Assembly: GCF_024806835.1 (NCBI RefSeq)
Contig: NZ_JANTYU010000001.1
Span: forward strand, 930,001 to 994,000
Length of the DNA: 64,000 nucleotides
From: Xanthomonas sp. 3793
GTDB lineage: Bacteria > Pseudomonadota > Gammaproteobacteria > Xanthomonadales > Xanthomonadaceae
Reading direction: 5' to 3'
The stretch's first letter is position 1. Each line of letters begins with the position of its first letter. Shown one piece after another: positions 1 to 64,000 of the stretch. Below the pieces are notes generated by a model, which made no database searches, was not told the DNA's origin, and was given only the letters and a program-made list of their open reading frames with translations. The position numbers were made by a program, and so were the translations under genes.

Positions 1-1922
1 CGCGGCTTGGGCGGACCCTTGCGATGCGGCGCGCCGGCGCGATCCATCGGACGCCCCGGGCCGTTCGGACGCCCGGACGGCTTGCCACCGCGCGGGAAGC
101 GCGGCTTGGACGGCGACGCCGCGGCCTCGCCTTCTTCCAGCTTGCGCATGTTGAGCTGCTGGCCGGACACCCAGACCTTCTTCAGGTGTGTCAGCAACTC
201 GCGCGGCATGTCGGCCGGCAGATCCAGGATCGAGTAATCGTCCTGGATGTCGATCCGGCCGATATAGCGGCTTTCCAGACCGGCTTCGTTGGCGATCGCA
301 CCGACGATGTTGGCCGGCTTCACGCCGTGGGTATGGCCCACCTCGATGCGATAGCTCTCCATGCCGAACTCCGGCTCGCCGCGCGGGGCAACCGGATCGC
401 GACGCGGACGCTCTGCGCCGGCGCCATCACCTGCGAATGCCGGACGTTCTGCACGCGGCGGGCGTGCCGCGCGCTCGCCATCGGCACGCGGACCACGCTC
501 GAACTTCGGCTCGAAGCGCGGACGCTCGCCACGATCGCCGCGGTCGGCACGCTCGTTGCGCTGCGGAGTGAACTCCTCACGCGCACCACGCACCGGCGGG
601 GTCAGCAGGAACGGCGCATCGCCTTGCAGCAACTTGGCCAGCGCGGCGGCGATCTCGATCGCCGGCACGTTGTTTTCTGCCTCGTAGCGCTGCAGCAGAT
701 CGCGGTACATTTCGATCTGGCCACCGGCCAGGGTCTCGGTGATGCGGGTCATGAAGCGCGCCACGCGGGTGTCGTTGACCGCATCCACGCTCGGCAGCTG
801 CATTTCTTCGATCGGCTGACGGGTGGCGCGCTCGATCGAGCGCAGCATGCCCTTCTCGCGCGGGGTGACGAACAGGATCGCATCGCCATTGCGACCGGCA
901 CGACCGGTACGGCCGATGCGGTGCACGTAGCTTTCGGTGTCGTACGGGATGTCGTAATTCAGCACATGGCTGACGCGCTCCACGTCCAGGCCGCGCGCGG
1001 CCACGTCGGTGGCGACCAGGATGTCGAGCTTGCCGTCCTTGAGCTGGGCGATGGTCTTCTCGCGGGCGGCCTGCTGCATGTCGCCATTGATGGCCGCCGC
1101 GGCCATGCCGCGTGCCTGCAGCTTCTGCGCCAGCTCTTCGGTGGCCGCCTTGGTGCGCGCAAAGATGATCATGCCGTCGAACGGCTCGACCTCGAGGATG
1201 CGGGTCAGTGCGTCCAGCTTGTGCAGGCCGCTCACCCACCAGTAGCGCTGGCGGATATTGGCCGAGGTGGTGGTCTTGGCCGCGATGGTGACTTCGGCCG
1301 GGTCCTTCAGGTAGGTCTGCGCGATGCGGCGGATGGCCGGCGGCATGGTCGCCGAGAACAACGCCACCTGGCGCTTTTCCGGCAGTTTCTTCAGCACGGC
1401 TTCGACATCGTCGATGAAGCCCATGCGCAGCATTTCGTCGGCTTCGTCCAGCACCAGCGTCTTGAGCTGGGACAGGTCGAGCGTGCCGCGGTCCAGGTGA
1501 TCGATCACCCGGCCCGGGGTTCCCACCACCACATGCACGCCGCGCTTGAGCGCGCTCAGCTGCTGGGCATAGGGCTGGCCGCCGTACACGGGCAGCACGC
1601 GGAAGCCGGGAATGGCTTCGGCATATTTCTGGAACGCCTCGGCGACCTGGATGGCCAGCTCGCGGGTCGGCGCCAGCACCAGCGCCTGCGGCTTGAGCTG
1701 GTTGAGGTCGGCGTTGGAGAGCACCGGCAGCGCGAACGCGGCGGTCTTGCCGGTACCGGTCTGCGCCTGGCCGAGGACGTCGCGGCCGGACAGCAGCGCG
1801 GGAATGGTGGCAGCCTGGATCGGCGACGGCGACTCGTAGCCGACAGCGGCAACGGCTTTCATCACAGCGTCCGAGAGGCCGAGGTCTGCAAACAGCAGCG
1901 GCGCGGAAGATTCTTGGGTCAT
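1..1922 (-). CDS. deaD: DEAD-box ATP-dependent RNA helicase DeaD/CsdA, C-terminus cut by window edge
   Basis: Unwinds RNA duplexes in ribosome assembly, mRNA decay and cold adaptation; acts in the cytoplasm. The start is the ATG at 1922 (MTQESSAPLLFADLGL). Helicase motifs appear in order: Q-motif region (about residue 35), Walker A AQTGTGKT (53-60), PTREL (85-89), DEAD (159-162), SAT (190-192) and HRIGRTGRAG in the second RecA domain. A low-complexity Arg/Glu/Pro linker and a DbpA-like RNA-binding domain (GVKPANIVGAIANEAG) follow, then a basic RGG/PGR tail, as in DeaD rather than RhlE. About 640 residues are visible and the frame is still open at base 1, so only the last residues are missing. 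A long open frame on the other strand is a GC-rich shadow. Confidence 0.95.
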   Translation of the reverse strand, partial: MTQESSAPLLFADLGLSDAVMKAVAAVGYESPSPIQAATIPALLSGRDVLGQAQTGTGKTAAFALPVLSNADLNQLKPQALVLAPTRELAIQVAEAFQKYAEAIPGFRVLPVYGGQPYAQQLSALKRGVHVVVGTPGRVIDHLDRGTLDLSQLKTLVLDEADEMLRMGFIDDVEAVLKKLPEKRQVALFSATMPPAIRRIAQTYLKDPAEVTIAAKTTTSANIRQRYWWVSGLHKLDALTRILEVEPFDGMIIFARTKAATEELAQKLQARGMAAAAINGDMQQAAREKTIAQLKDGKLDILVATDVAARGLDVERVSHVLNYDIPYDTESYVHRIGRTGRAGRNGDAILFVTPREKGMLRSIERATRQPIEEMQLPSVDAVNDTRVARFMTRITETLAGGQIEMYRDLLQRYEAENNVPAIEIAAALAKLLQGDAPFLLTPPVRGAREEFTPQRNERADRGDRGERPRFEPKFERGPRADGERAARPPRAERPAFAGDGAGAERPRRDPVAPRGEPEFGMESYRIEVGHTHGVKPANIVGAIANEAGLESRYIGRIDIQDDYSILDLPADMPRELLTHLKKVWVSGQQLNMRKLEEGEAAASPSKPRFPRGGKPSGRPNGPGRPMDRAGAPHRKGPPKP

Positions 1923-2097
1923 GGGTAACTCCGGAGGCGCCGCACGGAGCCGGCAGGCGCAAAGCAGCATAGTGTGCGCCCTTACCCCCCTTCGTGTCGA
2001 AGGGTCGTGACGTTTTGTTCAGGTTGTGAGGATCCGCCCGCTGTGGCGAATCATCCTGGCACGCCCTTCCCTACCCTGTGCCCCCCCCGCCATCGCC

Positions 2098-2598
2098 ATG
2101 CCCCCGGACACAGACCAGCAAACCCGCTTCAGCGCCCTGCTCCAGCAGCACCAGGGCATCGTGCTGAAGGTGGCCGCCAGCTATTGCCGTCACCGCGACG
2201 ACCGCGACGAGCTGGCACAGGAAATCGCGGCACAGCTGTGGCGCGCTTTTCCCGCGTACGACCCGGCCCGACGTTTTTCCACCTGGATGTATCGCATTGC
2301 GCTGAACGTGGCGATCAGCGACTTGCGCGGTCGCAGCCGTACGCCGGATGCGGCGATCGCACTGGATGCGGTAGTTGATCATCTTGCCGACCCGACACCG
2401 CACGACCCCGCACGCGAGCAGCAGGTCGCCGCGCTATACGCCTTCATCGCGCAGCTGCCCGCGCTGGAGCGTGCGTTGCTGCTGCTCTATCTGGACGACC
2501 ACAGCTACCGCGAGATCGCCGAGGTGCTCGGCATCAGCGAAACCAACGTCGCCACCAAACTCAGCCGCCTGAAGGCGCGCATCCGCAACGAACTGTGA
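2098..2598 (+). CDS. RNA polymerase sigma factor, ECF type
   Basis: A 166-residue sigma-70 family protein expected to direct RNA polymerase to a small stress or envelope regulon. Region 2 is visible in the first half (RDDRDELAQEIAAQLWRAFP, then FSTWMYRIALNVA). Region 4 is at the C-terminus (LPALERALLLLYLDDHSY, then the helix-turn-helix around EIAEVLGISETNVATKLSRL). ATG 2098 is preferred over an upstream in-frame start at 2026 because the family begins close to this point. The next gene follows within 25 bp and encodes a membrane protein, the usual place for a cognate anti-sigma factor. The regulon cannot be told from the sequence. Confidence 0.9.
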   Translation: MPPDTDQQTRFSALLQQHQGIVLKVAASYCRHRDDRDELAQEIAAQLWRAFPAYDPARRFSTWMYRIALNVAISDLRGRSRTPDAAIALDAVVDHLADPTPHDPAREQQVAALYAFIAQLPALERALLLLYLDDHSYREIAEVLGISETNVATKLSRLKARIRNEL

Positions 2599-2621
2599 CC
2601 CACGACCTTACCGGAGCTGCA

Positions 2622-3269
2622 ATGGAACTGGACGACATGAAACACGCCTGGCACACCCTGGAACACCGATTGGATCGCCAGGCCGCAGACGTGCACCGAC
2701 TGCTCGGCGACATTCGCAGCGACGCAGCGCATGCCAGCCTGCGCCCGCTGTGGTGGCGCCAGTGGGCACAGCTTGTGTGCGCGCTGGTACTGAGCGTCGT
2801 GGTCGCGCGTCGCTGGCTGGGCGCACCCGATCAGCTCACGGCCATCGTTGGCGGCGTGCTGCTGCAGCTCTGGTGCGTGGCGCTGGCACTCTCGGCGGGG
2901 CGCCAATTGCAGCTGCTGTCGCAGCTGGATTTCAGCGGGCCGTTGGTGCAGACGCAACAAGCGCTCGCCCAGCTGCGGCGTTGGCGCACGCGCGTCGCGC
3001 CGTGGCTGGGCATCGCGTTCTGGGTGCTCTGGGTGGCCGTCGCCGACAGCGCCTGGCGCAGCCTCACCGGCGCCTCGCTGCCGCAGGCCTGGCTGCTGCT
3101 CAACCTGTTGGTCGGCGCGATGGGCGCCCTGGGCACCTGGTACGGCTATCGGCGCTTGCAGCGCGCGCAGCACCCCTGGCTGGACCGCATCGACGATGCG
3201 CATGCCGGCCGCAGCATGACCCGCGCGCAACGACTGCTGGAGGAACTTGCGCAGTTTCGCCGCGAATAG
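2622..3269 (+). CDS. Four-helix membrane protein downstream of ECF sigma, possible anti-sigma factor
   Basis: A 215-residue protein with a charged cytoplasmic N-terminus (MELDDMKHAWHTLEHRLDRQ, predicted amphipathic) and four hydrophobic segments at about residues 45-60, 70-90, 125-145 and 155-172, ending in a basic tail. The ATG at 2622 is chosen because GGAG lies just upstream; a GTG at 2595 overlapping the sigma stop codon is an alternative. The tight linkage suggests it holds the sigma factor at the membrane. No zinc-binding anti-sigma motif (HxxxCxxC) is seen, so this role is inference. Confidence 0.75.
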   Translation: MELDDMKHAWHTLEHRLDRQAADVHRLLGDIRSDAAHASLRPLWWRQWAQLVCALVLSVVVARRWLGAPDQLTAIVGGVLLQLWCVALALSAGRQLQLLSQLDFSGPLVQTQQALAQLRRWRTRVAPWLGIAFWVLWVAVADSAWRSLTGASLPQAWLLLNLLVGAMGALGTWYGYRRLQRAQHPWLDRIDDAHAGRSMTRAQRLLEELAQFRRE

Positions 3270-3416
3270 GCTGCCGGCCTGCCGAGGCGGGCAGCGCCAG
3301 CAGCCCGGCAGCGCTACAGCCTGGCTGCGCGCCCATGCCTGTGTTGCTGACATGCGGCTGGTGGTGCTGGCAGCGACTCCGGGCGGATAATCGATTTCTT
3401 TTTGACCGAGCGCAGC

Positions 3417-3659
3417 ATGCAATTCCTGGAATTCGACCTGGACGGCGAGTACATCGAACTCAACCAGCTGCTCAAGCTGGCCGGCATCGCCGATAGCGGC
3501 GGACAGGGCAAGGCCATCGTCGCCAGCGGCGCGGTCAGCGTCGATGGCGTGCAGGAACTGCGCAAGACGGCGAAGATTCGTCCCGGCCAGCTCGTGCAAC
3601 TGGACGACGTGGAAATTCGCGTCATGGCCATGGACCCCGACGCCGAGTCCGGCGAATGA
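3417..3659 (+). CDS. RNA-binding S4 domain protein (YbcJ-like)
   Basis: An 80-residue single-domain protein. The S4 fold is recognisable: helix EYIELNQLLKLAGIADSGGQ followed by the KAIVASGAVSVDGVQELRK loop typical of the YbcJ group, then RPGQLVQLDD. It probably binds structured or ribosomal RNA; the family's role is not firmly known. ATG 3417 has a GAG at about 7 bp. Its stop overlaps the next start by ATGA, so the two genes are probably translated together. Confidence 0.85.
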   Translation: MQFLEFDLDGEYIELNQLLKLAGIADSGGQGKAIVASGAVSVDGVQELRKTAKIRPGQLVQLDDVEIRVMAMDPDAESGE

Positions 3660-3976
3660 GCGTGATCGAGATCGGCCAGCGCAATATCGCGCCGTCCTCC
3701 GAAGATCCCAAGCATGACGTCTATATCTTTTCGATCGAACCCGGCGCAGCGCGTCCGTTCTGGCTGGAGCAATCCATCCATGGCGGCCATGCTGACCGTG
3801 GCGGCTGCATCATGCTGGCGTTGCACGAGTTGGACGGCTGGCGGGGCGACTGGCGCCTACATCTGACCCATGCGGGGTGCGCCTGGGCGATCCCGCTACT
3901 GGAAGAGGCAATGCGCAACGGCGATGTGCAGGCGGCGATCGATGCGATCGTAGCGCGGGTGCGCGTGCCGGGCTGA
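3656..3976 (+). CDS. Conserved hypothetical protein, 106 aa
   Basis: Not recognised as a named family. The protein is soluble and slightly acidic, with no signal peptide or membrane segment, and contains two histidines and cysteines in scattered positions (HGGHADRGGC). The start overlaps the stop of the S4 protein by four bases, pointing to translational coupling and a shared job. No catalytic motif is visible. Confidence 0.7.
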   Translation: MSVIEIGQRNIAPSSEDPKHDVYIFSIEPGAARPFWLEQSIHGGHADRGGCIMLALHELDGWRGDWRLHLTHAGCAWAIPLLEEAMRNGDVQAAIDAIVARVRVPG

Positions 3977-4183
3977 GGCGGCCCCGTGCGGCGGAATGCT
4001 CGTCTTGCCCACCTGTCGCACTTCCATGCCCGCCAGCAACCATCGGATCACGATATCCGTCGATCGCATGCCGCGCACCCGCTGCCATGGATGCGCCCGG
4101 CCTGGAACCAACACATGGCGCGGCGCTTGATCAGGATCGAGCGCGATGCACGGCACACGTGCACGCGTCCGGACCCTCATGCA

Positions 4184-4585
4184 TTACCACCCCAGCAACG
4201 CACGCACCAGCTTGACGATGCCCCAGAACGACACCACCCAGATGGCGCTGCGCAGGTAAGGGATGCCGGCCGCGTAAGCCGGCACGTAGGCCACGCGCGC
4301 CCACAGATACAGCTGCACGCCCAGGGCGGTTTCGGCACTGGTGCGTCCGGCCACGCTCACCGCCAGCACTGCTGCGGCAAAGATCGGAAAGGTTTCCAGG
4401 TAGTTGCGAAACGCGCGATCCAGGCGTGCGGCGACGCCGGTCAGCGGCTTGGTATCGCCATCGCGCGCACTGGCATTCCACTTGGTGCCGCGCTGCGCGG
4501 TCATGCTGGCCGATGCAGCCAGCAGCTGTACCAGGCCGAGCACCATGGCCCAGCCCAGCATCTGCAGTTCGATCGTCAGTTGCAC
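4184..4585 (-). CDS. MAPEG family membrane protein
   Basis: A 133-residue protein with four hydrophobic helices, matching the MAPEG superfamily in size and in the RDGDTKPLTGVAARLDRAFRN and ETFPIFAAAVLAV segments. Eukaryotic members act in eicosanoid and glutathione metabolism; the bacterial role is unknown. The start is a GTG at 4585, chosen because AGGAGA lies at good distance upstream; it gives VQLTIELQMLGWAMVL. It lies 25 bp after the DUF4019 gene and is probably co-transcribed with it. Confidence 0.85.
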   Translation of the reverse strand: MQLTIELQMLGWAMVLGLVQLLAASASMTAQRGTKWNASARDGDTKPLTGVAARLDRAFRNYLETFPIFAAAVLAVSVAGRTSAETALGVQLYLWARVAYVPAYAAGIPYLRSAIWVVSFWGIVKLVRALLGW

Positions 4586-4610
4586 GCAATTCTCCTGGCA
4601 GGCTGCCGCA

Positions 4611-5150
4611 TCACTTGGCTGCCGAGCGCAGGCTGTAGCCCGCAACGCGCCAGGTCTTGTCTTCATCCAGACGGAACGACACCAGCTCGCGCACCGGTTG
4701 CGGCGCGTTGGCGAACCGGGTCGGGAAGCTGACGTTGACGTACAACCCTTCGGGCACCTGCGCGCCGGGGCCGTACTTCACCCGCGTCACCGAGCCCTGG
4801 CCACGCCCGACCATCGCACCCAGACGTGTACGCTCGCCGGCGAGCTGGGCGACGAAGGCATCGCGCTTGACCGCAGTCTTGGCCACGCTGGAGGCACCAT
4901 CCCACAGCGAGGCGGCCTTGTTGGCATCGACCATCTGCGCCACGCGCAGGGCGGCCTGGGTCATCTCGACATCCTGCTTGGCGACCTGCGCCTGCTGGGC
5001 CGCGCTCAGCGCCGGTGCCGGCTGGCCTGCAGCCGGCCGCGACGCCGAGGGCGCCGGCTGGGCAGTGGCCGTGCGGGAAGGCTGCGGTTGTTGAGCGAAC
5101 GCCAGCGCTGGAGCCAACACCAACGCGACAAGCAAACGGGGACGGAGCAT
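4611..5150 (-). CDS. Secreted DUF4019 domain protein
   Basis: A 179-residue protein with a clear signal peptide (MLRPRLLVALVLAPALAFAQ), a Pro/Ala-rich linker to about residue 50 and a C-terminal DUF4019 domain (KRDAFVAQLAGERTRLGAM through EDKTWRVAGYSLR). DUF4019 is a small periplasmic domain of unknown function. The neighbouring MAPEG gene follows in the same direction. Confidence 0.8.
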   Translation of the reverse strand: MLRPRLLVALVLAPALAFAQQPQPSRTATAQPAPSASRPAAGQPAPALSAAQQAQVAKQDVEMTQAALRVAQMVDANKAASLWDGASSVAKTAVKRDAFVAQLAGERTRLGAMVGRGQGSVTRVKYGPGAQVPEGLYVNVSFPTRFANAPQPVRELVSFRLDEDKTWRVAGYSLRSAAK

Positions 5151-5417
5151 GGGACAGCACCTTGAACGGGTTGGAAAGCGATGGACCGCACAGATTGCGG
5201 CGGGTAGCGCAGTCTATGACGGGACGTGCGCAACACAAGCGGCGCGCGATTCGGGTTGCAGCGGCTGGCTGCATGATCGGGAAGGCAGTGTCGCGCTGGC
5301 GTGTAACCGGCTGTCAGCGCAGTGCGTGCGCATGCCCGAAGCTTGCACAGCCAGCGGGGACCGCGCCTTCAAGCCGGTGCCCGCCGCACGCAGGCTTGCT
5401 TGGTCTGGATCGCCTAG

Positions 5418-5672
5418 CTAGAGCTCGCCGCCGGGCGCAGGCGGTACCGCCGCCACGCCGCGCGGGCGCCACAGCCGCCAGCTGACCCAGAACGCGCGGG
5501 CGATGGCCGCCACCAGCGCCACCAGGCTCAGCCACGTCGCCAATGTTGCCGGCCATTGCGCATGCAGGTGGGCAGCGGACAGGCGCAGCAGCTCGGCCAC
5601 ACCGAAGCCCACCAGCACCAGCAGTGCCGATGGCAGATACGCCAGTAACACACCCTTGGTCTTGCCTCGCAT
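5418..5672 (-). CDS. Small membrane protein, 84 aa
   Basis: Not recognised by family. Two hydrophobic helices (about residues 8-28 and 42-62) are separated by a short polar loop with histidines, and the C-terminus is basic and proline-rich. The ATG at 5672 follows a G-rich stretch that is a poor but possible ribosome binding site. The gene stands alone between the DUF4019 and Clp-fold lipoprotein genes. Confidence 0.6.
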   Translation of the reverse strand: MRGKTKGVLLAYLPSALLVLVGFGVAELLRLSAAHLHAQWPATLATWLSLVALVAAIARAFWVSWRLWRPRGVAAVPPAPGGEL

Positions 5673-5751
5673 ACTGCCCCCCCCGGCCCGGTTGTCATGG
5701 GGCGACCATAGGCAGCGCGCAGTGCGATACGCGTGAAACCTGTCGCCGCGC

Positions 5752-6942
5752 TCAACCCTTCGCGTGTGCAGGCGTCGACGACTCGGGCTCCGCCTCTGTC
5801 GCGTCCGGCACCGGCGCTGCATCCGGTTCTGCCGGTGGCCGCTCGTCCGCTGCGGCATCGGCCTGTGCCTGGGCCGCCGGGGTAGCCGGCAGGGCGGCGG
5901 CGTCGGTCTCGGCGAGCGGGCTCTCTTCCGGGCAGGCCGCATCCGGAAAGCCGAAACGCTGCTTCAGTGCCAGGCCACAGGCGTTGACCGCATCCAGGTC
6001 GGCGCCCTCGCCCTTGCACTTTTGATCGAACGCCACCAAAAACGCATCCTTGCGCCGCACGAACGCATCGCCGCACTTGCGCATCTGCCGGATGCGCTCC
6101 AGGTCGTCCTGTACCGCATTGGTGCCATCCAGGCCGTACTCGCGCAGCTCTTCCATCGTCAGCAGCCGCAGGCTGCGGTTGGGCACGGTCATCATCAGAT
6201 CGGCCACTGCCACCGCCACACCGTTACGCTCCAGATAATCCTTGACGTTGCCGTAGACCTCGCGCAATTCGCGATTGAGCTCCGCACGCGAGGTCGCCTT
6301 GGAGCTGATCCGCATCATGCGGTGGATGCCGACCTTGCCGGCCACCAGCCGGTTGTCGCCGGCCGCCAGCACGAACACGCAGGCGCTGTGGCAGATCGAG
6401 CCCTCGCGCACCCAGATGGTCCAGTTGGATTCGCCGATGGTGTCGCCGGCGCGGATCGCCGCCTCGACCTGCCCGCCACTGGAATCCAGATCCAGGATGC
6501 GATGCGGCAGCCGCAATTGTTCGGCCACCGCCGCCAGGCGCCACACCAGCGCGGCAAACCCGGCGTTGATCTTGCCCGCATACCGCACCCGCACCAGCCC
6601 GGTCTCGCGACACGGCGCCAGCGCCGCCTCCACGCTGGCCCGATCCAGCGCCTGCAACAGCGTGCCGTCGCCGGCCTCCTTGCTGTAATCGGTCGCGCAA
6701 CTGATCCACGCCTGGCCCGCTTCCAGCTGTGCCTGCGGCCAGCCCGCCTCGCCCGCCTGCGTGCGCGGACGGGGCGGCGGCGGCGCCGGCTCGGGCGTAT
6801 CCACCGACACCATGTGGTCGCCGTCGCCGGCCTGCGCCACTCCGGTCTGCTGCGCCCCGGCAGCATCGGCGGATGTGCTGCTGCGGTCGCAGGCAACCAG
6901 CAGCAGTGCACAGGCAAATGACAGACAAAGCGGCTTCAGCAT
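5752..6942 (-). CDS. Clp-fold (ClpP-like) periplasmic lipoprotein
   Basis: A 396-residue protein. A lipoprotein signal ends in LLLVAC (Cys18), followed by a proline-rich linker and a crotonase/ClpP-like fold. LDLDSSGGQVEAAIRAGD (around 150-167) is the oxyanion-type strand. SICHSAC (183-188) carries Ser186 at the usual nucleophile place, and GIHR holds His207. The pattern matches COG3904-type predicted serine proteases. The C-terminal 60 residues are Pro/Ala/Glu-rich and disordered. ATG 6942 gives the lipobox at the right distance; an upstream in-frame start at 7002 would bury it. Protease activity is inferred from the fold. Confidence 0.75.
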   Translation of the reverse strand: MLKPLCLSFACALLLVACDRSSTSADAAGAQQTGVAQAGDGDHMVSVDTPEPAPPPPRPRTQAGEAGWPQAQLEAGQAWISCATDYSKEAGDGTLLQALDRASVEAALAPCRETGLVRVRYAGKINAGFAALVWRLAAVAEQLRLPHRILDLDSSGGQVEAAIRAGDTIGESNWTIWVREGSICHSACVFVLAAGDNRLVAGKVGIHRMMRISSKATSRAELNRELREVYGNVKDYLERNGVAVAVADLMMTVPNRSLRLLTMEELREYGLDGTNAVQDDLERIRQMRKCGDAFVRRKDAFLVAFDQKCKGEGADLDAVNACGLALKQRFGFPDAACPEESPLAETDAAALPATPAAQAQADAAADERPPAEPDAAPVPDATEAEPESSTPAHAKG

Positions 6943-7032
6943 CGAGATGAGCACCAGACAGCAGCGTGAGCGGGCTCTCAGTCTAGGGCGGACGCGCACC
7001 ACGCCCCGAACCCTGCCTTAACCCGCGACCTG

Positions 7033-8006
7033 TCAGGCCAGTTGCAGGTGTGGCTGATCCGCACGGCACCAGGCGTCGTGGCGTTCCTGCACCTGTCGAG
7101 CAGCCTCGGTCACATTGCGCTCGTCGCCAAATGAGGCGATGTACCTGCATGCTGCGAAGGCGGTACTGGCGCACTCATAGTCTGCAATCCACCGCAGACG
7201 CTCCGGCAAGGCTGCGTGCTCGGCGCGCCACGCGGCATAGGGGGGACGAATGCGATGAATGCCCACACGCCACGGCTTGGGGCTTACCCGAGCACGAAAG
7301 CATTGCTGCATACGACACATCCGAGCGTAGACCGCGTCAACGCCGAGTTGCGAAAAACAAGCGGCGACCTCTGCGTCATCCGGCTCAAAACAGCGGTGCA
7401 ACGCCAGCAGACGAAACCCGGCAGGCGTTCGATACAGCCGCAGATGCCACTGCGGGTGTGCGGCTGCGAACGCATCGATACGCCGCCGGGCCTGCTGTTC
7501 TGGTGTGCCTGCGCGACAAAACCGATGACGGCGCCAACACCTCGCCAGACGGTTCGATAGCCAGGTCACCGCCGTCGCCAGTATCACCCCGCCGAACAGA
7601 TGGAATTGAAACGTACCAAGCACCATCACGCTCACCAAGAGCAGCAAGCCCCAACCAGGCCCAGGCCCCTACGCGGCAAATGTGCAAAATCCACATCCGC
7701 AAACAGCACGTTGGGGGTGTTCAGGCACAAGGCGCCATAGCTGTTGCGGGTAAGCACCAGGCTACCTTCCTGCGCAACGATCTCTTCGCGAATCGGCAGG
7801 CCTTCTCCATAGGCCGCGAGCCTTTCCCTACGCGGCAGCGGCGTGCCGCTCAGGATCTCGTCGAGCGCCTCACCGGCACGACCACGCGCATGCAGCTCGG
7901 CCGCAGCGTAGCTTTCATCGGACCATCCGAATCGGCGGACGGTGATGCTGCGCTTGCCTTCCCGATGCTGGATACGGGCCTCGGCCCAATGTCTGGGAAC
8001 AATCAT
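7033..8006 (-). pseudogene. Frameshifted hypothetical membrane protein gene
   Basis: Two consecutive open frames look like one gene split by a frameshift. The 5' piece (8006 down to about 7640) encodes MIVPRHWAEARIQHREGKR through LNTPNVLFADVDFAHLP, then runs into a stop after a short Gly/Trp/Cys tail. The 3' piece begins in another frame at about 7650 with a hydrophobic helix (LLLLVSVMVLGTFQFHLFGG) and continues to 7033 through a basic region and a domain ending HDAWCRADQPHLQLA. I know proteins in related genomes with the first piece running into a membrane segment, but I cannot align them here. The break lies in a GGGGCC/GGCC-rich stretch, so a sequencing slip is possible. Confidence 0.6.
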
Positions 8007-8131
8007 CCCTGCGTCCTGTTTCACGTCTTGGTTGACCAATCCGGCAGAGAATATCCGGGCGGGAACATCCAGGCAGCAACCCTGTCCGAAAACGGCCAGC
8101 CGCGGCGCAAGCCAGCGCTTAGACTGGCGTC

Positions 8132-9595
8132 ATGCAAACGATGACGCCCGATCGAATTCAATGCGACCGCGCCCGCCTGGCGCGCGATGCGCGCTTCGAC
8201 GGGCTGTTCTTTACTGCGGTCCGCAGCACCGGCATCTATTGTCGGCCGGTGTGTCCGGCGCCACCGCCCAAGCCGGGCAACGTCAGTTACTACCCGAGCG
8301 CGGCGGCGGCCAGTGCGGCCGGTTACCGGCCGTGCCTGCGCTGTCGGCCGGAACTGTCGCCGCAGGCGCAGCAGCATCTGGGCGAAGAGAGCGTGCAGCG
8401 TGCGCTGGCGATGATTGCCGAAGGCCTGTTGCAGGAGCAGCCGGTGCAGACGCTGGCCGATGCGGTGGGCATGAGTGCGCGACAGTTGCAACGGCAGTTC
8501 GTGCAGCAGCTCGGCGCCACCCCGATCCAGGTGCATGGCACGCGCCGGCTGCTGTTGGCCAAGCAGTTGCTCACCGAAACCGCCTTGCCGGTCACCGAGG
8601 TCGCGCTCGCCGCCGGCTTCAACAGCCTGCGGCGTTTCAATGCGGCCTTTCTGCAAGGCTGCGGCATGCCACCGTCGGCGCTGCGCAAGCAGCGCGCCGA
8701 CGTTCCGGGCGGCCAACTGTGCCTGCGCCTGGGCTATCGCCCGCCGCTGGACTGGTCGGCGATGCTGGTGTTTCTGCAGCGCCGCGCGATTCCGGGGATC
8801 GAGCAGGTCGATGCCAGCGGCTACCGGCGGGTGATCGGCACGCCAGGACACGCCAGCTTGATCGAGGTGGTCGCCGCGCCGCAGCGGCCCGAGCTGCTGC
8901 TGCGCATCGGCGCCACCGACCCGCGCCAGATTCCGCAGATCGTGCGCCGTGTGCGTCGGCTGTTCGATCTGGATGCGGACCTGCAGGCCGTGCACGCCAC
9001 GCTGGCATCCGAACCGCTCCTGGCCGAGGCGATCGCGCGCCGGCCCGGCCTGCGCGTGCCGGGGGGATGGGACGGCTTTGAAGTGGCGGTGCGTGCGGTG
9101 CTGGGCCAGCAGATCAGCGTGGCCGGCGCGGCAACGCTGGCGGCGCGGTTGGTGGACCGCCACGGCGGCCATCATGCCGACATGCAGCCCGGCCTGGATC
9201 GCAGTTTTCCTACGCCCGCACAGCTGGCCGACGCGCCGCTGGAACAGCTCGGGCTGCCACGCGCACGCGCGGCCACGTTGCGCGCGCTGGCATCGGCATG
9301 CGCACAGGGCCGGCTGCATTTCGGCGCCGGCCAGCGGTTGGCGGACTTTGTCGCCACCTGCACCGCGTTGCCCGGCATCGGGCCCTGGACCGCGCACTAC
9401 ATCGCCATGCGCGCGCTTTCGCATCCGGATGCGTTTCCGGCCGGCGATCTGATCCTGCAGCAGGTCCTCGGCGCGCCGGAGCGTCTGAGCGAACGCGCCA
9501 CCGAAGCGCGTTCGCAGGCATGGCGCCCATGGCGTGCCTATGCCGTGTTGCACCTGTGGCATCTCGCCGTCGACCGCAAGGACACCCGCCCATGA
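8132..9595 (+). CDS. alkA: Ada-type regulator fused to AlkA 3-methyladenine DNA glycosylase
   Basis: A 487-residue bifunctional protein of the alkylation response. The N-terminal Ada zinc domain holds Cys37, Cys41, Cys68 and Cys71 (TGIYCRPVC and RPCLRC); Cys37 is the methyl-phosphotriester acceptor in Ada. An AraC-type DNA-binding region follows (about 85-185). Residues from about 195 form the AlkA glycosylase, with helix-hairpin-helix LPGIGPWTA (413-421) and catalytic Asp439 in FPAGDL. It removes alkylated purines and probably also activates its own operon when methylated. The stop overlaps ogt by ATGA. There is no separate ada gene in the window. Confidence 0.93.
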   Translation: MQTMTPDRIQCDRARLARDARFDGLFFTAVRSTGIYCRPVCPAPPPKPGNVSYYPSAAAASAAGYRPCLRCRPELSPQAQQHLGEESVQRALAMIAEGLLQEQPVQTLADAVGMSARQLQRQFVQQLGATPIQVHGTRRLLLAKQLLTETALPVTEVALAAGFNSLRRFNAAFLQGCGMPPSALRKQRADVPGGQLCLRLGYRPPLDWSAMLVFLQRRAIPGIEQVDASGYRRVIGTPGHASLIEVVAAPQRPELLLRIGATDPRQIPQIVRRVRRLFDLDADLQAVHATLASEPLLAEAIARRPGLRVPGGWDGFEVAVRAVLGQQISVAGAATLAARLVDRHGGHHADMQPGLDRSFPTPAQLADAPLEQLGLPRARAATLRALASACAQGRLHFGAGQRLADFVATCTALPGIGPWTAHYIAMRALSHPDAFPAGDLILQQVLGAPERLSERATEARSQAWRPWRAYAVLHLWHLAVDRKDTRP

Positions 9596-10137
9596 ACACG
9601 CTGTACTACGACACCTTCCACTCGCCGATCGGCGCCCTCACCGTGGCCGCCGATTCCACTGCGGTGCGCCACATCCTGTTCGCACAGAACCGCTACGACG
9701 CGCCCGGACGTGCGAGTTGGGCGCATGACCCCGATGCCGCCCTGGTGCGCGCAGCGCGCGAGCAACTGCTGGATTATCTGCATGGCGGGCGACGCCGTTT
9801 CGACCTGCCGCTGGCACCGGCCGGCACGCCGTTTCAGCTGCAGGTCTGGCACACGTTGGCGCGGATTCCGTTCGGCCAGACCTGGAGTTACGCGCAGCTT
9901 GCGCAGGCGGTAGGACGCCCCGCCGCCAGCCGCGCGGTAGGTGCTGCCAATGGTCGCAATCCGTTGCCGATCGTGCTGCCCTGCCATCGCGTGATCGGCG
10001 CCAATGGCACCTTGACCGGCTTCGGCGGCGGCCTGCCGACCAAGCAGGCGTTGTTGCAGCTGGAAGGCTGGTCGCCGCGCCAGATCGCACGCGCCGACGA
10101 CCTGTTCGCCGATCAACGCGCAGCGCCGCTGCGCTGA
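9592..10137 (+). CDS. ogt: Methylated-DNA--protein-cysteine methyltransferase
   Basis: A 181-residue suicide repair enzyme that moves O6-alkyl groups from guanine to its own cysteine. The active site PCHRVIG is present with Cys131, preceded by the helix-turn-helix GQTWSYAQLAQAVGRPAASRAVG and followed by the asparagine hinge region and FGGGLPTKQALLQLEG. The start ATG overlaps the stop of the Ada-AlkA gene by four bases, so both are made from one message as an adaptive-response operon. Confidence 0.95.
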   Translation: MNTLYYDTFHSPIGALTVAADSTAVRHILFAQNRYDAPGRASWAHDPDAALVRAAREQLLDYLHGGRRRFDLPLAPAGTPFQLQVWHTLARIPFGQTWSYAQLAQAVGRPAASRAVGAANGRNPLPIVLPCHRVIGANGTLTGFGGGLPTKQALLQLEGWSPRQIARADDLFADQRAAPLR

Positions 10138-10173
10138 CTCCGCGTCGTCATCGCTGCACCGTAAACTGGCGGC

Positions 10174-11478
10174 ATGATCGATCGACGTCTTGTGTCTGCC
10201 GCGATGGCCACCGCGCTGCTCGCGGCCTGCTCCACCCAGCCTGGCGTGCGTGAGGCCTCACCGCCGCCCAGCGCATCGTCGCCACTGTCGGCCGCCGCGA
10301 GGTCCGACGACGCGCCGCATCCCTTGCTGCTGATTTCCATCGATGGCCTGCGCGCGGACATGCTTGATCGCGGCATCACGCCGACGCTGTCGCAGCTTGC
10401 ACGCGATGGCGTGCGCGCGCGCTGGATGACACCCTCGTACCCGTCGCTGACCTTTCCCAATCACTACACGCTGGTCACCGGCCTGCGCCCGGATCGCCAC
10501 GGCATCGTGCACAACAGCATGCGCGATGCCGGGCTGGGCAATTTCTGGCTGAGCAAGCAGGACGCGGTGACCGATGCGCGCTGGTGGGGCGGCCAGCCGG
10601 TCTGGGTGGGCGTGGAAAACGCCGGGATGCACGCGGCAACCTGGTCGTGGCCCGGCAGCGAGGCCGCCATCCAGGGCGTGCGCCCGACGCATTGGCGCCA
10701 TTACGAGGAAGGCGTCGCCATGGACGCGCGCGTGGACACTGTCCGGGCCTGGCTCAAGAGCTCCGGCGCCGACGCCAACCGCCTGGTCACGCTGTACTTC
10801 GAACACGTGGACGAAGCAGGCCACGACCACGGCCCGGAATCGCGCGAATACGCCGACAGCGTGCGCGCAGTGGACGCCGCCATCGGCCGGCTGCTGGCCG
10901 GCATGCAGCGCGACGGAACCCGCGCGCGCACCAACATCATCGTGGTCTCCGATCACGGCATGGCCGAGGTGGCGCCGGGGCATGCGATCAGCGTGGAAGC
11001 CATCGCGCCGCCGGCGATTGCCACTGCGGTCACCGACGGCCAGGTGATCGGCTTCGAACCCAAGCCCGGGCAACAGGCCAATGCCGAGGCGATGCTGCTC
11101 GGCCCCCATGCGCAGTACGACTGCTGGCGCAAGGCCGAGCTGCCGGCTCGCTGGCATTACGGCACGCACCCGCGCATTCCGCCGATCATGTGCCAGATGC
11201 ACGAAGGCTGGGACGCATTGTTCCCCGACAAACTGGCCAAGCGCTCGCAGCACGGCATGCGCGGCTCGCACGGGTTCGATCCAGCCCTGCCCTCGATGCG
11301 TGCGGTGTTCGTGGCGCAAGGCCCGGATCTGGCGCAGGGCAAGCGCTTGCCCGGGTTCGACAACGTCGATGTGTATGCCTTGCTGACGCGGTTGCTGGGC
11401 ATCGCCGCAGCGCCCAACGACGGCAACCCGGCCACGCTGCTGCCGGCATTGCGCGTGCCGCCGGACATTGCGCACTGA
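10174..11478 (+). CDS. Nucleotide pyrophosphatase/phosphodiesterase (NPP), alkaline phosphatase superfamily
   Basis: A 434-residue exported phosphodiesterase that cleaves nucleotide esters using two zinc ions. The N-terminus is a lipoprotein-like or secretory signal ending AALLAACST. Expected metal and active-site residues are visible: Asp57 (SIDGLR), Thr93 nucleophile (TFPNHYT), Asn114, Asp213 and His217 (DEAGHDHG), Asp260/His261 (SDHGM). All are shifted by exactly three from the residue numbers I recall for the crystallised Xanthomonas NPP, so this is very likely the orthologue with a slightly different start. It stands alone ahead of clcB and probably scavenges phosphate esters in the periplasm. 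Confidence 0.92.
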   Translation: MIDRRLVSAAMATALLAACSTQPGVREASPPPSASSPLSAAARSDDAPHPLLLISIDGLRADMLDRGITPTLSQLARDGVRARWMTPSYPSLTFPNHYTLVTGLRPDRHGIVHNSMRDAGLGNFWLSKQDAVTDARWWGGQPVWVGVENAGMHAATWSWPGSEAAIQGVRPTHWRHYEEGVAMDARVDTVRAWLKSSGADANRLVTLYFEHVDEAGHDHGPESREYADSVRAVDAAIGRLLAGMQRDGTRARTNIIVVSDHGMAEVAPGHAISVEAIAPPAIATAVTDGQVIGFEPKPGQQANAEAMLLGPHAQYDCWRKAELPARWHYGTHPRIPPIMCQMHEGWDALFPDKLAKRSQHGMRGSHGFDPALPSMRAVFVAQGPDLAQGKRLPGFDNVDVYALLTRLLGIAAAPNDGNPATLLPALRVPPDIAH

Positions 11479-11523
11479 GCACTGCGCACACCGGCTGCAG
11501 CGCGCCGATGCGACAATGGGGCC

Positions 11524-12855
11524 ATGTCTGCTTCTGATCCCTCGCCGCGTCGCTTGCGGCCGCTGTTGTCCAGCGAAGGCTGGCGTCGTCGCGCCGCACT
11601 CTGGGGTGGCGCCATTGCGGTGGCCCTGGTCGCCATCGTGTTCGCCAAGGCCAGCGATGCGGCCTTCCAGTTGTTTCAACGCATCACCGCACACTCGATC
11701 TGGTGGGCGCTGCTGCTGACGCCGGGCATTTTCGCCCTGCTCGCCTGGCTGACCTCGGGGGCCATGCGGCCCACCCGCGGTAGCGGCATTCCGCAGGTCA
11801 TCGCCGCGCTGGAGCATCCGGACCCGGCGTTTCGCGACACCAACCTGTCGCTGCGCGTGTCGCTGGGCAAGCTTGCGTTGACCACGCTGTCGCTGCTCGG
11901 TGGTGCATCGGTCGGGCGCGAAGGACCGACCGTGCATGTGGGCGCCAGCCTGATGCATGTGTTCGGGCGCTGGTTCGGCTTTCACGATCCGCGCGAGCTT
12001 TCGCATTTTCTGCTTGCCGGCGGCGCGGCCGGTATCGCAGCGGCATTCAACACGCCGCTCGCCGGCGTGGTCTTTGCGATCGAAGAACTGAGCGGTCGCT
12101 TCGAGCACCGCTTCTCCGGCACCTTGCTCACGGCGGTGATCGTCGGCGGCGTGGTATCGCTGGGGTTGCTGGGCAACTACACCTATTTCGGCAAGGTGGC
12201 GGTGGCCTTGCCGTTGGGCCAGGCCTGGCTGGCGATCGCACTGTGCGGCAGCGTGGCCGGGCTGCTCGGCGGGATCTTCGCGCGGCTGGTGCTGGCCAGC
12301 GTCAGCGGCAAACCGCGCTGGCTGGGCGCACTGCGCCAGCGCCACCCGGTGCTGCTGGCGGCGTTGTGCGGCGTGGCGCTGGTCGGGCTGGCGCTGGTGT
12401 TCGGGCAAGGCGCCTTCGGCACCGGCTACGAGCAGGCGCGCAGCCTGGTGCAGGGGCATGCGGTGGTAGGCCATGAGTTCGGCCTGATGAAGCTCATCGC
12501 CAACCTGGTCTCCTACCTGGCCGGCATTCCGGGCGGCCTGTTCTCGCCCGCCCTGGCAGTGGGTGCCGGTATCGGCCACAACCTGTCGGTGCTGATGCCG
12601 AGCGTGGACCCGCGCACCTTCGTGCTGCTGGGCATGTGCGCCTACCTGACCGGTGTCACCCAGGCACCGCTGACCTCGGCGGTGATTTCGCTGGAGCTCA
12701 CCGACACCAGCCAGATGCTGCTGCCGATCCTGGCCACCGTGTTGATCGCACGTGCGGTGTCCGGGCTGGTGTGCAAGACGCCGATCTATCGCGGACTGGC
12801 CGAGCAGTTGCTGACCCCAGCTGCAAAGGCGCCGGCGCCGGACGCCACCCACTAG
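11524..12855 (+). CDS. ClC-type chloride/proton antiporter
   Basis: A 443-residue inner-membrane protein with about 16-18 hydrophobic helices. The three ClC selectivity motifs are present: RGSGIPQ (85-91), GREGP (131-135) with the gating glutamate Glu133, and GIPGGLFSPALAVGAG. The acidic pair in VFAIEELSG (Glu187/Glu188) matches the internal proton glutamate of E. coli ClC, so exchange rather than a passive channel is expected. Such proteins help in extreme acid resistance. The cytoplasmic N-terminus is short and no CBS domain is present, as in the ClcB group. Confidence 0.92.
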   Translation: MSASDPSPRRLRPLLSSEGWRRRAALWGGAIAVALVAIVFAKASDAAFQLFQRITAHSIWWALLLTPGIFALLAWLTSGAMRPTRGSGIPQVIAALEHPDPAFRDTNLSLRVSLGKLALTTLSLLGGASVGREGPTVHVGASLMHVFGRWFGFHDPRELSHFLLAGGAAGIAAAFNTPLAGVVFAIEELSGRFEHRFSGTLLTAVIVGGVVSLGLLGNYTYFGKVAVALPLGQAWLAIALCGSVAGLLGGIFARLVLASVSGKPRWLGALRQRHPVLLAALCGVALVGLALVFGQGAFGTGYEQARSLVQGHAVVGHEFGLMKLIANLVSYLAGIPGGLFSPALAVGAGIGHNLSVLMPSVDPRTFVLLGMCAYLTGVTQAPLTSAVISLELTDTSQMLLPILATVLIARAVSGLVCKTPIYRGLAEQLLTPAAKAPAPDATH

Positions 12856-13062
12856 AAACGCTGCATGATCCAGGCGCGCACGCCTTATCCGATGCACCAC
12901 GGACGGCGCCTGGCGATGACAGGGCGCCAGCCGCCTTGGGGAGGTCTTGCACCGACCCGCGACGGCTGCCGATAGCGATGAGGTGCTACCGCGGCCACTG
13001 CCCAGAGCTGCGGCACCATGGCAAGCAGCTATGCCAGCGTTTGCACTGACGTCAGACATAAA

Positions 13063-13088
13063 AAAACGCGGCGCAAGCGCCGCGTTTT
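13063..13088 (-). terminator. Rho-independent terminator after the THX gene
   Basis: Perfect 12-bp stem with a two-base AA centre. On the minus strand it is followed by further T residues, 22 bp after the THX stop codon. Its A/T flanks make it usable from either side. Confidence 0.8.
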
Positions 13089-13110
13089 CAGATCGCAAAG
13101 CGGGCTGAGA

Positions 13111-13293
13111 TCAGCTGGCCTTGGCGACGGTCTTCTTGGCAACAGCCTTCTTGGCCGGCGCCTTGACCACGCCCTTCTTGGCAACCGGGGCAGCTGCACC
13201 CACGACAACCTTGCTCACCGCGTGCGAACGCGAATTGCCGTAGCTGGCGTTGTAGCGCTTGCCCTTGGCGGTCTTACGGTCACCCTTACCCAT
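13111..13293 (-). CDS. 30S ribosomal protein THX-like
   Basis: A very basic 60-residue protein beginning MGKGDRKTAKGKRYNASYG, which matches the Thermus THX signature (MGKGDRRTRRGK) that packs at the head of the 30S subunit. The C-terminal half is an Ala/Lys/Val repeat (KKAVAKKTVAKAS) resembling histone-like tails. ATG 13291-13293 is fixed by the conserved N-terminus. A strong terminator follows. Confidence 0.85.
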   Translation of the reverse strand: MGKGDRKTAKGKRYNASYGNSRSHAVSKVVVGAAAPVAKKGVVKAPAKKAVAKKTVAKAS

Positions 13294-13576
13294 TTCGTCG
13301 ACTCCTGAATGTGAATACAAATTCCCGTGCTGGCACGGGTCTGGCGAGGTTTGCACCGGCGGCGCCCTCGCGCAAGGCCGGCAAGCCTACCACGTCGGCC
13401 CGGGGCCGCGCAGCCGCGGGGCCTGCCACGCTCTGAACAAGCCTGCCGTGCATCAGGCCTGCCATCCACGAGCACCCGGCGGTCAGCTCGGCGACCGGGG
13501 CCAGCCTGGCACCTGTGTAAAACGATCTTCCGAATGACCGCCTGCACCCAGCGCGCGCTGGTGTATCAGCGCTTGG

Positions 13577-13993
13577 TCAATGCGCGCAGCTCGCGTCGTG
13601 CACGTGCGCATGCCCGTGATTCAGCCGCAGATTGACCAGATGGGCGATGCCGACCAGGGCGCCGCCCAGCGTCATCACCACCGCGTGCGGCACCACCGAA
13701 TGGTGCAGCGGGTCGTACAACAGGCCCAGCCACAACAGCGCCAGGCCCGGCAGCAGCAACGCCAGCGCATGCAGCGCCTTGTGCCGGCGATATCCCAGGA
13801 CCAGGCTGAAAAGCCCGAGCAGGGTCACGAACACGACGATCGCCAGCTCCACCCCGTCGCCCAGCCAGAACGACAACCCGAGCGACGGCGCCAGCGCCAG
13901 GACCAACGGCAGCACCGCACAGTGCACCGCGCACAGCAGCGAGCCGGTCGCACCGAAGCGGTCCAGCAGATGGCGAAGTGTGGGTAGAGGCAT
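13577..13993 (-). CDS. MerC-domain membrane protein, likely zinc-related
   Basis: A 138-residue protein with four hydrophobic helices. The first carries a metal-binding-like cluster CAVHC (Cys21, His24, Cys25), and the C-terminus is histidine-rich (HGHAHVHDASCAH). MerC proteins move mercury, but no mer genes are nearby. The gene is divergent from a ZnuD-like receptor, and a Zur-box-like sequence lies 29-47 bp upstream of its ATG, so a role in zinc handling is more likely. ATG 13993 has GGAAG at a suitable distance. Confidence 0.82.
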   Translation of the reverse strand: MPLPTLRHLLDRFGATGSLLCAVHCAVLPLVLALAPSLGLSFWLGDGVELAIVVFVTLLGLFSLVLGYRRHKALHALALLLPGLALLWLGLLYDPLHHSVVPHAVVMTLGGALVGIAHLVNLRLNHGHAHVHDASCAH

Positions 13994-14021
13994 GACTTCC
14001 AGCAGGTGCTCGCGGCGACGT

Positions 14022-14040
14022 GGAATAATATAACATCTTC
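14022..14040 (-). promoter_or_regulatory. Putative Zur box upstream of the merC-like gene
   Basis: Minus strand reads GAAGATGTTATATTATTCC. It matches the core of the gammaproteobacterial Zur consensus (ATGTTATA-W-TATAAC) at 13 of 15 bases, in an AT-rich patch unlike the surroundings. The overlap with the expected promoter supports repression by zinc-loaded Zur. Confidence 0.65.
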
Positions 14041-14118
14041 CTTGTTCCAGGCCCGCACCACTGCATCGCACAGCGCGGGCCTTGCCGTCGGCACAGCAGG
14101 CAAGCTGCGCCATCCCAT

Positions 14119-14133
14119 TGATATATAGTAACA
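14119..14133 (+). promoter_or_regulatory. Putative Zur box upstream of the ZnuD-like receptor
   Basis: TGATATATAGTAACA, whose complement is TGTTACTATATATCA, matches 12 of 15 bases of the palindromic Zur core and lies 20 bp before the receptor ATG. It is weaker than the site at 14022. Confidence 0.5.
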
Positions 14134-14152
14134 ATCAGAGAGTCCGATCCAC

Positions 14153-16219
14153 ATGGCCCCCACGCTCATCCCCTCGCTGCGCCGCTCCGCCCTCTCGCTG
14201 GCACTGGCCAGCCTGCTGACTCCTGCCCTGGCCCTGGCCGAAGACACACCAGAGGTTGCCGACCCACAGACGCCGCCGACATCGGACACCCGGCATGACG
14301 CCACCCATTCCAGCGGCCGGCATATCAAGGACCTGGACAAGGTGGTGGTCACCGCCAGCCCGCTGCGCGACGCGGCAGGCGAGCTGAGCCGTCCGGTCGA
14401 GGTGCTGGCCGGCGAGCGTCTGGATGAGGTGCGCAGTTCGAGCCTGGGCGAAACCGTGGCCAGCCTGCCGGGCGTGCAGAGCTCCAACTTCGGCCCCGGC
14501 GTGGGCCGGCCGATCATCCGCGGCCTGGATGGCCCGCGCGTAGCGGTGCTGCGCGACGGCCTGTCCACCCAGGACGTGTCCACCGTCAGCCAGGACCACT
14601 CGCCGGCGATCGAGCCGTTCCTGGCCAACCAGATCGAAGTGCTCAAGGGTCCGTCCACGCTGCTGTACGGCTCCGGCGCGATCGGCGGCGTGGTCAACGT
14701 GGTCGACGGGCGCATTGCCGAAACCCCGGTGGACGGCTTCAGCGGGCGCGCCGAAGTGCGTTTTGACGGCGGCGACAAGGACGGCAATACCGACATGTTC
14801 CGCGTCGATGCCGGCAACGGCAGCGGCCTGTCCATCCATGCCGACGGCGTGTACCGCAACCAGAACGACTACGACACCCCGCAGGGGCGCCAGCTCAACA
14901 GCTGGATCGATTCCAAGGTGGGCTCGATCGGCGCCTCGCTGTCCGGCGACTGGGGCTTTGTCGGCCTGTCGGCATCGCGCTTTCGCGACAACTACGGCAA
15001 CCCCGGCGAGCCGGGCGACCCGTCCATCGGCGAGCGCGGCGTGTCGTTGAAGCTGCAGCAGGACCGCTACGACCTCAAGGGCGGGCTGACCGACCCGTGG
15101 GGCGAAGGCAGCGCGCTGCGCTACAGCTTCGGTCATACCGATTACGCGCATACCGAATTCGAAGGCGAGGAAGTCGGCACCGTGTTCACCAAGCGCGCCA
15201 ACGAAGGCCGCGTGGAGGCCTCGTTTACCTTCGGCGGCGGCTGGCAGACCGCGTTCGGCCTGCAGGGCAGCGATACCACGTTCCAGGCGGTGGGCGAAGA
15301 ATCCTTTGTGCCCAAGACCGATACGCGTTCGCTCGGCGCATTCGCCGTGGCGCGCAACAGCTGGGAACGCGTCACCGCCGAGATCGGCGCACGCGTGGAC
15401 AAGGTCAAGTACCAGACCGACATCGGCGTGGACCGCGATTTCACCCCGACCAGCTTCTCGGCCAGCGGCGGTTTCCGCTTCAACGAGCAGTGGCGCCTGA
15501 CCGCCAACCTGGACCACGCCGAACGCGCACCGGCCGAAGAAGAACTGTTCGCCAATGGTCCGCACATCGCCACCCTTGCCTTCGAGATCGGCGATGCCGA
15601 TCTGAAGACAGAAAAGGCCAACCAGGCCGAGCTGGGGCTCAACTTCCAGAACGAGTGGGTGGATGCCAAGGTGGCGGCGTACTACAACCGCTACAACGAC
15701 TTCGTCTACATCGTCGACACCGGCGGCCAGTGGTTCAACGAAGAAGACAACGACTTCCTGCCGATCCGCCAGTGGACGCAAGCCGATGCGATCTTCCACG
15801 GCTTCGAAGGCGAAGCGACCTTCCACCTGGCCAACAACGACACCGGCGCGTGGGACCTGCGCGTGTTTGGCGATACCGTGCGTGCGCGCTTGAGCGATGG
15901 CGGCAATCTGCCACGCATCGCGCCGGGCCGCTTCGGTGCGCAGATGCGCTGGAATGCCGATGCGTGGCGCGCCTCGCTCGGCGCCACCCGCACCCTGAAG
16001 CAGGACAAGGTGGCGGTGAACGAAACCGCGACCGATGGCTATACCTTCGTGGATGCGCATCTGGCCTACCACGTGGACCGCGGCAGCAATGCGTGGGAAG
16101 TGTTTCTGGACGGCAACAACCTGACCAATCAGGACGCACGCGTGCATACCTCCTTCCTCAAGGACGATGTGATGTTGCCTGGCCGCAGTGCCTCGTTCGG
16201 CGTGCGGATGTTCTTCTGA
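14153..16219 (+). CDS. TonB-dependent outer-membrane receptor, ZnuD-like zinc receptor
   Basis: A 688-residue receptor. Signal peptide to about residue 27, then a short acidic/His linker (TRHDATHSSGRH), a plug domain (DKVVVTASPLRDAAG, SLPGVQSS, RPIIRGLDGPRVAVLRDG, QIEVLKGPSTLLYGSGAIGG) and a 22-strand beta-barrel ending in the C-terminal aromatic SFGVRMFF. The segment VSTVSQDHSPAIEPFLANQ with VVNVVDGRI resembles the ZnuD group of zinc receptors. The Zur-like operator and divergent MerC-like gene support zinc uptake. A hairpin terminator follows. Confidence 0.85.
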   Translation: MAPTLIPSLRRSALSLALASLLTPALALAEDTPEVADPQTPPTSDTRHDATHSSGRHIKDLDKVVVTASPLRDAAGELSRPVEVLAGERLDEVRSSSLGETVASLPGVQSSNFGPGVGRPIIRGLDGPRVAVLRDGLSTQDVSTVSQDHSPAIEPFLANQIEVLKGPSTLLYGSGAIGGVVNVVDGRIAETPVDGFSGRAEVRFDGGDKDGNTDMFRVDAGNGSGLSIHADGVYRNQNDYDTPQGRQLNSWIDSKVGSIGASLSGDWGFVGLSASRFRDNYGNPGEPGDPSIGERGVSLKLQQDRYDLKGGLTDPWGEGSALRYSFGHTDYAHTEFEGEEVGTVFTKRANEGRVEASFTFGGGWQTAFGLQGSDTTFQAVGEESFVPKTDTRSLGAFAVARNSWERVTAEIGARVDKVKYQTDIGVDRDFTPTSFSASGGFRFNEQWRLTANLDHAERAPAEEELFANGPHIATLAFEIGDADLKTEKANQAELGLNFQNEWVDAKVAAYYNRYNDFVYIVDTGGQWFNEEDNDFLPIRQWTQADAIFHGFEGEATFHLANNDTGAWDLRVFGDTVRARLSDGGNLPRIAPGRFGAQMRWNADAWRASLGATRTLKQDKVAVNETATDGYTFVDAHLAYHVDRGSNAWEVFLDGNNLTNQDARVHTSFLKDDVMLPGRSASFGVRMFF

Positions 16220-16250
16220 CAGCGGTCTCTCTCCCCCGCTGGGTAGAAGC

Positions 16251-16272
16251 GAGGCCGCCTTCGGGCGGCCTC
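16251..16272 (+). terminator. Hairpin terminator after the ZnuD-like receptor
   Basis: Stem GAGGCCGCC / GGCGGCCTC with a TTCG tetraloop, followed by TCTATTT, 31 bp after the receptor stop. The stem is strong and the T tract imperfect. The rest of 16273-16600 holds no gene that I can support. Confidence 0.75.
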
Positions 16273-16611
16273 TCTATTTGGGATCGCCAAGCTCCGCGCG
16301 GCAGCGAAGATGTGTTGCCTGTCCCCGACCCGGGGGGCGCTTACGCTCCGCTCGGCAGCCGGCGCGGGCTCGGCATCACCACTTGATCGCGCAGGCAGCA
16401 GCGTCGTTGCGGCGGCATGCGTTCTGTCGCAGTGCCAATGGATTTCGCAGGCGAAAACCGCACACGGCACACGATCGACTGCGCGACAACCGGTCACGGT
16501 CATGGGTGTCGGGCCCAGGTGCGCTGCTACGTGGTTGGCTGGGGATGACGGTTTCTGAGGCAAGCGGCCTTCGCCCGGGTAGCGGGCACACATCCGGCCG
16601 CTTGTAGATAG

Positions 16612-16623
16612 GTGCATATGCAC
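16612..16623 (+). promoter_or_regulatory. Palindrome, possible MarR operator
   Basis: The 12-bp perfect palindrome GTGCATATGCAC lies 31 bp before the marR start, with AT-rich flanks and a nearby CAATATGC repeat. MarR regulators commonly bind such sites at their own promoter. No experiment or family consensus ties it to this protein. Confidence 0.4.
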
Positions 16624-16654
16624 GCAATATGCAGCCATCCTGCGGAGCGCGTCC

Positions 16655-17077
16655 ATGTCCAGCACGTCCAACTGCACCTGCTTTCATCTGCGCCGGGCGG
16701 CGCGTCGGATGTCGCAGCTTTATGACCACGCACTGGCGCCGGTCGGCCTGAGTCTCAACGCGTACTCGATCCTGCGCCGACTCGACGCAGCGCAGTCGCT
16801 GGGCATGCTGGCACAGGCCTTGGGCATGGACCGCACCACCCTCACCCGCAACCTCAAACCCTTGCTTGCTGCCGGATGGATCACCACCCGGCGCGGCGAC
16901 GATGCCCGGCAGACCTGGCTGATCCTGAGCCGCAGCGGCCGCGGGCTGCTGCGGCGCGCACAACCGCACTGGCTGGCAGCCCAGCAACGGATAGAAACGC
17001 TGTTTGGTGCAGCGCCGACCGCGCAGCTGCATGCCACGCTGGGCCGCCTGGATGCCGTGCTGGAGCACGCCGCATGA
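16655..17077 (+). CDS. MarR family transcriptional regulator
   Basis: A 140-residue winged helix-turn-helix regulator. The recognition helix is in LGMLAQALGMDRTTLTRNLKPL (about 50-71) and the wing in TTRRGDDARQTWLILSRSG. An N-terminal CTCFHLRRAARRMSQLYD helix provides the dimer interface, and cysteines 7 and 9 could sense oxidants. The stop overlaps the MFS gene by ATGA, so it probably controls the transporter. Confidence 0.9.
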   Translation: MSSTSNCTCFHLRRAARRMSQLYDHALAPVGLSLNAYSILRRLDAAQSLGMLAQALGMDRTTLTRNLKPLLAAGWITTRRGDDARQTWLILSRSGRGLLRRAQPHWLAAQQRIETLFGAAPTAQLHATLGRLDAVLEHAA

Positions 17078-18303
17078 GCGCGCCGGCAACCGCGCGCGCA
17101 AGTGCGCAATGGGGCCTGCTGCTCACCGCCTCGGCGATGCTGATGCTGACCATGGGGGCGCGCCAGACCACCGGGTTGTTCGTCGAGCCGATCCATCGGC
17201 AGACCGGGATCGGGATCGCCTCGATCAGCTTCGCGCTTGCGATCGGGCAACTGGTCTGGGGTGCGGTACAACCGGTGTTCGGGGCGATTGCCGACCAGCG
17301 CGGGCCGCTGCCGGTGCTGCTGTTCGGCGGCATGCTGCTGTCGTTGGGATTGGCCTCGACGCCATGGCTGGCCAGCGAATGGGGCTTGATCGTATCGCTG
17401 GGCGTGCTGGCGGCGGCCGGTGCGGGCGCTGGCAGTTTTTCGGTCCTGATCGGTGCCACCACCAGCCGCATCGCACCGGAACGGCGTTCGTTCGCGGCCG
17501 GATTGATCAATGCCGGCGGCTCGCTGGGCCAGTTCGTTTTCGCCCCGTTGGTGCAGCTGATGATCGATGCGGCCGGCTGGGCCAGGGCGATGATCGGCCT
17601 GGCGCTGGTGTCGCTGTTGACCTTGCCGCTGGCCTGGCCGCTGCGCCGCGTGCCATCCGCATCGGGTAGCCAGCCGGCGCGCGCGGTCGACGACATCGGT
17701 CTGCGCGCGCAATTGCGGTTGGCGGTGCGCGATCGCAGTTATTGGTGTCTGCACCTGGGATTTTTTACCTGCGGGGTGCATATCGCCTTCCTGGTCACGC
17801 ATCTGCCCGGCGAGGTCGCGCTATGCGGGCTGCCGGCCAGCGTGTCGGCGGTGTCGATCGCGCTGATCGGCCTGTTCAATGTGGCCGGCAGCCTGGTCGC
17901 CGGCAAACTTGGCGAGCGCGTACGCATGAAGTGGTTGCTGTGCGCGATGTATGCCAGCCGCGCGGTGCTGATCGGCCTGTACCTGCTCGCACCGCCCACA
18001 CCGCTGACGTTCTATCTGTTTGCGGCCGCACTGGGTTTCACCTGGCTGGCCACGGTGCCGCCAACCGCAGGGTTGATCGGCAAGCTGTTCGGCCCGCGCT
18101 ATCTGGGCACCTTGTTCGGGCTGACCCTGCTGTCGCACCAGCTCGGCGGTTTCTTCGGTGCCTGGCTGGGCGGGTTGGTGCTGGAACACAGCGGCGACTA
18201 CAGCTGGATGTGGTACGGCGACATGGTGCTTGCGGTTGCCGCGGCGCTGGTCAACCTGCCGATTCGCGAGGCCGCGCCGGTGCGCACTGTTGCCGCGACC
18301 TGA
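17074..18303 (+). CDS. MFS transporter downstream of marR
   Basis: A 409-residue 12-helix major facilitator protein. The cytoplasmic loop 2-3 reads GAIADQRGPLPVLLFGG, a form of the MFS motif A, and the N-terminal half has GAGAGSFSVLIGATTSRIAPERR. It resembles monocarboxylate/OxlT-like carriers, but the substrate is unknown. Translational overlap with marR indicates a two-gene, ligand-controlled operon. Confidence 0.88.
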   Translation: MSAPATARASAQWGLLLTASAMLMLTMGARQTTGLFVEPIHRQTGIGIASISFALAIGQLVWGAVQPVFGAIADQRGPLPVLLFGGMLLSLGLASTPWLASEWGLIVSLGVLAAAGAGAGSFSVLIGATTSRIAPERRSFAAGLINAGGSLGQFVFAPLVQLMIDAAGWARAMIGLALVSLLTLPLAWPLRRVPSASGSQPARAVDDIGLRAQLRLAVRDRSYWCLHLGFFTCGVHIAFLVTHLPGEVALCGLPASVSAVSIALIGLFNVAGSLVAGKLGERVRMKWLLCAMYASRAVLIGLYLLAPPTPLTFYLFAAALGFTWLATVPPTAGLIGKLFGPRYLGTLFGLTLLSHQLGGFFGAWLGGLVLEHSGDYSWMWYGDMVLAVAAALVNLPIREAAPVRTVAAT

Positions 18304-18738
18304 GGCAGGCGGGGACAGCGTAACAATCAATTCCGCGCTGCGCGCAGCGACGCTCGCACCTCTGCCACCGCATGGTGCGAGTGTTCATGCGCACCAGGAG
18401 CGGCTGCCAACAGCTGGCGAGCGGTCGCCGCAGTGTGCGAATGGCACACAGGGATTCGCGTACCGGCCGCGCCCGCCTGGCGGCTGTACCGTCGTCTTGC
18501 GGGCTGCACAACAGCCGCTCGATCCATGCATCACTGCGACCAGCACGCCCGCAGCAATCACTGCATGTGTTGACGCGGCGCACAACAGCTTTTCTGCGCG
18601 ACTCCGTTAGAACTGCAATACGCGCCGTGCAGGTCCGTTGCGCCATCGATGCAGTCCTGTGCGGCATATCACTTTTCGGGCAGTACGTCGTTCGCTGCGG
18701 CGGGATCTGCCGGTTGCTGCGACAGCAAGGACATCGCC
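18304..18738 (+). other. Intergenic region without a supported gene
   Basis: 435 bp between the MFS and TonB receptor genes. Short open frames here have unlike codon use and no recognisable protein. No Fur-box-like AT-rich palindrome is evident. AAGGA at 18727 is the ribosome binding site of the next gene. Confidence 0.5.
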
Positions 18739-21117
18739 ATGACCTCACCCATGCCCCGCTATGCGTTATCGCTGACCATCGCCACCTTGCTTGCGCCGAT
18801 GGCGCACGCACAGACCGCACCGCAAGAGACAGCCAGTCAGGATGCCACCACGCTGGATGCGGTGATCGTCAGCGGCACCGCGCGCTTCAAGGGCCTGGCC
18901 AAGCGCGATGCCAGTTTTTCGATCACCACCGCCAGCCCGGAGCAGATCCAGCAAGCGGTGCCGCAGAGCACCGCCGACCTGTTGAAGATCGTGCCGGGCG
19001 TATGGGCCGAGCCCAGCGGCGGCGGCACCGGTGCCAATATCTTCGTGCGCGGCATGCCCTCCGAAGGCGACGCGCCGTTCGTGACCATGCAACTGGATGG
19101 CTCACCGCTGTTTCCACCGCCGACCCTGTCGTTTCTGGAAAATTCCACACTGTTCCGCGTCGACGACACCGTCGAACGCATGGAGGTGTTGCGTGGCGGC
19201 TCCAGCCCGATCTTCTCCAATGGGCAACCCGGTCTGACAGTCAATTTCATCCAGAAAAAGGGCCAGGACGAACCGGAGGGCAGCGTGCGCCTGACCGGCG
19301 GCAACAACGACTTGCGTCGCATCGACGTGTTCAACAGTGGGCCGATGGGCAACGGCTGGTACTACAGCGTGGGCGGCTTCTTCCGCGAGACCGATGGGGT
19401 GCGCGACCCGCAGTTTTCGGCTGACAAGGGCGGCCAGTTCAGCGCTACCTTGAGCAAGCGCTGGGACAGTGGCGAGCTATCGTTCTACGCGCGGCATACC
19501 GACGACAACAACGCGTTCTACACCGCCATTCCGCTGCTCTCGCGCAATAACGGCAACGACCTGTCCAGTTTCCCCGGCTTGAATGCGCAAACCGGCACCC
19601 TGCTCGGCCGCGACTTCCGCAATGTCGATCTGCTGGTCGGGCCGAACGGACAGACCATCCGACGCGATCTGGCCGACGGGCGCGGCGTCAACATCGATGT
19701 GTTCGGTGGGGAACTGAACTGGGAAACCGGCGCCTGGACCATCGCCGACCGCTTCAACGTGATGAGCGGCAGCGCGCCGACCTATGCGTTGTTCACCGGC
19801 GATGCGCCGCTGCGATTGAGCGATTTCATCGCTGGCTACGGCAGTGGCGGCACCGCGACGTACACCAATGGCGGCGGCGCAGTCGACCCGAATCAACAGG
19901 TGCTCGAAGCCGGCTGGTGGTCGGTGGACAAGCGCCTGAATTCCTTTACCAACGATCTGCGACTGAGCCGCGAGCTGTTTGCCGGCAATACCTTGACCGT
20001 GGGTGCGTACTACGCCAGGTATTCCTCTGCCGACACCTGGTACCTGGGCAACACCATGTTGCTTACCGCGCAAAACAACGCACGTCGCATCGACGTGGCA
20101 TTGGACGATGGACGCCAGGCAACGCGCCAGGGCTTCACCAGCACCGCGTTCTTCAATCTGCGCGCCAACTACGACGGCGAAAACATCGCGGCCTTCGTCG
20201 CCGACGAGTGGGAACTCAACGACAAGTTGCGGCTGGACCTGGGTGCGCGCTACGAGCGCCAGAGCGTGACCGGCAATGTGCACGACACCGCCACGATCGA
20301 CCTCGATGGCAACCCCGCCACCCTGTACGACAACGCCACCTCGCTGGCCCTGGCGACCACACGCCGTATCGATCAGGACGACGAGGCATTCTCGTGGACG
20401 GCCGGGCTGAACTTCAAACTCAACGACAGCAACAGCCTGTTCGCACGGATCAACTCGGGTGTGAAGTTCCCCGGCTTCGATAACCTGCGCGATGGGCAGA
20501 ATCGCGTACAGGAAGTGGACCAGTACGAGCTCGGCCTCAAGTCCGGCGCCAGCGCCTACGACCTGTATCTCACCGCCTTCTACAACACGTTCAAGAATTC
20601 GCCGTTCCAGGCGTTCCTGGCCAATGGCGAAAATTTCACCGCCGTTGGCGATTCGCGCGCGCGCGGCCTGGAGGTGGAAGGCGCCATCCGCCCGTTCGGC
20701 GGTTTCGAGCTGGCCGGCACCGGGGTATGGCTGGATGCGAAGTACCGCAACTATCGCGAGTTCACCGGCAACCAGGTGATGCGCCAGCCCAAGCGGCAGT
20801 TCCGGCTGACGCCGAGCTATTACTGGATGCTGCCGTTCGGCGACCTCAAGGTGTTCGCCACCTATTCGTACATCGGCGATCGTTTCGCGGACCTGGCCAA
20901 CAGCCAGCGCCTGCCCTCCTACGACATGCTGGATATCGGCGCCAACCTGCATGTGGGCGAGCATTGGGAAGTGACCGCCAGCGGCAGCAATGTCACCGAT
21001 ACGCTGGGGCTCACCGAAGGCAACGTCCGCGTGCCGGGTGCGGCAACCGGCGGGGTATTCATGGGCCGGCCGATCGCTGGACGGCAGTACCAGCTGTCGG
21101 TGGCGTATCGCTGGTAG
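18739..21117 (+). CDS. TonB-dependent outer-membrane receptor
   Basis: A 792-residue receptor of the catecholate/siderophore-like class. Signal peptide (LTIATLLAPMAHAQ), plug (DAVIVSGTARFKGLAKRDA, then QSTADLLKIVPGVWAE, ANIFVRGMP, ERMEVLRGGSSPIFSNGQPG) and a large barrel ending YQLSVAYRW with the terminal aromatic. SPIFSNGQPG replaces the usual LYG/SGAxGG loop, as in several xanthomonad receptors. ATG 18739 is chosen over an upstream start for the signal peptide and AAGGA spacing. The ligand cannot be told; no siderophore genes are adjacent. Confidence 0.88.
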   Translation: MTSPMPRYALSLTIATLLAPMAHAQTAPQETASQDATTLDAVIVSGTARFKGLAKRDASFSITTASPEQIQQAVPQSTADLLKIVPGVWAEPSGGGTGANIFVRGMPSEGDAPFVTMQLDGSPLFPPPTLSFLENSTLFRVDDTVERMEVLRGGSSPIFSNGQPGLTVNFIQKKGQDEPEGSVRLTGGNNDLRRIDVFNSGPMGNGWYYSVGGFFRETDGVRDPQFSADKGGQFSATLSKRWDSGELSFYARHTDDNNAFYTAIPLLSRNNGNDLSSFPGLNAQTGTLLGRDFRNVDLLVGPNGQTIRRDLADGRGVNIDVFGGELNWETGAWTIADRFNVMSGSAPTYALFTGDAPLRLSDFIAGYGSGGTATYTNGGGAVDPNQQVLEAGWWSVDKRLNSFTNDLRLSRELFAGNTLTVGAYYARYSSADTWYLGNTMLLTAQNNARRIDVALDDGRQATRQGFTSTAFFNLRANYDGENIAAFVADEWELNDKLRLDLGARYERQSVTGNVHDTATIDLDGNPATLYDNATSLALATTRRIDQDDEAFSWTAGLNFKLNDSNSLFARINSGVKFPGFDNLRDGQNRVQEVDQYELGLKSGASAYDLYLTAFYNTFKNSPFQAFLANGENFTAVGDSRARGLEVEGAIRPFGGFELAGTGVWLDAKYRNYREFTGNQVMRQPKRQFRLTPSYYWMLPFGDLKVFATYSYIGDRFADLANSQRLPSYDMLDIGANLHVGEHWEVTASGSNVTDTLGLTEGNVRVPGAATGGVFMGRPIAGRQYQLSVAYRW

Positions 21118-22002
21118 GCGGCAGGATCAATACAGCGAAACATCGAGGCGTCGATTCCTGGACACATGCGGGATCGGCGCCGTTTCCGTTGCGACAGCAC
21201 CTGCGGTCACCGGGGCCACACGCGCCTACGGTGCATTGAACGATGCGGGTTGCATGGCGCAGCACAGGCGACCCCGGTCGCACGCCCTCGTACAGCATCT
21301 GGATGCCGAGTCGTATGGCATCGCCTGGCTGTGCCCCTTGCGCACACCTGTCGCAGTCGCATGGTGTGCCGTGCCGGATGCGAAGCAAATCCGCGCATCG
21401 CGATGCTTTCTGTCAATGCATAATCGCTAGATCGCAATGGATCGCGACCAATCCTGTGCGAAAAACATCGCATCGCGTGCGTGAATCGGCATGTCTTGCA
21501 TAAATTGCGCAACGGGTCACGCGTCTGTCATCTGACGCTCAGCTTGCGAGCGCGGAGTGCGCCATCTCTAATCGGATCGCTGCCGATGCATTCGCATTGC
21601 CAGCGTCGGCTGCGCGGACGCGCACAGGGGAGCCGGCTGGTGCCCCGGTCGCATCCGTCCGGCGTTTCGGACCGATGCGTGTCACTGGCTCTTTCGGGAT
21701 ACACGGACATGGACCCTGTTGCTGCCTCTTCGCGTTGTTCTCCTGCACGCCCCCCCAATCCCACCTGACGTTGATGGCGTGCTCGGACGGGCCAGCGCAT
21801 CTGTTCGGCGCTGCCTGATCGGTTTTGCTCGCCGCGGCCGCTGCCGCGTGGAGTCACCTGGATTTCTCCCGACGCTTCTGATTCGGGCTCGATAGGCACG
21901 GCCTGAATCTGTTGAAGCAGTTACGCCGGCCGATCGCATGATCGGCAGGACGGGAGACTGTGTCGTATCGACCGTGCCTACCCTTGACTGGACTCAAACG
22001 GA
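21118..22002 (+). other. Long intergenic region (885 bp) before the protease cluster
   Basis: I see no protein-coding gene: the open frames are short, arginine/cysteine-rich and overlap one another. A small hairpin GCCGATC-GCAT-GATCGGC lies at 21929-21946. Patches at 21410-21520 are more AT-rich than the genome and could hold promoters. It may be a remnant of a lost gene or a long leader of the protease operon. Confidence 0.4.
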
Positions 22003-23781
22003 ATGAACCCTTACCGCAGGCGCCCTCTCGCGCTGTTGATCGGTGCCCTACTGATCACAAGCGCACCACTCTCGGCACTGGCCGACACGCCAGTGACCGC
22101 TACCACCACTGCCAACTCCAAGGCCAGTCCCAAGGCCAGCGATCCGCTGCTGCGCTACCAATGGCACCTCTCCAACCAGGGACAGGCCGTGATCGGCGAC
22201 AGTCGCCCGGTGCCCGGCGTCGATATGGATGCGGACATCCTGCATGCCATCGATATCCGCGGCCGCGGCGTGCGGGTCGGTGTGGTGGACGACGGACTGG
22301 AATTGGGTCACGAAGATCTGTCCGACAACATCCTGCCCAACGGCTCCCACAACTTCGGCGATGGATCGCACGACACCACGCCGATCGACCCGGATCGTGC
22401 GCATGGGACTTCGGTAGCCGGCATCATCGGTGCGGTCGGCTGGAACGGTCGTGGCGGGCGCGGGGTGGCGCCGGATGTCCTGCTGGCAGGGTTCGATTTC
22501 CTGGCGCGCGGTTCCTCCAACAACGATGCGAGCGTGCGTTATGCGTGGGGTGACGGGCCGGAGGCGCGCAACATCGATGTCTTCAACAACAGCTGGGGCT
22601 CGGTTGCGCCGTTCTACGTCGACTTCTCCGCAGAAGAGCAGCGCTCCTGGGAAGCATTGATGCGCTCGACCCGCAGCGGTCTTGGCGGCATCTACGTCAA
22701 GTCGGCGGGCAACAGCTTCGGGGACCTGCTCGGCAGCGATGAGCAAGGCAATACCATCGATCTGTGCAATGCGACGACACGCGCATTGAATGTCGGCTGC
22801 GCGCTGGCCAACGTCGACCCACTCAGCAACCTGATCGGCACCATCGTGGTCGGTAGCGTCAACGCGAAAGGGGTGCGTTCGTCGTATTCCTCGTCCGGCT
22901 CGGCGCTGTGGGTCTCCGGCATCGGTGGCGAATACGGGTACCAGCGCAAATTTGCACCAGGCATCGACGATCCGAACGTTTATGCGCCGGCGATTGTCAC
23001 CACCGACCTGACCGGTTGCTCTGCAGGCTTCAACTACGACGGCTCCGATCCCGTCAATGCATTGGACACCAGTGCCTCCAGGATCGATGGATCGTGCAAC
23101 TACAACGGGATCATGAATGGCACTTCCGCCGCGGCTCCAACGGTTTCCGGGGTCGCGTCGTTGATATTGAATGCCAACCCCAGTCTCAGCGCACGCGATG
23201 TCAAGTACATCCTGGCCACCACGGCGCGTCAGATCGATCCCTGGCAGCCGCGCGCGGTCTACCAGGGCAGCGTGATCGACCCGGGCTGGATCACCAATGC
23301 GGCCGGACATCGCTTCAGCAATTGGTACGGGTTCGGCCTGGCCGATGGCGCAGCAGCGTTCTACAAGGCGAGCTACTTCACTCCGCTGCCACCCATGCGC
23401 GACACGCAATGGGTCGCCTCCACTAACCCGGCCAGCCAGATCGGCGGTCCGGCACGACCTGGCACGCTGCGCATCCGCATCAAGCAGGCGATGAAGATCG
23501 AAGCGGTGCAGTTGTCGTTGCGGTCTGCGCATCTGACGCCGAGCAATCTACGCGTGGTGCTCATCTCGCCCAGCGGCACCCGCAGCGTGGTGGCCACGCC
23601 GTTCTCGGTCCTGGACCCCGCGGCCTACGCCAAGACCGGCTTCTACATCGACCTCACCTCCAGCAACGCCTTTCTGGACGAGTCCTCGCGCGGTATCTGG
23701 ACACTGGAAGTCACCGACATGAGCGAGCCTGGCAAGACCGCAGCGCTCAAGGCGTTCAACCTTCGCATCGTGGGGCACTGA
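22003..23781 (+). CDS. S8 (subtilisin/kexin-like) secreted protease with P domain, copy 1
   Basis: A 592-residue exported serine protease. Signal peptide to about residue 28, then only some 20 residues before the catalytic domain starts at DPLLRYQWHLSNQGQ. The catalytic triad is Asp96 (VVDDGLELGHEDL), His134 (HGTSVAG) and Ser375 (NGTSAAAP), with oxyanion Asn in the KSAGN strand. Residues from about 450 form a proprotein-convertase P domain (TLRIRIKQAMKIEAVQLSL to KAFNLRIVGH). No N-terminal I9 propeptide is present, which is unusual. A small secreted protein gene follows after 1 bp, and the same two-gene module is repeated downstream. Confidence 0.92.
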   Translation: MNPYRRRPLALLIGALLITSAPLSALADTPVTATTTANSKASPKASDPLLRYQWHLSNQGQAVIGDSRPVPGVDMDADILHAIDIRGRGVRVGVVDDGLELGHEDLSDNILPNGSHNFGDGSHDTTPIDPDRAHGTSVAGIIGAVGWNGRGGRGVAPDVLLAGFDFLARGSSNNDASVRYAWGDGPEARNIDVFNNSWGSVAPFYVDFSAEEQRSWEALMRSTRSGLGGIYVKSAGNSFGDLLGSDEQGNTIDLCNATTRALNVGCALANVDPLSNLIGTIVVGSVNAKGVRSSYSSSGSALWVSGIGGEYGYQRKFAPGIDDPNVYAPAIVTTDLTGCSAGFNYDGSDPVNALDTSASRIDGSCNYNGIMNGTSAAAPTVSGVASLILNANPSLSARDVKYILATTARQIDPWQPRAVYQGSVIDPGWITNAAGHRFSNWYGFGLADGAAAFYKASYFTPLPPMRDTQWVASTNPASQIGGPARPGTLRIRIKQAMKIEAVQLSLRSAHLTPSNLRVVLISPSGTRSVVATPFSVLDPAAYAKTGFYIDLTSSNAFLDESSRGIWTLEVTDMSEPGKTAALKAFNLRIVGH

Positions 23782-23782
23782 C

Positions 23783-24394
23783 ATGAAGATCGCGCTTTTT
23801 GTTTCCTTGTTGATGGGCTGCAGCGTTGCAAGCGGCGTAGCGCATGCAGCGCAATCGGCCGCTCCGCAGGCCGCGCTGGCAGCCGCCACCGGCGCACGCT
23901 TCCGCTCCGGAACGGACACCTTCCGCATGTTGCCTGCTACGGTCATCGAGCAGAAGACCTCCGCGGTCGACGCCAAGCGGAGATCGGGACCTGGCGGCGT
24001 TGCGCGTAAGGGCTCTGCCACGCCGCCGCCGGGCGGCAAGGTGATCGCACGCATCGGCAGCTTTCTGGTGGTGCTCGACCCGCCTGCCGGCGCGGCGCGC
24101 AACCAACCCCTCGCGCCTGAGCGCACGCTCGCCGCGGCGGTCAACGAGCGGACGGACCGGGTGGTGCTGGTCAGGCCGCAGGTGAAGCTGACCGGCACAA
24201 CCCCCGCCACGACGACCGCGCTGGCCGGAGGCACCGGTGGGAGCATTGCCTACGCCTCAACGGTGGATGGCAGCGCAGTCATCAGCTACGCCTCGATCGA
24301 GCAGGCACAACGCGCAGCGGCCCAACTGCAAGGCAGCAGTGGCATCGCGCAGGCATCGCTGGTGGTGACGCAGGCGGTCATGCAACCGATGTGA
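23783..24394 (+). CDS. Small secreted partner of protease copy 1
   Basis: A 203-residue protein with a signal peptide (MKIALFVSLLMGCSVASG to VAHA) and no named domain that I recognise. The middle has a strand-like IARIGSFLVVLD. The C-terminal part YASTVDGSAVISYASIEQAQRAAAQ is shared in outline with the second copy at 26318. The fold pattern (strand, helix with AQ..AAAQLQ, strand) recalls the I9 propeptides of subtilisins, but this is inference. Gene junctions with the protease are identical in both copies (CACTGACATGAAG), so they are translated together. It may fold, inhibit or guide the protease. Confidence 0.75.
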   Translation: MKIALFVSLLMGCSVASGVAHAAQSAAPQAALAAATGARFRSGTDTFRMLPATVIEQKTSAVDAKRRSGPGGVARKGSATPPPGGKVIARIGSFLVVLDPPAGAARNQPLAPERTLAAAVNERTDRVVLVRPQVKLTGTTPATTTALAGGTGGSIAYASTVDGSAVISYASIEQAQRAAAQLQGSSGIAQASLVVTQAVMQPM

Positions 24395-24486
24395 GGTCAA
24401 CGGCCGCAGGCAGACGCTTGCGGCCTTCGCATCTGGTGCGCCGTCACTGGCGCCATCTCCGTAGTTCCTCTTTCTGACCAGAGGTC

Positions 24487-26316
24487 ATGATGATTGCTTC
24501 TTCGCAGAGCTCCGTGCTGTCTTCTGCCGTGCTGCTGGCACTGTGCGTATGCGCTGGTGCTGCCAGTGCTGCCGACGTTGTCGCGCAGCGCGGTACCGGC
24601 GCAGTGCACCGGCACAAGACACAGCAAGGCGACGACCCGCTGTTCCGCTACCAGTGGCATCTACTCAATCAGGGCCAGCCGGTGTTCGGCGATGGACGCC
24701 CGCTGCGCGGCGTGGACCTGGACGTGGACATCCTGCACGCGTTGGGCATCCGCGGCGCGGGCGTCAAGGTAGCGGTGATCGATGATGGCCTGGAGCTTGC
24801 CCACCCGGACCTGGTCGACAATATCGTCGCCAACGGCTCGCGCAATTTCCTGACCGGCTCCAACGACCCGACGCCACCAGCGAGCGAGATCGATAGCGAC
24901 CACGGCACCGCCGTTGCGGGCATCATTGCCGAGCGCGGATGGAACGGGATCGGCGGACGTGGCGTCGCACCGGAGGCCAAGCTGGCTGGCTTCAATGCAA
25001 TTGCAGAGACGGATGGCAGCAAGCAGTACGTCGACATTCGCTACGCCTGGGGCGATGGGCCGGAAGGGCGCGCCATGGAGGTGTTCAACAACAGTTGGGG
25101 CGCTGGGTCGCGCGTGTATCCCTACACCGAAGTCAACGAACAACAGTCGCTCGAAAGACTGATGCAGGCGCAGCGCGGCGGAAAAGGCGGGGTGTATGTC
25201 AAAGGCGCCGGCAATGACTTCTTTGCCCTTATCGAGAGCGATGCACAAGGCAATCCGGTGGATCGCTGCGCAGACCAGACCCGCAAGCTCGGTGTCGGCT
25301 GCGCACTGGCCAACACCGACCAGTTCAACAACCTGATCACCACGATCGTGACCGGTGCCGTCAATGCCGATGGCGTGCGAGCCTCGTACTCATCTCCCGG
25401 CTCTGCGCTGTGGGTCTCCGGGCTGGGTGGCGAGTATGGGTTTCAGCGCGCCTTCGATCCGCACCCGGAAACAGCCCGGCCCTCTTATGGGCTCACCAAC
25501 CTGCTGCCGCTGCGGCGCTTTTATAAAGCCGCAATCGTCACCACCGACCTCAGCGGCTGTGCAGCGGGCAACAACCGTGATCGCAGTCGCCAGATGCAGA
25601 ACGCGCTCGACAGCAGCCGCTCCAGGATCGATGCATCGTGCAACTACACCGCGCGCATGAACGGCACCTCGGCGGCATCGCCTACCGTGGCGGGCGTGGC
25701 GGCGTTGATGTTGGGCGCCAATCCGCAGCTGACCCTGCGAGATGTCAAATACATCCTGGCAACCACCGCGACCCAGGTCGACCCGACTCAACCCAAGGCC
25801 CTCTACAACGGCACCGTGATCGACCCGGGTTGGGTCACCAACGCGGCGGGCCATCGTTTCAGCAACTGGTATGGCTTCGGGCTGGTCGACGCCGCTGCGG
25901 CTGTCGAGCGTGCAATGCACTTCACCTCGCTGCCCGCCCTGCAGGACACGACCTGGAAAGTGTATGAAGGCAACAGCAGCACCATCGGGGGTGTCGCGGC
26001 ACCGGCGAGGTTGTCACTGAACATCACCCAATCCTTCAAGGTGGAAGGCGTGCAACTGTATTTCTCGGCCACCCACAAGGACCCAAGTCATCTGCGCGTG
26101 GTGCTGGTGTCGCCCAGCGGCACGCGCAGCACGGTGATGACGCCGTTTTCCACACTCGATCAGGCCCCCGACGGCACCGTGGTCTGGCTGACATCGAGCA
26201 ACGCCTTCCTGGACGAACCCTCGGCCGGGCGCTGGACCCTGGAGGTGGACGACATGCTCGCCGACCAGGGCAAGGAACAACTGGAGGAATTCGAAATGCG
26301 CGTGGTGGGTCACTGA
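24487..26316 (+). CDS. S8 (subtilisin/kexin-like) secreted protease with P domain, copy 2
   Basis: A 609-residue paralogue of the protease at 22003. Signal peptide ends near AASAAD (residue 30). The catalytic domain begins DPLFRYQWHLLNQGQ. Triad: Asp99 (VIDDGLELAHPDL), His139 (DHGTAVAG), Ser395 (NGTSAASP). The C-terminal P domain spans about 470-609 (LSLNITQSFKVEGVQLYF to EEFEMRVVGH). Relative to copy 1 there is an insertion of about 15 residues at the region after FDPHPETARPSYG. It also lacks a propeptide. AGAGGTC precedes the double ATG; the first is used here. Confidence 0.92.
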   Translation: MMIASSQSSVLSSAVLLALCVCAGAASAADVVAQRGTGAVHRHKTQQGDDPLFRYQWHLLNQGQPVFGDGRPLRGVDLDVDILHALGIRGAGVKVAVIDDGLELAHPDLVDNIVANGSRNFLTGSNDPTPPASEIDSDHGTAVAGIIAERGWNGIGGRGVAPEAKLAGFNAIAETDGSKQYVDIRYAWGDGPEGRAMEVFNNSWGAGSRVYPYTEVNEQQSLERLMQAQRGGKGGVYVKGAGNDFFALIESDAQGNPVDRCADQTRKLGVGCALANTDQFNNLITTIVTGAVNADGVRASYSSPGSALWVSGLGGEYGFQRAFDPHPETARPSYGLTNLLPLRRFYKAAIVTTDLSGCAAGNNRDRSRQMQNALDSSRSRIDASCNYTARMNGTSAASPTVAGVAALMLGANPQLTLRDVKYILATTATQVDPTQPKALYNGTVIDPGWVTNAAGHRFSNWYGFGLVDAAAAVERAMHFTSLPALQDTTWKVYEGNSSTIGGVAAPARLSLNITQSFKVEGVQLYFSATHKDPSHLRVVLVSPSGTRSTVMTPFSTLDQAPDGTVVWLTSSNAFLDEPSAGRWTLEVDDMLADQGKEQLEEFEMRVVGH

Positions 26317-26317
26317 C

Positions 26318-26911
26318 ATGAAGACATCCTTGCTCACTCTGCTCGTTGTCGTTGCAGCCGGCGTCTGCGCTCCCGCATCGGCGCAGCTGGTCGACAGCAA
26401 ACGCCTGCACGCTGCGGCGACCGGACCGACCATCGCTGCAGGACGTAGCAGCTTCCGGCTGATTCCCGGCGCAGTGGTCAGGCTGGCCGAGGGCGCGCCT
26501 GCAACGACCGCCGCACGCGCGATGCCGGCGTCGCAAACCACCACAGACGCCCCGGTTGCACGCTTCGACCGCTACGCGATCTATCTCGATGCCGGCACCG
26601 CCGCACGCACGGCCGCCGCGGTTCCGGCCGGGCAAGCCCCACGCGTGGCCGCAGCGCTCGAAACCCGCAGCGGCCAGCTGATCTTGCTGGGCGCCTCGAT
26701 CAAACTCTTCGACACCACGCCCGCCATTGCGCATGCATTGGCAACGCGCACTGGCGGCAAGCTGATCTATGCCTCGGCCATCGATGGCAGCGCGATGATC
26801 GGCTACGAATCGGTGACCACTGCACTGGACAACTGCAAACAGCTGCAAGGCAGCAAGGGCGTGGGAGCGATCATGCCCGAGGTGATTCCGCGCGCGGCAC
26901 GGCCGTTGTGA
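26318..26911 (+). CDS. Small secreted partner of protease copy 2
   Basis: A 197-residue protein with a signal peptide ending near APASAQ. It shares a layout with the protein at 23783: SSFRLIPGAVV near the start, a FDRYAIYLDAG strand in the middle, LILLGASIKLFDTTP and ALATRTGGKLIYASAIDGSA, then ISYES-like sequence and a QLQGSKGVG helix end. No cysteine pair or lipobox is present. Being one base after the protease stop, it is co-translated. Function unknown; protease chaperone or inhibitor is my guess. Confidence 0.75.
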   Translation: MKTSLLTLLVVVAAGVCAPASAQLVDSKRLHAAATGPTIAAGRSSFRLIPGAVVRLAEGAPATTAARAMPASQTTTDAPVARFDRYAIYLDAGTAARTAAAVPAGQAPRVAAALETRSGQLILLGASIKLFDTTPAIAHALATRTGGKLIYASAIDGSAMIGYESVTTALDNCKQLQGSKGVGAIMPEVIPRAARPL

Positions 26912-26980
26912 GGCGGCAACAGTGAGGTATGCCACGCTGTCGCCATCCGGCAGCAGCGTGGCGCAATGGCGCAGCCCGCC

Positions 26981-28012
26981 TCACACCGGTAGCGGGCTGC
27001 GTTCGGCAAAGTGCCCGCGCCAGTACGGGTAATACGGATACGGCGGCTCCACCGCGCTCACTGCATCCAGGCGCGCGCGTTGCGCGTCCGTCAGCGACCA
27101 GCCCACCGCACCCAGGTTCTGGCGCAACTGCGCTTCGTCGCGTGCGCCGATCAGCACCGTGCTCACGGTGGGCCGTTGCAGCAGCCAGTTGATGGCGATC
27201 TGCGGCACGCTGCGGCCGGTCTCTGCGGCAATCGCGTCGAGCACATCGACGATGTCGAACAGGCGCTCGTCGCTGATCGCCGGCCCGGCGGCCGCAGTGG
27301 CATGCAGGCGACTGTGTTCGGGCAATGCCTGGCCGCGGCGCAGCTTGCCGGTCAGCCGGCCCCAGCCCAGCGGGCTCCACACCACCGCACCCACGCCCTG
27401 GTCGATGCCCAGCGGCATCAGCTCCCATTCGTAGTCGCGCCCGGCCAGCGAGTAATAGCTCTGGTTGGCGACAAAGCGGCTCCAGCCCTGTGCGTCGGCC
27501 ACGGCCAGCGATTTCATCAGCTGCCAACCGGCGTAATTGGACGCGCCCAGATAACGCACCTTGCCGGCGCGCACCAGCCCATCGAGCGTGGACAGCGTTT
27601 CCTCCACCGGCGTCATCGCATCGAAGGCATGCAGCTGCAGCAGATCGATATAGTCGGTGCGCAAGCGTCGCAGCGAGGCATCCACTGCACGCAACAAGCG
27701 AAAGCGCGAGGCGCCGGCATCGTTGGGCCCATCGCCCAACCGCAGGCCGGTCTTGGTCGAGAGGATCACCTGATCGCGGCGGCCCTGCAGCGCCTGGCCG
27801 AGGATCTCTTCAGAGGCGCCATCGGAATACACATCGGCGGCGTCGAACAGGTTCAGCCCCGCTTCCAGGCACAGGTCGATCATGCGCCGCGCCTGTGCCG
27901 CATCGGTATCGCCCCAGGCGGAAAACAGCGGCCCCTTGCCGCCAAACGTGCCGGCGCCCAGCCCCAGCACCGGCACCTTGAAGCCCGAACGGCCTAGAAA
28001 ACGTGTCTCCAT
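26981..28012 (-). CDS. Aldo/keto reductase
   Basis: A 343-residue NADP(H)-dependent oxidoreductase of the TIM-barrel AKR family. Catalytic tetrad residues are visible: Asp57 and Tyr62 (LFDAADVYSDG), Lys87 (LSTKTG) and His128 (LLQLHAFD). The cofactor-binding C-terminal part has PLGWGRLTGKL and VLIGARDEAQLRQNLGA. ATG 28012 has a strong AAGGAGC. It follows the MFS gene in the same direction by 148 bp and may be co-regulated by the LysR protein upstream. The physiological substrate is not evident. Confidence 0.92.
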   Translation of the reverse strand: METRFLGRSGFKVPVLGLGAGTFGGKGPLFSAWGDTDAAQARRMIDLCLEAGLNLFDAADVYSDGASEEILGQALQGRRDQVILSTKTGLRLGDGPNDAGASRFRLLRAVDASLRRLRTDYIDLLQLHAFDAMTPVEETLSTLDGLVRAGKVRYLGASNYAGWQLMKSLAVADAQGWSRFVANQSYYSLAGRDYEWELMPLGIDQGVGAVVWSPLGWGRLTGKLRRGQALPEHSRLHATAAAGPAISDERLFDIVDVLDAIAAETGRSVPQIAINWLLQRPTVSTVLIGARDEAQLRQNLGAVGWSLTDAQRARLDAVSAVEPPYPYYPYWRGHFAERSPLPV

Positions 28013-28160
28013 TGCAATGCTCCTTGAAGCCGAAAGAACGTCTGCGGGCAGTGCCAGCGGGTCCTGCAACCAGCGGCGCCAGGCCCTGCTCGCCCAGCAC
28101 AGGCGCCGATCGCGCACGCCCGCGGTTGCGCGGCCTACTCACCACGCCTGAAGAACCGCA

Positions 28161-29366
28161 TCAACCCACCTGCGCGCATGCCTCCGGCGCAGCGGCACGC
28201 CGGCGCTGCAGGTGCATGCTCCACAACGCGATCCCCAGGCCGACGGCGCTCAACAGCGCGGCGACCCACGGGGTGGCGACCAGGCCGGCGTGGGTGGCGA
28301 TCGCCACGCCGCCCAGCCAGGCACCCAGGGCATTGCCCAGATTGAACGCGGCGATATTGAGGCTGGAGGCCAGGTTCTGGCCGGCACCGCGTGCATGTTC
28401 GAGCACACGCAATTGCAGCGGCGCCACGGTGGCGAAGGCGGCCACGCCCAGCAGCCCGACAACCACCACCATCGCGGTCTTGTTGTGCAGGGCCAGGCCC
28501 ATCGCAGCGAGCACCGCCACCAGCGCCGCCAGTGTGCCCAGCAAGGCGGCGGTGGCGCGCCGGTCGGCCAGCCGCCCGCCCAGCAGATTGCCCACGACCA
28601 TGCCGACGCCGAAGACCAGCAAGACCGGCGACACCGCCGCCTGCGCGAACCCGGTCACCTGCACCAGCAGCGGCTGGATATAGGTAAATACCGCGAACAC
28701 GCCGGCATAGCCCAGCACCGTCATCGCCAGCGCCAGCAGCACCTGCCCGCGCCGCAGTACCGCCACTTCCTGTCGCCACGACACCGGCGCCGCCGCACCT
28801 GCGGCGGCCGGCACCCATAGCGCAACCGCAGCGGTGGCCAGCACCCCGATCACCGTTACCGCCCAGAAGGTGGACCGCCAGCCAAGTTGCAGGCCGAGCC
28901 ATGCACCGGCCGGCACGCCCAGCAGGGTCGCCACGGTAAGGCCTGCAAACATCAACGAGATGGCCGAGGCACGCCGCTCGGGCGGCACCAGCGAGGTGGC
29001 CACCACCGCGCCGACGCCGAAGAACGTGCCATGCGCCAGCGAGGTCAGCACCCGCGCGACCATCAGGCTGGCGTAGTCGGGCGCCAGGGCACAGGCGAGA
29101 TTGCCCAGGGTGAAGACGATCATCAGGCTCACCAGCACGGCCTTGCGCGGCCAGCGGGCACTGAGCAACGTGAGCACCGGCGCACCGATACTCACGCCCA
29201 GCGCGTAGCCGCTGATCAGCAGGCCGGCTGCGGTGAGCGAGACGCCCAGGTCGGCGGCGACCTGCTGCAACAGGCCCATGATGACGAATTCGGTTGTTCC
29301 GATGCCAAAGGCACCGATGGTCAGCGCCAGCAGGGCTGGTGGCAGACGGGACGCAGGGGAGGACAT
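28161..29366 (-). CDS. MFS efflux transporter, DHA1 (AraJ-like) family
   Basis: A 401-residue 12-helix transporter. The start region PALLALTIGAFGIGTTEFVIMGLL is diagnostic of the AraJ/YdhP-like sugar or drug efflux group, followed by motif A-like LTLLSARWPRKAVLVSL and the HGTFFGVGAVVATSLVP segment. The start is taken at ATG 29366; an in-frame ATG at 29393 is also possible, since neither has a strong ribosome binding site. A divergent LysR gene lies 99 bp away and probably controls it. Confidence 0.88.
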   Translation of the reverse strand: MSSPASRLPPALLALTIGAFGIGTTEFVIMGLLQQVAADLGVSLTAAGLLISGYALGVSIGAPVLTLLSARWPRKAVLVSLMIVFTLGNLACALAPDYASLMVARVLTSLAHGTFFGVGAVVATSLVPPERRASAISLMFAGLTVATLLGVPAGAWLGLQLGWRSTFWAVTVIGVLATAAVALWVPAAAGAAAPVSWRQEVAVLRRGQVLLALAMTVLGYAGVFAVFTYIQPLLVQVTGFAQAAVSPVLLVFGVGMVVGNLLGGRLADRRATAALLGTLAALVAVLAAMGLALHNKTAMVVVVGLLGVAAFATVAPLQLRVLEHARGAGQNLASSLNIAAFNLGNALGAWLGGVAIATHAGLVATPWVAALLSAVGLGIALWSMHLQRRRAAAPEACAQVG

Positions 29367-29465
29367 GACAGAAACCGGGGAAGGACTGTGCATAGCCTGC
29401 GCCGGACAATCCTCTTCAAGAAGCCTTGTTATGCTGATTCACTTTCAATGCCAGATTGATAATGC

Positions 29466-30386
29466 ATGGACCGTCTCGGAGATATCGCGCTGTTCCTGCG
29501 CGTGCTGGACCTTGGCTCGATCACCGCCGCCGCCCACACCCTGGACCTGTCGGTCGCGGTTGCCAGTCAGCGCCTGAAACGGCTTGAACGCGACCTCGGC
29601 GTGCGCCTGCTGCACCGGACTACCCGCCGCCTGCATCCCACGCCGGAAGGGCAGCAGCTGGCGGCGCGCGGCCGGGTGCTGGTGGACGACCTGGAAGCGC
29701 TGGCCGACGACCTGCGCGAGAGCGCCCACGACGTCGGCGGGACCTTGCGGGTCACGCTGTCGGCCTCGTTCGGGCGTCAATACATCTCCCCGCTGCTGCC
29801 CGCCTTCCAGGCACGGCACCCGCGCCTGCGCATCAGCGCGCATCTGAGCGACGATCTGGTGGACCTGGTCCAGCAGGGCTTCGACCTGGCGATCCGCATC
29901 GGCGCGCTGGACGACTCCGGCCTGGTGGCCAGGCGCATTGCCGATAACCGCCGCACGCTGGCTGCCTCGCCTGCGTATCTGCAGCGGCACGGCATACCGC
30001 GCACTCCCGCGGATTTGATGCAGCATCCAGGCGTGCTGCTGATGGGCCGCGATGGCCGCCAGGACCTGTGGACGCTGCAGACGCCGGAAGGCGGCCAGGT
30101 GCGGGTACGCATGCAAAGCCGCTTCGAGAGCAACTTCGGCGAACTGGTGCGCGATGCGGTGCTCGCCGGGCAAGGCATCGCGATGCATTCGTACTGGCAT
30201 ATCGCCGACGACCTGCGCGCCGGTCGCCTGGTCGATGTGATGACCGACTACCCGCCTCCCACCTCGCAGATCAGCGCCGTGATGCCCGCGCGCCAGCTGC
30301 AGCCGCCGCGGGTGCGTGCGTTTGTGGACTTTCTGCTCGAACACTTCGGCCAGACGCCGCCGTGGGAATCGGCAACGGGCGCATGA
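29466..30386 (+). CDS. LysR family regulator divergent from MFS pump
   Basis: A 306-residue LysR protein. The helix-turn-helix is in SITAAAHTLDLSVAVASQRLKRLERDLGVRLL (about 18-49), followed by a linker helix and a periplasmic-binding-like effector domain (GTLRVTLSASFGRQYISPLLPAF, GIAMHSYWHIADDL). It is of the CrgA/DhbR-like subgroup by length and layout. Position suggests control of the adjacent MFS-reductase genes. The effector is unknown. Confidence 0.9.
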   Translation: MDRLGDIALFLRVLDLGSITAAAHTLDLSVAVASQRLKRLERDLGVRLLHRTTRRLHPTPEGQQLAARGRVLVDDLEALADDLRESAHDVGGTLRVTLSASFGRQYISPLLPAFQARHPRLRISAHLSDDLVDLVQQGFDLAIRIGALDDSGLVARRIADNRRTLAASPAYLQRHGIPRTPADLMQHPGVLLMGRDGRQDLWTLQTPEGGQVRVRMQSRFESNFGELVRDAVLAGQGIAMHSYWHIADDLRAGRLVDVMTDYPPPTSQISAVMPARQLQPPRVRAFVDFLLEHFGQTPPWESATGA

Positions 30387-30516
30387 GCGCCTGCATGGCG
30401 GCTAGCTAGAAGATCGTGTGGGCTGCGCACAGGCCGCACGCGCCGTGCCGCCGTCCGCAGGCCCGGGCCAACTGTGCGCGCAGCGCGGCTGCGGGTGGCG
30501 CCACGGCGCGGACGCC

Positions 30517-30717
30517 TTACTTGCCGCTGCGTTGCAGGCGTTTGCCGAGCGCGCGTCGCTGGGCGTCGCTGAGCAGATGTCCGTGCGTACTCAGCAGGCC
30601 GACGATCTGCTGGTGCGCCAGCTGCGTGCGCTTGGCAAGCTCGGCAGTCGCCGCCTGCTCGATCGCCTTCCAGTCGGCAGGGGTGGAGGCAGCTAAGGGA
30701 CGGGGTTTGGCAGGCAT
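30517..30717 (-). CDS. Small hypothetical protein, 66 aa
   Basis: A basic helical protein (MPAKPRPLAASTPADWKAIE, ending ALGKRLQRSGK) with no membrane segment. Codon use fits the genome and the protein is predicted to be mainly helical. The ribosome binding site is weak. Not recognised; a real but minor gene is likely, not certain. Confidence 0.5.
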   Translation of the reverse strand: MPAKPRPLAASTPADWKAIEQAATAELAKRTQLAHQQIVGLLSTHGHLLSDAQRRALGKRLQRSGK

Positions 30718-30927
30718 GACGATCGAGGCACCGGAGACAGGTCGCAAGAATACGGAATGTGCGTGAGCGATCGATCAGCGGCATTGCCTCGATGGCCAGG
30801 GCTTCACTGGCACGCGCACGCATCGGCGGCATTGTCGAGTCTGCCACTGCTGGGCGCACCACGGTGTCCCTTGTAGGATCGCGCTACCGCGGCCGTGCCG
30901 CATAGCGCCAACGCACGAGCGTCCCGC

Positions 30928-31839
30928 ATGCCCTCTGCCACCGCCGACCTGACCGACATCCTGCTGCGCCACGCACCGGCCGATGGCATGCACGCCACGC
31001 CGATCGCCGGGTTGCATGTGATGCGCAGCGCCGTCGCCACCGACTCCATCCCTACCGTCTACACGCCGATGCTGTGCCTGGTGGCGCAGGGCCGCAAGCG
31101 CGCGATGCTGGGAAACCAGGCCTATCACTACCACCCGCAGATGTACCTGGTGGCCTCGGTGGACCTTCCCATCGTCGGCTCGGTAATCGAGGCCAGCGCC
31201 ACCCACCCTTACCTGTGCTTCTGCCTGGACCTGGACACGGCGGTGCTCAGCGAACTGGCGATCCACCACGCGGAACTTGCCGAGCCGCAGCGCGACACCG
31301 CGAGCGCCGGCCTGTTGCTCAACCGCAGCACGCCGCAGCTGTACGACACCGCGGTGCGGCTGGCAGGCCTGCTCGACCGACCGCAGGAGATCGCCGCGCT
31401 GGCCCCGCTGGTCACGCGCGAATTGCTTTATCGCCTGATGGCCGACCCCGCCAATGCGGTGGTGCGCCAGATGGCGATTGCCGACAGCCGCCTCAACCAG
31501 ATCTCCAAGGCCATCGTGTGGCTGCGCGAGCACTACGCGCAGCGTTTCAGCATCGAGCAGATCGCCGATCTGTCGGCGATGAGCCGCTCCACCTTCCATG
31601 CGCACTTCAAGGCGGTGACCTCGATGACACCGCTGGAGTACCGCTCGCATCTGCGCGTGCACGAGGCGCGCCGGTTGATGGTGGCCGAGGCGCTCACCGC
31701 CGCCGACGCCGGGTTTCGGGTCGGGTATGAGAGCGCATCGCAGTTCAGCCGCGACTACGCGCGCCTTCTCGGCGAGCCGCCCGCGCGCGATGCACAACGC
31801 TTACGCGCAAGCGCGCCCGACGCGACCGAGGCGGCATGA
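30928..31839 (+). CDS. AraC family transcriptional regulator
   Basis: A 303-residue regulator. The N-terminal AraC_N-type domain (PTVYTPMLCLVAQGRKRAML, YLVASVDLPIVGSV) is typical of regulators of aldehyde or alcohol stress reductases. Two C-terminal helix-turn-helix motifs are visible: FSIEQIADLSAMSRSTFHAH and AADAGFRVGYESASQFSRDY. ATG 30928 is preferred to a GTG at 30895. It is convergent with the cupin gene and lies near two aldo/keto reductase genes, which such regulators often control. Confidence 0.9.
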   Translation: MPSATADLTDILLRHAPADGMHATPIAGLHVMRSAVATDSIPTVYTPMLCLVAQGRKRAMLGNQAYHYHPQMYLVASVDLPIVGSVIEASATHPYLCFCLDLDTAVLSELAIHHAELAEPQRDTASAGLLLNRSTPQLYDTAVRLAGLLDRPQEIAALAPLVTRELLYRLMADPANAVVRQMAIADSRLNQISKAIVWLREHYAQRFSIEQIADLSAMSRSTFHAHFKAVTSMTPLEYRSHLRVHEARRLMVAEALTAADAGFRVGYESASQFSRDYARLLGEPPARDAQRLRASAPDATEAA

Positions 31840-31974
31840 GACTGCCGGCCTGACCACCGCGGTCTTCTGCACCCGCAGATCGCGCCGCGCGCAACAGCTG
31901 CGGCGCTCCTGCAGCGATGGCGATGCAGTCGTTGCAGTCGAAGACGGAGTTCCCAATGCGCCATTCCCGGTCAC

Positions 31975-32463
31975 TCAATCGGTCTTGTACTGCGCATCTG
32001 TCACCTGTTCGAGCCAGGTCACCGGCGAGCCATCCACCGACTCGGCAATGGCGATATGCGACATCGCCACCGTCGCGTTCGCGCCGTGCCAATGCTTGAC
32101 GCCCGGCGGAATCCACACGATGTCGCCGGGGCGGATCTCCTGCGCCGGCTTGCCCCACTCCTGCACCCTCCCCGCACCGGCGGTGACGATGAGCGTCTGC
32201 CCCAATGGATGGGTGTGCCAGGCGGTACGCGCGCCCGGCTCGAAGGTCACCGTGGCACCGCCCACGCGTGCTGGTGCATCGGCCTGAAACGGCGCATCGA
32301 TCCGCACCTTGCCGGTGAAGTAATCGGCCGGGCCCACCGCCGACGCCGCACCGCCGGCACGGCTCACCCTGATCGGCGCCTGCGCGCCCCCGTTCCCCTC
32401 GCCACCCGGCGCGGTGGTCGCGGCCATCATCGACAACGACATTGCAGTTGCGAACAGATTCAT
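31975..32463 (-). CDS. Exported cupin-domain protein
   Basis: A 162-residue single cupin with a signal peptide-like N-terminus (MNLFATAMSLSMMAATTA). Motif 1 is GARTAWHTHPLGQTLIVTAG (histidines and a Gln in place of Glu), and motif 2 is PGDIVWIPPGVKHWHGA. These His residues would hold one divalent metal. Cupins of this type are often found with aldo/keto reductases and LysR proteins; the reaction is unknown. Strong AAGGAG precedes ATG 32463. It is divergent from the LysR gene at 32766. Confidence 0.88.
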   Translation of the reverse strand: MNLFATAMSLSMMAATTAPGGEGNGGAQAPIRVSRAGGAASAVGPADYFTGKVRIDAPFQADAPARVGGATVTFEPGARTAWHTHPLGQTLIVTAGAGRVQEWGKPAQEIRPGDIVWIPPGVKHWHGANATVAMSHIAIAESVDGSPVTWLEQVTDAQYKTD

Positions 32464-33657
32464 TGCGGTACTCCTTGAGTGTGGTGAAACAACGTAGCAA
32501 TGGCTTGCCAGGCCGCGCGGGGTGCCTCGCAGGTCGAAGCGGACCAGCGGCCGATGCGCTATCGGGCCGCCGCCGCATCGGTCTGGCAATCGACAGCAGA
32601 GCGCCACCCTGCCCTGCATCCGGTTGCCTGCACTGTAGCGCGCATGCGCAGACACACTCCCCCTGCAAATCCGCATGCAGCTAGAAACCCAGCGCATCAA
32701 TGCGGCTGCGCTGCGGGCCACCGGCATTGAGGCCATCAAACTCCATCGCGCATGATGCTGGCCGCATGAATCGCATGCCTGGAGCGGCACTGGCAGCAAT
32801 GGCTCGGGAAAACCTCAACGACCTGCAGGTCTTCGTCACCGTCGCGCGCGAGGGCAGCTTTACCCGCGCCGCCGCGCAACTGGGCGTCTCGCAATCGGCG
32901 TTGAGCCATACCGTGCGTGCCCTGGAAACGCGGTTGGGCATCCGCTTGCTGACCCGCACCACGCGCAGCGTTTCGATGACCGAAGCCGGTGCGCGCCTGT
33001 TCGAAACGGTGGCACCGCGGCTGCAGGAGATCGACGACGAGTTGTCCGCGCTCACCGACTTCCGCGACAAGCCGGCCGGCACCATCCGCATCACCACCGC
33101 CGGGCACGCCGCCGATGCCTACGTGTGGCCGGCGCTTTCGAAAATATTGCCAAACTATCCGGACCTCAAGATCGAAGTCACCGTGGATTACGGCCTGGCC
33201 GACATCGTGGCCGAGCGCTACGACATCGGCATCCGCTTGGGCGACCAGGTCGCCAAGGACATGATCGCGGTGCCGATCAGCCCGCGCCAGCGCATGGCGG
33301 TGGTCGCGGTCCCTGGGTACTTCGTGCATCACACCATCCCGAGCGTTCCGGCCGATCTGGCGCAGCACAACTGCATCGGCCTGCGCTTGCCAACGCACGG
33401 CGGATTGCTGGCCTGGGATTTCGAAAAAGACGGGCGTGAGGTCAAGGTGCGCGTGGATGGGCAATGGACCTTCAACGGCAGCAGCGCGATCCTGCGCGCC
33501 GCGTTGGCCGGCGCTGGACTGGCGTTCCTGCCGGATACCATGGTGCTGGACCATATCGCCGCCGGCCGCCTGCGCCGCGTACTGGAAGACTGGTGCGACC
33601 CGTTCGACGGCTATTACGCCTATTACCCCAGCCGCCGCCAATCCTCGAGCGCACTCA

Positions 33658-35479
<1,822 letters not shown>

Positions 35480-35601
35480 CTAACGCTTATGAGCGACCCT
35501 CATCAACGCGCAGCGCGCCTGATGCAGTGGTGGCCCTGCATGCGAACGCAGACAACGCACCAGCGACTACTGCCATCCATCGCGCAGTCCTGCTGCTGCA
35601 A

Positions 35602-36288
35602 CTAGAACCCGCCAGGCACTTCGCGCTTGCCTGCCGTGCGCACCGCCGACGGTTGCGGCCGATACGCGCGCAGGAACAGCGCTACCGCACTGGCGACATA
35701 CACCTGCTGCGCTGCAGCCGGTGCCTGCAACAGGTCGCCACGCATCGTCGCGTTGGCGGGCAGCCCGGTCATCAACCCGAAAAAATGGACCGATGCCTCC
35801 GGCAGATCGTCGATCGCCAGCGCTCCGGCGGCCACCTCGCGCGCCAGCAAGGTAAGCATCATGCGGTCGTAACGCTCGAAGCACAGCATCCACATCTCCT
35901 CGCGCATCTGGCTGGGCAATACCGGCGGGCGCACCAACGCGTACGCGGCATCGTCCAATGCGCTGCGGCTCGCCACGCGCAGCAGCGCATTGGCAACGGC
36001 AATCAGGCGCCGATCCAATGGACCTTGCGCCTCCAGCAACCCGTCCCAGTGACTGCGCGGCGCATGCGCCAATGCCTCCAGCGTGGTGCGGAACAGCACT
36101 TCCTTGGACGCAAAGTACGCGTACAGCGTGGCCTTGGACACCCGCGCCTGTTGGGCGATGGTGTCCATGCTGGTGCCCTCGAATCCGTAGCGCTCGAACA
36201 GCGCACGCGCCGCCGCCAGGATGGCACCGCGCTTGCCGGGTGGCGCAGGCGCACGCAGTGCAGCGTCGGCCGGGGTCTGGTCATCCAT
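35602..36288 (-). CDS. TetR family regulator at the end of the RND operon
   Basis: A 228-residue TetR protein. Helix-turn-helix in [32 protein letters not shown] (about residues 35-66); the C-terminal part resembles the AefR-like TetR_C domain. Its start overlaps the stop of the outer-membrane factor gene by 8 bp, so it is the last gene of the efflux operon and is made with the pump. It may fine-tune the operon or a distant target. Confidence 0.9.
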
Positions 36289-37768
36289 GCGGCTGCCCCG
36301 TCGCGACGCTGGCCACCTCCGGCTCTGCCGTCTGCAACCAGCCGCCACCCATCGCCTTGTAGAACGTCACCAGATTGGTCAACCGCGACAGCTGCGTGCC
36401 GATCAAGGTCTGCTGGGCGCTGTACAGCGAGCGCTGCGCATCCAGTGCCTGCAGATAACTGTCGACGCCACGTTCGAAACGCGCCTGCGACAAGCGATAG
36501 CTATCGGCGGTCGCATCGACCAACGCCTGCTGCGCCTGCAACTGCCGGCCCAGCGTATCGCGTTGCGCAAGCGCATCGGACACTTCGCGGAACGCACTCT
36601 GGATCGATTTCTCGTAGCGGGCCACCTCGATATCGCGGTTGGCCTTGGCCATGTCCAGATTGGCGCGATTTCGCCCGGCATTGAAGATCGGCAAGGTCAG
36701 CGTCGGTACGAAGCTCCAGGCGCGCGTGCCAGAATCGAACAGGTTCGACAGGCTGCTGCTGGATGAGCCCACCGAGCCGGTCAGGCTGATGCTGGGAAAG
36801 AACGCCGCACGCGCCGCACCGATGTTGGCATTGGCCGCACGCAGGTTGCGCTCGGCTTCCAGGATGTCCGGGCGACGCTGCAGCAGCTGCGACGGCAACC
36901 CGGCCGGCACGCTGGCCAGCACACTGCCTTCCACGCTGGCGCTATCGGGCAACGCACGCGGCAACAAGGCGTCCGGCACAGCCGTGCCGACCAGCAGCAC
37001 CAGGGCGTTGCGATCCTGCGCTACCTGCGCGGTGTAGCGCTCCACGTCCACGCGTGCGGTTTCCACCGTGGTCTGCGCCTGGCGCAGGGTCAGCTGCGAG
37101 GCGACGCCCAATTCGAAACTGCGTTGCTGCAGGCGATAACTGTCGTCTTGGTTACGCAAGGTGGACTGCGCCAATTGCAGCGACGCCTGGTCGGCGGCCA
37201 GGGTCAGATACGCGGTGGCGACTTCTGCGACCAGGCTGATATGGGTACTGCGGCGGGCTTCGGCGGTGGACAGGAACTGTTGCAACGCCTGTTCCTTGAG
37301 GCTGCGCACGCGCCCGAACAGATCCAGTTCGTACGCGCTGATGCCGATGTTGGCACTGTAGGTGCGAAACACCGCCGGCTGCCCGGGGATGGCAAGCTCG
37401 CTCGGCGTGCGCGAATTGTTCGCCGTGCCGGTGCCATTGATGGCCGGCACCAACGCAGCGCGCTCCACCCGGTACTGCGCACGCGCCACTTCGATGTTGA
37501 GTGCGGCCACGCGCAGGTCGCGGTTGTTCTCCAGCGCCAGCGCGATCACCTGCTGCAACGCCGGGTCGGTGAAGACCTCGCGCCAGCCGATATCGGCCAC
37601 GCTGCGCGCCGGTTCGCTTGCAGCCGCGTCGGCCGTTGTGGTGGACCCGGCACCGGCGAAGTGTTCCGGCACCGGAGCGTCGGGACGGGTGTAGCGCGGC
37701 ATCATGGTGCAGCCAGACAGCGCGCTGGCCACCGCGATGGCGGCAAGTGTCATGCGAATCGGTGTCAT
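36281..37768 (-). CDS. Outer-membrane efflux lipoprotein (OprM/NodT family)
   Basis: A 495-residue channel-tunnel protein. Lipoprotein signal ends ASALSGC (Cys20), then [15 protein letters not shown]. Two OEP repeats form coiled-coil hairpins ([45 protein letters not shown]). It forms the trimeric exit duct for the RND pump encoded upstream. The start lies 1 bp after the pump gene's stop. Confidence 0.93.
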
Positions 37769-37769
37769 G

Positions 37770-40700
37770 TCAGTGTCCTGTCGGTTGCGCAGTGGCGGGC
37801 GTGGCAGGCTGCGCGCGACGCTTGAACATGCCGCTGACCAGCACGAAAAACAGCGGTACGAAAAAGATCGCCAGCACCGTGCCGGACAACATGCCGCCGA
37901 TCACCGCCGTACCCAGCGCATGCTGCGCGCCGGCACCGGCACCACTGGTGAGCACCAGTGGCACCACGCCCAGGATGAAGGCCAGCGATGTCATCAGGAT
38001 CGGCCGCAAGCGCATGCGCGCCGCTTCCAGTGCCGACTCGATCAGGCTCTTGCCGCTCTCATGCAGCTCCTTGGCAAACTCCACGATCAGGATTGCGTTT
38101 TTCGATGCCAGACCAATCGTGGTCAACAACCCCACCTGGAAGTACACGTCATTCATTTTCCAGGTCAGGATCGCGCCCAGCAGCGTGCCGAACACACCTA
38201 GCGGCACCACCAGGATCACCGAGAACGGAATCGCCCAGCTTTCGTACAACGCAGCCAGACACAGGAACACGATCAGGATCGACAGGCCGTACAACAGGCC
38301 GGTCTGGCCGGTGGAGGATTTTTCCTGTCGCGACAACCCGGTCCATTCAAAGCCGATACCCGGCGGCAATTTTGCCGCCGCCGCTTCCACGATCTGCATC
38401 GCTTCGCCACTGGACGCCGCGCCGGGCAGCGCCATGCCCAGGATCTCCACCGACGGCACGCTGTTGTAACGCTCCAGCCGCGGCGAACCCGATTGCCAGC
38501 TGGCGGTGGCGAAGGCGTTGAACGGCACCATGGTGCCCGCGCTGTTACGCACGAACCAGCGGTCGATGTCCTGCGGATTCATGCGGTACGGCGCGTCGGC
38601 CTGCAGCAGCACCTTCTTGACACGTCCCTTGTCGATGAAGTCGTTGACGTACACGCTGCCCCATGCGCTGGAGAAGGTGTTGTTGATGTCGGAGATCGAC
38701 ACCCCCATCGCCTGCGCCCGGTGCGGGTCGATCTCCAGCTTGAATTCGGGCGTGTCTTCCTGCCCGTTCGGGCGCACCGCCACCAGCCGCTTGTCCTGCG
38801 ACAGCTCGGCGAGCAATTGATTGCGCGCCTGCATCAAGGCGTCGTGGCCCAGGTTGGCGCGGTCCTGCAGCATCAGATCGAAGCCGGTGGCATTGCCCAG
38901 TTCCGACACCGCCGGTGGCGCGAAGGCGAACACCTTGGCATCGCGAATACTGGCGAAATACGCCCCGGCCTTGGCCGCCACGTCGGTGACGCTCTGGCCC
39001 TTGCCGGTACGCTCGTCCCACGGCCGCAGCTTGACGAAGGCAAGCCCCACGTTCTGCCCGGTGCCGGCGAAGCTGAAACCGGAGACCGCAAACACGCCGG
39101 ACACCGAGTCCTTCTGATCCACCAGGAAGTGATGCTCCACCTGCCGGATCACCTCGCCGGTGCGCGCATCGCTGGCACCCGGCGGCAGTTGCACCAGCAC
39201 GAACAAGGTGCCCTGGTCTTCATCCGGCAGGAAGCCCACCGGCAATTTCATGAACCCCACCACCACCAGCGCCAGCAGCACCGCATAGGCAAGCATGTAG
39301 CGCCAGCCCTTGCCCAGCATGTGCCGCACCACGCCCTGGTAGCGGGTGTTGCCGCGATCGAACAGGCGGTTGAACCAGCCGAAGAAGCCGGTGGTGGCCA
39401 TGCCATGGCCCTTGTGCACCGGCTTGAGCAAGCTGGCGCACAGGGCCGGGGTCAAAATCATCGCCACCAGCACCGACAAGGTCATCGCCGACACAATGGT
39501 GATCGAGAACTGCCGGTAGATCACGCCGGTGGACCCGCCGAAGAACGCCATCGGCACAAACACCGCAGCAAGCACCAGCGCCACACCCACCAGCGCACCG
39601 GAAATCTGGTCCATCGATTTGCGGGTGGCGTCCTTGGGCGACAACTGCTCCTCGCCCATCACGCGCTCGACGTTTTCCACCACCACGATGGCATCGTCCA
39701 CCAGCAGGCCGATCGCCAGCACCATCGCGAACATGGTCAGCGTATTGATGGTGAAGCCGAACGCGGCCAGCACGCCGAACGTACCCAGCAATACCACCGG
39801 CACCGCAATCGTCGGAATCAAGGTGGCGCGGAAGTTCTGCAGAAACAGGTACATCACCAGGAACACCAGCACCACTGCCTCGACCAGCGTATGCACCACC
39901 TGCTCGATGGAGATGCGCACGAACGGCGTGGTGTCGTAGGGCTTTTGCACCTTCATGCCCGGCGGGAAGAACTTCTCCTGTTCTTCCAGGCTCTTGTCGA
40001 TGGCGCGCACCGTGTCCAGCGCATTCGCACCGGTGGCCAGCTTGATCGCCAGGCCCGCTGCGGGCTTGCCGTTGTAGCGACCCACCGTGTTGTAGCTTTC
40101 GCTGCCCAGTTCGACCCGCGCCACATCGCGCAGCCGCACCTGAGAGCCATCGGACTGCGTGCGCAGCAGGATGTTCTCGAACTGTTCGGCGGTCTTGAGC
40201 CGGGTCTGCGCGGTGATGGTGGCATTGAGTTGCTGGTTGGCCACCGCCGGCAATGCGCCGAGCTGGCCGGCCGACACCTGCGCGTTCTGCGCCTGGATTG
40301 CGCTGCGCACATCCACCGGGGTCAGGCTGAAATTGCTCAGCTTGTTCGGGTCCAGCCAGATGCGCATGGCGTATTGCGAACCGAACAGCGTGGTGTCGCC
40401 CACGCCTTCGACGCGGCTGATGGTTTCCTGCACATTGGCCGCCACGTAATCGGACAGGTCCGAATCGCTCATGCTGCCGTCTTCGGAGGTGAAGGCCAGC
40501 ACGTTGACGAAGTTGGTGGCCGACTTGGTGACCGTCACGCCCTGCTGCTGCACTTCCTGCGGCAGCAACGGCGTGGCCAGCGACAACTTGTTCTGCACCT
40601 GCACCTGCGCGGTGTCCGGGTCGGTGCCGTTGTCGAAGGTCAGGGTGATGGTCACCGTGCCGCTGGATTCGCTGGTGGAGGCCATGTAGCTGAGATGGTC

Positions 40701-40916
40701 CAGGCCCTTCATCTTCTGCTCGATGACCTGGGTGACGGTGTCTTCCAGGGTCTGCGCCGAGGCGCCCGGATAGTTGGCGGTGATGGCGACAGCGGGCGGC
40801 GCGATGCTGGGGTATTGCGCGATCGGCAAGGTGGCGATGGACAGGATGCCGGCCAGCATCACGATGATGGCCAACACCCAGGCGAAGATCGGACGATCGA
40901 TAAAGAAGCGTGCCAT
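37770..40916 (-). CDS. RND multidrug efflux permease (AcrB/MexB, HAE1 family)
   Basis: A 1048-residue inner-membrane pump that drives drug export with protons. N-terminus [20 protein letters not shown] is the HAE1 signature. Helix 4 contains [20 protein letters not shown], with the paired aspartates of the proton relay, and the second half has [16 protein letters not shown]. Periplasmic porter and docking subdomains occupy the two large loops. ATG 40916 is fixed by the family start; the adaptor gene ends 16 bp upstream. Confidence 0.95.
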
Positions 40917-40932
40917 GACGTGTGATCCCGCC

Positions 40933-42156
40933 TCAGTTGGCCGCACGCGGTGCGGTCGGGGCGGAAGAGTTGCCAGCAGCACCGGCAGCATGACCAGCGG
41001 CAGCGGGCGTGCCCTTGGGCTGCCATGGCACGGTCTTGACCTCGATGCCGTCGCGCGCACGCGAGGCGCCTTCGACCACCACCTGTTCGCCGGGCTTCAG
41101 GCCACTGCGCACCAGCCACTGGTCGCCGACTTCACGGTCGGTCTCCAGCACGCGCAACTGCAGCTTGTGGTCGGCGCCCACCACGAATGCGGTCGGCTTG
41201 CCGGCACCATTGCGCGAGACCGCCTGCTGCGGCACCAGCAGGCCATGTTGCTTGACGCCCTCTTGCAGCACCGCGCGCACATACATGCCCGGCAGCAGAT
41301 CGGCGTTCGGGTTCGGGAACACCGCGCGCAAGGTGATCGAGCCGGTGTTCTGATCGACGGTGACATCGGAGAACGCCAGCTGGCCCTGCAACGGATAGGC
41401 GCTGCCGTCTTCCAGCAGCAGCGAGACCTTGGCCGCGCCCTCGCCGGCCTTTTCAAGGTCGCCGCGCGCCATCGCCTGCTTCAGCCGCAATACCGCCGCG
41501 CTGGGCTGGGTGACGTCGATGTAGATCGGGTCCAGCTGCTGGATGGTGGTCAGTGCAGTGGACTGGTTGGCGGTCACCAACGCGCCCGGCGTCACGCTGG
41601 AGCGGCCGATGCGGCCGGAGATCGGCGCGTCCAGGCGGGCGAAGGCCAGATTGATCCGGGCGGTCTCCACGCTGGCCTTGCCGGCAGCCACATCGGCTTC
41701 GGCCTGGCCCAGCGCCGCGGCGGTGTCGTCGCCCTCTTGCTGGCTGATCGCCTTGATCTGCGCCAGCTCGGTGTAGCGCTCGGCCTTGAGCCTGGCGGTG
41801 CGCAGATTGGCCTGCGCTCTGGCCAGGGTGGCCTGGGCGCTGGCGTAGCTGGCGCGGTAGGTCGCCGGATCGATCTGGTACAGCGTCTGCCCGGCCTTGA
41901 CGTTGCCGCCCTCGGTGAACTGACGCGACTGCACGATGCCGCCGACCTGCGGGCGGATTTCGGCAATCAGGTACGGCACGGTACGCCCCGGCAGCGCGGT
42001 GGTCAGCGACACCGGCTGCTGCTGGACGGTCAGCACGGCCATCTCCGGCGTGCCCTCTTCCGGTGGCGGTCCGCCCGGCGGGCTGCCGCAGGCACTCAGC
42101 AGGGCGGTGACGACAACGGCGAGCAACGGCAGGCGGAACGAAGCATGAGAACGCAC
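40933..42156 (-). CDS. RND periplasmic adaptor (AcrA/MexA family) lipoprotein
   Basis: A 407-residue membrane-fusion protein. Lipoprotein signal ends TALLSAC (Cys23). Lipoyl-type half-motifs flank a coiled coil ([40 protein letters not shown]), followed by beta-barrel and membrane-proximal domains and a low-complexity Ala/Pro tail. The start is a GTG at 42156 with GGAG upstream. It is the first gene of the efflux operon. Confidence 0.93.
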
Positions 42157-42194
42157 GAGGATGTCTCCGGAGGGACAGTGAGGGTTAAATCTAA

Positions 42195-42209
42195 ACGGTA
42201 CGGTTCGGT
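42195..42209. promoter_or_regulatory. Triple pentamer ACGGT-ACGGT-TCGGT between divergent tetR and RND operon
   Basis: Three direct pentamers lie in an AT-rich intergenic region of 131 bp, 39 bp before the adaptor start on its strand. The position suits an operator for the divergent TetR protein. On the other side TATACT at 42257-42262 looks like a -10 box for tetR. The consensus for this repressor is unknown. Confidence 0.35.
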
Positions 42210-42287
42210 ATCCTAATAAGCGTGTCCGTGGCCGTCAAGCATTTCTGCCCAGTCGGTATACTTAAACTTCAAAAGTGGAGTGAGTTG

Positions 42288-42905
42288 ATGCGGGTCAGAA
42301 CCGAAGAAAAACGCGACGCCATCGTCCAGGCGGCCAGCGAGGTGTTCCTCGAACTGGGCTTCGAAGGCGCCTCGATGTCGCAGATCGCCACCCGGGTCGG
42401 CGGCTCCAAGCGCACGCTCTACGGCTATTTCCCGTCCAAGGAAGAACTGTTCATCGCTTTCGCCAGCGACATGTCCGACAGCTACATCGACCCGATGCTT
42501 GACGCGCTGGCACAGAGCCGCGGATCCGTCGCACAGACCTTGCAGCGCTTTGGCGAAGACATCCTGGCCTTTCTGTGCGCGCCGACATCGATCACGATCT
42601 GGCAGACCATCATTGGGGTGTCGGGGCGATCGGACGTGGGGGCATTGTTCTTCAACGCAGGCCCCGAAGAAGGCATGCAACGCATGGCCGACTACCTGCA
42701 GCAACAGATGGAAGCGGGATTGATGCGGCGCGGCGACCCGCTGCTTGCATCCAGGCAGCTGGGTGCGCTGCTGGAGTCGGAAACGCTGATGCCCTGCCTG
42801 TTCGGCGCACTGAAAGACCCCTCGCCTGATTACCTGCGCGGCGCCGCGCAGCGTGCGGTCAAGATGTTCCTGGCGGCGTATACGCTCGAGTCGGCACCGG
42901 GCTGA
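42288..42905 (+). CDS. TetR family regulator divergent from RND operon
   Basis: A 205-residue AcrR-like repressor. Helix-turn-helix in GFEGASMSQIATRVGGSKRTLYGYFPSKEELF; the C-terminal half is a ligand-binding helical bundle. ATG 42288 has GGAG at 7 bp; an upstream GTG at 42222 is less likely. The arrangement, head to head with the adaptor gene, is the normal one for a local repressor relieved by drugs. Confidence 0.92.
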   Translation: MRVRTEEKRDAIVQAASEVFLELGFEGASMSQIATRVGGSKRTLYGYFPSKEELFIAFASDMSDSYIDPMLDALAQSRGSVAQTLQRFGEDILAFLCAPTSITIWQTIIGVSGRSDVGALFFNAGPEEGMQRMADYLQQQMEAGLMRRGDPLLASRQLGALLESETLMPCLFGALKDPSPDYLRGAAQRAVKMFLAAYTLESAPG

Positions 42906-43061
42906 CGCATCGGGCAGGCATGGCACCAAAGCGCACTCCCGCACTGCGCACACTGGTCATAGGTCGTCGCCCGATGCAGCAATGCCTCTGTGCATGGCAT
43001 TGGCTCTCAGCTGACCCTCGCCGGGCGCAGGCGCTGCCACCAACGCAACGCCTGCCTCACC

Positions 43062-44081
43062 TCAGCGATCAACAGACACGCGCCACTGGCCGTCTGCCAT
43101 CGGCAGCCAGGTGATCTCCACCGGCAGGAACTTCTCGATCAGCCGGGCGTTGCTCGCCAGATGCTCACTGATGGCATCGGTGGTGAACCCGCCACCGCCG
43201 GCCAGCGCCATCGGCAGCAACAACTGGTCCGACAGATACTCGCCAACGCAGGCGCCAGCATCGAGATACCGCTGCACCTGATCGGCAAGGCGCTCGCCCA
43301 CCTGCTCGGCGGCCACACCGCGCTCGCCGTAGCCGGCAAAGGTCTCGACATGCGCTGCATGGCGCACATGCACAAGCGCGACGTTGCCCGGCCCCAACGC
43401 AGGACGCACGCTCTCCACATGGCGCGGGCTGGGGTCCACGCCCAGACGTGCAGCCAACACGCGTAACTCGCGATGCCCGATCTTGGTCGACAACCCGGAG
43501 ATCAGGATCGTCGCCTCGATCGACTCCAACGTCCCGCGTGCATCGAACACGGCACGCTGGAGCTGCGCACAAGGCTCCACCGCCACCTGCAGCACTCCGC
43601 CGCCGGCCGGATAAAAGCCATGCCGCTCCAGTACCGCCGACACGCGCACGCCCATCCGCTGCAAGGCAGGCAGATAGCAGTTGGCGATGAAATCGGCACT
43701 CGGCGCCAACGGATTGTGCGTCCCGCCTTCGAACGTCAGGCTCGAAGGTGCCGCCGCCTGCCAAAGCGCAGGCAGCACAGTCTGCAACACCAAGGTGGCA
43801 GAGCCCGCACTTCCGGTCGCGAAGCGATATGTCCCCGGCAACACCTGGCCCGGCTCGAACCGCAACGCCGTCGCACCGATCTGCGCACCATGCGTACGCG
43901 CCTGCCCAATCGCCGCCGCCGCATTGACGGCCGTCAGGTGCTGACGCATCAAACCCGGGCGTGAACGCGCTCCGCGGATATTGTGCATGACAAAGCCGGT
44001 CCCGGTGCACAGGCTCAACGTCAATGCGGTGCGCAACAACTGTCCACCGCCTGCCGCTCCATCGATTTCAATCATGTCCAT
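43062..44081 (-). CDS. rtcA: RNA 3'-terminal phosphate cyclase
   Basis: A 339-residue enzyme that turns RNA 3'-phosphate ends into 2',3'-cyclic phosphates using ATP. Family motifs: IEIDGAAGGGQLLRTALTLS at the start, IRGARSRPGLMRQHLTAV, and near the end ISEHLASNARLIEKFLP, which carries the adenylated His (His307 with this start). Several in-frame ATGs lie close together (44090, 44081, 44075). Last gene of the rsr-Y RNA-rtcBA operon, 184 bp after rtcB. Confidence 0.94.
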   Translation of the reverse strand: MDMIEIDGAAGGGQLLRTALTLSLCTGTGFVMHNIRGARSRPGLMRQHLTAVNAAAAIGQARTHGAQIGATALRFEPGQVLPGTYRFATGSAGSATLVLQTVLPALWQAAAPSSLTFEGGTHNPLAPSADFIANCYLPALQRMGVRVSAVLERHGFYPAGGGVLQVAVEPCAQLQRAVFDARGTLESIEATILISGLSTKIGHRELRVLAARLGVDPSPRHVESVRPALGPGNVALVHVRHAAHVETFAGYGERGVAAEQVGERLADQVQRYLDAGACVGEYLSDQLLLPMALAGGGGFTTDAISEHLASNARLIEKFLPVEITWLPMADGQWRVSVDR

Positions 44082-44265
44082 GACGCACATCCATTCAAAT
44101 AAACGCCCCGATGCCCAGATCGGGGCTGTCAATGCCATGCCGGCGCAGTGTAGTTGGATCCAATGCCCAGGCGGCGCCCGCTGGTTGCACCTGCGCTGCA
44201 GCGGTGTCCGATGCCGCAGCGTCGACGCAACGCATCGCTAGCGCTGCGGAAACCAATGCGCAGGC

Positions 44266-45486
44266 CTATCCCTTGACGCATACCACCTGCCGAAGCGTAT
44301 GCACGATTTCCACCAGGTCGCGCTGTGCATGCATCACCGCCTCGATCGGCTTGTACGCCGCGGGCGACTCGTCCACCACGTCCTGATCCTTGCGGCATTC
44401 CACATGCGCCGTGGCCTTGATGTGGTCGTCGAGGCTGATGCGCCGCTTGGCCTCGGTGCGGCTCATGACCCGTCCAGCACCATGGCTGCAGCTATGGAAG
44501 CTGTCGGCATTGCCGAGTCCGCGCACGATGAAACTCTTGGCGCCCATGCTGCCGGGAATGATGCCCAGCTCGCCCTTGCGGGCACTCACCGCACCCTTGC
44601 GCGTCACGAACACGTCCTTGCCGAAGTGGTGCTCGCGGCTGACGTAGTTGTGGTGACAGTTCACCGCCTCCGCCTGCGCCTCGAACGGCTTGGCGATGAC
44701 AGTGCGCACGGCCGCCACCACGTGACGCATCATGATTTCCCGATTGATCCGCGCATAGCGTTGCGCCCAGTCCACTGCAAACACGTAGTCGGCATAGTGC
44801 TCGCTGCCTTCCGGCAGGTAGGCCAGGTCCTGGTCCGGCAGGTTGATCATCCAGCGCCGCATCTCGTTCTTGGCCAGCTGGATGAAATGGTTGCCGATCG
44901 CATTGCCGACGCCGCGCGATCCGGAGTGCAGCATGAACCATACGCGCTGCGCCTCATCCAGGCAGACCTCAACAAAATGGTTGCCGGTTCCCAACGTTCC
45001 CAGGTGCTGCAGGTTATTGGTCTTGTGCAACCGCGGATGGCGCTCGCAGATCAACGCAAAATCGCTCGCCAGCTGCGACCAGCCATCGATCGCATGCCCC
45101 GGCGGGGTCTGCCATGCCCCCTTGTCGCGCGCACCCGGCGTGCGCCCATGCGGCACCGCGCGCTCGATCGCGCTGCGGATCGCGGCCAGGTTGTCCGGCA
45201 GGTCGCTGGCCACCAACGTGGTGCGCGCGGCGATCATGCCGCACCCGATATCCACGCCGACTGCGGCAGGCACGATCGCACCGATGGTCGGCACCACCGA
45301 CCCCACCGTGGCTCCCTTGCCCAAATGCACGTCGGGCATGACCGCGATCCAGCGGTGGATGAAAGGCAGCTTGGCGATGTTCTGCAACTGCTGGCGCGCT
45401 TCGTCCTCAAGCGGAACGCCGCGCGTCCACAGCTTGATGGGGGCCGCACCCGGCTGGGCAATCACATCGTAGTGTAGGTCGCTCAT
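44266..45486 (-). CDS. rtcB: RNA-splicing ligase RtcB
   Basis: A 406-residue GTP- and Mn-dependent ligase that joins 2',3'-cyclic-phosphate and 5'-OH RNA ends. Metal-binding GVDIGCGM (Asp79, Cys82), the GTGNHFVEV and LHSGSRGVGN segments, and the guanylated His335 in SCSHGAGR are all present. AAGGAG precedes the ATG at 45486. The gene starts 34 bp after the last Y-RNA-like module, so ligase and noncoding RNAs are in one transcription unit under RtcR. Confidence 0.96.
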   Translation of the reverse strand: MSDLHYDVIAQPGAAPIKLWTRGVPLEDEARQQLQNIAKLPFIHRWIAVMPDVHLGKGATVGSVVPTIGAIVPAAVGVDIGCGMIAARTTLVASDLPDNLAAIRSAIERAVPHGRTPGARDKGAWQTPPGHAIDGWSQLASDFALICERHPRLHKTNNLQHLGTLGTGNHFVEVCLDEAQRVWFMLHSGSRGVGNAIGNHFIQLAKNEMRRWMINLPDQDLAYLPEGSEHYADYVFAVDWAQRYARINREIMMRHVVAAVRTVIAKPFEAQAEAVNCHHNYVSREHHFGKDVFVTRKGAVSARKGELGIIPGSMGAKSFIVRGLGNADSFHSCSHGAGRVMSRTEAKRRISLDDHIKATAHVECRKDQDVVDESPAAYKPIEAVMHAQRDLVEIVHTLRQVVCVKG

Positions 45487-45520
45487 TGAAAGACTCCTTG
45501 CAACAAAACAATGAAAAGGC

Positions 45521-45630
45521 GCGGTGACAAAGTGGCGGAACAGACTGCAGTGCGACAGCCGCCGCATTGCACTGGGATTTGAACCCACCCATTGAAGGGA
45601 CACCGATGTAGTTCCAACCGCATTCACCGC
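45521..45630 (-). ncRNA. Y-RNA-like module 4 (T-arm type, no D-arm)
   Basis: About 110 nt. Long-range stem: 5' GCGGTGA with 3' TCACCGC, an internal loop containing ATGC opposite a TTTG-type strand, then 5' GGAAC with 3' GTTCC. The loop holds a T-arm (TGGG-TTCAAAT-CCCA, 45573-45587) followed by a hairpin CAGTGC/GCACTG (45548-45574). There is no GG-containing D-arm. The 5' half is near-identical to module 3 (GGTGAATGC, GGAACTACATCG, CCCTTCA.TGGG). A T-rich run follows the 3' strand. Ends are estimated from pairing. Confidence 0.7.
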
Positions 45631-45786
45631 AAAGAACGGCATCCCGCGGGCGAGCCGCAGAATGCTTTGACGCAAGACCATCGCCCACCCGAGGCAGGCG
45701 CTGGAGCCCGCCAGCGAACCCAGCAGCGAGGCAACGGACCGAAGGCCGATGCGCACGCGTCATAAGCGGCGATGACGGAAAAAAGC

Positions 45787-45904
45787 GCGGTGACAAAAGT
45801 GATGGAATGCTCTGCGTGGCGGCGGCCGGAGCCGCAGCAACGCAGTCGGGATTTGAACCCAACCCAATGAAGGGGATCGATGTAGTTCCACCGGCATTCA
45901 CCGC
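45787..45904 (-). ncRNA. Y-RNA-like module 3 (T-arm type, no D-arm)
   Basis: About 118 nt. Outer stem GCGGTGA/TCACCGC, internal loop (ATGCC opposite TTTTG) and inner stem GGTGGAA/TTCCATC. Inside lie a T-arm (TTGGG-TTCAAAT-CCCGA, 45846-45862) and a long GC-rich hairpin CTGCGT/ACGCAG (45812-45845). No D-arm follows. The 3' strand ends CCGCGC then six Ts, which could stop transcription or mark the RNA end. Related to module 4 by recent duplication. Confidence 0.72.
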
Positions 45905-45916
45905 AAAACCAAGCCA

Positions 45917-46028
45917 CGCTGCCTGCGACAAGATCAATGAAACGCGCGCTCTACCACTGAGCTACCGTCATGACGGGCGGGATTCGAACCCGCGACCATG
46001 GAGTTTCACTTGCATTCGCACGACAACG
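45917..46028 (-). ncRNA. Y-RNA-like module 2 with complete permuted tRNA mimic (YrlA-like)
   Basis: About 112 nt. Outer stem 5' CGTTGTCGTGCGA / 3' TCGCAGGCAGCG with one bulge, an internal loop (AATGC opposite TTG), then inner stem AGTGAAAC/GTTTCATT. Within, in order: T-arm GCGGG-TTCGAAT-CCCGC (45977-45993), acceptor-like palindrome CCGTCATGACGG (45965-45976), TA, then D-arm GCTC-AGTGGTA-GAGC (45948-45962). The order T-arm, acceptor, D-arm is a circular permutation of tRNA, as known for bacterial YrlA RNAs that dock on Ro60 proteins. Confidence 0.82.
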
Positions 46029-46039
46029 CAGACAACAAG

Positions 46040-46183
46040 ACCGACGGCGACCACGACAACGGAGATGAAACATCCTGCTCTAACCAGCTGAGCTACCACC
46101 CCACACAGGGTGGGCGGGACTCGAACCCGCGACCTGGAGCGTAAGAGGCTGTAGTTTCATCGGCATTCGTGACCGCCGACGGT
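46040..46183 (-). ncRNA. Y-RNA-like module 1 with complete permuted tRNA mimic (YrlA-like)
   Basis: About 144 nt, the first full module after rsr. Outer stem 5' GGCGGTCACGA / 3' TCGTGGTCGCC pairs over 11 bp with two G-U pairs and extends further with one mismatch. The internal loop has ATGCC opposite TCCGTTG, and the inner stem GATGAAAC/GTTTCATC is perfect. Inside: T-arm GCGGG-TTCGAGT-CCCGC (46114-46130), acceptor-like hairpin CCACCC/GGGTGG (46096-46113), TA, D-arm GCTC-AGCTGGTTA-GAGC (46077-46093). CGAATGC on the 5' strand and TTGTCG on the 3' strand are shared with module 2 and fit a Ro60-binding helix. Confidence 0.83.
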
Positions 46184-46193
46184 GAAACCTGTA

Positions 46194-46267
46194 GGTGGCA
46201 ACCAGACCATGGCACTGCTGCCAGGTCAGTCGCTACCGCTTAATCACCACATGGCATTTCTGCCACC
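46194..46267 (-). other. 74-nt segment closed by a perfect 7-bp inverted repeat
   Basis: Ends GGTGGCA and TGCCACC pair perfectly and enclose 60 nt, the size of a tRNA. On the minus strand the interior has a hairpin GACC-TGGCA/TGCCA-GGTC with one bulge and a GGTAG-containing loop, but no TTC T-loop. It lies between rsr and Y module 1. It could be a degenerate further module or a processing signal. Confidence 0.45.
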
Positions 46268-46313
46268 ACCCGGCGGGCCCCATTGCCCGCCGGGTCTGCA
46301 CACGTCCGTGTGC
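46268..46313 (-). other. Two strong hairpins just after the rsr stop codon
   Basis: 46268-46295 has perfect 11-bp arms ACCCGGCGGGC/GCCCGCCGGGT with a 6-nt loop. 46298-46313 has 6-bp arms GCACAC/GTGTGC with a 4-nt loop. Neither is followed by a T tract, so they look like RNA stability or processing elements protecting the rsr message, rather than terminators. Confidence 0.6.
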
Positions 46314-47864
46314 TCACAGCTCGATCGAGCCGATCCGCTCGACCCAGCGCGTCGCACCTGCACCCTGCGCTGCGAACGTCGCGATCAGGTCGAACACCGC
46401 ATCGCTGAAACCGCCGACATGCAGGATGTCGTCGCGCTCCAGCGTCTGGCTGGTCGCGACCGGCTGCAGGTCGATGCACACCATGCGGGCCTGCGGACAA
46501 CGCGCCTTCAACCGCGTCCATTCCTGCATGGTTGCCGTTGCTACACCACTGCGGGTATCGCGCCAGCTCTCGTTATCCGACACCATCACCAGCACATCCA
46601 CCTGGGCCCGCATCGCATTCAAGTGCGCCAGCGGCGCACTGATGCTGGTGCCGCCCCCGCATTGCGCCGCCAACTGCTGCGCCTGGGCGAGCACGCTGTC
46701 GCGTGGATTCAGCCGCAGCGAACGCACCTGCGTATCGAATGGCAGCACCGCGGCTTGCGGGTTCGTACGCTGCATGCACGCGGCAATCAACGCCGCCACA
46801 TCCACGCAACGCACGCTGGTGGTCGCCCCCTTGCGGTAGCCGGTGACCGGCGATGCCATCGATCCTGAGACATCGACCGCCACCACCACCTTGCCCTCCA
46901 GCACCGGCACCTGCCGGGTCGCGATCTCCATCGCGTCCTGCAATGCCCCACCGATCTGCGGGGGCAAGCCGCTAGCCGCGGTATAGGCCATCTGCAATTG
47001 ATAAGGAAACACGCGGGCACGCTGGATCTGCTCCGGATCACGCAGACGCGCAGCCAGCTTGGCCACCATTGCCGCATCGGCAAACACACCATGACGCGCA
47101 AACGTGTTGAGGTTCAACCGCAACGTCTGCCACGACACCCGCTCCGCCAGCAGCGCCCAGTGCGCCCGGGTTAACGGCAATGCCGTGTAGTACTGGAACG
47201 GCAGATCCGGCAACGTCTCGCCCGGTGCACGCTTGAACGCCTCGTACGCCTGCAGCACGGCCGGCAATGCGGTTTCCTGGTAGGGCTTGCCGATGACCCA
47301 CGCATACAGGGCCTCGCGCTCGGCATCGGCCGGCTTCGGGTGCACCATGCGGATCACGTCTGCCAGCGACGGCTGCTGCCCGATCGCCGCCTGCACGATG
47401 GTGGCCACCGACGCCTGCTGCAACCACTGCCGCACCATGCGCTTGGGCAGCGAACCCAGCGACTTGCGCCCGACCTGGCCACTGCGCACGATCTGCACGA
47501 AGTTGCGCAATAGCCGGCCGTTGTCGACCACGCGGGGAAACGCACGGGCAAAGACCTCAGCGTCGCGGGTGGTCAACGTCGCCAGCAACAATGCCGGCAT
47601 GTCCTTCATGTGCGCTACCTGACGGGCATAGATCGCGGTCTGCGCAACGAATGCCGGCGGAACCTGTTCGCACAAGGTCAGCACCTGCTGCAACTGCGCG
47701 TCGGCGCTCGCATAGTAGGTGCCGTTGAAGCAGCCGGTGGCCGCATACAACGCCAGCGCACCACGCGGCGTGCGCTCGTAGGCGCAACCGCCGGCCTCGT
47801 TTCGCGCAGTCGCCTTGGTCCGCAACGCGCCACGCAGCGAGGAGAAGAGTTGAAGATTGGCCAT
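46314..47864 (-). CDS. rsr: Rsr, bacterial Ro60 orthologue (TROVE plus vWA domains)
   Basis: A 516-residue ring protein that binds Y RNAs and misfolded RNA 3' ends and, in other bacteria, links Y RNA to exonucleases. The HEAT-like TROVE ring spans about residues 1-320 (YYASADAQLQQVLTLCEQVP, ARAFPRVVDNGRLLRNFVQIVRS). A von Willebrand A domain follows with a complete MIDAS start DVSGS (331-335), GGGTSISAPL and MVSDNES. CAGGAG precedes ATG 47864. First gene of the RtcR-controlled operon. Confidence 0.95.
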   Translation of the reverse strand: MANLQLFSSLRGALRTKATARNEAGGCAYERTPRGALALYAATGCFNGTYYASADAQLQQVLTLCEQVPPAFVAQTAIYARQVAHMKDMPALLLATLTTRDAEVFARAFPRVVDNGRLLRNFVQIVRSGQVGRKSLGSLPKRMVRQWLQQASVATIVQAAIGQQPSLADVIRMVHPKPADAEREALYAWVIGKPYQETALPAVLQAYEAFKRAPGETLPDLPFQYYTALPLTRAHWALLAERVSWQTLRLNLNTFARHGVFADAAMVAKLAARLRDPEQIQRARVFPYQLQMAYTAASGLPPQIGGALQDAMEIATRQVPVLEGKVVVAVDVSGSMASPVTGYRKGATTSVRCVDVAALIAACMQRTNPQAAVLPFDTQVRSLRLNPRDSVLAQAQQLAAQCGGGTSISAPLAHLNAMRAQVDVLVMVSDNESWRDTRSGVATATMQEWTRLKARCPQARMVCIDLQPVATSQTLERDDILHVGGFSDAVFDLIATFAAQGAGATRWVERIGSIEL

Positions 47865-47913
47865 GTCAGGCTCCTGGCGGGAACTGCCCGCAGTGGGTGA
47901 TGAGCCCTGTACA

Positions 47914-47928
47914 GCAATGCGCGTGCCA
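47914..47928 (-). promoter_or_regulatory. Sigma-54 (-24/-12) promoter of the rsr-rtcBA operon
   Basis: Minus strand reads TGGCACGCGCATTGC, an exact match to TGGCAC-N5-TTGC, 50 bp before the rsr start codon. RtcR, a sigma-54 activator, is encoded immediately upstream on the opposite strand. The intergenic stretch from 47940 to 48025 is unusually A/T-rich, suiting DNA bending between activator sites and promoter. Confidence 0.88.
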
Positions 47929-48017
47929 ACTTTGGTCATTAGTTCATAAGCCACTGTTTCATAAAAGATTATTTTTATTTTGATGGCACGGCCCTACAGC
48001 GTATTTTCTGTTTTTCG

Positions 48018-48023
48018 TATACT
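48018..48023 (+). promoter_or_regulatory. Possible -10 box of rtcR
   Basis: TATACT lies 28 bp before the rtcR ATG. The -35 region at the right spacing is weak, as expected for low constitutive expression of a regulator. Confidence 0.35.
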
Positions 48024-48050
48024 TCAGGCGCGCTTTTTATCTGGATAGAT

Positions 48051-49661
48051 ATGGACAGGACCAAGGTCATTTTCGGCATGCTCGGCGTGCAGCTGGATGC
48101 CGGCACCGGGCCGGGCCGCTGGGAAAAATGGCGCCCCACGGTGTCGCTGGGCATGCATGACGACTTTCTGGTCGGCCGCATCGAACTGCTCGCCGATGCA
48201 CGCCGCCATGCAAGATTGGCGAGTGTCGTCCGCAACGATCTTGCCCAGGTGTCGCCAGACACCCAGGTGCAGCAGCACGACACCTACCTGGCCGACCCTT
48301 GGGACTTCGAGGGCGTTTACGCCACCCTGCACGACTTCTTCGCCAGCTATACGTTTGCGCCGGAAGAAGAGGACTACTACCTGCACATCACCACCGGCAG
48401 CCACGTCAGCCAGATTTGCTGCTTCCTGCTGACCGAGAGCCGGCACTTCCCCGGCCGGCTGCTGCAGACCTCACCGCCTCGCAAGCAAGGCAGCGGCGAG
48501 GCGGGCAGCTATGCGGTGATCGATCTAGACCTCTCCCGCTACGACCGCATTGCGCAGCGTTTCGCGCAACAGCAGATGCAGGACCGCGCCCTGCTCAAAA
48601 ACGGCATCGCCACGCGCAACCTCGCGTTCAACCGGATGATCGAGCAAATCGAGACGGTGGCCACGCGCTCCAGGGCGCCGATGCTGCTGATGGGACCCAC
48701 TGGCGCCGGCAAGAGCCAGCTGGCCAAGCGCGTGTTCGAGCTGAAAAAACTCAAGCACCAGCTGGGCGGACGCTTCGTGGAGGTGAACTGCGCCACGCTG
48801 CGCGGCGACGGCGCCATGAGCGCCCTGTTCGGCCACACCAAGGGCGCCTATACCGGGGCGATCAGCGATCGCCCCGGACTGTTGCGATCCGCCCACCAGG
48901 GGCTGCTGTTCCTGGACGAAATCGGCGAACTCGGGCTCGACGAACAGGCCATGCTGTTGCGCGCCCTGGAGGAGAAGCGCTTTTTGCCGGTCGGCAGCGA
49001 CAAGGAGGTGGACAGCGAGTTTCAACTGATCGCCGGGACCAACCGCGACCTGCAGCAGCAGGTACTGCAAGGGCGCTTCCGCGACGACCTGCTGGCACGC
49101 CTTAATCTGTGGACCTACCGCTTGCCTGGACTGGCCGAGCGCATGGAGGACATCGAGCCGAACATCGATTTCGAACTGGAGCGGTGGTCGCGCGAACAAC
49201 ATCAGCGGGTCGCCTTCAACCGCGAGGCGCGTGCGCGCTACCTGGCCTTTGCGACCAGCACAGAGGCGCGCTGGAACGGCAACTTTCGCGACCTCAGCGC
49301 CTCGGTCATGCGCCTGGCGACACTGGCCAATGCCGGCCGTATCCAAAGCGAACTGGTGGAAGAAGAAATCATCCGCCTGCGCCAGCAGTGGAAGGGCGCC
49401 CACGCGACGTCGCCGCTGGAGGCCTTGCTGGGCGATGGCGTGGAACAGCTGGATCGCTTCGATCGCGTGCAACTGGAAGACGTGGTGCGCCTGTGTGCGC
49501 GCAGCAAGTCGCTATCGCAGGCTGGCCGCGAGCTGTTCGCGGTCTCGCGCGGACAGCGCGCCAGCACCAATGACGCCGATCGCCTGCGCAAGTATCTGGC
49601 GCGCTTCGGCCTGGACTGGGAACAGGTGCGAACGAGCCCAGACACCACAGCGCAACCCTGA
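48051..49661 (+). CDS. rtcR: RtcR, sigma-54-dependent activator of the RNA repair operon
   Basis: A 536-residue bacterial enhancer-binding protein. The N-terminal 180 residues form a CARF-like sensor (VIFGMLGVQLDAG; DYYLHITTGSHVSQICCFLL) thought to sense RNA ends. The AAA+ domain has Walker A GPTGAGKS (215-222), GAYTGA (265-270, the sigma-54 contact loop, usually GAFTGA) and Walker B LLFLDE (285-290). The C-terminal helix-turn-helix is around SKSLSQAGRELFAVSRGQ. It is divergent from rsr and its stop overlaps a hairpin. Confidence 0.95.
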   Translation: MDRTKVIFGMLGVQLDAGTGPGRWEKWRPTVSLGMHDDFLVGRIELLADARRHARLASVVRNDLAQVSPDTQVQQHDTYLADPWDFEGVYATLHDFFASYTFAPEEEDYYLHITTGSHVSQICCFLLTESRHFPGRLLQTSPPRKQGSGEAGSYAVIDLDLSRYDRIAQRFAQQQMQDRALLKNGIATRNLAFNRMIEQIETVATRSRAPMLLMGPTGAGKSQLAKRVFELKKLKHQLGGRFVEVNCATLRGDGAMSALFGHTKGAYTGAISDRPGLLRSAHQGLLFLDEIGELGLDEQAMLLRALEEKRFLPVGSDKEVDSEFQLIAGTNRDLQQQVLQGRFRDDLLARLNLWTYRLPGLAERMEDIEPNIDFELERWSREQHQRVAFNREARARYLAFATSTEARWNGNFRDLSASVMRLATLANAGRIQSELVEEEIIRLRQQWKGAHATSPLEALLGDGVEQLDRFDRVQLEDVVRLCARSKSLSQAGRELFAVSRGQRASTNDADRLRKYLARFGLDWEQVRTSPDTTAQP

Positions 49662-49677
49662 GGCCGCAAGGCCTCAG
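49658..49677 (+). terminator. Hairpin over the rtcR stop codon
   Basis: Stem CTGAGGCC/GGCCTCAG with a GCAA tetraloop, overlapping the TGA. No T tract follows, so it may end transcription only in part. Confidence 0.45.
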
Positions 49678-49872
49678 CGTTGCAAGGAAAGCTACTGCCC
49701 GAGCATCCCTCGCCGTGCCAGGCGCATGTTCTTTCCGGGACGCGAACGCGCGCTGCCCGCATGCCGTGCCCGGAGTCGCCCGCCATCTGCCCGCATTGCC
49801 AGGGCAGAACCAGGCAACGTCTGCCCGCGACAACGATCACCGTGCCGGGCAGTGACTGCCGCCCGCGCGCGA

Positions 49873-50391
49873 TTAGTCGGCCACCGCGCACTTGGCGCAC
49901 AGGCCGTGCACTTCCAGCGTCTGCGCCTGCGGCTGGAAGCCCAGCGCCTTGGCGCGGGCTTCCAGTTGCGCCACCACGTCGCGGTCTTCCAGCTCCACCG
50001 CGCTATGGCAGCGGTCGCAGATCAGGAACGGCACCGAGTGCTGGGCGCTGTTGGGGTGGTGGCAGGCGACGAAGGCATTGACCGATTCGAGCTTGTGCAC
50101 AAAGCCATTCGCCATCAGAAAATCCAGCGCGCGGTACACCGTGGGCGGGGCATCGGCGCCCACGCCCTTGCCTTCGCGCACCCAGTCCAGCAATTCGTAG
50201 GCCTTCACCGGCTTGCCGGCATCGGCGATCAGCCGCAGCACGTTGGCGCGGATCGGCGTCAACCGCAGGCCGCGTTCGCTGCAGGCGCGCTCCACCGCGC
50301 GCACGAAGCTGTTGGCATCGTCGACGTGGTGATGCGGGGCCGTGCAGGCGTGTTCCTGGTCGTGCGTTCGGGTGTGCGTGTGCTTGGTCAT
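49873..50391 (-). CDS. zur: Zinc uptake regulator Zur (Fur family)
   Basis: A 172-residue Fur-family repressor. The N-terminus is rich in His (HTHTRTHDQEHACTAPHHH). The winged helix covers LRLTPIRANVLRLIADAGKPVKAYELL and PPTVYRALDFLMANGFVHKLE. Zinc sites are CDRC with HPNSAQHSVPFLICD, and the C-terminal CAKC. The second Cys pair and the C-terminal position support Zur rather than Fur. It follows gltX by 13 bp. Its likely targets in this window are the Zur-like boxes at 14022 and 14119. Confidence 0.9.
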   Translation of the reverse strand: MTKHTHTRTHDQEHACTAPHHHVDDANSFVRAVERACSERGLRLTPIRANVLRLIADAGKPVKAYELLDWVREGKGVGADAPPTVYRALDFLMANGFVHKLESVNAFVACHHPNSAQHSVPFLICDRCHSAVELEDRDVVAQLEARAKALGFQPQAQTLEVHGLCAKCAVAD

Positions 50392-50404
50392 ACAGGCTCC
50401 GGCG

Positions 50405-51808
50405 TCAGGCCGCTCCTATCTTGATGAGTGCCGCATCGATACGTTTCAAGGCACCCTCGCGACCGGCCAGGTACACCGTCTGCGAAATGTCCGGGCTGAC
50501 CTGGGTGCCGGTGATGGCCACGCGCAGCGGCTGGGCGACCTTGCCCATGCCCAGTTCCAGCGCCTCGGCGGCGGCGTGCAGCGCCGCCGACACGCTCTCC
50601 ACACTCCACTCGCTCAGCGCAGCCAGCATCTCGCGCGCCTTGCCCAACGGCACTTCCGCACCCAGTTTCAGGTGCTTGATCACCGCCGCTTCGTCGTACG
50701 TTTCCAGCGGCTGGTACCAGACCACGGCCTTTTCGGCCATTTCCTTCAGGGTCTGCACGCGCTCGCGCAGCGCCACCACCACATCGGCCGCGGCAGGGCC
50801 GGCGGCGATGTCCAGGCCGAGCTTGGCGAGCTGATATTCCAGCTGCGGCGCGATGCTGGCCGGGTCGTCGGTCTTCAGATAATGCTGGTTGACCCAGCCG
50901 AGCTTGGCCATATCCAGGCGCGCCGCCTTGGAATTGACGTCGGTGACGTCGAACAGGTCCAGCAGCTCCTGCTGGGTGAACAACTCCTGGTCGCCATGCG
51001 ACCAGCCCAGACGGGCCAGGTAGTTGATCAGCGCATGCGGCAGATAACCGGCGTCCTTGTACTGCATCACGTCCGCCGCGCCGGTGCGCTTGGACAGCTT
51101 GGCGCCCTGCTCGTCCAGGATCATCGGCATATGCGCGAACTTGGGCACCGGCGCGCCCAGCGCTTCGTAGATGTTGATCTGGCGCGGGGTGTTGTTGATG
51201 TGGTCGTCGCCGCGGATCACCTCGGTGATGCCCATGTCCCAATCGTCCACCACCACCGCGAAGTTGTAGGTGGGAAAGCCGTCCGGGCGGAAGATCACCA
51301 TGTCGTCGAGCTCGCTGTTGGCGATCTCGATGCGGCCCTTGATCAGGTCGTCGAACACCACCGTGCCGCCGAGCGGATTCTTGAAGCGGATCACCCGGTT
51401 CGGGTCGTCCCGATACGGCAGCTGCTGCTCGCGCGCGGCGCCGTTGTAGCGCGGCTTTTCCTGCCTGGCCATCGCGGCCTCACGCATGGCGTCGAGCTCT
51501 TCGCGGGTTTCGTAGGCGTAATAGGCCTTGCCCTGTGCCAGCAATTGCTCGGCCACCTCCTGGTAACGGGCGATGCGCTGGGTCTGGTAGATCGGGCCTT
51601 CGTCATAGCCCAGACCCAGCCAGTCCATCGCCTCCAGGATGGCGTCGATGGCCGCCTGGGTGCTGCGTTCGCGGTCGGTGTCTTCGATGCGCAGCACGAA
51701 CTGCCCGCCACGGTGGCGCGCCTCCAGCCAGCAATACAGGGCGGTGCGGGCGCCGCCGATGTGCAGGTAACCAGTGGGGCTGGGAGCAAAGCGGGTGCGG
51801 CAGGTCAT
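50405..51808 (-). CDS. gltX: Glutamyl-tRNA synthetase
   Basis: A 467-residue class I synthetase that charges tRNA-Glu. The HIGH-type motif [11 protein letters not shown] (10-19), the KMSKS-type KLSKR, and [19 protein letters not shown] signatures are all present. The C-terminal anticodon-binding cage begins near [18 protein letters not shown]. The length fits bacterial discriminating enzymes. ATG 51808 is set by the conserved N-terminus. Co-directional with zur. Confidence 0.96.
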
Positions 51809-52052
51809 GGAACGCTCGGCGAAACGGGAGTGCGCCGATTTTACCTTGCGCAGCGCGGCCCTGCCCGGCCGGGTGCTACGGCAGTGCTGTCGGGGGCGCA
51901 TCGGCCCTGCGGGACCCTGGCCGGCGCTGCCGGCACGCCCGCACCCTGCCGCGCAGCGCCTTCCGCCGCGCGCATCTGCGCTGCGACCAGGGCGGTTGCA
52001 GATCCACCCGCCGGCTGCACCACGGAGGCTGCAGCCGGCGCGTCGGCATGGC

Positions 52053-53144
52053 TTAGCGATTGCGCAACAGGTCGCCGTACACCACGCATTCGCCATCGCT
52101 GCGCGCCGGGCCGGGTGCGTCGTACAACACCAGCCAGCTGGGGACCTTGCCGGCCAGCTGCGGCGGCAGATTGCAGATGGCCTCGGCGCGGTCGCTGTCG
52201 GTGCCATGCGGCAGCACCGCCGATTCCAGCAGTGCATGCTGAAAGCGCACCGGCTCGCGGTTGGCAGCCAGCACGGTGCGTGCATCCGGCCACTTGAACA
52301 GGCGGATCTCGCCGTTCAACACCATCGTGGGGCCGGCCAGCAGGTACAGATCGTCGCCGGAATAATGCAGATCGCGGATACCCAGCCCGCCCAGTTGCAG
52401 GAAATGCTTGCGCAGCAGTGTGCCGTCCTCGTCCAGTGGCGCCAGGCGCAGATGGTCGCCATGCGCCTCCACCTGGATTTCCAGCAGCGCCGACCAGCCA
52501 CGCAGCACCGGTCCGCGCAGGCCCAGCAGCAGGCGCTTGCCGTCGGCCACGATGCCTTCGATATCGAAGCCGTTGTCCTTGCCGGGAATCTTCAGGAACG
52601 GGCCGAAATGCGCGTCGTCGGCCAGCAGCTCGGTGAGCTGGTTGTGCTTGGCGTCGCCCTTGAGCCGCAGCGCGCGGCGGCCGTCGGCCGCTTCGCGCAC
52701 CAGACGCGGAGTGCCGTCGGCATCGCGCTCGATCGGCAGGCAGGCCAGCAGACGGCGGTTGGCGTCGAGCTTGAGTTTGGTCAGGCGCTTGGCGTTGTCG
52801 GCGTCATCGCGGCCGGGCTTGGCGTTCTTGCGCTTCAAACCATGCGAGCCGATCACCCACAGATAGCCGTCCGACAGGCCCATGCCTTCCAGGTCGGCCT
52901 CCTCGGCGGCCTCGCCCGGAAGATCCAGCAGCTCGGCCAGCGGGAAGCTCTGGCCCTGCCCGAAGCGCAGCGTCTCGCGCTGGCCGGGCTGCAGCTTGCG
53001 CAGGCGATCCACCGCGCAGGCTTCGTCGCCAGCCACCCACAGCCAGTCGTCGGTGAACGCCGCGCCGGACAGATTGCTGTGCACCAGCGCGCCGGGTGCG
53101 AACTCCAGCCGGACGCTGTGCGGAATCAGGGTTTTCTTGGGCAT
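52053..53144 (-). CDS. DUF3616 domain protein
   Basis: A 363-residue soluble protein with repeated strand patterns typical of a beta-propeller ([74 protein letters not shown]). These match the DUF3616 family, of unknown function. No signal peptide. ATG 53144 is the conserved start ([15 protein letters not shown]). It lies alone between the C-N hydrolase and gltX genes. Confidence 0.85.
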
Positions 53145-53298
53145 GGGAACCTGGTGGGTGGTATTGCAAGGCTGGGCGATTGAACACCTGTGCAGATGGC
53201 TGCGCGGTCGCGGCCGACGGCGGCAGGGGCCAAGGCCCCCGTCGCGTCTGCAGCCGCCGCGCCTGCGCACACTGCAGGTCGCAATCAATCGTGCTTGG

Positions 53299-54195
53299 TC
53301 AATCGAACGCGGCCAGCTTGGCACGCGCCACTTGCGGCGCCAACTGGCCCGGCCAGTCGCGGTCGTTGGCCACCTGCGCGTGCGCGCGGCTGGCCTCGAA
53401 CGCATCGAAGTCCAGCGCGGCATATGCCCAGACGGCGTCGGCGTCGGTTTGCGCCAGTACGCCGTCGGCGGGGAATCCCACATCCATCGGCGCAAACACC
53501 GCCGCCTCGCCGGTGTTGACGTCCAGCGCCGGGCTCCAGGGCGCCTCGCCGGCGGTGACCGATTGCGCGACGAACATGCGGTTTTCCAATGCCCGCGCCA
53601 GACACCCGACCCGCACCCGGGTGGCGCCGGCGGCAGTGTCGGTGCAACTGGGCACGATCAACAGGCGCGCGCCGGCTTCGTACTGGGCACGTACCGGCAA
53701 CGGAAATTCGCTGTCGTAGCAGATCGCAATCGCCGCACGTACCCCATCCAGGTCGAATACCTTCAACGCATCGCCCGGCTCGATCAGCCCGGTCGCCTTT
53801 TCGAAGCCGGTCAGTTGCAGCTTGTCCTGCCAACCGTGGCCGCCATCGGGCGTGAACCAGTCACTGCGATTGCGGTAGCGCCCCTGACCCAGATCCAGCA
53901 GAAAACTGCCGGCAATCACATGCAAGCGGTGCTGCCGCGCCAGGCCGGCAAACAGCTCCAACCAGGCAGCGCGCAGCGTCTGGATGGCCGCCAGCGACTC
54001 CGGCAGGCCGGCCGACACCTGCGTGCCGAAACTGGCAGCCAGCTCCAGCGACAGATATTCCGGCAGCACCGCCACCCGCGCGCCGGCAACCGCGGCCTCG
54101 CCGATCACGGCCGACATGCGCGCCGCGAAGGCGGCAAAATCCGCGGGTTTGCCGATCGGATATCTGGCAACGGCAACGGTGAGGGGAGCATTCAT
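53299..54195 (-). CDS. Carbon-nitrogen hydrolase (nitrilase superfamily)
   Basis: A 298-residue amidase-like enzyme. The catalytic triad is visible: Glu46 (LPEYLSLEL), Lys125 (WQDKLQLTGFEK) and Cys159 (AICYDSEFPLPVR). The substrate is not evident; amide or acyl-amine hydrolysis is expected. The start at 54195 has AGAGGAA upstream. It is the likely last gene of the creD-hypothetical-GNAT-hydrolase run. Confidence 0.9.
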   Translation of the reverse strand: MNAPLTVAVARYPIGKPADFAAFAARMSAVIGEAAVAGARVAVLPEYLSLELAASFGTQVSAGLPESLAAIQTLRAAWLELFAGLARQHRLHVIAGSFLLDLGQGRYRNRSDWFTPDGGHGWQDKLQLTGFEKATGLIEPGDALKVFDLDGVRAAIAICYDSEFPLPVRAQYEAGARLLIVPSCTDTAAGATRVRVGCLARALENRMFVAQSVTAGEAPWSPALDVNTGEAAVFAPMDVGFPADGVLAQTDADAVWAYAALDFDAFEASRAHAQVANDRDWPGQLAPQVARAKLAAFD

Positions 54196-54264
54196 CGGCA
54201 AGATTCCTCTAACGGCGCTGGAGTGAGGCAATGGTGCACACCACCATGATCGGCTACGCCACGC

Positions 54265-54867
54265 TCAAGGGTTCAGCGCACGCGTCCACACACTCAAGCT
54301 GTGGTCGATCTGCCCGTGTTGCAACTCCGCCCACTCCAGCCGCACCTGCATGCCCGGCTGCGGCGCGTAGCCGCGCTTGCGCCAGAACGCATCGTTGGGC
54401 CGATAGTCGGCAGGCTTGCGCGGGTCGTCCGCTGTGCGCTCCACCGAACAGAACGCGGTGCGCGCAAAGCGGCCCAATGCGCGGGCATGCGCCTCGCGAC
54501 GGTCGAAGAAGGCGTGGCCGATACCCTGCCCGCGATATGCCGGCAACAACACCGACTCGCCAAAATAGAACACGCTGGCCGGGTCGATGCCGCAGGCGCG
54601 AAACGGCGCATGGAAGGCCTCGCTGTCGTCGAGCAGCGGCAGGCCGGTGGAAGCGCCGATGACAGCCTCGCCATCGCGCGCCAGCACGAAGACGCTGTCG
54701 GGCGAAGCGGCATAGGCGGCCAGATAATCGCGCTCGTAGCCGGCATCGCCGTCGTACAGGTATGGCCATGCGCGGAACACCGCGATGCGCAGCTGCGCCA
54801 CCGCATCCAGATACGGCAACACCGCGTTGCCGTGGACTGTCTCAACCATCAGGGAGGTGCCGGTCAT
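54265..54867 (-). CDS. GNAT family N-acetyltransferase
   Basis: A 200-residue acetyltransferase. The acetyl-CoA binding loop is in VLLPAYRGQGIGHAFFDRREAHARALG, preceded by the DSVFVLARDGEAVIGASTGLPL strand. Substrate unknown. ATG 54867 is used; an in-frame ATG at 54849 is nearly as good, as neither has a strong ribosome binding site. Confidence 0.88.
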   Translation of the reverse strand: MTGTSLMVETVHGNAVLPYLDAVAQLRIAVFRAWPYLYDGDAGYERDYLAAYAASPDSVFVLARDGEAVIGASTGLPLLDDSEAFHAPFRACGIDPASVFYFGESVLLPAYRGQGIGHAFFDRREAHARALGRFARTAFCSVERTADDPRKPADYRPNDAFWRKRGYAPQPGMQVRLEWAELQHGQIDHSLSVWTRALNP

Positions 54868-54914
54868 GCGGCCATGGTAAGCCAGGCCGCGTCGCGCTGC
54901 TGCGCTGCCACGGC

Positions 54915-55334
54915 TCAACGCAGCCAGCCGCCGTGGTCTTGGGTGGCGTTGTCGGGCTGCTGCCACATCAGCCACACCGCCGCGTCGTCCTGGGCCACCA
55001 GCACCCCGAGCAGCGCATCGACGCTGCGCGCCCAGTAACTGCCGTTGCTCAAGCGCTGCCACGGCCCGTAGCCACGAACCGCTGCGTCCGCTGAAGGCGC
55101 CTGCCGCCGCGCCGCCTGCAAAAACCCGCACCCATCCACGCGCAATGCCTGCGCAGTGCGCGCATGCAGGCGCAGGCCGATCACACCACGGCGGCCCTCG
55201 CGCGCCAGCGGCAATGCCGACAGCGGCGAGCATTCCCATTGCGGTAGTGGCGCTGCGGGAAGCAGCGCCACCGTGTCGATTCCGGCGGGCAACAGACGCT
55301 GCGCCCGCCGGTACACCTGTGCATGTGCGCGCAT
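54915..55334 (-). CDS. Hypothetical protein next to creD, 139 aa
   Basis: Not recognised. A soluble protein (MRAHAQVYRRAQRLLPAGID) with a run of small residues and tryptophans toward the end (YWARSVDALLGVLVAQDDAAVWLMWQQ). The start has GAGGTC and lies 7 bp after the creD stop, so it is co-expressed with creD. Confidence 0.65.
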   Translation of the reverse strand: MRAHAQVYRRAQRLLPAGIDTVALLPAAPLPQWECSPLSALPLAREGRRGVIGLRLHARTAQALRVDGCGFLQAARRQAPSADAAVRGYGPWQRLSNGSYWARSVDALLGVLVAQDDAAVWLMWQQPDNATQDHGGWLR

Positions 55335-55341
55335 GCCGACC

Positions 55342-56661
55342 TCAGCGCAGGCTGTTGCCAAGCTCGTACCAGTCGACCTTGCGCGTCACCCACATGATGC
55401 TGGCCAGGATGCCGAACAGCAGCAGCGAGCCCATCAGCAACGCGTTGTCTTCGGAGACCAGCAGGCTATAGAGCACGCCATACAACGCCGTCAGCATCAC
55501 CGAGAACCCGGCAGCGCGCACCCAGCTGCGCAACACACCGGACAGGTAGAAGAACTGCAGGCCGATGCACGCCGCCGCCGACACCAGATACGCCTGCCAG
55601 AACGCGATGTGCTCGGAAAGGCTCAGCAGCAGCAGGAAGAAGATCGCCAGCGCCAGGCCGACCAGCAGGTATTGCAACGGATGGATCGGCAAGCGCTTGA
55701 TCAGTTCGAACAGCACGAACGCCACGAAGGTCAGCACGACGAACAGGATGCCGTACTTGCTGGCGCGATCGGCCTGGGTATACACATCCACCGGGTCGAC
55801 CAGACGCACTTCCAGCGTATCCAGCGACGACTGCGACGACTGCAGCTGCGTTTGCGCACCGGTCGCCAGCGAGGACAACGACCAGCTCGCATCGAAACCG
55901 CGCTCGCCGATGGTCGGCGCATTCGGCAGGAAGCGCCCACCGAACAGCGGGTGCGGCCAGGCCGAGCGCAAAGCGATCTCGTTGTTGTCGCCAATCGGCG
56001 CGATGGCCAGGCTGCGCGTGCCATCCAGCACGAATGCCATGTCCAGCGTATTGCCATCGACCAGCTTGCCGGCCAGCGGATCGCCCAAGGGCTGCAGATC
56101 GGCGTGAATGCCGGCCGAGCGCGATGCCAGGCCGCCAGCGCCGCTTTCCAGCGCAAGCGTGCGGCCGTCCACCCGCAGCGTTGGCGTGCCGACCAGGCCA
56201 CGTACGTCCGAAATGCCCACGGCCAGATGCGGCTGACCATAGCTGCGCCCGGCCACGGCCGGATACTCGAACGGGTCGAATTCGGCCTTGAGCTTGGCCT
56301 TCCAGGAATACACCTGCACGCGGAACAGGCCGATCTTGCGCTCGGACGGGGTCAGCTCGCCGCTCAGGTTGAGCGTGCGCGGGGTCTGCAGCAGTTGCCC
56401 ATCGCGCTTGCGCCAGACCTTGTGTGGCTTGCCTTCCTCGTCCGGCTCGGTCACCTGCACGTCTTCGGTGTACGGCAGCACCCGCACCGGCGCGATGAAC
56501 TGCTGCTCGCCGGCCTTGCTCTGCGCCACCCGCTCCACCGCCTGGTCGCGGTATTGCGCGCGATCCTGCACGGTGCCGCGAATCAGCAACAAGGGAATCA
56601 GCAACAACAGGATCAGCCCGCCGATGGTGGCGAACCGCAACAACAGTTTCAGGGATTTCAT
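55342..56661 (-). CDS. creD: Inner membrane protein CreD
   Basis: A 439-residue protein with an N-terminal membrane helix (LLLRFATIGGLILLLLIPLLLI), a large periplasmic domain (about 30-300; EQQFIAPVRVLPYTE, ERGFDASWSLSSLA) and a C-terminal set of helices (FVAFVLFELIKRLPIHPLQYLLVGLALAIFF). It is induced by CreBC in other bacteria and affects envelope integrity and beta-lactam response. A near-perfect cre-tag lies upstream. Confidence 0.94.
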   Translation of the reverse strand: MKSLKLLLRFATIGGLILLLLIPLLLIRGTVQDRAQYRDQAVERVAQSKAGEQQFIAPVRVLPYTEDVQVTEPDEEGKPHKVWRKRDGQLLQTPRTLNLSGELTPSERKIGLFRVQVYSWKAKLKAEFDPFEYPAVAGRSYGQPHLAVGISDVRGLVGTPTLRVDGRTLALESGAGGLASRSAGIHADLQPLGDPLAGKLVDGNTLDMAFVLDGTRSLAIAPIGDNNEIALRSAWPHPLFGGRFLPNAPTIGERGFDASWSLSSLATGAQTQLQSSQSSLDTLEVRLVDPVDVYTQADRASKYGILFVVLTFVAFVLFELIKRLPIHPLQYLLVGLALAIFFLLLLSLSEHIAFWQAYLVSAAACIGLQFFYLSGVLRSWVRAAGFSVMLTALYGVLYSLLVSEDNALLMGSLLLFGILASIMWVTRKVDWYELGNSLR

Positions 56662-56726
56662 CGGCCATCCTCGTTCTGGGAGGTGGCCAGGGTGCAAGGC
56701 GCCGGTGTCGGGGGTTTGAGGTCAAT

Positions 56727-56742
56727 TTGAAGCGAATGTGAA
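56727..56742 (-). promoter_or_regulatory. Cre-tag-like site upstream of creD
   Basis: Minus strand reads TTCACATTCGCTTCAA. The CreB consensus is TTCAC-N6-TTCAC; only the last base differs and the spacing is exact. It lies 65 bp before the creD start and also upstream of the divergent papain-like gene, so both could be CreB targets. Confidence 0.72.
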
Positions 56743-57093
56743 GTGCCACCTCTGCACGGGCGGCGGCCGACACTGTGACGCACACGGAAAATCCAGGCTT
56801 CCAGCATCAAAACTGCAACGCAGGCCCGCCGTACGCTTCCGTTTCACCGATGACACTTCGCATCACCGCCGCGCCCGTTCGCGCCAGGCGCAAGGATGGG
56901 CACGCAGTTGCGCACTTCAAAGCCATCCAATCGTGTTCTGAGTTGTCGGGCTCACGGCTTTCCGATTGTGTCGTTCGTCCTCGTCCTTTGCGTGCACCGC
57001 ATTGGTGCCATTCCACCCGCGTGCCAGCTTGCCGGCAGTGGTTTCAAACGTGCGCGCAACTGCATCCCTCTTTTCATCTGGAGTCTGCCTTCC

Positions 57094-57906
57094 ATGAACA
57101 AGCAACGTTCACTTGCGCTTTGCGTGCTCGCCGCCCTGAGTTTGTCCTCCGCTGCGGCGCAGGCGGCAATGCACGGAATGGGTTTGAAACCATCGGCGTT
57201 GATGCAGCCGGTCACCCCGTTGTTCGGATCCGCGAGTGCGGCCAAACCCCTTCCCGCATCGGTGGACCTGACTGCCTGGGCGATCGCACCGGGCGATCAA
57301 GGCCAGGTGGGATCCTGCGCATCATGGGCCACCGCGCACACCCTGACCGGTTGGTATGCCAACGCCAGCAAACAGGCGCAAACCCGCTTTGCGCCGATGT
57401 ATCTCTACAGCCAGGTCAACGGCGGTGTCGATGAAGGCTCCACGCTGGAAGCTCCACTGGATGTCGCACTGGCGCAAGGTATCGACACCGAACAGCATTA
57501 TTCGTGGGGCAACTACAACTGGAAGAACCCGCCCACCGCCGCCGACCGCGCCAACGCGGCCAGAAACCCCACGCCTTATCGCAAATACACCGTGCTGTAT
57601 GCAGGCGATGGCAATGGCGGGCGACCGCTGATCGAGCAGATCAAACTTGCACTGGCCGCGTCCACGCCGGTCGCCATCGGCTTCTATGTCCGGCAGGGTT
57701 TCGAGGACCTCACACCCAGCAACCAGGTCGACTACGACATCAAGACGCCGATCCTGGGCGGGCATGCGGTGATTGCACTGGGTTACGACAGCGATGGGCT
57801 GATCGTGGAGAACAGCTGGGGCACCGAGTGGGGCAACAAGGGGTTTGGCAAGCTGTCTTGGTCAGTGGTTGCCAAGGACGTCATCGGCGCCGACGTGGTG
57901 CATTAG
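57094..57906 (+). CDS. Exported papain-like (C1A) cysteine protease
   Basis: A 270-residue protease with a signal peptide (LALCVLAALSLSSAAAQA). Active-site residues: Gln69 and Cys75 (DQGQVGSCASWA), His224 (GGHAVIALGY) and Asn240 (ENSWGTEWG). The propeptide is very short, about 25 residues. GGAG precedes ATG 57094. Its gene sits inside the cre cluster, divergent from creD and convergent with creC. The segment between creD and its start (56762-57093) contains no other supported gene. Confidence 0.9.
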   Translation: MNKQRSLALCVLAALSLSSAAAQAAMHGMGLKPSALMQPVTPLFGSASAAKPLPASVDLTAWAIAPGDQGQVGSCASWATAHTLTGWYANASKQAQTRFAPMYLYSQVNGGVDEGSTLEAPLDVALAQGIDTEQHYSWGNYNWKNPPTAADRANAARNPTPYRKYTVLYAGDGNGGRPLIEQIKLALAASTPVAIGFYVRQGFEDLTPSNQVDYDIKTPILGGHAVIALGYDSDGLIVENSWGTEWGNKGFGKLSWSVVAKDVIGADVVH

Positions 57907-58158
57907 CGCGTTGCGGATGCGCGCTGTGATGCGCGGCTGATACGGATACGGCATGTGCGCTGGCGCATGCCGCATTCCGCACCGGGAGGCCGCTGTTCTC
58001 AGCGAGATACTGCTGCACGAAGTTCGACCGGGCCGCTACCAGCCGTTGCCAAGACGACTGCACAGCCGGCGCGTGCAATCAGCATGTAGCACGTGCACTT
58101 CCTGGCTCCTGCGCATTGGCCATCCCATCTGACCAGGCTCGCGTCGTGTCAGCTGCGC

Positions 58159-59607
58159 TTAGCCGATCGGCAAGCGCAGGGTCGCAATCGCACCGCCACC
58201 GTCGCGATTGCCCAGCGCCGCATCGCCGCCGTGCAGGCGCGCCACCTCGCGCACGAAGGGCAAGCCGAGGCCGGAACTGCGTTGCCCGGTCTGTGGGCGC
58301 GCCAGCGAGTAAAAGCGTTCGAAGACGCGTTCGATGGCGTAATCGGGCACACCACTGCCCCTGTCTTCGACCGACAGCCGCCATTGCCCTGCGTCCATCT
58401 GCGCACGCAGCAGCACGCTGCTGCCCTGGGGCGAAAACGCAATTGCATTTTCCAGCAGATTGATCAACGCCTGACGCAGTAGAAACCCGTCGCCGGATAT
58501 GTACTGCTCGCCGGCCGAATCGGGCAGCGCGGCAACCTGCAGTTGCACGCCCGCCGCGGTGGCGCGCGGCGCCACTGCCTCCGACGCCGCCTGCAGCACG
58601 CCGGCCACGGCAATGCGCTCGCGCGTCTGCAGCCAGCCGTGCTGTTCCACCTCGGCCAGCGCGAGCAGCTTGTCGATGGTTTCGGTCAGCCGTTGTTCCT
58701 GCGCGCGAATGCTGGCAACAAAATGCTGGCGATCGGCTTCCGGCAACGGTTCGGTCAACAGCTCCGATGCGCCACGGATCGCCGCCAGCGGGCTTTTCAT
58801 TTCATGCGTCAGCGACTGCACGTAATGCTCGACGTAGGCCTTGCCTTCCAGCTTGCGGCGCATGGTTTCCAGCGCCTGACCGAGGTCGCCGATTTCATCG
58901 CCGCGCGGTTTGGGCGGCGGCACCGGGATGCCGGCGCTCACGGCCTGCGCATAGCGGTTGAGCCGGCCGATGCCGCGCATCAACCACCACGTCATCAGGA
59001 CGCCGATCAATGCAGAAATGCCGATCAGCCAGGCACCGCGCTGCAGGATGTTGCGTTGGCTGGCCTCGATGAACGGGTCGATGCTCCGATTGGGCTGGGC
59101 GAGCGTCAGCACGCCGATCAACTTGCCGGGCTGGTCGGGCGCGTAGATCGGGGCAGCCACATGCATCACCGTTGCGGCCGGATCGCCATCGAGTTCCGGG
59201 CTGGAACGCGCGCCGTATTCCCCACGCAAGGTGCGGTAGACATCGTTCCAGCGCGAGTTGTCGCGGCCCACGTCGCGGCCCAGCGAATCGAAGACCACCA
59301 CGCCGCGCGCGTCGGTCACGGTGACGCGGTAATCCACATGGTTCTTGCGGAAGCGCCACACCCAGGCCTTGGGGTCGCGCTGCTGCGCCTGCGCCAGGTT
59401 GCGCGCAAAACGGCCGTCGACGATGTGCCCTGCGGCCAGGTCGCTGCTGGCCATTTCCGCCAGCACGTTGGCCGCATCCACCAACGTCGATTCCATCGCC
59501 TGGCGCACGCCCGGTTTGACCTCGTTGACGAACACCCGCATCACGAAGAACGCGGCCAGGCCCACGATCAGGAAAAACCCCAGAAACAGCTTGAGACCTA
59601 GCCGCAT
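58159..59607 (-). CDS. creC: Sensor histidine kinase CreC
   Basis: A 482-residue membrane kinase. Two helices (about 5-25 and 195-215) flank a periplasmic sensor, then a HAMP linker (LNRYAQAVSAGIPVPPPKP), the phospho-acceptor H-box SLTHEMKSPLAAIRGASELL, an N-box LINLLENAIAFSP and G-boxes (DRGSGVPDYAIERVFERF, SGLGLPFVREVARLHGG). Gene order with creB and presence of creD identify it. It starts 49 bp after creB. Confidence 0.93.
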   Translation of the reverse strand: MRLGLKLFLGFFLIVGLAAFFVMRVFVNEVKPGVRQAMESTLVDAANVLAEMASSDLAAGHIVDGRFARNLAQAQQRDPKAWVWRFRKNHVDYRVTVTDARGVVVFDSLGRDVGRDNSRWNDVYRTLRGEYGARSSPELDGDPAATVMHVAAPIYAPDQPGKLIGVLTLAQPNRSIDPFIEASQRNILQRGAWLIGISALIGVLMTWWLMRGIGRLNRYAQAVSAGIPVPPPKPRGDEIGDLGQALETMRRKLEGKAYVEHYVQSLTHEMKSPLAAIRGASELLTEPLPEADRQHFVASIRAQEQRLTETIDKLLALAEVEQHGWLQTRERIAVAGVLQAASEAVAPRATAAGVQLQVAALPDSAGEQYISGDGFLLRQALINLLENAIAFSPQGSSVLLRAQMDAGQWRLSVEDRGSGVPDYAIERVFERFYSLARPQTGQRSSGLGLPFVREVARLHGGDAALGNRDGGGAIATLRLPIG

Positions 59608-59656
59608 GTCAGCGCGCCGCTCCGCTCAACCCAGCATGCGCAGACCGGCCCATCGC

Positions 59657-60349
59657 CTACAGCTCCAGTGCGTAGCCAAGGCCACGGTGGGTGCGGATCG
59701 GGTCGGCCGGCACGCCGGCCAGGCGCAGCTTGCCGCGCAGCGTCTTGATATGGGTATCGACGGTGCGATCGGCGCTGTCGGCGCTGGCATCCCAGCCGCG
59801 ATCCATCAACTGCGCCCGGCTCAGGATCGCACCGGGCCGTTGCAGCAACGCGGCCAGCAGCGCGTATTCGTAACGGGTCAGCGGCAACAAGGCATCGCCA
59901 TAGCGGATGCGGCTGCCTTCGCGGTCGATCGCGAACGCGCCATGCGGCTGCCAGCCCGGCTCGGCCACTGCCGCCACGCTGCGGCGGCGCAGGCGTGCGC
60001 GCACCCGCGCCACCAGCTCGCGCGGGGAGAACGGTTTGGCCATGTAGTCGTCGGCGCCCAGTTCCAGCCCGAGCACGCGGTCGATCTCGTCGTTGCGCGC
60101 GGTCAGGAAGATCACCGGCACCTCGCTGAAACTGCGCAGGGTGCGGCAGACCTCGAAGCCGTTGATGTCCGGCAGGCCGACATCCAGCACCACCAGATCG
60201 GCCGGGTCGGCACGCAGCCGCGCCAGTGCCTCGCGGCCCAGCAGGCAGTGCTCGGCCGCATAGCCTTCGCTGCGTAACGCGTAGAGCACGGTATCGGCGA
60301 TGGCGGCTTCGTCTTCGACGACGAGCACGCGGACGGAAGTGTCGGACAT
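59657..60349 (-). CDS. creB: Response regulator CreB
   Basis: A 230-residue OmpR/PhoB-type regulator. Receiver with VVEDEAAIA, phospho-acceptor Asp in VVLDVGLPDING, the Thr/Lys switch (FLTAR, MAKPFSPREL), then a C-terminal winged helix ending HIKTLRGKLRL and HRGLGYALEL. ATG 60349 is chosen; an in-frame ATG 12 bp upstream is possible. Expected to bind the cre-tag at 56727. Confidence 0.94.
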   Translation of the reverse strand: MSDTSVRVLVVEDEAAIADTVLYALRSEGYAAEHCLLGREALARLRADPADLVVLDVGLPDINGFEVCRTLRSFSEVPVIFLTARNDEIDRVLGLELGADDYMAKPFSPRELVARVRARLRRRSVAAVAEPGWQPHGAFAIDREGSRIRYGDALLPLTRYEYALLAALLQRPGAILSRAQLMDRGWDASADSADRTVDTHIKTLRGKLRLAGVPADPIRTHRGLGYALEL

Positions 60350-60551
60350 GGCGCGCAGCATAGCCGCATGCCGGTGCGGCCAATAGCGCGCGTGCGGCCA
60401 GGCCGTAGAAGCCCCCAGGCCTTGGCGAAAGCTGGCCGGGGCGCCGCCGCCATCCTGGCGTGCCGCCCTCACGGCCATGCCGCCGGCACATCCCGCCACG
60501 CCGCATACCAGCGCGCAGCGCAAAGGGCCGCGCACGCTCTACACTTCCCGG

Positions 60552-61460
60552 ATGAACTATCGCCACGCCTTCCATGCCGGCAACCATGCCGACGTGCTCA
60601 AGCACATCGCCTTGCTGGCGCTGATCGACACCCTCAAGCGCAAGGACACGCCGTTCTTCGTGCTCGACACCCACGCCGGGCGCGGCCGCTACCAACTCGG
60701 CGGCGAAGAAAGCCGCAAGACCAACGAGGCCGATGATGGCGTGATGCGACTGATGGCCGAATCCACCTTGCCTGAAGTGGTCGAACGCTACCTGCGCGCC
60801 GTGCAGGCCGACAACCAGAGCGTTGCCCGCCCCGCCACGCCCGGACAGAAGCCGGCGCGCCCCACGGCCGGCATCCAGCTCAATCATTACCCCGGCTCGC
60901 CGCTGCTGGCCGCCCAGGCCCTGCGCGAACAGGACCGCATGGCGTTCTGCGAGTTGCAGCCGGACGAGGCTCAGGCGCTCAAGGGCCTGTTCGCCAAGGA
61001 CAGCCGCGTGCGCGTGCATGCCGGCGATGGCTATGCCGCCATCCGCGCGTTTTTGCCGCCGCGTGCCGGCGACGCCAGGATCGGCCGTGGGCTGGTGCTG
61101 ATCGACCCGCCCTACGAGTCGCAGGACGCCGAGTACCAGCAGATCATCCACAGCGTGCGCGAGGCACTGGCGCGCTGGCCGCAGGCGATCTGCATGGTCT
61201 GGTACCCGATCAAGCTGCGCCGCAGCCTGCAGCCGTTCATGCGCAAGGCCGCCACGCTGCCGGCCAAGTCGGTGCTGGTGGCCGAGCTGCAGGTACGCCC
61301 GGACGACTCGCCGCTGCGCCTGACCGGCAGCGGGCTGTTGATCGTCAACGCGCCCTGGCAGTTCGACCAGGTGCTGGCGCCGGCCTTGCCGGTGCTGAAG
61401 AAGCACCTGGGCGAACCCGGCGCCTCGACCCGGCTGGAGTGGCTGCGGCAGGACGCCTGA
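60552..61460 (+). CDS. rlmJ: 23S rRNA (adenine2030-N6)-methyltransferase RlmJ
   Basis: A 302-residue methyltransferase. The family start MNYRHAFHAGNHADVLKHI, SAM-binding DTHAGRGRY and catalytic motif IDPPYE are all present; GPGLLIVNAPW-type sequence (GSGLLIVNAPWQFD) closes the fold. Compared with the E. coli enzyme there is an extra Pro/Ala/Lys loop (about residues 93-108). Divergent from creB. Confidence 0.94.
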   Translation: MNYRHAFHAGNHADVLKHIALLALIDTLKRKDTPFFVLDTHAGRGRYQLGGEESRKTNEADDGVMRLMAESTLPEVVERYLRAVQADNQSVARPATPGQKPARPTAGIQLNHYPGSPLLAAQALREQDRMAFCELQPDEAQALKGLFAKDSRVRVHAGDGYAAIRAFLPPRAGDARIGRGLVLIDPPYESQDAEYQQIIHSVREALARWPQAICMVWYPIKLRRSLQPFMRKAATLPAKSVLVAELQVRPDDSPLRLTGSGLLIVNAPWQFDQVLAPALPVLKKHLGEPGASTRLEWLRQDA

Positions 61461-61843
61461 TCCGCCGCCGGCCGTCGCCGTGGCCGTGGCGGCCAGGTAG
61501 CGGGACGGCATGCGCCGGCAGGCCGCTGACTGTCACCACGCCAGGCCCCTGGTGCCGACTCGCGGCATGCGCTGCATGCCAGCGCGGGCTGTTCCGGACT
61601 GACTGCCCGGCCGCCGGGATGGCGCGCAGAATCGCCGGTTGCCGCGTCGCCGCCCGGACGTGGATTGACCGCACCGGGCCAGCGCCTGTCCCGACACTCT
61701 CACGACTGGCTCACGGCTCGGCTCGTTACAGTTGCGTGGGAAGCACTGCCACCCCCTGTTGGCCCTCTGCGGCGCACCGGATTCATTCACGGTTGCGCGC
61801 CGGGCTGGTGCCAGAATCTTCCGATCTTTAAGGAACACCGGTC
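61461..61843 (+). other. Intergenic region without a supported gene
   Basis: 383 bp between rlmJ and the GNAT gene. I see a GC-rich inverted repeat just after rlmJ (GGCCGTCGCCGTGGCCGTGGC) and the AAGGAACA ribosome binding site of the next gene, but no gene. Confidence 0.5.
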
Positions 61844-62386
61844 ATGGCCATTCGCAATCGCATGCCCCCCTGGCATGAAAACTTCAGCCTGCCCAATGGC
61901 CGCACCCTTCTGCTCCGCCCGATCCGTCCCGAGGACGGCCCGCCGCTGCAGGGGGCTTTCAGCCTGCTGGGACCGGAGGAAATCCGCGCGCGCTTCGTGC
62001 GCTCCTCCGCCGAAATCACCCCGGAGATGGTGCAGCGCCTGACCCATCCCAATCCCAAGACCGAGATCGTGCTGGTCGCCGCCGAGCAGTTGCCCCCGGG
62101 CGAAGCCCTGGTGGGCGCAGTGGCGCGTGCGGCGCTGGTGCCCGGCACCCGCCAGGCCGAATACACCATCCTGGTCAGCAGCTTCGTCGCCGGCCAGGGC
62201 CTGGGCCGGCAGTTGATGCGCAAGCTGGTGAAGTGGGCGCGCCGCAAGTATCTGGACTGCCTGTTCGGCGACGTGCTGCAAAGCAACGTGCCGATGCTGC
62301 AGCTGGCCGAATCGCTGGGCTTCAAGCCGCAGGCGCATCCGGATTCGCCGGAGCTGGTGCGCATGGTGCTCGAGCTGGATGCCTGA
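61844..62386 (+). CDS. GNAT family acetyltransferase
   Basis: A 180-residue protein. NGRTLLLRPIRPEDGPPLQ at the start is seen in the Pat-like and YfiQ-related single-domain acetyltransferases; the CoA loop is FVAGQGLGRQLMRKLVKWARRK. TLLLRPIRPEDG followed by LLGPEEIRARFVRSS is typical of protein lysine acetyltransferase-like domains. AAGGAACA precedes the ATG. Substrate unknown. Confidence 0.88.
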   Translation: MAIRNRMPPWHENFSLPNGRTLLLRPIRPEDGPPLQGAFSLLGPEEIRARFVRSSAEITPEMVQRLTHPNPKTEIVLVAAEQLPPGEALVGAVARAALVPGTRQAEYTILVSSFVAGQGLGRQLMRKLVKWARRKYLDCLFGDVLQSNVPMLQLAESLGFKPQAHPDSPELVRMVLELDA

Positions 62387-62392
62387 GGGGCT

Positions 62393-62420
62393 GGGATTGG
62401 GGATTCGGGATTTGGGATTC
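62393..62420. repeat. Four tandem GGGATTN heptamers
   Basis: GGGATTG, GGGATTC, GGGATTT and GGGATTC in a row, just after the GNAT stop codon. Such GGGATTC-like runs are a common simple intergenic repeat in xanthomonads, to my knowledge. Confidence 0.8.
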
Positions 62421-62632
62421 GTGAAGCGGCTTGGAGCGGTTGATCTGCGGCTTGGCTGCCGGGCCCTTGCCCGCCACCATCGCAGGACACGCCGTGAATC
62501 CGTCCATGGAGGCTCTTACGCGACGGTGGGCGGGCAAGGACCCGTCGAGATGGTCGGTGTGCCTAATTTAAGAGCAAGGCATGACATGCGCTGGTTGGAT
62601 CCGTGTGCGTCGACCGGCTTCCCACCACCTTC

Positions 62633-62712
62633 CCACCGCAAGCCGAGCAACAGACAGGCTTTTTAACGCGCAACCTGAAAACGTCCCGCCTGCCACCGCA
62701 GGCCGAACAACA
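62633..62712. repeat. Two 20-bp direct repeats 60 bp apart
   Basis: CCACCGCAAGCCGAGCAACA (62633-62652) and CCACCGCAGGCCGAACAACA (62693-62712) match at 18 of 20 bases. They lie within the 670-bp gene-free stretch 62387-63056, just before the inverted-repeat element. Confidence 0.6.
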
Positions 62713-62748
62713 CGCCTTCAAGAAAGCCGCCGACCAACTGTCTGGTGC

Positions 62749-62847
62749 GGTGCCCTCGCCGCTTGCGGGACCGTGTGGCGGCATGGATGCCGCCACCGAG
62801 CCTACAGGGACGTAATTGCGGCGTGTCCCGCAAGCGGTGAGGGCACC
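62749..62847. repeat. Nested inverted-repeat element, 99 bp
   Basis: Outer 23-bp arms (62749-62771 and 62825-62847; GGTGCCCTC.CCGCTTGCGG) differ at one base. Inside the first half is a perfect 10-bp inner hairpin GTGGCGGCAT/ATGCCGCCAC. The whole looks like a miniature, non-coding mobile or REP-like element. No target duplication was detected with confidence. Confidence 0.7.
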
Positions 62848-63056
62848 GCGCTCTCGACCGACCGGGATTTTGACTAGGCTTTCGACTGCGCTCCCGCCTG
62901 CATCTGGTCCAACCGGTTGCTTGCCAGGGGTGCCCGCTACAAGCAGGTCGATGCGTAAGGCAGGGCTCTGTGGCGCGCTTGCGCGCAGGCGGCCGGGGCC
63001 GGGTTTCACGCCGGATGGACCGGCCGCAGCGGCCGCTCTGATAAAATCGCCGGCTG

Positions 63057-64000
63057 ATGCCGTCGCCAACCACTTTCCCCTCTCCGCCGCTGCCCAAGTC
63101 CGGCCAGCTCCGCGCCTATTGGCGCGCTCCGTCTTCGCCGACTGCGCTGGCCTGGTCGATCGCGCGGGCCGCCGAGGCGCATACCGGTCCGCTGCTGGTG
63201 ATCGCACGCGACAACCAGAGCGCGCATCAGATCGAGGCGGATCTGCATGCCTTGCTCGGCGAGCATGCGACGCTGCCGGTGGTTCCGTTCCCCGATTGGG
63301 AGACCCTGCCCTACGACCAGTTCAGCCCGCACCCGAAAATCATCAGCCAGCGCCTGGCCGCCCTGCACCGCCTGCCCGGCCTGACCCGTGGCGTGGTGAT
63401 CGTGCCGGTGCAGACGCTGATGCAGCAGCTGGCACCGCTGAGCTACATCGTCGGCGGCAGTTTCGATCTGAAGGTCGGGCAGCGGCTGGATCTGGATGCA
63501 GAAAAACGCCGACTGGAAAGCGCCGGTTACCGCAACGTGCCGCAGGTAATGGACCCGGGCGATTTTGCCGTGCGTGGCGGTTTGCTCGATGTGTTTCCGA
63601 TGGGCGAATCCACGCCGTTGCGGGTGGAGCTGCTGGACGAGGATATCGACTCGATCCGCGTCTTCGACCCCGAATCGCAGCGCTCGCTGGACAAAGTCGA
63701 TGCCGTCAAACTGCTGCCCGGCCGCGAAGTGCCGATGGACGATGCCAGCATCGAGCGGGTGCTGGCCTGCCTGCGCGAACGTTTCGACGTGGATACCCGC
63801 CGCAGCGCGCTGTATCAGGATCTGAAATCAGGCCTGGCGCCGTCGGGCGTCGAGTATTACCTGCCGATGTTCTTCAGCAAGACCGCCACCTTGTTCGATT
63901 ATCTGGACAAGCGCGTATTGCCGCTGGTCGCCACTGGCGTGTCCAATGCAGCCGATGCGTTCTGGGCGCAGGCGCAGAATCGCTACGAGCAGCGCCGCCA
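63057..64000 (+). CDS. mfd: Transcription-repair coupling factor Mfd, N-terminal part
   Basis: About 314 residues are visible before the window ends. The UvrB-like N-terminal domain is clear: PLLVIARDNQSAHQIEADL, VVPFPDWETLPYDQFSPHP, SQRLAALHRL, then VPQVMDPGDFAVRGGLLDVFPMG and ESTPLRVELLDEDIDSIRVFDPESQRS. Mfd removes stalled RNA polymerase and recruits UvrA; the helicase part lies beyond the window. ATG 63057 follows a GATAAAAT -10-like sequence. Confidence 0.93.
   Translation, partial: MPSPTTFPSPPLPKSGQLRAYWRAPSSPTALAWSIARAAEAHTGPLLVIARDNQSAHQIEADLHALLGEHATLPVVPFPDWETLPYDQFSPHPKIISQRLAALHRLPGLTRGVVIVPVQTLMQQLAPLSYIVGGSFDLKVGQRLDLDAEKRRLESAGYRNVPQVMDPGDFAVRGGLLDVFPMGESTPLRVELLDEDIDSIRVFDPESQRSLDKVDAVKLLPGREVPMDDASIERVLACLRERFDVDTRRSALYQDLKSGLAPSGVEYYLPMFFSKTATLFDYLDKRVLPLVATGVSNAADAFWAQAQNRYEQRR

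Follow-up and report, generated by a model that had tools for sequence, protein, structure and literature searches.

Four Y RNAs with three kinds of head, one predicted to be a permuted tRNA, in a predicted RNA-repair operon of Xanthomonas sp. 3793

Introduction

Which RNAs are encoded between rsr and rtcB in Xanthomonas sp. 3793, and what could they contribute to an operon that otherwise specifies a Ro60 orthologue and RNA-repair enzymes? A sequence-only reading had placed four tandem Y RNA-like modules in this gap. In this study, we analysed a 64-kb stretch of contig NZ_JANTYU010000001.1 (assembly GCF_024806835.1), hereafter the window, to whose numbering all coordinates refer unless another contig is named, and compared its array with those of other rsr loci.

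The operon and its promoter

Pfam searches revealed that the minus strand carries rsr, the four modules, rtcB and rtcA in that order, with rtcR divergent. The Ro60 orthologue gene rsr (46314..47864, minus strand) matched vWA_Ro60 (65.5 bits) and TROVE (26.6 bits), both scored on a longer ORF. The RNA ligase gene rtcB (44266..45483, minus strand) matched RtcB (424 bits), the RNA 3'-phosphate cyclase gene rtcA (43062..44138, minus strand) matched RTC (241 bits), and rtcR (48051..49661, plus strand), which encodes a CARF-type sigma54 activator, matched RtcR (254 bits) and Sigma54_activat (163 bits). Upstream of the likely rsr start lies a putative sigma54 promoter of the form TGGCAC-N5-TTGCT (TGGCACGCGCATTGCT; 47913..47928, minus strand). 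It is the sole zero-mismatch match in the window, in which matches with up to two mismatches numbered 46 against 48.8 expected by chance. Because this promoter falls within the listed rsr ORF, which begins at 47954, the start was shifted by eye to the ATG at 47864, behind the promoter. With its divergent rtcR, sigma54 promoter, rtcB and rtcA, the locus is predicted to be an RNA-repair operon of the RtcR/sigma54 type, composed of rsr, four Y RNAs, rtcB and rtcA.

The same gene order is annotated in Xanthomonas sacchari (gltX, a repressor gene, rtcR, the vWA gene corresponding to rsr, an 804-base gap in which no gene is listed, rtcB and rtcA). A search of whole genomes with the Pfam TROVE profile gave no match in 35 genomes; since it failed even on the window's own genome, the Rsr protein itself was used as the query. 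Rsr was then found in one of the 35 genomes of the genus, namely the window's own, and in 27 of 397 genomes of the order, so the operon is patchy. As a separate observation, a gene annotated as RNA ligase adjoins rtcR on a Rhizobium plasmid.

Four modules in the gap

The rsr-rtcB gap indeed contains four minus-strand modules, as the sequence-only reading had claimed: M1 (46045..46178), M2 (45922..46022), M3 (45786..45905) and M4 (45520..45631), the limits being stem-finder positions in the gap converted to window coordinates. The pairings quoted in that reading are present (GGCGGTCACGA with TCGTGGTCGCC, and GATGAAAC with GTTTCATC), and the GAATGC strand that it saw facing TTGTC belongs to a bipartite Ro60-type stem found in all four modules, with an outer helix ending GA/UC, an AUGC bulge, an inner helix and an opposing UUG strand. 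On the minus strand of the window the four modules ranked top in the stem finder (17.8, 12.9, 11.7 and 11.5); two further sites, both on the plus strand, scored 14.6 and 12.4, so the finder alone is not specific.

Two of the checks that the reading had proposed divided the modules. With the Rfam YrlA model (RF02553), whose gathering score is 69 bits, only M2 passed the cut-off (70.5 bits), and M1 (65.2 bits), M3 (25.1 bits) and M4 (24.2 bits) fell below it. Folding against dinucleotide shuffles, computed on stretches a few bases longer than the modules, gave z-scores of -3.93 for M1, -4.08 for M3 and -2.42 for M4, whereas the folding energy of M2 alone was not significant (-0.65). The YrlB model (RF02565) had no match in 44500-47500 up to E = 5, its positive control on the enterobacterial-type contig L215 scoring 105.5 bits. 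The 154-nt spacer between M3 and M4 (45632-45785) holds no module, and 45634-45783 within it has no notable fold (z -0.58). At 45969-46102 an Rfam tRNA match of 30 bits takes its D arm from M1 and its T arm from M2, the two being separated by 77 positions; it is a by-product of the array order.

The modules are thus encoded beside a Ro60 orthologue gene (Pfam vWA_Ro60) and all carry the conserved bipartite Ro60-binding stem. Together with the score of M2 and the strong covariation described below, this bears out the earlier placement of Y RNAs between rsr and rtcB. What that reading overlooked is that the four modules differ in kind, that M1 has an anticodon arm and that M3 and M4 form a separate head class. 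The array has three kinds of head (M1; M2; M3 and M4), and the proposal that each module closes a tRNA-like loop holds for M1 and M2 only, since M3 and M4 keep a T arm without a D arm.

A permuted tRNA cloverleaf in M1

First, we found that M1, aligned with Rfam YrlA, has a 13-nt insert (agccucuuacgcu) that completes a tRNA cloverleaf. The anticodon arm (AGC-CUCUUAC-GCUCC, tRNA positions 29-43; 46136..46150, minus strand) consists of 2 + 3 bp and a 7-nt loop, CUCUUAC, that holds the triplet CUU (46143-46145, minus strand). The GG that follows the D arm (tRNA positions 27-28; 46074..46075, minus strand) pairs with CC 42-43 on the far side of the inserted Ro60 stem and, together with AGC, pairs GCUCC at 5/5 positions. 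After the anticodon arm come a 5-nt variable loop, the T arm (GCGGG-UUCGAGU-CCCGC; 46114..46130, minus strand; covariation helix 5), an acceptor-stem mimic of 7 bp (46096..46113, minus strand) closed by GUGU, and the D arm (GCUC-AGCUGGUUA-GAGC; 46077..46093, minus strand; covariation helix 7, nearly invariant), both T and D arms being placed by the Rfam alignment. The head of M1 is therefore predicted to be a circularly permuted version of the complete tRNA cloverleaf, in which the Ro60 stem interrupts the 5' strand of the anticodon stem between positions 28 and 29. The proposed fold lies 5.1 kcal/mol above the computed minimum.

M1 differs from a tRNA gene, which has the ordinary order and a free 3' end: its acceptor is closed by GUGU and no 3' end is free. 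ARAGORN called no tRNA in the window. When the heads of relatives were un-permuted, it called 57 of 57 as tRNA, but still 40-53 of 57 when the anticodon arm was shuffled, so these calls support the fold weakly and we relied on the fixed-geometry pairing test given below. Two suppositions were dropped. That all heads are devoid of an anticodon loop, as the YrlA literature had led us to suppose at first, was rejected on the insert of M1. That M1 mimics tRNA-Lys, as the triplet CUU suggested, was abandoned after a comparison of host tRNAs with 22 modules, drawn from selected loci, in which the M1 body with its triplet masked came nearest to host tRNA-Asp (58 identities in 73 nt). With a body nearest to tRNA-Asp and a triplet suggesting Lys, M1 is not a copy of one tRNA.

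T-arm-only heads in M3 and M4

Second, a closed D arm after the T arm and acceptor hairpin, by which YrlA is recognised, is present in M1 and M2 and absent from M3 and M4, and the latter two were therefore not filed as YrlA. M2 is of YrlA type and has no room for an anticodon arm. M3 has a long distal hairpin and shows 80% similarity to M4 across 60 nt; M4 keeps a D-loop-like GG before the T arm where M3 has GA. A module matching them is the last before rtcB in several relatives. We are close to certain of the anatomy of the modules and heads as described here.

In the elbow of tRNA, the GG of the D loop meets the T loop. Among relatives, a GG at nucleotides 6-16 was found in 57 of 72 heads filed as T-arm-only against 2 of 29 filed as mini heads without a T arm, an approximate figure since the former group holds misfiled heads. 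The combination of GG and T arm in heads of the M3/M4 type fits a mimic of the tRNA elbow.

Arrays at other rsr loci

We examined 72 rsr loci, taking the gap up to the following rtcB-like gene or, failing that, the 1500 bases that follow rsr. The stem finder returned 220 modules from 59,139 bases of gap and 108 from 1,341,593 bases of background, a density about 46 times higher in the gaps; an earlier version of it, run on the first 38 loci, had found 106 modules, where five shuffles gave 0-3. At least two modules occurred in 63 of the 72 loci and at least four in 26, with a maximum of seven, although the finder misses some modules (the third YrlA in L043 was detected by Rfam only). An array of four is thus ordinary, not exceptional, and to call it an expanded set, as the sequence-only reading did, is misleading. 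L043 and the X. sacchari locus (L216) have four modules each, namely two of anticodon type, one plain YrlA and one T-arm-only, as judged from Rfam matches with the heads assessed by eye; the window has one of anticodon type, one plain YrlA and two T-arm-only.

Arrays of three occur on two contigs that have the enterobacterial YrlB and YrlA: on L215 (924-1037) and L220 (1077-1190), short enterobacterial-type contigs filed as phage, a third Y RNA-like module follows YrlB and YrlA. Rsr matches were found in 347 phage records and in 11 viral contigs, of which Mx1 and the 11 contigs were scanned from 800 bases before to 1300 bases after rsr; these 12 showed no array near rsr, only four long low-scoring matches. 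The gap of L064 contains a GAATGC-bearing unit of about 124 nt in tandem copies. Six loci (L010, L080, L083, L084, L086 and L217) have a distant form of the rtcB-like gene behind the array, with about 26-28% identity.

Head classes at these loci were assigned by simple rules, and some heads are misfiled: the T-arm-only group wrongly includes several heads that are D-loop-permuted and at least one of anticodon type (L044 1/3), some T-arm-only heads were filed as YrlA or as lacking a T arm, and some mini matches are partial matches within larger modules (L055 3/3, L056 1/2). Mini Y RNAs, with a Ro60 stem, no T arm and a head of at most 36 nt, made up 29 of the 220 modules by this rule, a few of them partial (examples are L045 1/4 and L065 1/2). 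Heads in L006, L007, L008, L011, L012, L083, L084 and L087 resemble tRNAs split in the D loop, in the order 3' half of the D arm, hairpin, T arm, acceptor and 5' half of the D arm. Eight such heads passed a strict script, with the loops GCAA, GCAG, CAAAA, UUCG, CUUGC, AUUU, CGAAAAA and UCCG; five of the eight have a tetraloop at the place of the anticodon loop. By eye, module 5/5 of L082 and module 7/7 of L084 are D-loop-permuted with a long variable arm and resemble tRNA-Leu.

The anticodon arm in relatives

The anticodon arm was tested in a fixed geometry, without selection on the pairing of the arm. The set comprised 97 modules in which a closed D arm comes after the T arm. Of these, 83 were scored, the other 14, M2 included, having no room for the arm. 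At a loop length of 7, 54 of the 83 paired at 5/5 positions, against a mean of 7.1 and a maximum of 13 modules in 500 shuffles of the 3' strand. Loop lengths of 4, 5, 6, 8, 9 and 10 gave 0, 0, 3, 1, 6 and 0 such modules (among 83, 83, 83, 73, 70 and 64 covered, respectively). In this geometry, 43 of the 97 modules have no full anticodon arm. In the 54, the frame of the loop was mostly kept, with Y32 in 53, U33 in 46 and R37 in 53, whereas U33 was seen in only 5 of the remaining 28 modules (the loop table took in 82 of the 83). U35 occurred in 40 of the 54, A36 in only 2 and A37-A38 in 28, and 17 different triplets were represented. At least one anticodon-type module was present in 44 of the 72 loci, and ten arrays had two.

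Covariation, a test that the sequence-only reading had named, was strong in relatives. Alignment A1 took in 51 of 57 anticodon-type modules, six long ones being left out. In it 97.2% of cells pair and 241 cells are changed on both sides, against a shuffled mean of 55.7. The 57 had been chosen for 5/5 pairing with some geometric freedom, so the A1 figures for the anticodon arm are circular; the acceptor stem played no part in the choice, and there 95.1% of cells pair and all 7 pairs show changes on both sides. Alignment A2 comprised 31 T-arm-only sequences chosen by eye; in it 97.9% of cells pair and 69 changes are both-sided against 21.0 in shuffles, mostly in the two Ro60 helices. Because the sequences are related, the shuffles overstate significance. 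The Ro60 helices show both-sided changes at 8 of 14 pairs in A1 and 9 of 13 in A2, stem pairing being also a criterion of the finder and the class of M2 itself lying outside both alignments.

The covariation also bears on whether the modules are separate RNAs. A hairpin with an AATGGG loop and an 11-bp stem lies between rsr and M1 (46268..46295, minus strand), and hairpins with this loop or AATAGG and a varying stem occur in 27 of the 72 loci, mostly between rsr and the first module and sometimes between modules. A cis-acting folded leader of rtcB, serving as a processing or attenuation signal, would agree with the presence of this conserved hairpin in the same unit and with the location of all modules between two coding genes of what appears to be a single transcription unit. 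However, the modules are repeated and self-contained, with Ro60 stems and tRNA-like covariation, and YrlA and YrlB are curated Rfam families of small RNAs, so we regard such a leader as highly improbable.

Finally, we compared positions within 423 close, non-independent pairs of modules. The mismatch rate was 0.74 at position 34, 0.33 at 35 and 0.64 at 36, whereas the group means were 0.00 for the D stem, 0.04 for the T stem, 0.08 for both T loop and variable loop, 0.25 for the acceptor, 0.27 for the anticodon stem and 0.30 for positions 32, 33, 37 and 38; positions 38 (0.56) and 59 (0.45) also vary much. The high rates at 34 and 36 beside a stable D stem, T stem and T loop indicate that the triplet moves and the frame stays. 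Such variation suits either changing targets or the neutral drift of a loop whose fold matters. In the latter case the arm might be a structural relic of a tRNA-derived head, kept for stability with a neutrally drifting triplet, which would account for the near saturation of positions 34 and 36, the nearly even base use at 34 (54 of the 57 anticodon-type modules entered the entropy calculation) and the mismatch between the triplet and body of M1. On the other hand, the counts of U33, R37, U35 and A36 given above, non-independent through kinship as they are, do not look like free drift of the whole loop, and we think a relic unlikely but by no means far-fetched.

Proposed function

The array RNAs are most likely Rsr-bound tRNA mimics. 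Rsr would bind and stabilise them via the stem, and the heads would dock proteins that normally recognise tRNA. The array would present tRNA surfaces on Rsr, with the M1 type adding the surface needed by anticodon nucleases. As described in PMC7790460, RtcR binds tRNA 5' fragments with a cyclic phosphate that arise from anticodon-loop cuts, and colicin D and VapC activate E. coli RtcR according to PMC9879122, which cites earlier work. Since such operons are known to be induced by tRNAs with a cleaved anticodon loop, the M1 type would most likely offer an expendable anticodon loop as a competitive target for anticodon nucleases, and RtcB and RtcA would mend the real tRNAs while it competes. A decoy role of the M1 type against anticodon-loop nucleases is plausible. 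The authors of PMC7790460 themselves suggested that YrlA might inhibit the nuclease competitively; by their own statement, their studies did not address the role of Y RNAs in RNA-repair operons.

Several observations count against this account: Salmonella YrlA was not cut by the nuclease studied in PMC7790460, the M1 fold is above the computed minimum, M1 does not reproduce any one tRNA, and the 43 modules noted above have no full arm. The high variation at positions 34 and 36, which also fits neutral drift, counts against decoying as well, as does that at positions 38 and 59, and decoying cannot account for the array as a whole, since M2-M4 are devoid of an anticodon loop. In four of the six Salmonella tRNAs mapped in PMC7790460, the main cut followed position 36 and separated two adenines, and fMet was cut after 37, again with adenines on both sides; compared with these sites, the rarity of A36 (2 of 54 modules), with A37-A38 present in 28, is only a hint. 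Taken as a whole, the anatomy, the Rsr-held tRNA mimics and the decoy step of the M1 type form our best explanation, which we hold tentatively, at somewhat less than an even chance. A broader proposal is that Ro60 arrays are diversified sets of tRNA decoys, in which a whole permuted tRNA is one common head type, its triplet changes fast under pressure from changing anticodon nucleases, and the repair enzymes of the same operon mend the true tRNAs; this seems to us rather unlikely.

Docking without decoying must also be weighed. Rsr, Y RNA and PNPase together form RYPER (PMC8394870), which is described for Deinococcus, and binding of PNPase by Rsr and YrlA is described for Salmonella (PMC8394870, PMC9879122). 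The heads might accordingly act as a tether or gate that holds the exonuclease on Rsr and chooses structured substrates, their tRNA likeness being only a docking surface. The T arm and GG do recur across head types, as expected of a common docking surface, but a tether leaves unexplained why 54 of the 97 modules have an anticodon arm, mostly with U33 and R37, while the triplet varies. We consider it doubtful as the full explanation; it and the relic arm are nevertheless real rivals to the decoy step. The heads might instead occupy tRNA-modifying enzymes such as TruB and DusA, among others, either retuning tRNA modification under stress or borrowing modifications for stability. This would fit the report of YrlA as a substrate of DusA and TruB (PMC8394870) and the position of the D stem, T stem and T loop as the least variable parts, but modification of the heads may be a by-product of the fold, and we judge it improbable.

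Under the preferred reading of the array as Rsr-held tRNA mimics, one array can hold several different mimics on a common Ro60 handle. In operons of a type that anticodon-loop cuts induce, a Y RNA with a full anticodon arm allows the competitor idea to be tested directly and at low cost.

Comparison with known systems

The Y RNA array itself is of a known kind. YrlA (RF02553), from the enterobacterial rsr-yrlBA-rtcBA arrangement, resembles M1 and M2 in its place, its Ro60 stem and the order T arm, acceptor, D arm; the arms of YrlA named in PMC8394870 are D, T and acceptor. M1 differs from it in the insert that completes an anticodon arm with a 7-nt loop, whereas the only possible arm in the enterobacterial-type YrlA of L215 has 4 bp and a 6-nt loop by eye, and M3 and M4 differ from it in having no D arm. 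The curated YrlA model is therefore without a part that is present in many heads. YrlB (RF02565) is likewise a short RNA with a Ro60 stem in the same place and resembles the mini modules of relatives; M3 and M4 are unlike it in their T-arm heads. Neither a Y RNA with a canonical anticodon arm nor a T-arm-only class is described in the available text of PMC7790460, PMC4726728, PMC8394870 and PMC9879122, the founding papers being outside this scope. The Deinococcus Y RNA and RYPER, taken here from a review's description alone, share with the array the pairing of a Ro60 orthologue with a Y RNA. Compared with tRNA, un-permuted M1 has an acceptor of 7 bp, a D stem of 4, an anticodon stem of 5 and a T stem of 5, together with U33, A37 and a 5-nt variable loop; it is unlike tRNA in being permuted, in having its acceptor end closed by a loop and in the Ro60 stem inserted into it.
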